Positions 1 to 24,595 of a stretch of 24,595 nucleotides of DNA are shown in pieces (positions within the stretch are counted from its first letter, which is position 1; every line of letters begins with the position of its first letter). Source of the DNA: a virus; IMG/VR virus record IMGVR_UViG_3300027906_000147, positions 1-24,595 of that record; one strand, 5' to 3'. The position numbers and the translations under genes were made by a program. The notes beneath the pieces are model-generated. The model saw only the letters and a list, made by a program, of their open reading frames with translations. It did not search any database and was not told where the DNA came from.

Positions 1-138
1 CAACTTGCAGTCATCAAAAACCGATTCAATGGCTGCACAGGAAAGTGTGGATACATCATGTATGACAAAGAAACAGGACGAATGTTATCAACAGACTCTC
101 CATCCACTCATGGAGAAGACAAAAATACTGACTTCTAG
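1..138 (+). CDS. DNA primase/helicase gp4-like, C-terminal fragment
   Basis: This is the 3' end of a gene that begins before the window; 45 codons and a TAG stop are present in frame 1. The translation contains KNRFNGCTGKCGY followed by YDKETGRML, which parallels the end of T7 gene 4 protein (GRFTGDTGIAGY, then YNKETGWLE). It closes with an acidic stretch ending GEDKNTDF; T7 gp4 ends SNDTDF. In T7 this acidic tail with its terminal Phe docks on the DNA polymerase at the replication fork, so the same contact is likely here. The gene overlaps the following thioredoxin-fold gene by about 77 bases. The identification rests on a short fragment, but the match runs over its whole length. Confidence 0.85.
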   Translation, partial: QLAVIKNRFNGCTGKCGYIMYDKETGRMLSTDSPSTHGEDKNTDF

Positions 139-430
139 GCCAACAACATTAGTACTTATTGTTGATGACAAATGTGAGAAAGAATATAGAGGTATTGTAA
201 ACAGCGTTTTGGATGGTACTGAGTGGGGTTATATAATCCCTATCCTAAATAAATCCTGCCATAAAGCAGTTACAGTATCTTATAACATTAAAAAGTTTCC
301 AACTCTATTAGCATTTGATATGTATAGTCGCTTGGTTTCAAGGATAGAAGATAAAGCTATGTTCAATAAAGACTTCTTTACTAAAGCTATTTCCTTCGCC
401 GCTAGTAACCGCAATGAGGTTGGTATTTGA
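62..430 (+). CDS. Thioredoxin-fold protein without CxxC, upstream of DNA polymerase
   Basis: This encodes 122 residues if ATG 62 is used. ATG 110 would give 106 residues, close to thioredoxin's 108. The frame is open to the window edge, but upstream codons lie inside the primase/helicase gene. No start has a convincing Shine-Dalgarno sequence. The core reads as a thioredoxin fold: a beta strand VLIVDD (31-36), then a helix, then VSYNIKKFPTLLAFD (72-86). The last matches the thioredoxin segment around the cis-proline (YGIRGIPTLLLF), and a C-terminal helix follows. The catalytic WCGPC is missing; one Cys (C38) lies near its expected place, in CEKE. Redox activity is therefore unlikely. T7 polymerase uses host thioredoxin as processivity clamp, so a dedicated clamp-like partner for the adjacent polymerase is an attractive inference, not shown. 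It overlaps the polymerase start by 17 bases. Confidence 0.6.
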   Translation: MTKKQDECYQQTLHPLMEKTKILTSRPTTLVLIVDDKCEKEYRGIVNSVLDGTEWGYIIPILNKSCHKAVTVSYNIKKFPTLLAFDMYSRLVSRIEDKAMFNKDFFTKAISFAASNRNEVGI

Positions 431-2180
431 CATTGAAACTGATGGTCTCCTAAGAGATCTCAGTTGTGTTCATTGTATAGTTACCTATGATCTAGATACG
501 GGTGAGACCACTCGTTACGATGACACAGGTACGTATGACTCTGTAACTACTGGTGTAACAACACTGATGGGAGCTAAAGAGTTATATGGTCACAACATTG
601 TTTCCTATGATTTTGAAGCATTAAGAGAATGCTATCCATTCTGGGAGTACACAGGAAAGGTTTACGATACATTGATTCTTAGTAGATTATTCTACTTTGA
701 TATGTTGGATAGGGATTTAAGATCTAAGCCTGCCAATATGCCCGCCAACTTATATGGTCGTCACTCACTTGAGAGCTACGGTTATAGGTTATCTGGGCCA
801 ATGAAATCAGAGTATGGCAAACAATTAGATGGCGATTGGTCAACATATACTGAGCAGATGCTTGAGTATTGTGTGACTGATGTGATGCTAAATGTCGAGC
901 TAGTTAAGGTATTCCTGCCGAAGATAAAGGAGTACTCTAAATGTATTGACCTTGAGCATAAGTCTGCTGCCATCATGTCTTGGCAAGAAAGGGTGGGTTA
1001 TCCCTTTGATAGCAAGGCTGGTCAACAACTTGAATCTAAGTTACGTACAGAGATTGAGGAGATCTCTAATGAAATGAGAGAAACATTCTCATTTGTACCA
1101 GGCAAGGAATTTATACCAGCTAGGGACAATAAACCAAAGGGCTATTTTGCTGATTCCCCTATGACACGTCTGAAGGAATTTAGCCCTACAAGCCGTGATC
1201 ATATCTCCTGGGCTTTTCAGCAATTTAGGGGGTGGGTTCCTATTGAAAGAACCACTAAGGGTAAGGTGAAGATCGATGAGGACGTTTTAAAAAATATCGG
1301 TACTGATGAAGCTCTTAAGTTCGCCCGGATTCTTGAGCTACAAAAGGCATTAGGCCAACTTAGTGAGGGTAAAAACTCATGGTTAAGGCTAGTTGATAAG
1401 GACAATCGTATACACCACAGTTGTTTTCTAAACACTGTTACAGGTAGGAATGCACACATGCGGCCAAACCTGGGGAATGTAAACTCTTCCCCTGAATATC
1501 GGGCTTTATTTGGACCCGGTGAAGGGAGAATACAAGTAGGTAGTGATGCTTCTTCGCTAGAACTTAGGGCACTTGGACATTACTTAGCGAGGTACGATGG
1601 GGGCAAGTTTGCAAAGGAAGTGGTGGAAGGTGACATACATGCAAGACTTGCATCTATCTATAAAGTGGATCGTACTACATCCAAGAGAGTTACTTATTGT
1701 ATGCTTTATGGTGGTGGAGATCTTCGCCTGGGGGATGCTGCTAATGCTGAGAGGGACATGGCTGCAGCTACAGGAAAAAGAATACGTGAAGCGGTACTTA
1801 ATGATCTGGACGGCTTTGCAGAGCTATCTAGAGCAGTCCTAGAAAGGGCTAAGAGTGGTGTCATACGTGGACTTGATGGTAGACCTATTCGTATCAGAAA
1901 GGCTTTTAGTGCTTTGAATGCCTTACTCCAATCGTGTGGGGCAGTGATATGTAAGACCTGGCTAGTTAGAACAAATGAACTTTTAATAGAGGCAGGTATT
2001 GATTACTGGCCACTTGCATTTGTTCATGATGAGATGCAGCTAAGTGTGAGGCCAGACCAGAAGGATATGGCAGCAGATCTGATAAAGATGGCGATGAAAG
2101 ATGTTGAACAAACAACTAACTTTAGAGTTTCCTTGGATTGCGACGTTAAATTCGGCGAAAACTGGGGCGAATGCCACTAG
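414..2180 (+). CDS. DNA polymerase, family A, T7 gp5-like with 3'-5' exonuclease
   Basis: This is the replicative polymerase of the phage (588 residues; T7 gp5 has 704). The proofreading exonuclease motifs are complete: FDIETDG at 5-11, GHNIVSYDF at 59-67 and YCVTDV at 152-157. Polymerase motif A is DASSLELR (378-385). Motif B has K424 and Y428 followed by LYGGG. Motif C is VHDEMQ (537-542), and the protein ends GENWGECH, like T7's GPNWAICH. Y428 is equivalent to T7 Y526 and E. coli PolA residue 762; Tyr there is common in virulent phages. The segment between the thumb helix (near 206-225) and SPTSRDHI (257-264) is only about 30 residues, where T7 carries the roughly 76-residue thioredoxin-binding loop, so that loop is largely missing. 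The start ATG overlaps the upstream gene. Confidence 0.97.
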   Translation: MRLVFDIETDGLLRDLSCVHCIVTYDLDTGETTRYDDTGTYDSVTTGVTTLMGAKELYGHNIVSYDFEALRECYPFWEYTGKVYDTLILSRLFYFDMLDRDLRSKPANMPANLYGRHSLESYGYRLSGPMKSEYGKQLDGDWSTYTEQMLEYCVTDVMLNVELVKVFLPKIKEYSKCIDLEHKSAAIMSWQERVGYPFDSKAGQQLESKLRTEIEEISNEMRETFSFVPGKEFIPARDNKPKGYFADSPMTRLKEFSPTSRDHISWAFQQFRGWVPIERTTKGKVKIDEDVLKNIGTDEALKFARILELQKALGQLSEGKNSWLRLVDKDNRIHHSCFLNTVTGRNAHMRPNLGNVNSSPEYRALFGPGEGRIQVGSDASSLELRALGHYLARYDGGKFAKEVVEGDIHARLASIYKVDRTTSKRVTYCMLYGGGDLRLGDAANAERDMAAATGKRIREAVLNDLDGFAELSRAVLERAKSGVIRGLDGRPIRIRKAFSALNALLQSCGAVICKTWLVRTNELLIEAGIDYWPLAFVHDEMQLSVRPDQKDMAADLIKMAMKDVEQTTNFRVSLDCDVKFGENWGECH

Positions 2181-2532
2181 AATATGCAAACGCTGTGGAG
2201 ATGAAAAACGTCTCCACTCGTTTCCTACTTTTGGTGCATCAGGATCGACCGGCAGAAAGAACACCTGCAGAGCTTGCACAAACGAGCTAGCAGTTACCAG
2301 AAACCAGTTAAGGCAGCTCCACCCAAAGCCGCCACCCGGCTTATGTCCCATTTGCCACAATCACACAAGCTCCTGGGTATTGGATCATTGTCATATTAGT
2401 AATGACTTCAGAGGTTATATCTGCGATTCATGTAATCGTGGCTTAGGACACTTTGGGGATGATCCAGTAATAGTAAATCGGGCTTCAATTTATCTTATGA
2501 CTTGCACTAATGAAAACCACGCTACTGATTGA
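2101..2532 (+). CDS. Recombination endonuclease VII-like HNH nuclease
   Basis: This 143-residue protein is of the phage endonuclease VII (T4 gp49) type, which cleaves Holliday junctions and branched DNA. The nuclease core is in the C-terminal half: CPIC (82-85), LDHCH (94-98), then RGYICDSCNRGLGHF (104-118). The CxxCN at 108-112 matches the zinc and catalytic Asn motif of T4 endonuclease VII, and D95-H96-H98 match its catalytic DHxH. A second Cys pair set (C29, C32, C56, C59) forms a probable extra N-terminal zinc ribbon. The only in-frame starts before this ribbon are ATG 2101 and TTG 2104, so the gene overlaps the polymerase by 80 bases in another frame. A role in DNA packaging or debranching is likely; a homing-type HNH enzyme beside the polymerase gene is the alternative. 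Confidence 0.85.
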   Translation: MLNKQLTLEFPWIATLNSAKTGANATRICKRCGDEKRLHSFPTFGASGSTGRKNTCRACTNELAVTRNQLRQLHPKPPPGLCPICHNHTSSWVLDHCHISNDFRGYICDSCNRGLGHFGDDPVIVNRASIYLMTCTNENHATD

Positions 2533-3238
2533 TGCTGATCCCATAGTTTATAGAGCCTCTGCTAGTAGTGAGGATGAACTTGACTTCACTCCAGATGTAA
2601 CTGTTGTTACTGGTGATTTTAAAAAGGGAAAGAACATTGTCAAAAGAAACATCAAAGAATTATCAGAACGCTTTGATACTGATGAAATGGTGTTCTTTTT
2701 TACTAGTGAAATCAACTTCAGAAAAACAGTAGATCCACAGTACAAAGGCAACAGACAAAAACGTAAGCCAGCAGGCTTCAAAAAACTAAAAAATTGGACT
2801 AAAACACAGTATGAATCGATTGAAATTGAAGGGCTTGAAGCCGACGACGCTTTGGGTATTGCCGCCACTTGTGGCGACTATAACAACTTTATTGTTTGTT
2901 CTCCCGACAAGGATCTCGAACAATTCGCCTGCAGAATTTGGAATGGAAAAATCGAGTTTACACAAACTGCCAGTGAAGCAATTCTCAAACGATGGATGCA
3001 AAGTCTTCATGGTGATGCCTGCGATGGGTATGCAGGGATCAGAGGGTATGGGCCTAAGAAAGCAGCAGCTTTATTGAAAAAGGTGCAGGATGGGAATTAC
3101 TATCCTGCTGTATTAAAAGCCTATTTAGATGAGGGATTGACAGAAGAGGATGCACTAAGAAACATCCGATTAGCTACTATCCTGTCTGTTGATGACTGGG
3201 ATGCAGAAGCATTTGAACCAATATTATTCACACCTTAG
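2510..3238 (+). CDS. 5'-3' exonuclease, T7 gp6-like (FEN/PIN fold)
   Basis: This 242-residue flap-type exonuclease should degrade host DNA for nucleotides and remove replication primers. The metal-binding acidic residues are visible: LIDADP (6-11, D8 and D10), EGLEADDAL (107-115) and SPDKDLEQF (131-139). A helix-hairpin-helix-type segment, CDGYAGIRGYGPKKA (171-185), follows. The basic segment NFRKTVDPQYKGNRQKRKP (69-87) matches T7 gp6 WRKELVDPNYKANR. The length is somewhat below T7 gp6 (about 300 residues). The gene starts inside the end of the endonuclease gene (23-base overlap), with no Shine-Dalgarno sequence. It lies in the same place as gene 6 in T7-like cyanophages, between polymerase and the nucleotide genes. 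Confidence 0.93.
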   Translation: MKTTLLIDADPIVYRASASSEDELDFTPDVTVVTGDFKKGKNIVKRNIKELSERFDTDEMVFFFTSEINFRKTVDPQYKGNRQKRKPAGFKKLKNWTKTQYESIEIEGLEADDALGIAATCGDYNNFIVCSPDKDLEQFACRIWNGKIEFTQTASEAILKRWMQSLHGDACDGYAGIRGYGPKKAAALLKKVQDGNYYPAVLKAYLDEGLTEEDALRNIRLATILSVDDWDAEAFEPILFTP

Positions 3239-3240
3239 AT

Positions 3241-3423
3241 ATGAAACCATTGTGGCGCGATATGTTAGCGGCTAAAGCTAAGACAAGAGGAGCGGGAAAC
3301 GATTACGGGGCAATGCTAAGGGTTGTTGCTGAAAGAGTAGAGATCAACATGATAGGAGATAACTCAGAAGATATTTCATCTGAACTAAGAGAAGAAGCTC
3401 TTAGGGCTGAGGCAGGTGAATGA
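3241..3423 (+). CDS. Small hypothetical protein
   Basis: This encodes 60 residues, starting two bases after the exonuclease stop. The N-terminal part is basic and rich in Ala and Lys (LAAKAKTRGAGNDYG), and the C-terminal part is acidic (SSELREEALRAEAGE). The composition suggests two helices. I do not recognise the family. The gene fits exactly between exonuclease and the NblA-like gene, sharing an ATGA stop/start overlap with the latter. Translational coupling and absence of gaps are the main evidence that it is real. Confidence 0.7.
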   Translation: MKPLWRDMLAAKAKTRGAGNDYGAMLRVVAERVEINMIGDNSEDISSELREEALRAEAGE

Positions 3424-3605
3424 CACCATTACCACCTATCACACTAGAGCTATCGTATGAACAACAGTTCTCTATGCGGGCTTTTGAGGATCAGATAAAG
3501 AAACTAAAGAAAGATGAGTTGATTGATCTAATGATCTCTTTACAGACTCATAACTATGTTTTAAAAAACACTATTTCATCACTAGTAAAAGGATGGCCTG
3601 ACTAA
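3420..3605 (+). CDS. nblA: NblA-like phycobilisome degradation protein
   Basis: The product has 61 residues, the normal NblA length. NblA is the cyanobacterial adaptor that binds phycobiliproteins and delivers phycobilisomes to Clp protease, normally under nitrogen starvation. The segment LELSYEQQFSMRAFEDQIKK (9-28) follows the NblA pattern L-x-LEQ-x-F-x-x-R-x-FE-x-Q. The second helix reads DELIDLMISLQTHNYVLKN (32-50) and ends in SSLVK (53-57), matching the C-terminal L-x-x-x-K region used for phycobiliprotein binding. Phage copies of nblA are known from a freshwater Microcystis myovirus and from marine cyanophages. Start and stop are coupled to the neighbours: ATGA overlap upstream and TAATG overlap downstream. 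Its presence implies a phycobilisome-bearing host such as Synechococcus. Function is inferred from family resemblance. Confidence 0.82.
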   Translation: MTPLPPITLELSYEQQFSMRAFEDQIKKLKKDELIDLMISLQTHNYVLKNTISSLVKGWPD

Positions 3606-3907
3606 TGACTAAATTCTCACCGAATCATTACAAACGGGGACAAATTGAGGTATGGGATTTTGTTGCTGATCAAGATCTGGATTACTTCAAGGGATGTATT
3701 GTTAAATACGTGTGCCGTGCTGGATCAAAGCAAGGCGAAACAGAGCTAGAGGATCTTCTTAAGGCTCATGCATATCTAGACAAAGCAATTTATCTATTAA
3801 AAAACAATGACGCATCAGAACGACGCTGTGACTTTTCGCAAGCGAATGGAACAGCCTGTGAATGCTCTTTCTCAGAATACTCTGAGCCTTCAGGCTCGGC
3901 TGATTGA
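3605..3907 (+). CDS. DUF3310 protein (T7 gp1.7-like nucleotide kinase family)
   Basis: The first 66 residues form a DUF3310 domain: SPNHYKRGQIEVWDF (5-19), then LDYFKGCIVKYVCRAGSK (25-42), then ELEDLLKAHAYLDKAI (47-62). DUF3310 is the C-terminal part of T7 gp1.7, a dGMP/dTMP kinase, and stand-alone copies are common in phages, so a role in nucleotide metabolism fits. The domain ends near residue 66. The remaining 34 residues, rich in Ser, Cys and Glu, lie entirely over the 5' end of mazG in another frame and look like run-on coding. The start shares one base with the nblA stop (TAATG). The exact biochemical activity of the isolated domain is uncertain. Confidence 0.88.
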   Translation: MTKFSPNHYKRGQIEVWDFVADQDLDYFKGCIVKYVCRAGSKQGETELEDLLKAHAYLDKAIYLLKNNDASERRCDFSQANGTACECSFSEYSEPSGSAD

Positions 3908-4184
3908 TGAAGAGGTACTTGAATTAGATGAAGCAATAAGAGCTTTATCATTCGATCTGAGTAATCGTAAACGCCGTCACGATGCACTAAAAGAGTTGGC
4001 AGATGTTGTATTCGTTTGCTTTCAGCTAGCCGCTGCTAGTGGTTGGGATCTAGATGATGCTTTAGCCCGTGTATTTGAATCAAACATGAGCAAGCTAGTT
4101 GATGGTAAACCAATCAAAGATGAACACGGAAAGGTTCTAAAGGGGCCTAATTATCTAAAACCAACACTCTACGATCTAGTTTAA
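3807..4184 (+). CDS. mazG: MazG-family nucleotide pyrophosphohydrolase
   Basis: This is an all-alpha NTP pyrophosphohydrolase of 125 residues. Metal-binding motifs are EEVLEL (35-40, EExxE) and ELADV (63-67, ExxD). The C-terminal stretch SKLVDGKPIKDEHGKVLKGP (95-114) is typical of cyanophage and phosphoribosyl-ATP-type MazG proteins. Cyanophage MazG was first suggested to act on (p)ppGpp; later biochemical work on a cyanophage enzyme favoured dNTPs such as dGTP and dCTP, which would recycle nucleotides from GC-rich host DNA. The start ATG 3807 is needed to include the conserved VTFRKRMEQPVNALS leader, so the gene overlaps DUF3310 by 101 bases. It stands one base before the ribonucleotide reductase gene, consistent with a joint role in dNTP supply. 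Confidence 0.92.
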   Translation: MTHQNDAVTFRKRMEQPVNALSQNTLSLQARLIDEEVLELDEAIRALSFDLSNRKRRHDALKELADVVFVCFQLAAASGWDLDDALARVFESNMSKLVDGKPIKDEHGKVLKGPNYLKPTLYDLV

Positions 4185-4185
4185 A

Positions 4186-6438
4186 ATGTTTAATTTTCCT
4201 GATGATGCGCCATCAGCTAACCCTGTTTTCTACCGTACATATAGCCGTAGATCTGGAGACAAAAAAGAATCATGGCAGGATGTAGTTACACGCTGTGTCA
4301 ACGGTCTAGCAAAGATCGGTAAGTTTACAGACAAGCAAACCGCTCTAGTACGTGAACAGATGGAGGAGCTACACTCTCTACCATCAGGACGTTGGCTATG
4401 GACAGGTGGGACACCGTGGCTAGAGGATCAGAAGAACTTTTCTGGTGCTTATAATTGCACATCTACAGATGCTGTTGACCTAGAAAGTTTCAGCCTACAG
4501 ATGGAACTATTGATGATGGGATCAGGAACTGGTGCTATCCTTGAGCCTTCTAATATTGAACTACTTCCAGTAGTATGTAATCACTTAGATGTAGAAGTAT
4601 TAGAAAATATTGGTGAGGCAACTGAATATGATTCTAACACAAGGTTGCACATTATTGAGGAGAAGTGCGCCATTCTATATGTTGGTGACAGTCGAGAAGG
4701 GTGGTGTAACGCTTTTCTAGATCTCCTATTGTTGTTTACAACTAAAGCATCAGGGGTTCGTACACTTAAGATTGATTTGTCTAACGTGCGACCCTCCAAC
4801 ACACCAATCAAAGGTTTTGGTGGCGTTGCAAACCCTGTTAAATTAGCCCATTTCTATCGCCGTGCTGCTGGTATTCTCCAGAAAGCAACCGGACGGAAGC
4901 TAACCTCAGTAGAGTGTTGTTTATTACTAGATGAATCATCACTAGCCGTAGTGGCTGGCAATGTACGGCGCAGTGCAGGCATGAGACAATTCATCAGTAG
5001 TGATAAAGAAGCATCTACTGCGAAGGATAACCTCTGGCAACAAGGCGAAGATGGAAAATGGCGTATTGATCCTGAAAGGGATGCGCTAAGAATGGCTAAT
5101 CATACGAGAGTGTTCCATAGAAAACCAACCTATGAAGAGATAGAAGAGTCAGTAACAAAACAATTCTATTCAGGAGAAGGTGCTATTCAATATGCACCAG
5201 AATCTATTGCAAGATCTAATAGAGATCTACTAGATGATGCCATTAAAAAGGTGACATTTATAGAGCTATATGAAGATAATCAGCATATGGCATTGCAATA
5301 TCTATGGAAACAAGATCCTAAGATGGATCAAAAAGAGCTTTATCACCGGATGGGTAGGTATGGGCTTAACCCGTGTGGTGAGATCCTGGGTAAGGATTTT
5401 CACTGTAACCTCAGTGAGGTACATCTAAATACAATTGATCCTCATGACGATGCAGCTCTAGAAAGAGCATTTGAAGCAGCATCACTTTCAGCAGCAGCAT
5501 TGCTCCATCACAAGTTTGCTGTAGATAGATATCAATATAGCCGTGAGGTAGATCCTATTATTGGTGTAAGCTTTACAGGGTTATTTGACTTCTTTGTTAA
5601 GAGGTTTGGTGCGCCTTGGCTTGAATGGTGGACACAGGGAAGACCGTTTCATCCACAGTATCAACAGCTAGAACGTGAGTATCTGACAAAATGGAGACTT
5701 ATTGTTAGACGTACTGTTACTGATTACTGTAACGAGCATGGATTACGTGTTCCTAATAGGTTTACAACAGTGCAACCAGCCGGGACTAAGAGCCTGCTAA
5801 CAGGAGCATCACCAGGCTGGCATCCACCTAAGGCAGCAAGGTTTATTCGTCGCATCACGTTTGGAAAGAACGATCCAGTAGCTATGGCCTGTGAGGCATA
5901 TGGCTATAAGATTATCCCTAGTCAATCAGATAGAGATGAAACGGGTGCTTTACTAGAAGACCCTAATGATCCTAGATGTAATGAATGGCTGGTAGAGATA
6001 CCATCTAAGACTGCCTGGGCAGATATTGAAGGTTGTGATCAGATTGATATCAGTAAGTTCAGTGTTGCTGCTCAGTGGGACTTCTATATGCAAGTCCAGA
6101 ACTATTACACAACACACAATACATCAGCGACTCTAGAATTTAGAGAGCATGAAATTAAAGAACTTTCTGGTCTAATGCATAATGCCATCAAATATACTGA
6201 TGGTTACATATCAGCAGCACTGCTAGCTAGGTTTGATGCTAACGAGACTTTCCCTCGGTTGCCATTTGAACCAATCACTAAAGAGAAGTTTGAAGAGTTA
6301 GATTACGGTGTCAAAACTCGCCGTATCACAAGCGACTTCTCTCTAGCAATGTCTATTTATTCTGATAACAGCGAAGGTCAAGGGCCTGCTGCTTGTGATT
6401 CAGATAAGTGCTTATTCTCAGAGAAAGTACCAAAATGA
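4186..6438 (+). CDS. nrdJ: Class II (B12-dependent) ribonucleoside-triphosphate reductase, monomeric
   Basis: This 750-residue enzyme reduces ribonucleotides to deoxynucleotides using adenosylcobalamin. Key residues are visible: NC91TST early on, then NPC397GE399I with the thiyl-radical Cys and catalytic Glu, then C407 in HCNLSEV as redox partner of C91. A C-terminal Cys pair (C737, C742, spacing CxxxxC) matches the shuttle pair of the Lactobacillus leichmannii enzyme (C731, C736). Length and layout fit the monomeric RTPR type. No nrdB-like small subunit gene is present, which supports class II rather than class I. Marine cyanophage reductases of this type were once misannotated as class I. 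Marine cyanobacteria make a cobalamin, so cofactor supply fits. The stop overlaps the next start as ATGA. Confidence 0.93.
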   Translation: MFNFPDDAPSANPVFYRTYSRRSGDKKESWQDVVTRCVNGLAKIGKFTDKQTALVREQMEELHSLPSGRWLWTGGTPWLEDQKNFSGAYNCTSTDAVDLESFSLQMELLMMGSGTGAILEPSNIELLPVVCNHLDVEVLENIGEATEYDSNTRLHIIEEKCAILYVGDSREGWCNAFLDLLLLFTTKASGVRTLKIDLSNVRPSNTPIKGFGGVANPVKLAHFYRRAAGILQKATGRKLTSVECCLLLDESSLAVVAGNVRRSAGMRQFISSDKEASTAKDNLWQQGEDGKWRIDPERDALRMANHTRVFHRKPTYEEIEESVTKQFYSGEGAIQYAPESIARSNRDLLDDAIKKVTFIELYEDNQHMALQYLWKQDPKMDQKELYHRMGRYGLNPCGEILGKDFHCNLSEVHLNTIDPHDDAALERAFEAASLSAAALLHHKFAVDRYQYSREVDPIIGVSFTGLFDFFVKRFGAPWLEWWTQGRPFHPQYQQLEREYLTKWRLIVRRTVTDYCNEHGLRVPNRFTTVQPAGTKSLLTGASPGWHPPKAARFIRRITFGKNDPVAMACEAYGYKIIPSQSDRDETGALLEDPNDPRCNEWLVEIPSKTAWADIEGCDQIDISKFSVAAQWDFYMQVQNYYTTHNTSATLEFREHEIKELSGLMHNAIKYTDGYISAALLARFDANETFPRLPFEPITKEKFEELDYGVKTRRITSDFSLAMSIYSDNSEGQGPAACDSDKCLFSEKVPK

Positions 6439-6638
6439 CTACAGATGTAATAACTCTGAACTCCCTCACTAGAGGGGGTTTGGATGCACTAGTCGATGAA
6501 CTAGATAAACAGTTTCCTGATATACATCCTGAATTAAAGAGATGTAGAGAGGGATATTTTGTCAATGAAGTTGATGTAGCTTATAAAGCTGGTCAAGTTT
6601 CAATTATACGATTACTTAAACAAAAACTAGAGGATTAA
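6435..6638 (+). CDS. Small hypothetical protein
   Basis: This encodes 67 residues from ATG 6435, which overlaps the reductase stop (ATGA) and is preceded by a weak purine-rich GAGAAAG. The product is helical and moderately acidic, with DALVDELDKQFPDIHPELKR in the middle and IIRLLKQKLED at the C-terminus. I see no recognisable domain. It is the last gene of the nucleotide block before the virion genes. Coupling to the reductase and dense packing support it as real; a role cannot be assigned. Confidence 0.65.
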   Translation: MTTDVITLNSLTRGGLDALVDELDKQFPDIHPELKRCREGYFVNEVDVAYKAGQVSIIRLLKQKLED

Positions 6639-6642
6639 AATT

Positions 6643-7179
6643 ATGTGTGGTGGTGGTGGTTCATCCGGTCCTTCTAAGGATGACAGAAGAAGAGAAGAAC
6701 AGCGGCAAAAAGAAGCAGCCGCAGAGCAGCAACGTCAATTTGAAGCGGCACAGGCTGCATCAGCAGCACAAGCTGAGGCTAATAGACAGCAACAGGCAGC
6801 TACATTCGCAGCTTCACAGCAGGCTGCTGCTGATCAGCTACGTGCTCAAATGGCACAATCAGAGTCTAATTATCAGCGCCAACTAGCTGATCAACAGGCA
6901 CAGGCTGCTGCAATGCAGGCACATCAAGAGAAGATGCTGCAACAGCAAATCCAAGAGAACAAACGACAGGCTCTAGAGGCAGAAAAAGCTGCTAACAAAG
7001 CCAGGGGTATGATGGCAGTACATGAGACTGCTGGTACTAAGGTCAAAAAGAAACCATCTGGTGCCAAGAAAAAAGCAGCAGCAGGTACTGGTCAACTAAC
7101 AAATCCACTGTCTATTGCATTGAATACTGGAACAAAGGCAAATAGTGGGGGTTTAAGTATCAGTAATAACAAAGCTTAA
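6643..7179 (+). CDS. Coiled-coil structural protein, probably T7 gp7.3-like
   Basis: This 178-residue protein starts MCGGGGSSGP and continues with a long Gln/Ala/Glu-rich coiled coil (about 12-125). A Lys-rich stretch follows (TKVKKKPSGAKKKAAAG). It ends with LSIALNTGTKANSGGLSI. T7 gp7.3, encoded just before the portal, also has a basic C-terminal region and ends KKSLSVARSSGGGINI, so both position and tail pattern agree. T7 gp7.3 is a small tail-associated protein ejected into the host at the start of infection; the same role is inferred here. A reasonable AGAGGA ribosome-binding site lies at 6629-6634, eight bases before the ATG. A generic scaffold-like or linker protein is the alternative. 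Confidence 0.6.
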   Translation: MCGGGGSSGPSKDDRRREEQRQKEAAAEQQRQFEAAQAASAAQAEANRQQQAATFAASQQAAADQLRAQMAQSESNYQRQLADQQAQAAAMQAHQEKMLQQQIQENKRQALEAEKAANKARGMMAVHETAGTKVKKKPSGAKKKAAAGTGQLTNPLSIALNTGTKANSGGLSISNNKA

Positions 7180-7182
7180 ATC

Positions 7183-8853
7183 ATGGAATTAACAGCAGCT
7201 TCAAGATATACCCGGCTGACTAATAATAGGACACAGTTTCTGGATGCCGCTAGAGAATGTGCCAAGTTGAGTATCCCCTATCTACTACCGCCAAGCGGTC
7301 ATTTTAGTGGGGATAACTTAAAAACACCTTGGCAAAGTTTGGCATCAAAAGGGTGCAGTGTTTTGGCAAGTAAACTCATGTTGAGTTTGTTTCCAATCAA
7401 TGCAAAGTTTTTTAAGTTACAAATCTCTGATGGAGCCTTAGCAAAAGATCCAGATATCGATGCACAAGCAAGATCTGAGATTGATCTAGTACTCTCTAAA
7501 ATGGAGAGAGTAGTGATGCAAGATTTAGCGGATAAGGCTGATCGTGTGGTCTTACATCAAGCTATGAAACATCTAGTTGTAGCTGGTAATGTATTGATTT
7601 ACATGGGTAACGGTAAGAAACCGTTGAAACTATATCCAATGGATCGATACGTTTGTGTACGTGACGGCGAAGGAACAGTTACAGAGATTATTACTGTTGA
7701 GGCTATTGATCGACAGTTTCTACCTGAGAAGTTCCAGCAGGATGGTCCTAGTGCCCCGTCTCCTGATAATCATGTAGGCAATGACAGCGGTGGATCAGTT
7801 GCTGATGTACGTGTTGATCCTGATAGCAATGAAGCTATTGTATATACATGGGCAAAGCTTCGTAATGGTCAATGGCGTTGGCATCAAGAGACAGATGAAG
7901 AGATCATTGAGGGTACTGAATCATCAGCACCTAAGAGTGCTAGTCCCTGGATTCCACTACGTTGGGATGTAGCTGATGGCGAAGATTATGGTAGATCTAG
8001 AATCCTAGAATATCTAGGTGACCTTAAATCATTGGAAGCCTTATCACAGGCACTAGTTGAGGGTTCAGCTATTGCATCTAAGGTTATCTTCACACTTAGC
8101 CCTAGTGCAACAACTAAACCTAATCAACTAGCACAAGCTGCTAATGGAGCTATTATTAGTGGCCGTCCAGATGATGTTTCTGTTATAACAACTGGTGGCA
8201 AAGGCAATGACTTTAAGACTGCCTTTGATATGATTGGTGTTCTTACACAGCGTCTATCTGATGCTTTTCTAATACTATCAATTAGGGAGTCTGAACGCAC
8301 AACTGCGGAAGAAGTCAGAGCTACACAACAGGAGCTAAACGAGCAACTTGGAGGAATTTTCTCAACACTATCTAGTGAGCTTCTCGCACCTTTTATTGCT
8401 AGGAAACTACTAGTACTACAACGTCAAAAGATGTTGCCTCAACTACCAAAAGGTATGGTATTCCCTACTGTAGTTGCTGGTTTAGAGGGTGTTGGCCGCG
8501 GACAAGATAGAGAAGCATTGATTATGTTTATGCAGACAATCTCTCAGACTCTTGGTCCCGAAACCATGATGGCTAATATTAAGCCAGAAGAGTGTATTAA
8601 GAGATTGGCAGCAGCAACAGGGATTGATTACCTGGGGCTGGTGAAAACAGCAGAAGAGAAACAAGCTGAACAAGAGGCTGCACAGCAACAAATGCAGCAG
8701 CAACAAATGATGGAACAAATGGGTCAATTAGCTGGAAGCCCATTAGCAGATCCACAGAAAAATCCAGCACTAATGGAGATGATGAGTAATGCCCAGAACC
8801 AAGAAGCCGGACCCGCCGATGGAGGGATGCCCCCTGAAGAAGCCGGAACCTAG
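7183..8853 (+). CDS. Portal (head-tail connector) protein, T7 gp8-like
   Basis: This 556-residue protein forms the dodecameric ring at one capsid vertex through which DNA is packaged and ejected. The N-terminus (SRYTRLTNNRTQFLDAAREC, then the LSIPYLLPP segment) and the following SLASKGCSVLASKLMLSLFP region are typical of T7-like portals. ESERTTAEEVRATQQEL in the distal half is the usual portal stem/crown signature. The C-terminus carries a Gln/Met-rich tail (AAQQQMQQQQMMEQMGQL). Length is close to T7 gp8 (536). No Shine-Dalgarno sequence precedes ATG 7183. The 3' end overlaps the start of a small basic protein gene by 65 bases. Confidence 0.95.
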   Translation: MELTAASRYTRLTNNRTQFLDAARECAKLSIPYLLPPSGHFSGDNLKTPWQSLASKGCSVLASKLMLSLFPINAKFFKLQISDGALAKDPDIDAQARSEIDLVLSKMERVVMQDLADKADRVVLHQAMKHLVVAGNVLIYMGNGKKPLKLYPMDRYVCVRDGEGTVTEIITVEAIDRQFLPEKFQQDGPSAPSPDNHVGNDSGGSVADVRVDPDSNEAIVYTWAKLRNGQWRWHQETDEEIIEGTESSAPKSASPWIPLRWDVADGEDYGRSRILEYLGDLKSLEALSQALVEGSAIASKVIFTLSPSATTKPNQLAQAANGAIISGRPDDVSVITTGGKGNDFKTAFDMIGVLTQRLSDAFLILSIRESERTTAEEVRATQQELNEQLGGIFSTLSSELLAPFIARKLLVLQRQKMLPQLPKGMVFPTVVAGLEGVGRGQDREALIMFMQTISQTLGPETMMANIKPEECIKRLAAATGIDYLGLVKTAEEKQAEQEAAQQQMQQQQMMEQMGQLAGSPLADPQKNPALMEMMSNAQNQEAGPADGGMPPEEAGT

Positions 8854-9001
8854 TACTGAACAAAAGGTAGTAAAACTAGAGAACCAGAATAAATATGCAC
8901 CTACAGATAGAGTAAAGCCATCTATTGGAAAGAAAACAGTAGGTACTGCTGGTAAAAAAGTCAGTCCTAGTTTCAATTCTGTTCGGACCACATTGCACTA
9001 A
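8789..9001 (+). CDS. Small basic proline/lysine-rich protein between portal and scaffold
   Basis: This encodes 70 residues in another frame from the portal, filling the 154 bases between the portal stop and the scaffold start. It is rich in Lys and Pro (MPRTKKPDPPMEGCPLKKPE at the start; KPSIGKKTVGTAGKKVSPSF later) and has no hydrophobic segment. A GGAG at 8775-8778 sits ten bases before the ATG, better than for most genes here. ATG 8819 is a shorter alternative. Dense packing, a good ribosome-binding site and lack of any other content in the gap support it. I do not recognise a family; a minor virion or capsid-assembly role is only a guess from position. Confidence 0.55.
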   Translation: MPRTKKPDPPMEGCPLKKPEPSTEQKVVKLENQNKYAPTDRVKPSIGKKTVGTAGKKVSPSFNSVRTTLH

Positions 9002-9007
9002 TTATTA

Positions 9008-9850
9008 ATGACAACACTTACATTTGACGCATCTGATGGTGCGGATACATCTGCTAGGGAAGCTTCAGAAGCAAATGCTCTTGAGCAGGGAGAAAGAATC
9101 ACTGCTGCTCAAGATGAAGCACAGCAATCAACATATGACGCTGCCAAGGAAGCTGATGCTGAACAGGCACAGTATGCAGGAAAGTATAACTCTGCAGAAG
9201 CCCTTGAGAAGGCCTATCTAGAGCTACAAAAGAAGCTTGGTGATAATACTGAACCGAATGAGCCTGAAGCCACTTCTGAGGAGCCTGTAGAGGGTGCTGA
9301 TGAAGATGTAGTAGAGGAGCAAGACGGTCCATCACCAGCTTTTGTTGCGTTACAGGATGCGTCTACTGAATTTGATTCTGGTGGAGAGTTATCGGCGGAA
9401 ACGTTAGAGAAACTTTCTGCTATGGATAGTAAAACACTGATTGAGAACTGGGTTGATTATGTCAATTCAAATAAGGATTCAACAGAACTACCACAGGCAG
9501 ATGTTGAGAATGTTTATTCATCCGTAGGTGGTCAGAATCAATACAATCAAATGTTGGGATGGGCATCAACAAACCTGCCACCCAATGAGGTTGCTGCATA
9601 TGACGCTGTGATGGCTAGTGGTAACTCTGATGCTGTCTACTGGGCCGCTCAAGGTCTCAAGGCTAAATATGAGGGCTCTATGGGATCAGATGGTAGAGCT
9701 GTTAGTGGATCTAAGGCAGCAAAGCCTGCAAAGGGTTTCAGGAGCCAAGCAGAGCTTGCTAGAGCGATTGGTGATTCTAGATATCGTGATGATCCTGCAT
9801 ACCGTATGGATGTAGAAAATAAACTAGCTGCATCAGGCGACCTGCTATAA
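9008..9850 (+). CDS. Capsid assembly scaffold protein, T7 gp9-like
   Basis: This 280-residue protein is strongly acidic in its first half, with Glu/Asp/Ala-rich stretches (for example EPEATSEEPVEGADEDVVEE). A predicted helical C-terminus contains FRSQAELARAIGDSRYRDDP and ends DVENKLAASGDLL. Scaffolds of T7-like phages have this shape: an acidic flexible N-terminus and a short helical C-terminus that binds the capsid protein. It follows the portal and precedes the capsid gene as in T7. The scaffold builds the procapsid shell and leaves before maturation. The assignment rests on composition, the conserved C-terminal segment and position. Confidence 0.88.
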   Translation: MTTLTFDASDGADTSAREASEANALEQGERITAAQDEAQQSTYDAAKEADAEQAQYAGKYNSAEALEKAYLELQKKLGDNTEPNEPEATSEEPVEGADEDVVEEQDGPSPAFVALQDASTEFDSGGELSAETLEKLSAMDSKTLIENWVDYVNSNKDSTELPQADVENVYSSVGGQNQYNQMLGWASTNLPPNEVAAYDAVMASGNSDAVYWAAQGLKAKYEGSMGSDGRAVSGSKAAKPAKGFRSQAELARAIGDSRYRDDPAYRMDVENKLAASGDLL

Positions 9851-9856
9851 GCATAC

Positions 9857-9924
9857 GTCCGTTCGATCCTTAAGGATTGCAGGAAACCATTTCATGGAAC
9901 GGGGGAATGGCAACAGGAGTCATC
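9857..9924 (+). promoter_or_regulatory. Glutamine-II riboswitch (downstream-peptide RNA motif)
   Basis: This RNA element lies directly after the scaffold stop. Pairings seen: P1 CCGTTC (9859-9864) with GAACGG (9897-9902); P2 GATCC (9865-9869) with GGATT (9874-9878), closed by a TTAA loop and stacked directly on P1; and a pseudoknot CCATT (9887-9891) with AATGG (9906-9910). The unpaired GCAGGAAA between P2 and the pseudoknot is the conserved core of the downstream-peptide motif. This class binds L-glutamine, occurs in marine picocyanobacteria and sits before short reading frames of roughly 17-100 codons. Here the pseudoknot ends five bases before AGGAG, followed by a 32-codon gene. Ligand binding would be expected to mask the ribosome-binding site and lower translation. 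The match is from memory of the family, not a covariance search. Confidence 0.8.
9915..9919 (+). promoter_or_regulatory. Shine-Dalgarno sequence of the downstream peptide
   Basis: AGGAG stands five bases before ATG 9925. It is the best ribosome-binding site I find in the window; most large genes here have none. Its position immediately 3' of the riboswitch pseudoknot makes it the probable expression platform. Confidence 0.75.
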
Positions 9925-10023
9925 ATGACAACCGTTGAAGTGCGAGCACGGGTAAAAGAGCAGAAGCAAGCTGAGAAGCAAGCGAAGCTAGTTTACCGCG
10001 GCGTTGCTTACCTAAAAGGCTGA
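9925..10023 (+). CDS. Riboswitch-controlled short peptide with YRGVAY signature
   Basis: This encodes 32 codons plus TGA. The product starts MTTVEVRARVKEQKQAEKQ, a charged, probably helical segment, and ends AKLVYRGVAYLKG. The YRGVxY motif recalls the small cyanobacterial proteins grouped near DUF4278, so the gene is probably host-derived. Such short genes are the standard targets of the downstream-peptide class of glutamine riboswitch, and this one follows it at the expected spacing with a strong AGGAG site. In cyanobacteria, other glutamine riboswitches control glutamine synthetase inactivating factors, which are also small basic proteins. A regulatory peptide acting on host nitrogen metabolism is therefore a plausible inference, without direct evidence. 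It is in a different frame from the scaffold and shares no sequence with it. Confidence 0.75.
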   Translation: MTTVEVRARVKEQKQAEKQAKLVYRGVAYLKG

Positions 10024-10058
10024 TAGGTGTAGGAGGGGTTCGATTCCCCTCCCAGTCA
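10010..10058 (+). other. tRNA 3'-half-like element (anticodon-arm and T-arm hairpins)
   Basis: GGAGGGG (10032-10038) and CCCCTCC (10046-10052) pair over seven bases around TTCGATT, a textbook tRNA T-loop. Five bases upstream, ACCTA (10010-10014) pairs with TAGGT (10024-10028), giving an anticodon-like arm and a normal 5-base variable region. CCCAGTC plus A (10051-10058) would be the 3' acceptor strand. The loop of the first arm has nine bases instead of seven, no base fits U33, and no GACTGGG partner or D-arm is found upstream, so this is not a working tRNA. It may be a tRNA remnant, such as an attachment-site core, or a stable hairpin of other use. It overlaps the end of the short peptide gene. 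Confidence 0.45.
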
Positions 10059-10215
10059 TTGTGGCGATTGACCACATTAAAAACGATCCAGAGATCTCAG
10101 GGCCGGAAACGATACCCCTATTAATGATTACTGAAAATTTTCTATTTAAGCCTAAGAACAAAGATCTTTAAGAAAAGGCGACCCTATATTTTATTTATTT
10201 TTAATTTTTTAACCA
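10024..10215 (+). other. Noncoding leader of the capsid gene
   Basis: This is 192 bases without a credible gene. After the T-arm-like hairpin comes a second small hairpin, TGTGG (10060-10064) with CCACA (10072-10076). Then come two palindromes, GAGATCTC (10091-10098) and AAAGATCTTT (10160-10169), and an AT-rich tract (10185-10210) running up to the capsid start. No Shine-Dalgarno sequence precedes the capsid ATG. As the most highly made phage protein follows, this region probably carries transcription and RNA-stability signals for the capsid message. Confidence 0.6.
10174..10188 (+). promoter_or_regulatory. Candidate phage RNA polymerase promoter before capsid gene
   Basis: AAAGGCGACCCTATA resembles the reported promoter of cyanophage Syn5 RNA polymerase (ATTGGGCACCCGTAA) at 8 of 15 positions, including GG and ACCC. 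It lies 27 bases before the capsid start, where T7 has its strongest late promoter. I see no second good copy in an intergenic position of this window, so this is weak evidence. Confidence 0.25.
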
Positions 10216-11238
10216 ATGTCTAATATGCTACTGACGCGTCCAGGCGCGTCTAATGGAGGCGCAGATTCACGCGCTCTACTCCTTAAGTTGTTTACTGGTG
10301 AGGTATATGAAGCCTTCACTAATAGTCTGATTGCTAAGAATCTGGTACAAAACCGGACGCTTAAAAACGGCAAAGAAGCACAATTCATCCATACGGGTAC
10401 CATGAGTGCAGGTTTCCATACGCCGGGAACTCCACTGCTTGGTAATGGTACAGGAACTGATGGTGCTCCGAAACAAGCAGAGACCACAATCACAGTTGAC
10501 TCTCTACTCGTATCTCAAGCGTTTATTTATGAACTTGATGAGGTTCTTGCTCATTACTCAATGCGAGGCCCAATCGCCAAGCAAATCGGGCAAAGTTTGG
10601 GAGAATATTACGACCGTCGTATCTTCCGTGTACTAGACCGTGCTGCTGTAGGCAGTGCTGCTGTAACAGGCGAACCTGGCGGCTTTACTGTTGCTCTTGG
10701 TGCTAACAAAGAGTATGACGCTCAAGCTCTATGCGATGGCTTCTTTGAAGCCGCTGCTGTGCTTGACGAAAGGTCCGCTCCCCAGGATGGTAGATGCGCT
10801 GTATTGAGTCCACGACAGTACTACAGTTTGATTTCTAGCGTCGATACTAACATCCTTAACCGGGATATTGGTAACACTCAGGGTAACATGAATACCGGTG
10901 GCGGTCTCTATGAGATTGCAGGCATTAAGATTTACAAATCTAACAACCTACCTTTCCTTGGAAAGTATGGTGTTGCTACCGGACCTGCTATCGAAAATCA
11001 GGACGATAACAATGAACTTAATGTTGATGCATATGGTGATACCACTGACTTTGCTAACAGTTGTGGCTTGATCTTCCACCGTGATGCTGCTGCCTGTGTC
11101 GAGACAATCGGCCCTTCTGTGCAGACAACATCTGGTGATGTAAGTGTTCTTTATCAAGGCGACTTGCTTGTCGGGCGTGTAGCGATGGGCGCTGGTCCCG
11201 TTCGCGTAAGTGTTGCTGGTGCATTCCGTAACACCTGA
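10216..11238 (+). CDS. Major capsid protein, T7 gp10-like
   Basis: This 340-residue protein forms the icosahedral shell (HK97 fold). The N-terminal region has GADSRALLLKLFTGEVYEAF, followed by a segment containing AQFIHTGTMSAGFHTPGTPL, which are characteristic of the capsid proteins of T7-like cyanophages. The middle holds EYYDRRIFRVLDRAA and the C-terminus GDLLVGRVAMGAGPVRVSVA. It is slightly shorter than T7 gp10A. Codon choice looks more even and more GC-rich than in neighbouring genes (frequent GGC, ACC, AAC, CGT), as expected for a very highly expressed gene. It follows the leader and putative promoter and is followed by a strong terminator, giving it its own transcription unit end as in T7. 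Confidence 0.96.
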   Translation: MSNMLLTRPGASNGGADSRALLLKLFTGEVYEAFTNSLIAKNLVQNRTLKNGKEAQFIHTGTMSAGFHTPGTPLLGNGTGTDGAPKQAETTITVDSLLVSQAFIYELDEVLAHYSMRGPIAKQIGQSLGEYYDRRIFRVLDRAAVGSAAVTGEPGGFTVALGANKEYDAQALCDGFFEAAAVLDERSAPQDGRCAVLSPRQYYSLISSVDTNILNRDIGNTQGNMNTGGGLYEIAGIKIYKSNNLPFLGKYGVATGPAIENQDDNNELNVDAYGDTTDFANSCGLIFHRDAAACVETIGPSVQTTSGDVSVLYQGDLLVGRVAMGAGPVRVSVAGAFRNT

Positions 11239-11253
11239 TTTTATTTATTATAT

Positions 11254-11280
11254 AAGCTCCCTTATTGGGGGCTTTTTTTT
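11254..11280 (+). terminator. Intrinsic terminator after capsid gene
   Basis: AAGCTCCC (11254-11261) pairs with GGGGGCTT (11267-11274) over eight bases with one T-G wobble, around a five-base TTATT loop, and runs directly into eight T residues (11273-11280). It lies 15 bases after the capsid stop, in the same place as T7 terminator T-phi. It should lower transcription of the tail genes relative to capsid. Confidence 0.92.
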
Positions 11281-11327
11281 ATTTTTCCCCAGACCGGGAA
11301 ACTACCCACTCAATTGATGTATAAAAC

Positions 11328-11939
11328 ATGCCTGCAACAAGTACAACCGTTTTAGATGCTGTCAATCAAATGCTATCTTGCATTGGTGGAGCAGCAGTTG
11401 TTACATTAGATACAGACAATCCTGAGGTCACTGCTGCTGTAGCCATCCTTGATGAGACAACACGTAACGTATGTGCTGAGGGGTGGAATTTTAATAGTGA
11501 GAAGGAGTATCCATTTAATGTAGATAGCACTACAAATCAAATTGCTATACCAGCTAACCTAATTAGTTTTACACCTTCATTCTACAAACACGCTGCCGAT
11601 AGGCTACAAGTCGTACAAAGACAAGGAAAGTTCTATAATAAAAGAGACCATACATATACATTTACAGAAACAATCTATTGTGATGTTGTATGGTCAGAAG
11701 AGTTTATTGATTGTCCACAACCGTTTAAGGAATATATTACCTCTAGATCAAGTCGTATCTATGCTAGTCGTCTAGTTACTGCTGAGGAGCAAGTCGCACT
11801 CATTGCTCAAGATGAAGCTGCCACAAGGGCTATATGTATTGAATATGAAAGCAGCACATCAAAGCCTTCTATGTTTGGCCTACATGATGGAACTAATAAC
11901 TATATTTCTTACACTCCGTTCCAAACAATTGCGCGATAA
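11328..11939 (+). CDS. Tail tubular protein A, T7 gp11-like
   Basis: This 203-residue adaptor forms the ring between portal and nozzle. The N-terminus STTVLDAVNQMLSCIGGAAV and the following acidic AVAILDETTRNVCAEGWNFN are the standard start of gp11 family proteins. RIYASRLVTAEEQVALIAQD near residue 143 is also typical. Size is close to T7 gp11 (196). It begins about 50 bases after the capsid terminator without a Shine-Dalgarno sequence and is followed immediately by tail tube B (stop TAA directly before ATG). Confidence 0.94.
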   Translation: MPATSTTVLDAVNQMLSCIGGAAVVTLDTDNPEVTAAVAILDETTRNVCAEGWNFNSEKEYPFNVDSTTNQIAIPANLISFTPSFYKHAADRLQVVQRQGKFYNKRDHTYTFTETIYCDVVWSEEFIDCPQPFKEYITSRSSRIYASRLVTAEEQVALIAQDEAATRAICIEYESSTSKPSMFGLHDGTNNYISYTPFQTIAR

Positions 11940-14345
11940 ATGGGTAAAATTTCTGTATCACAAAGGATACCAAACCTACTGGGGGGATATTCACAACAGC
12001 CTGACTCTCTGAAGCTACCAGGACAGCTCACAAGGGCTGATAACTGTATCCCTGACCCTACGTATGGTTTACTAAAAAGACCTGGACTGAAGCTAATCTC
12101 AGCTCTTACAGGAGCAACTAATGATGGGGTTTGGTTCAATATCATCAGAGATTCATCTGAAAAATACATAGGACAGTTTGCTGCTAATGGGACCATCCGT
12201 ATATGGGATGCAATAACAGGTGCAGCAGAAACTGTAAACACACCTACAGCAGCAGCCACGTCTTATATCAGTGGCGTCTCTAAAGAAAACTTTGAGATGC
12301 TACAGATCAATGATTATAACTTTGTACTAAACAGATCTAAGACAGTAAACAAGCTCAGCACTGTAAGCCCTGCAAGAGATCCAGAGGCTATAGTTGTTGT
12401 TATGATGATTGGTTATGACGCTAAGTTTGAGATCACTCTAGATGGAACTCCTTATAGCTTCACAACATCAGCAACTGGAATAGTTTCAATTGATACTGTA
12501 GTTGATAACCTTGCTTCAGCAATACCAGCAACTTACACTGTAACTAAAACATCAAACGTTATTCATATAAAGAAAGCGGATAATAGCGACTTTACTATAG
12601 AAGCTAGGGGTGGTTTATCTTCAGGCGCTTTACTGGCGTATAAGGGTAATGTACCTGATGTAAGTAAACTACCCGGTGCGTGCTTAGCAGATATTGTTAT
12701 GCAGGTACAGGATCTAACTTTAGAAGATGGGGCAGATTATTATGTAAAGTTCATTGTCAGTGGTAGCGGTACAACAGGAGCTGGTTACTGGGAAGAAACA
12801 ATCAAACCCGGTATAGAAACATACATCGATCCTGACACAATGCCTCATGTAATTATCCGTGAGTCAAATGGATCTTTTACATACCGGTCCTTAAATGAAG
12901 CAGATAAAGCAGGTGATGATCTTTACTGGGTAGAACGTCGCGTAGGTAGTGATGACTCCAATCCATTTCCAACTATGGTTGGACAGAAGATAACAGGCAT
13001 TAGTTTCTTTAGAAACCGCTTGGTACTATTATCTCAGGGCAATCTTGTTTGTTCTCAACCTGGAGGATACTTTAACTTATTTAGAGTATCGTCTTTAACA
13101 ACAACAGATGCTGATGCTATTGATATCTCTACAGGATCTTTAAAGCCTGTTGACATGAGGTATGCAGTAGGTGATCAGTTAGGTCTACTAATATTTTCTG
13201 AGCATTCGCAGTTTCTACTAACTACAGAAGGTGATGCTTTCGGGCCATCTAGTGCTCAAGTAAAAGCTTTCAGTACATTTACTATTAATGCTAATGTGTC
13301 GCCTGTTGACACAGGTGGATCAATCATATTTACAGATAATAATCAAGGTTTCTGTGCTGTAACAGAGATGATTATCACGTCTCAAGATAATAGACCACAA
13401 AGAGCTGATCTAAGTAGAACATCACCGAATTTTGTACCAGCCAACCTACGATCATTAGTAGCAAATAAATCAGCCACAATGATAAGCTTTTTAGGTGAAG
13501 CTGATCCGACTAAGCTACATATATTCAAGTACTTCAATAACGGTAATGATCGTGTTATCAGTGCCTGGGTTAGATGGGCATTGCCTGGACAGTGTTTACT
13601 ACAAGCTGCTGATCATGATACATACTATTTTGTTACTAATCAAGAGAATGGTATATGTCTATCTACGTGTTCAGTACTAGCTGATGTAGAAGGTACTGCT
13701 GTTAATTCAAGTGGTGTTGCATTTGAATATAGATTAGACCTATTCAAATCATCACCATCAACAACATACGATGCTACTAGTGAGAAGACTAAGGTTTACT
13801 TTCCAGCCGGTACATATGATTCAACTTTAACAACAGTGATTATTGTTGATGATACAACCACAGAGAGGGGTTCACTATATGTCAATCCAACTATAGGAAC
13901 TGACGGGAGTGGTACATACGCGGAATTACCTAAAGATCGTACAGGAGCACATAATATAACCATTGGCTATCAATATACATTAGAGATCGGGATACCTAGA
14001 TTCTATAAGAAAGAGAGCTTAGCTAATGGTGCCGTTCAATCTGATGTAAACAATATACCTAGAGTACAAAGATTAGTAATCCAGTCAACTGACTCAGGTC
14101 CATTTAACGCATCAGTTGCACTAAAAGGTAGAACAACAAAGAATTATAGCTTTGCTCAAACACCAGCTAATGACTATGACGCTAATACTTTACCTTTACC
14201 CCCTGTTATCGATAATAGTATTCCTATTTATGGAAAGGGTACAGATGCTGAGGTAGCTATTTCATCTAACACACCTTATCCTTTATCTTTTGTCGCTGCT
14301 ACTTGGTATGGAGTATATAACACCAAAGGAATCAACAGAATTTAA
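11940..14345 (+). CDS. Tail tubular protein B (nozzle), T7 gp12-like
   Basis: This 801-residue protein forms the tail nozzle. It opens with a VSQRIPNLLGGYSQQPDSLK segment, the signature of gp12 family proteins, and continues with PGQLTRADNCIPDPTYGLLK. The central ITGISFFRNRLVLLSQGNLV and FSEHSQFLLTTEGDAFGPSS are also conserved in the family. Length is close to T7 gp12 (794). The protein is rich in beta structure by appearance and has no signal peptide. It begins directly after tail tube A, and its last 38 bases overlap the next gene. Confidence 0.96.
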   Translation: MGKISVSQRIPNLLGGYSQQPDSLKLPGQLTRADNCIPDPTYGLLKRPGLKLISALTGATNDGVWFNIIRDSSEKYIGQFAANGTIRIWDAITGAAETVNTPTAAATSYISGVSKENFEMLQINDYNFVLNRSKTVNKLSTVSPARDPEAIVVVMMIGYDAKFEITLDGTPYSFTTSATGIVSIDTVVDNLASAIPATYTVTKTSNVIHIKKADNSDFTIEARGGLSSGALLAYKGNVPDVSKLPGACLADIVMQVQDLTLEDGADYYVKFIVSGSGTTGAGYWEETIKPGIETYIDPDTMPHVIIRESNGSFTYRSLNEADKAGDDLYWVERRVGSDDSNPFPTMVGQKITGISFFRNRLVLLSQGNLVCSQPGGYFNLFRVSSLTTTDADAIDISTGSLKPVDMRYAVGDQLGLLIFSEHSQFLLTTEGDAFGPSSAQVKAFSTFTINANVSPVDTGGSIIFTDNNQGFCAVTEMIITSQDNRPQRADLSRTSPNFVPANLRSLVANKSATMISFLGEADPTKLHIFKYFNNGNDRVISAWVRWALPGQCLLQAADHDTYYFVTNQENGICLSTCSVLADVEGTAVNSSGVAFEYRLDLFKSSPSTTYDATSEKTKVYFPAGTYDSTLTTVIIVDDTTTERGSLYVNPTIGTDGSGTYAELPKDRTGAHNITIGYQYTLEIGIPRFYKKESLANGAVQSDVNNIPRVQRLVIQSTDSGPFNASVALKGRTTKNYSFAQTPANDYDANTLPLPPVIDNSIPIYGKGTDAEVAISSNTPYPLSFVAATWYGVYNTKGINRI

Positions 14346-14799
14346 TTTAATCAGGCCAGCTTCTTTAGAACTGGCTTGGAAAAGTGCCAGATTATTAAGA
14401 TGGCAAGACAAGCGTGAGATGGAAGGATTAGGTCATCCTCCATTTATAGTATTACCAACAAGTGTTGCCTTATCAGATGATGCTATTGCTTTCTATACAC
14501 CAACCAATGAGCTATGTGGCTTTGCTGGTGTTGTAAGAGAGGAGGATGACATCGGTCGAGTCTGGATGCTAACAACACATGCTGTTGAAACTATACCTAT
14601 CTTATTCTTCAAAGAAGCAAAGAAATGGGTAGAAAGGCAACAATATACGATGCTCCACAATGTAGCGGACCCAAGAAACAGTATGCATATGAAATTATTA
14701 CATATGTTAGGTTTTAAAAGATTATGCTACAAGACAGTGGGACCAAAAAGTTTAACTTATGTAGAATTTGCTAAATTATGTGTGAACCAATCTCTCTAG
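14308..14799 (+). CDS. Internal virion protein A, T7 gp13-like (GNAT fold)
   Basis: This encodes 163 residues from ATG 14308 (upstream TTG 14290 is possible but less likely). The order matches T7 gene 13, between the nozzle and gp14. FAGVVREEDDIGRVWMLTTH in the middle and VADPRNSMHMKLLHMLGFKR near the C-terminus follow the GNAT acetyltransferase pattern, as does T7 gp13 (GNTSHIRFLKTIGA). T7 gp13 is needed for virion assembly and is not known to acetylate. Whether this copy binds acetyl-CoA cannot be judged; I see no clear Q/RxxGxG/A pyrophosphate loop. It overlaps the nozzle gene by 38 bases and the gp14-like gene by 22. Confidence 0.8.
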   Translation: MEYITPKESTEFNLIRPASLELAWKSARLLRWQDKREMEGLGHPPFIVLPTSVALSDDAIAFYTPTNELCGFAGVVREEDDIGRVWMLTTHAVETIPILFFKEAKKWVERQQYTMLHNVADPRNSMHMKLLHMLGFKRLCYKTVGPKSLTYVEFAKLCVNQSL

Positions 14800-15740
14800 G
14801 AATAGCAACAGCAGTTGTAGGTGGTATAGGTGCATTCGCCCAACATCAGCAACAACAACAAGCAGTAGCTTATCAGAACAATGCAGCATGGACTAGTCAT
14901 ATAAATCAGAACAGGGCAATGGAAAACCAAGCCCATAACGTACAGATGCAAAATATATTCAGTACACAGATAGCTAACCAAAACATAGCTTATCAGAATC
15001 AAAACACACTACAGAGCTGGATAAACCAAAACAACAATGTAAACCTATCAAACCTAAGAAGCAATAGAGAATATCTAAACGAGCTTGCTGCTAATAATTG
15101 GGCGGAATCGATGGATGAATTGAAATATATGAATGAACTAAACAAATCAATGTTATCCAAGAGTGCTGCTGAATTACAGATAGATATAAACAACAAAGCA
15201 CTTACAGGTAAACTTACAGAAGCACAACAACGACTAAATGATGCCAAAGCAGTTGCATCATTTGAAGCAGAAAGACTTCTAGTATCCACCTTAAAATCAC
15301 AAGGAAGTCTACTGGCTCAAGGTGGTACTGGTCAGAGTTATGGATTAGCGGTAGGAGATATCACTGCTGGTTATAATAGAGATCTAACGATGAATAAGGG
15401 TAATGTAAGAAGAGCAGGTGATGATTTTCTAGTAGATGCCCACAATAGCTTTCTTGCTAACGTACAAGCTAATTCAAATGCTAGAAATAGCATCATACCA
15501 ACTCCTTTCAAACCATTAGACAGACCCGATCCAGGTAAACCAATATTCGCTAATGCTCCTGAGAACCCAATCTTTGCTCAATGGCAGGGTATTGGTCCGT
15601 CACCGAATGTTGAATATGGGAGTGGTCCTGCAATGATGAGTGGTCCTAGTGGTATTGGATTAGTAGCAGGGCTAGGTAATGCTGCATTAGGTGGTGTTAG
15701 TGCTGGATATTCCCATGCTGCAAAAATTAAGACACTATAA
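14778..15740 (+). CDS. Internal virion (ejection) protein B, T7 gp14-like
   Basis: The product has 320 residues, longer than T7 gp14 (196). It starts MCEPISLGIATAVVGGIGAF, a short hydrophobic segment after MC as in T7 gp14 (MCWAAAIPIAISG). Then comes a Gln/Asn-rich helical region and a long coiled coil with LTEAQQRLNDAKAVASFEAE. LAQGGTGQSYGLAVGDITAG resembles the T7 gp14 segment around ESMLEGSSMDRI. The C-terminal part is Pro/Gly-rich. T7 gp14 is ejected first and forms the pore in the outer membrane; this role is inferred. The start overlaps the gp13-like gene by 22 bases. Confidence 0.85.
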   Translation: MCEPISLGIATAVVGGIGAFAQHQQQQQAVAYQNNAAWTSHINQNRAMENQAHNVQMQNIFSTQIANQNIAYQNQNTLQSWINQNNNVNLSNLRSNREYLNELAANNWAESMDELKYMNELNKSMLSKSAAELQIDINNKALTGKLTEAQQRLNDAKAVASFEAERLLVSTLKSQGSLLAQGGTGQSYGLAVGDITAGYNRDLTMNKGNVRRAGDDFLVDAHNSFLANVQANSNARNSIIPTPFKPLDRPDPGKPIFANAPENPIFAQWQGIGPSPNVEYGSGPAMMSGPSGIGLVAGLGNAALGGVSAGYSHAAKIKTL

Positions 15741-15745
15741 TAAAT

Positions 15746-18418
15746 ATGGCAAATAATAATAGAGCTTATAGGAGCATTGACTATAGAGCACACCGTGCTC
15801 AAGCAGCAGAATCCATTAAAATAAACAATGGTGTTGATAAGCTAGATACTGTAGGCCAACAGATACAAACTGCTGGTGCTAACTTACAAGATACTATCAA
15901 CAGGAACAACATACTAGCGTCTCAACAACAGAAGGTCGCTGATGCTCTACTGATAGAGAACCAAAGATTTAGCCTAGATCAAGCAGTCAAAAGACAGAAG
16001 GCCGACTTAGAGGGTAAACGTCGTATCGGCCAAGCTGGTATTGAAGCCGCAAAGATGGAGGCACAGTGGGAAGATACACGTAGGAGCCTAGCAGCTCAAA
16101 CAGAGGTAAATGCTAACAACCTAGCACTAGAGTTAAAGAAGAATGAGAATGACTCTTTAACAGCATTTGGGAAAGCTGCTATTGGATTATCCTCTACATT
16201 ATGGGAGAAAGAAGCAGAGCGTAGGAATGAACTAGAAGAAAGACGTAGAGCACTACACTATGTAGAGCAGTTCTTTGGTCCTGATAATACACTTGAACAT
16301 GAGGCTAGACTAGAACAACTCAGAGCCTCTAAACTCCAACAGCAAGCAGAAGTAGAACAGGAAGCATTAAAGTTAGAAAAAGCCGGTTTTCAAGATCAAG
16401 CAGATCAATTAAGACGGCGGTTCATGCCTCACATCAATGCCGCTTATGGTGGTGAGGGTATAGCACAAGCTGCTTCTATTGGACTCCAAGGTAGGCTAGA
16501 GGATTCAGTTCATAGATGGAGAGCTATAGCAGGACCAGAAGGCTCGATGAGAGATCTGGAAGAGTTTCTGTTGAATGAACTAGAGGTTGATCTAATAAAA
16601 CAAGGCATCACTGATGGAGAAGGTGTTGAGTCTATTTATGTACTAAAACATATCTTACCAGCAGCAGAACAAGCTATTAAAACAATAACAGCTAGAGAGG
16701 GTAGAAGCACTGGTAAGTTTGGATATGAAAAGCGTCTACAAATAGCAATCAATCATCCATCTTATGATTCTAAATCATGGATGAGTAATCCCACTGCTTT
16801 AGCACAGGATATTAGTCAGTTAGAGATTGCAACTGTATCAAGCTCTAATAGTGAAAAAGAAAGAGCACTTACAGATACCATAACAAACATCTATGCACAT
16901 ACGGGAGATCCAGCAGCAGTAGCGATATTCATGGCTGGCCTGGAAGCATCACCTATGAATATATATGCCAAGGATGCAAGGGAAGAAGCTGATAATCTAA
17001 TTACTGCACATTATGATGCAAAAGAAGAGGAAATAAATGAATCTAATGAAGAATTAATAAATGAGATTGACGTAGAAGTTGCTGAATTTATGGCATCCCC
17101 TGCTTCTAGAAATGAAGAAACTCTTTGGAAATTTCAGGAGAATTATCTAGGAAAATTAAGACTGATACCTAATAACACAACGGGATGGCTATCATCACAT
17201 GATAACATCACAGCTATGCGGGTTAGTGATGGTTTAGCGACGGAAAGATTGTTCCAGCAGGTAAATATAGCTGAGACAACAAGAGATAAGCTAGCTGGTC
17301 TCCAGGCTATTATTAACGGTAATGGCGATGCTAAGTCTAAAGAAAAAGCACAGAATTTATATAATAGTCTAGATCCTCTAGAAACTGAACCGTATAAAGC
17401 TGTAACTGAAGGCTACCGCCAGACGATCATAAAGAATGTAGAGGGATCAACCTTTACATCACCATTTTTACTCCCTACTATTAAGAAAGAGGAGAGAGAT
17501 AGGCGTCTTGCAACATTTGACGCTGCAGTGCAGCAATTGATGATTGATAATGCAACACCTTCTCCTGAAGAATTAAACGCTTTGATTAAGGAGCGTACAG
17601 AGCTATATGTGGCAGATGATCCTGGCTATATTTCACTATATAATTTACCGCCAACTATTGCAACGTTAGAAAGAACAATAGAGTTAGAGATACCTGGAAC
17701 TGGTGCTAAACGTAGGGTAGCCAATGGAATACCTGTAAGAAAAGAGCTATTGAGTGGAGAGTTTGGTAAGTTTCCCTCAGAATTAGTTATAGCACTTACA
17801 AAAGAGGAAGTTGAAACGGCAATTAAAGCTTATGAAGGAGGAAACTTGCACGAAATGCCACCAATAGTAATGAAGTTTATCCCCCAAACGGAAAGGGGAA
17901 ACATAAAAACATTCATTGAAGAACAGGCAAGGTTATGGGGATATGGTGGAAATTTAGAAGATCCTAAAGTAGCACAAGCCAGCCCTAATGTACCTACAGA
18001 AAGGTTGACTATTGATAGAGCATATAACTATCTAAAACTAAAAGGGGTTAATGAAGGCGCATCTATTGCTATTGCTGAAGGCTTTATGTCTGAATCAAGT
18101 GGTGATACTACTGATACATCAGGAGATGATGGTGCTGCTAGAGGTGGTTTGCAATGGCAAGGTGGACGTGATCAACGTTTGATGGACTTTGCAAAGTCAA
18201 AAGGCAAACCTTGGCAAGATCCAGAGGTACAGATGGATTTTGTCTTATATGAAACGATGAACTATTATCCAGGTGTATATGCAGTATTCACGGCAAGGAA
18301 TCCAACAGCTAATCAATTGTACCTTGCAATGAAAGATTATCTAAGATGGAATGACAAATGGAACACCGAAAGAAAAAAATCACTAAACAGAGCACTATCT
18401 AACTACGGATACAAGTAA
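15746..18418 (+). CDS. Internal virion protein C, T7 gp15-like, with C-terminal phage lysozyme domain
   Basis: This 890-residue protein sits in the gp15 position (T7 gp15 has 747). The first 200 residues are highly helical and charged (EKEAERRNELEERRRALHYV and similar), and most of the rest is also helical, as in the T7 ejection-tube protein. The last 130 residues look different: AIAEGFMSESSG (775-786), then RGGLQWQGGRDQRLMDFAKS (799-818), then PEVQMDFVLYE. This is the pattern of the phage tail lysozyme family, which places a catalytic Glu in an ES motif (E783) before a GxxQW segment. T7 carries its peptidoglycan-cleaving domain on gp16 instead. Cell-wall digestion during DNA entry is therefore probably done by this protein. 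Confidence 0.85.
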   Translation: MANNNRAYRSIDYRAHRAQAAESIKINNGVDKLDTVGQQIQTAGANLQDTINRNNILASQQQKVADALLIENQRFSLDQAVKRQKADLEGKRRIGQAGIEAAKMEAQWEDTRRSLAAQTEVNANNLALELKKNENDSLTAFGKAAIGLSSTLWEKEAERRNELEERRRALHYVEQFFGPDNTLEHEARLEQLRASKLQQQAEVEQEALKLEKAGFQDQADQLRRRFMPHINAAYGGEGIAQAASIGLQGRLEDSVHRWRAIAGPEGSMRDLEEFLLNELEVDLIKQGITDGEGVESIYVLKHILPAAEQAIKTITAREGRSTGKFGYEKRLQIAINHPSYDSKSWMSNPTALAQDISQLEIATVSSSNSEKERALTDTITNIYAHTGDPAAVAIFMAGLEASPMNIYAKDAREEADNLITAHYDAKEEEINESNEELINEIDVEVAEFMASPASRNEETLWKFQENYLGKLRLIPNNTTGWLSSHDNITAMRVSDGLATERLFQQVNIAETTRDKLAGLQAIINGNGDAKSKEKAQNLYNSLDPLETEPYKAVTEGYRQTIIKNVEGSTFTSPFLLPTIKKEERDRRLATFDAAVQQLMIDNATPSPEELNALIKERTELYVADDPGYISLYNLPPTIATLERTIELEIPGTGAKRRVANGIPVRKELLSGEFGKFPSELVIALTKEEVETAIKAYEGGNLHEMPPIVMKFIPQTERGNIKTFIEEQARLWGYGGNLEDPKVAQASPNVPTERLTIDRAYNYLKLKGVNEGASIAIAEGFMSESSGDTTDTSGDDGAARGGLQWQGGRDQRLMDFAKSKGKPWQDPEVQMDFVLYETMNYYPGVYAVFTARNPTANQLYLAMKDYLRWNDKWNTERKKSLNRALSNYGYK

Positions 18419-18421
18419 ATT

Positions 18422-21400
18422 ATGCCAATGATTCCACCACCAGACGGGTATGAGGACATTAGTTCTCAACTCGGTCTGGAGGAGGAGGAGGAGGAGAATA
18501 CAGAAGTCTCTTCCCCTTCACCGCAGATTACACAAATAGAACCCACATCCGCAGAAGTATCTTCACAGGAAGTGAAGGGTTACTGGGAAAAAAATACCCG
18601 AGAGCGCACTGACGCACAAGAGTGGGTAGAAAATGAAGTTAATGTACCTTTTCGGGATTGGATTGATGATACCTTTCAAGGTGATCAAAAACTAGAAGAA
18701 GAGATTGCTGCAGAAAGAGAAAGGATTAGAGGGCTATATGCTAATGATCCTTTCATCAATAACCTCAATGAAGCCGCAAGTGGAATTACTGGCGGTGTAG
18801 AGGATTTTGGTATAGGAGTATACAATAAAACAGGGGAAACATTACAGGGTATTGAAAAGGTTGCAAACTGGGGCGAACAGATTGGTCCAGAGTTTGTACC
18901 TATCAAGACACGATTGATCCCTGAAAACTCCACAGGATGGGGAAAGGGACTACGTACACTGTCCAGGTATATGACAGGTGCTTTCCTGTTTAATGCCGCC
19001 ACTGGTGGTGCTTTAACACAAGGACAGGTAGGTCTAAAGCTACAAGCCGGTAGGTTCGCAGAAGGGGCTATTCCAGACTTTGTAGCAGCAAGCCCTGAAG
19101 ATCAAACACTAGCTGGAAGCCTGATAAATGAAACAGTAGGTAGGACACCAATCACTAGATGGTTGATGGCAGATCCAGAGAACCCACAGGTTTATAATGA
19201 TCTACTAACAGCAATTGAAGGTGGTTTATTTAGTAATGCTTTTGGCTTTGTAGGTGATTTTGCACCTGGATTCCTAAGTAAAACAAAAAAAACTATTTCT
19301 AATATATTTGCTGGTAAGAAAGTAGACCCAAAAGATGTTGAGGAAGCACTTAAAGTAACTAATAAATTAAATGAAGTATCAGATGTATTTGAATATGGTG
19401 GAGATCCAAACGAGAAAGTACTGACTGGTTCTAACTGGACAACATATAAAAAGGAACTAAAAGTAACACAAAGCATCCTAGAAACTGATACTACGGTAGA
19501 GGGGCAATTAGTCGATACCATCAATAACCTTACCGGTCAGATCAGTCAATCAGTACAAGAGGGTGGTGGTTTCGCGCAAGAACTAGCAGAAGGACAGGCT
19601 AGAGCTGCAGCAACACCAACAATGGATGATCTTGTTAAGGGGCAGGTATTAAATATCAACCTAACAGGAGCGCAAGTTGATATGTTAAATGCTGCTGGTT
19701 TACCTGAAGGTGTCACCATCACGGGTGGAAGGCGCGTACGTGGACTTAATACAAGCAATGCTGATGAGCTTATTGAAAGCTTACGTAATACAAACGTAGA
19801 AGGTAAGGCTAGAGCTAAGGTACAAGCCCACCTTCTAAACCGTCTAGAAGGGATTGAGAGACCTGCTCCAATACCATCTGATGCAGTCACAAGAGAATCA
19901 ATTACAGAGGGCTTAGAGGCCACTATAGGGGCCAGAGAAAGCACTTATCAAAGAGCTGTTCAGCTACGTGTAGAGAAGACTAAGTTACAAGAACAACTAG
20001 CAAAAAAACAACTACAGATACAACAAGCAAAAGTAGAGATTGAAGCCTACTATGCAAAGTTAAGTGGACACACAGGACAGTTTAGAGCTGACTATGTACC
20101 AGTTAAGATGGATAGAAGCAATGTAAGTTCTATTGTTAAAGAGAACTATGCACCTGGCTTTGGTGGACAACCTGGCTTAGATCTTTATATCGAAGATGGT
20201 CGTGCCTTCACACCTTATAACGGACAGGTTAAGCACATTGATTTTGAACCTGGCTACGGATGGCATTGCACTGTTGAGTGTATAGATCCTAAGACAGGCG
20301 ACTCCTTTGATATGGTCATTGCTCACCTTGAAGAAGGTAGTATGAAGGTGGAAGTTGGTGATCTAGTTGCACCTGGACAAGAAATAGCCACTCAAGGTGG
20401 TACAGGTAACGTTAGATCTGCTGACGGAACTATCACATCCTATGACTTCTTTGAGGTAAGACCTGCAGGAACAAAGGATATGACGCCATATAAAAGATAT
20501 GGTGGTCTAGTAAATGAACTTGAACTAGCTATAAATAAAGAAGGTGGTATTGTTCCAACACCTACAGCTAAAGCGGCTTCAGAACTGGTACAACCAGAAT
20601 TAGTAGAGCAAGCAATCAAGCAAGCTGATGAGGTAATTGAAACTACAACTAGAAAAGCTGCTACAGAAGAAGGTCATGAGGTAGCTTCACTAGTAAATGT
20701 AAAACCAAAACCTTCTAATTCACAGTTTCCTGAAGTTGATTACGCTCCCAAACCGCGTGATCCTGATAGTTTACAAGTATCTCATGCTGAGCTATCAGAT
20801 GCAGATATCGCAATGATTGGTATTGCAAAAGATAAAGATAATCCAGTCAAAAAGATTTATAAGAAATTAGAGCGACAAGCTAAATGGGACTTTGCAAATG
20901 CTACTGAGATATACCACTCTAAGGAAGCGCAGGAGTGGGCTGAAGAGTTTCTTGGTGTTAAGTTAGAGGATCTAGAAGATTTAGCTAGTCGTATTGATAT
21001 ATCAAAATCTGCTTCTAATGGATCAGAATGGCAATTCTCAGCTAGAGGCTTTAGGGCAAATACAATCGCCTTACAGCAGCTAACTGATGAGGTACATAAA
21101 TTTGCCCAGATGGCTGATTATCAAATCAGAGATGGGTCACCATTAGCTGGTCAATCAAGGGAAGCCGTTATTGATAGGTTGGAAGCACTTTCTATCTTAC
21201 GAATGGAGCATAAGCAGACTGTATCTGGTGCTCTAAGACTACATGGTGACTTTAAAGATATTGCTAATGTAACATCAAATGCTATCAGCTTGGATGAATA
21301 TAAGACTATAGTAGAGAATTTAGCTGAGGATAAGGCATGGACTCAACAGCTCCGGCAAAGCATCGATAGGTTGAAGGAAGGTCTCAAGGTAGGCCACCCG

Positions 21401-23491
21401 GCAACAACAAAGAGATTAGGTGATGTAATCAGAATCCTCGCAATTAATGAGGATATTGGCCCAATGGCACCATTGAAGATGCTACAAAGCATCACATCTG
21501 CTTATCTCAAGGATTTTGATGGTGCCTTTATCATTGGGCTTTTGTCGTCACCTAAAACACACGCTGTAAACACAACGGCTGGTTTAGTAAGGACATATGG
21601 AAACTCATGGTTAATGCAATTGGGTGGCTTTATGCCGGGTCCAGGTGGAAAGAATGAGATCATCAGCGGTGCTGCAGAAATTGCGGCAATGAATGAAACA
21701 CTAGCTGAAGTAAGAAATCTTTTCCCTAAGATCTGGCGACAAAGCAAAGCACTATCCAATAGTTCTAAAGTAAGTAGTATATGGGATGAAACACTAGAGA
21801 AGAATATGGAGATGGTCAGACAAATAGCAGATAAGTCTGACAACCAAGTTTTTAGATCAACAGTATATGGAGCATTCCTATTAAAAAACGTACTTTCATC
21901 AAGACCTTTCTCATATGTAACTGATTTACTCCAATCAGAAGATCAACTGATTAAAGTATTTTCCGGCAGACAGATAGCCACTAGGAAGGCATATGAAGAT
22001 GCGTTTACTATCTTTGGTAGTAGACCTAACACACCAAAAGCTCAACAAGAATTTGCTGAGATGGTAGTTAGGGAAAAAGAAAAGTACTTAAAAGAGATAT
22101 TTGATGAAGATGGTATTACATTCTTAGAAACACCTTTAGGAATGGAAGCTGCTAAGCATGGAAGAATGATGACTTTCCAGGTATCTACTGCTGAAATGGA
22201 TCAGTTCACGAAAGTGGTACATACCGCATCACAATTTCCGGGCATGAAAATAGGAGGCTTGACTTTCATTAAAACACCATCTGAGATTCTTAAAGCTGCT
22301 GCCGGGGTTGTTCCTGTTGCTGGAGAACTTAACTGGGTGGTTCCAATGATGCAGGGTAGGTGGTCAAAACTTACAGCAGCAGAGAAAGCACAAGTAAATG
22401 GCACGGCTTGGTTATCAAGATTACTCCTTACACCAGTATTAATGTTAGGTGCAATGGGTCATGATTCACAAATAAGAGTGACAGGTGCTGGCCCATTAAA
22501 TTACAGAGAATTTCAGAAGTGGCAAGCTGCTGGTAATGACAGGTTCAGGGCTTATATCGGACCAGTAGTTATTGACTACAGCAGGATGGACCCCTTAACA
22601 ACACCTGTTGGACTTATTGCTGATATTGGTTCATTGTATATGGGTGATATGAGTGCAAAAAGCAGCAACGCTATAGATGCATCAATATGGGGTTTATCAT
22701 TTGCTAATTTCTTCAACAAATCTTGGACTGAGCAATTAGCACAAATCACAGATACAATTTCAGATTGGGAGAATGCAGCCGGTAGGACTAGATATCTCAA
22801 CAACATAGGCAGGGGTCTAATGCCTATGGGTTCATTACTAAGAACAGGTAGCGGTATGATGGACCCATTCATCAGGGAAACCCGTCAGAACATTGAACCT
22901 GATTGGAGACGACGCATCTTAAATAATGAATTAGGTTATCAAGCTGATTATCCTGTTAGAGTTGATCCTGTCAATGGCAAGGAACTTACAGATGTAAATA
23001 TCGAAGGGTTACCTGGCTTTATAATCAATGCAATGAATAGGGCCGGTGCATTTGGTGGATTAGCTTTCTCAAAGAATAGGTTTAGACCTATCCATAAGAA
23101 ACTATGGAATGCTGATTACCATATCGCCAATAGAACTAAAGCTTTAGAAGGAACAACGTTCAACAATGAAGAGATGGTTGAATTCATCAGACAAAGAGCT
23201 TCTGGTGGTGATATGGAGAAGGAATTACTAGAGTTCTTTAATAGTAGTGGTTTCGCAGCTCATGAAAAACTTTACGACGGAGAGATTAAGGCTGGTAAGT
23301 TACCACAAGAGACGATACTACACAAAACTCTAGATATGATTGTCAATAAATATTCTGATAAGGCTAAAGCCTATATGCGTTATGGCGAATCAACAGGCGC
23401 GAGATCTTGGCAAAGACGGCACCAAAAAAGTATGGAAGAAAAAAACAAACCTAAGAGTGATGCAATAAAAGAGATAAATCTACTCTACTGA
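18422..23491 (+). CDS. Internal virion protein D, T7 gp16-like, with degenerate M23/LytM domain
   Basis: This is the largest gene: 1689 residues (T7 gp16 has 1318). After an acidic N-terminus with six consecutive Glu (20-25) comes a mostly helical chain. Around residues 560-700 lies an M23 (LytM) peptidase-like beta domain: GGQPGLDLYIEDGRAFTPYN (581-600), a GYGWHCTVE strand, VIAHLEEGS with H635, VEVGDLVAPGQEIATQGGTG, and SYDFFEVRP (673-681). In active enzymes the first segment is HxGxD and the last HxHxE. Here Gln583 replaces the first His, and Tyr674 and Phe676 replace the last two, so zinc binding and catalysis are probably lost. The remaining C-terminal 900 residues resemble cyanophage gp16 only by position and helical nature. 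The protein should form the inner-membrane part of the ejection channel. Confidence 0.85.
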   Translation: MPMIPPPDGYEDISSQLGLEEEEEENTEVSSPSPQITQIEPTSAEVSSQEVKGYWEKNTRERTDAQEWVENEVNVPFRDWIDDTFQGDQKLEEEIAAERERIRGLYANDPFINNLNEAASGITGGVEDFGIGVYNKTGETLQGIEKVANWGEQIGPEFVPIKTRLIPENSTGWGKGLRTLSRYMTGAFLFNAATGGALTQGQVGLKLQAGRFAEGAIPDFVAASPEDQTLAGSLINETVGRTPITRWLMADPENPQVYNDLLTAIEGGLFSNAFGFVGDFAPGFLSKTKKTISNIFAGKKVDPKDVEEALKVTNKLNEVSDVFEYGGDPNEKVLTGSNWTTYKKELKVTQSILETDTTVEGQLVDTINNLTGQISQSVQEGGGFAQELAEGQARAAATPTMDDLVKGQVLNINLTGAQVDMLNAAGLPEGVTITGGRRVRGLNTSNADELIESLRNTNVEGKARAKVQAHLLNRLEGIERPAPIPSDAVTRESITEGLEATIGARESTYQRAVQLRVEKTKLQEQLAKKQLQIQQAKVEIEAYYAKLSGHTGQFRADYVPVKMDRSNVSSIVKENYAPGFGGQPGLDLYIEDGRAFTPYNGQVKHIDFEPGYGWHCTVECIDPKTGDSFDMVIAHLEEGSMKVEVGDLVAPGQEIATQGGTGNVRSADGTITSYDFFEVRPAGTKDMTPYKRYGGLVNELELAINKEGGIVPTPTAKAASELVQPELVEQAIKQADEVIETTTRKAATEEGHEVASLVNVKPKPSNSQFPEVDYAPKPRDPDSLQVSHAELSDADIAMIGIAKDKDNPVKKIYKKLERQAKWDFANATEIYHSKEAQEWAEEFLGVKLEDLEDLASRIDISKSASNGSEWQFSARGFRANTIALQQLTDEVHKFAQMADYQIRDGSPLAGQSREAVIDRLEALSILRMEHKQTVSGALRLHGDFKDIANVTSNAISLDEYKTIVENLAEDKAWTQQLRQSIDRLKEGLKVGHPATTKRLGDVIRILAINEDIGPMAPLKMLQSITSAYLKDFDGAFIIGLLSSPKTHAVNTTAGLVRTYGNSWLMQLGGFMPGPGGKNEIISGAAEIAAMNETLAEVRNLFPKIWRQSKALSNSSKVSSIWDETLEKNMEMVRQIADKSDNQVFRSTVYGAFLLKNVLSSRPFSYVTDLLQSEDQLIKVFSGRQIATRKAYEDAFTIFGSRPNTPKAQQEFAEMVVREKEKYLKEIFDEDGITFLETPLGMEAAKHGRMMTFQVSTAEMDQFTKVVHTASQFPGMKIGGLTFIKTPSEILKAAAGVVPVAGELNWVVPMMQGRWSKLTAAEKAQVNGTAWLSRLLLTPVLMLGAMGHDSQIRVTGAGPLNYREFQKWQAAGNDRFRAYIGPVVIDYSRMDPLTTPVGLIADIGSLYMGDMSAKSSNAIDASIWGLSFANFFNKSWTEQLAQITDTISDWENAAGRTRYLNNIGRGLMPMGSLLRTGSGMMDPFIRETRQNIEPDWRRRILNNELGYQADYPVRVDPVNGKELTDVNIEGLPGFIINAMNRAGAFGGLAFSKNRFRPIHKKLWNADYHIANRTKALEGTTFNNEEMVEFIRQRASGGDMEKELLEFFNSSGFAAHEKLYDGEIKAGKLPQETILHKTLDMIVNKYSDKAKAYMRYGESTGARSWQRRHQKSMEEKNKPKSDAIKEINLLY

Positions 23492-23514
23492 TAAAATTCT
23501 AAACTTAATAAGCA

Positions 23515-24595
23515 ATGGCAACACCAAAAGACACTTATAACGGGAATGGGAGTCAAACCCTATTCCAATTTACATTTCCATATTTATCAACCAGTGATAT
23601 CAAAGTAACTGTTGATGGAGCTGATACAACTGCATATACTTTTGCTAGTGCTACAGAGATAGAATTTACTACTGGTAATGAACCACCTACGGGGGTTGAT
23701 AATGTAGTAATTTACAGAGATACAGCTTACGATTCTACATCAGCTACATTTTATCCAGGCTCTAGTATTAGAGCACAAGATCTAAACAATAACTTTACTC
23801 AAGCCCTTTATGTAAACCAAGAGAGTGATTTAAAATCAGATGAAGCATTAGAGGCTTCAAGGATTCTAGAAAGTGGCGAATTTGTAACAGCCATTGAGAA
23901 AGCAAACGAAGCTGAGATTGCTCACGAAGCTTTTGTAGCTAAAAACTACGGTACAACAGCTAGTCCTAATTGGGTTACTAGAGGTAATGAGGGTACTGAC
24001 ACACAAGGCCAGACCGATTCAGAAAGAGGAGTTGGATATGCTGTTGCACAGGCAGTTAGTGCAGTAGGCACTGCTGCTGGTGCTGTTCAAACTGCAGGCA
24101 ATGCCGCTCTAGATGCTGCAGATGCATTAAGCAATTCACAAGATCTTAATTCCACACCATCTTCAGCAATTGATATTGCTAAGAATGCATTAAGCAATTC
24201 ACAAGATCTCACTGCTACACCTTCATCAGCAATTGCTATTGCTCAAGCAGCAGAAATCACTGCAGGTAATGCATTAAGTAATTCACAAGACCTAAATGCC
24301 ACACCATCCTCTGCTATTGATATTGCTCAAGCAGCGGCAATTACTGCAACGAATGCGTTAAACAATTCACAAGATCTTAATTCTACACCTTCATCTGCTA
24401 TTGATATTGCAGCGGCTGCTACTGTAACAGCAGGTAATGCAGTAAACACGGCAGGCAATGCAGTTAACACTGCTGATGCTGTAGAAGATACAGTTGAACT
24501 GTATGTAGCAGATTCAACCGGATTAAAAGGTGGTGGTACTCATGCAACAAATGATCCGCAAGGAGTTAAATATGCTGTAGATAAGGTTAATGACT
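23515..24595 (+). CDS. Tail fibre protein, T7 gp17-like, N-terminal part
   Basis: The gene runs off the window; 360 codons are present. ATG 23515 opens MATPKDTYNGNGSQTLFQFT, and IRAQDLNNNFTQALYVNQES near residue 86 matches T7 gp17 (LRAYDLNVAQIQTMHVAEEA). This places residues 1 to about 150 in the conserved tail-attachment domain. After it come Ala-rich repeats with heptad-sized periods, expected to form a trimeric coiled-coil shaft. The receptor-binding tip lies beyond the window. No Shine-Dalgarno sequence is seen. The gene follows the gp16-like gene after 23 bases, as in T7. Confidence 0.93.
   Translation, partial: MATPKDTYNGNGSQTLFQFTFPYLSTSDIKVTVDGADTTAYTFASATEIEFTTGNEPPTGVDNVVIYRDTAYDSTSATFYPGSSIRAQDLNNNFTQALYVNQESDLKSDEALEASRILESGEFVTAIEKANEAEIAHEAFVAKNYGTTASPNWVTRGNEGTDTQGQTDSERGVGYAVAQAVSAVGTAAGAVQTAGNAALDAADALSNSQDLNSTPSSAIDIAKNALSNSQDLTATPSSAIAIAQAAEITAGNALSNSQDLNATPSSAIDIAQAAAITATNALNNSQDLNSTPSSAIDIAAAATVTAGNAVNTAGNAVNTADAVEDTVELYVADSTGLKGGGTHATNDPQGVKYAVDKVND
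24124..24438 (+). repeat. Imperfect tandem repeats in the fibre shaft
   Basis: Four copies of a unit beginning ALSNSQDLNSTPSSAIDIA start at 24124, 24187, 24271 and 24355. The periods are 63, 84 and 84 bases, i.e. 21, 28 and 28 residues, all multiples of seven. The longer units add one heptad. DNA identity between copies is high in the ALSNSQDL part (only a few base differences). The copies are followed by a shorter 7-residue repeat (TAGNAVN, TAGNAVN, TADAVED). Confidence 0.9.

Follow-up and report, generated by a model that had tools for sequence, protein, structure and literature searches.

A fragment of a T7-like cyanophage genome carries, in the gap between its scaffold and major capsid genes, a glutamine-II riboswitch aptamer that is followed by a short coding ORF, and many T7-like cyanophages have this arrangement before their capsid gene. 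We regard it as highly probable that the RNA is a phage-borne glutamine-II riboswitch, which would bind its ligand also in the copy described here, and that it controls the translation of the small phage peptide.

The aptamer and the peptide gene behind it

The stretch analysed is IMG/VR record IMGVR_UViG_3300027906_000147 (24,595 nt), referred to as the window in the following. Its capsid protein shares 82% identity with the one from Synechococcus phage S-CBP2. The elements that concern the riboswitch are:

9008-9850, plus strand: scaffold / capsid assembly gene (PF05396, T7 capsid-assembly protein, Pfam E 5e-10)
9857-9911, plus strand: glutamine-II riboswitch aptamer, whole Rfam match (RF01704, 43.2 bits against a gathering score of 33, E 1.3e-7)
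9860-9864, plus strand: 5' strand CGUUC of the pseudoknot (PK; C1-C5 in the crystal numbering of PMC6698751), partner 9897-9901 (Rfam alignment)
9866-9877, plus strand: P1 hairpin 9866-9869/9874-9877 (4 bp) with loop UUAA; G9865 stands opposite U9878
9879-9881, plus strand: linking strand GCA (G18, C19, A20), from comparison of the sequence with the crystal contacts
9887-9910, plus strand: P2 helix 9887-9893/9904-9910 (7 bp), enclosing the 3' strand GAACG of the pseudoknot (9897-9901)
9915-9919, plus strand: Shine-Dalgarno-like AGGAG, 4 nt after P2 (from the sequence)
9925-10023, plus strand: phage YRG peptide ORF of 32 codons, MTTVEVRARVKEQKQAEKQAKLVYRGVAYLKG, C-terminus YRGVAYLKG, ATG at 9925-9927 (PHROG 5049, L010 relative, codon-position variation)
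10216-11238, plus strand: major capsid gene, Gp10A-like (PF21703, Pfam E 2.7e-59)

The Pfam matches on both flanks confirm what had been proposed from the sequence, that this is a T7-like phage and that the RNA is located between its scaffold and capsid genes. Neither a sigma-70 promoter nor a terminator-like site was found in this gap. Elsewhere in the window, an endonuclease VII-like gene (2101-2532) overlaps the end of the DNA polymerase gene, and an internal virion protein of 1689 aa (18422-23491) shows a weak M23 peptidase match below the Pfam cut-off.

The original prediction of a glutamine-II (Downstream-peptide) RNA was borne out by the covariance model, since RF01704 was the sole match above its gathering score when the whole window was compared with 4227 Rfam families by cmscan. 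The glutamine-I family (glnA, RF01739) was absent from all window matches up to E 10. All three predicted pairings are present in the Rfam alignment and only their labels need to be exchanged: the helix named P1 (9859-9864/9897-9902) is the pseudoknot (9860-9864/9897-9901), the helix named P2 (9865-9869/9874-9878) is P1 together with the opposed G9865 and U9878, and the proposed pseudoknot (9887-9891/9906-9910) is part of the longer P2.

All five PK pairs are formed in the window (C9860-G9901, G9861-C9900, U9862-A9899, U9863-A9898 and C9864-G9897), and all nucleotides that contact glutamine are kept, namely C1 (C9860), G18 (G9879), C39 (C9900) and G40 (G9901). In the crystal structure, G18 touches glutamine and C19 pairs with G41, position 9902 in the window (PMC6698751); this long-range pair is kept as C9880/G9902 and A33:G42 as A9894/G9903. 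The sole departure from the usual core concerns the A6/C17 site beside the pseudoknot, where 77 of the 78 distinct phage aptamers have A and C and the window has G9865/U9878. In the window both bases shifted together, and their identity suggests a possible G:U wobble. A6 and C17 are coplanar in the crystal, are not joined by a hydrogen bond and make no contact with the ligand (PMC6698751). The affinity for L-glutamine reported for the crystal construct is 190 uM.

The folding energy of the aptamer is unremarkable (z -1.33) and thus uninformative, hence the case for it rests on the profile and on comparative data. In the 78 distinct phage aptamers, P2 positions are paired in 81-100%, compared to 49-51% if the partner is slid by one base. 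Changes on both sides occur at seven of the eight counted P2 positions, for example in 35 of the 78 aptamers at one of them, so the covariation check across phages that had been suggested showed P2 pairing to be maintained by compensatory changes. P1 covaries as well. The pseudoknot hardly varies, in part as a result of the search pattern, which demanded it, and the invariance of PK and core among the IMG/VR aptamers therefore proves nothing; a single compensated PK change (C5:G36 to U:A) was found in SS120-1, which came from the named phages.

The short gene expected behind an AGGAG site was likewise found. It begins 13 nt past the Rfam match, and a short ORF of 17-100 aa directly downstream is a feature of the glutamine-II class (PMC2864571). 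Across 66 distinct cores of the phage peptide, variation is greatest at the third codon position (mean entropy 1.39 vs 0.73 and 0.73), as expected of a translated gene, and we therefore read the phage peptide as coding. The six residues from YRG onward are YRGVAY, YRGVSY, YRGVKY, YRGITY and similar. The match to PHROG 5049 is weak for the window peptide (E 0.0017) and reaches 4e-5 for its near relative at the same location in locus L010 and 9e-17 for a form with two YRG motifs. The window peptide scores 18.3 bits with Pfam DUF4278 (PF14105), below the gathering score of 25.3; a link to this family is nevertheless likely, because the longer two-YRG phage peptide reaches 28.2 bits, while the 32-mer itself is not a filed member. 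PirA was considered as a relative and not adopted; marine picocyanobacteria are said to lack it, and its paper is silent on DUF4278.

Among the matches listed, a YRG ORF stands behind 66 of 70 podovirus aptamers, compared to 113 of 5321 positions drawn at random from these loci. Of the remaining four, three have lost the downstream sequence at a contig end, and the fourth (L190) has a shorter YRG ORF. The original prediction had likened the whole arrangement to the downstream-peptide switch of picocyanobacteria, which is correct for the aptamer class and not for the peptide: YRG occurs in just 3 of 80 picocyanobacterial genome matches as against nearly all podovirus ones, and the usual host glutamine-II peptides read MNNLLQIREKIKRANRLYEAQLL... 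Hence, the phage is not simply copying a host gene. Hybrid peptides with a host-like N-terminus and YRGVAY exist in some other viral loci (L127, L151, L152).

Distribution of the cassette and its possible decay

At least 120 stretches in IMG/VR matched a class pattern that fixed PK and core, several of these loci being fragments, and approximately 70 of the 120 listed loci bear T7-like cyanophage structural genes. In all 60 of the listed loci that contain both parts, the aptamer stands before the capsid gene and shares its strand, the distance being 245-1470 nt (median 320). The view that riboswitches are rare in phage morphogenesis operons is thus not upheld for this cassette, which precedes the capsid gene in many T7-like cyanophages. 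Furthermore, 12 of 21 named T7-like cyanophages have an RF01704 match above the cut-off, among them P-SSP7, P-SSP2, P-GSP1, NATL2A-133, 9515-10a and S-RIP2, and S-SBP1 shows a truncated match. BLAST with one aptamer-plus-start sequence found P-SSP7, P-SSP2, P-SSP3, P-GSP1, NATL2A-133, 9515-10a, S-TIP37 and others. The annotation beneath these matches is 'none' nearly throughout and 'hypothetical protein' in S-TIP28 and S-SBP1, and one record is wholly unannotated. The DNA of the window cassette itself gave chance matches alone with named phages, whereas the related P-SSP7-type query did succeed.

In the window's own clade the aptamer is patchy. Only four of the 80 nearest capsid loci carry one (L002, which is near identical, L010, L054 and L078), and its lack above the cut-off in the other 76 indicates that it is dispensable. 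In two of the four (L054 ~217-400 and L078 ~1406-1590) the small ORF behind the aptamer is another one (MSQILIAWIMQQKQARNIKQKEATVYYKR) and has no YRG.

Such patchiness would also be expected if the window aptamer were a decaying relic that has lost glutamine sensing. Its score below that of L010 (43.2 vs 53 bits) and the odd G9865/U9878 point in the same direction, and decay does happen: S-SBP1 (L226 ~2135-2175) is a natural case in which the 5' pseudoknot strand is gone and the YRG peptide gene is retained. In the window, however, the contact nucleotides and the five PK, four P1 and seven P2 pairs are all intact, G9865 and U9878 changed jointly into a potential wobble, and the Shine-Dalgarno sequence as well as the peptide are preserved. 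We consider a relic unlikely and keep to a working riboswitch. The best reading of the distribution is that aptamer and peptide form a mobile regulatory cassette, whose two parts come and go together at the site between scaffold gene and capsid leader.

The scaffold-capsid gap also appears as a cargo site whose content varies by phage, with a LAGLIDADG-like ORF, RlpA-like genes, psbA plus hli, or a tRNA (L070, L076, L214, L215, L206, L217). P-SSP7 itself has, in this order, gp9 - hliP - psbA - small ORF - riboswitch and peptide - gp10. Glutamine-II aptamers were observed in other settings as well. Tandem or near-tandem copies occur in the viral contigs L091, L106, L120, L143, L150, L164 and L197, several of them preceding two-YRG peptides. 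In another phage group (L101, L122, L123, L158, L160, L161, L176), with a DNA polymerase ~41-46% identical to that of the window, the aptamer lies near the DNA polymerase gene and mostly before a longer YRG peptide. Finally, S-CBP3 (L216 2106-2151) contains a glutamine-riboswitch-like RNA before a YRG-type peptide, in which C19:G41 is replaced by G:C and which falls below both Rfam cut-offs. It is perhaps an intermediate between glutamine-I and glutamine-II; with the glutamine-I model it scores 21.7 bits against a cut-off of 35, a value in the range that true glutamine-II RNAs reach there (19-22).

Hairpin and leader RNA before the capsid gene

Between the peptide and the capsid gene lie two further RNA elements:

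10018-10057, plus strand: tRNA-like minihelix with a T-arm-like hairpin (10032-10038/10046-10052, loop UUCGAUU) and a possible acceptor-like stem (10018-10022/10053-10057, recognised by eye)
10061-10119, plus strand: capsid-leader RNA of type II with P1 (10061-10064/10072-10075), AUUAAAAAC, a palindrome (10091-10098) and P3 (10099-10102/10116-10119; bulged C, GAAA loop, AUAC)

The minihelix stands between peptide gene and capsid leader, and its acceptor-like stem overlaps the peptide stop codon. Among 114 distinct leaders, the T-arm-like hairpin is present in 50 (loops such as UUCGAUU and UGCAAAU) and a GCACCUC...GUCGGAC hairpin in 46; several of the remaining 18 resemble variants of one or the other. 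ARAGORN found no tRNA genes in the window, and a full tRNA gene occupies the minihelix site in L014 and NATL1A-7.

The leader exists in two module orders, P3 - palindrome - P1 in type I (P-SSP7-type) and P1 - NUUAAAAAC - palindrome - P3 in type II (window, S-CBP2). From the shared modules, we suggest that both may belong to one permuted family. A type I model built from 17 sequences gave 78 matches in 94 sources, located just upstream of the capsid gene wherever both positions are known. In 66 distinct type I sequences, 11 of 13 pairs changed on both sides, with 123 such cells compared to 33 +/- 4 in shuffles, a count that leans towards the structure because the alignment was fitted to it; 95% of the cells are paired, compared to 29-52% when slid. 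Type II, in which P1 and P3 covary, is present in 64 of 82 loci according to a search that itself demanded pairing, so that the evidence lies in the diversity of the pairs, with P1 as GAGG/CCUC, GUGG/CCAC or AAGG/CCUU. Moreover, 34 leaders contain 51 perfect palindromes of at least 10 nt, compared to 5.5 +/- 2.5 in shuffles and 5 in a control region. In the window leader, palindromes are found at 10091-10098 and 10160-10169, and most of the 33 other leaders have them at similar places. Their sequences differ between phages, which suggests self-pairing of the RNA over a single protein site; kissing-loop dimerisation is possible, and so is a role at the DNA level.

The leader matched no Rfam family at the thresholds used, and its folding energy is uninformative (z -1.19). 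A resemblance to pistol ribozymes noticed by eye had no counterpart in an Rfam pistol match, and an assignment as DUF805 RNA was rejected at 14.4 bits and E 6. The leader appears to be undescribed, as judged from the openly accessible literature, and it may be more novel than the glutamine switch.

The constant position of the aptamer, which precedes the capsid gene in the same orientation in 60 of 60 listed loci, raises the alternative that it governs the capsid gene, or all of the late operon downstream, and not the peptide. We hold this to be quite improbable, because a complete peptide ORF starts a few tens of bases past the aptamer while the capsid start is 245-1470 nt off, the separate hairpin and the separate conserved leader intervene between peptide and capsid gene, no terminator-like site for transcriptional control was found, and the leader is retained in phages without the riboswitch. 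The capsid gene itself is probably outside glutamine control. With so much structured RNA crowded into this stretch, the RNA might also have a general role in the structure or processing of the late transcript and look like an aptamer without being one. This explanation has very little probability in our view, since conservation extends to the very nucleotides that bind the ligand, the aptamers are followed by the same peptide family and the same class is present in picocyanobacterial genomes. Translational control of the peptide hence stays our preferred reading of the aptamer.

For the stretch between peptide and capsid gene, we propose a tentative model to which we give somewhat less than even chances. 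It would represent a new RNA family of T7-like cyanophages, in which the minihelix or GCACCUC hairpin marks a cut of the late mRNA, and a permutable leader (P1, palindromic P2, P3 with a C/AUAC internal loop), whose loops are self-complementary, serves to cap, stabilise or dimerise the mRNA of the capsid gene. Directly upstream, the glutamine switch would be plugged in as a cassette, which would place nitrogen-sensing and capsid-expression modules side by side.

Proposed working and comparison with known systems

In the proposed mechanism, plentiful L-glutamine in the infected cell would bind to the pseudoknot and stabilise the PK/P2 fold 4 nt upstream of AGGAG, and this would increase translation of the 32-codon YRG peptide, i.e. 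the RNA would act as an ON switch. Glutamine-II in cyanobacteria was shown by others to be an ON switch that is probably translational (PMC6698751), and a Shine-Dalgarno sequence beginning 4 nt after P2 fits translational control. A comparison of apo and holo states by simple folds revealed no release of the Shine-Dalgarno sequence and no difference in its accessibility in the window, and the expression platform is therefore one that we infer. T7-like cyanophages probably sense the nitrogen state of the host in this way, presumably late in infection. The peptide is probably directed at the nitrogen or amino-acid metabolism of the host; by analogy with the glutamine-controlled glutamine synthetase (GS) inhibitor IF17 (PMC7760959), it may modulate host nitrogen metabolism at high glutamine levels.

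Laboratory work on T7-like cyanophages uses P-SSP7 as its standard model, and the capsid-adjacent glutamine riboswitch of this phage is unannotated in the records searched. If the switch works, T7-like cyanophages read host nitrogen status via an RNA and respond with a peptide of their own, and phage nitrogen control could be put to the test in culture. The capsid-leader RNA would add a second, apparently undescribed control element for the major structural protein. No description of the capsid-adjacent cassette of T7-like phages was found in the openly accessible literature searched. One phage has already been noted for a Downstream-peptide motif in secondary sources.

The glutamine-II class as such is already known, and the window aptamer joins it. 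With the glutamine-II RNAs (RF01704) of Prochlorococcus and Synechococcus, including Yfr6, it shares the aptamer class, the short ORF behind and the ligand-contact nucleotides (PMC2864571, PMC2518516); unlike the host RNAs, the phage copy sits in a structural operon and its peptide is of the YRG type. Glutamine riboswitches have been reported from other marine phages, i.e. T4-like cyanophages and Melnitz, Mosig and AG-345-P14 (PMC9602691, PMC9004378, PMC9964418). The riboswitch of Melnitz was termed glnA-like and is located at ssrA, whereas that of the window is glutamine-II and lies beside the capsid gene. Marine picocyanobacteria are said to be without IF proteins (PMC8092223). In outline, the phage cassette is alike to the cyanobacterial gifB glutamine riboswitch, which controls the GS inhibitor IF17 and through which glutamine boosts a small regulatory protein (PMC6698751, PMC7760959).
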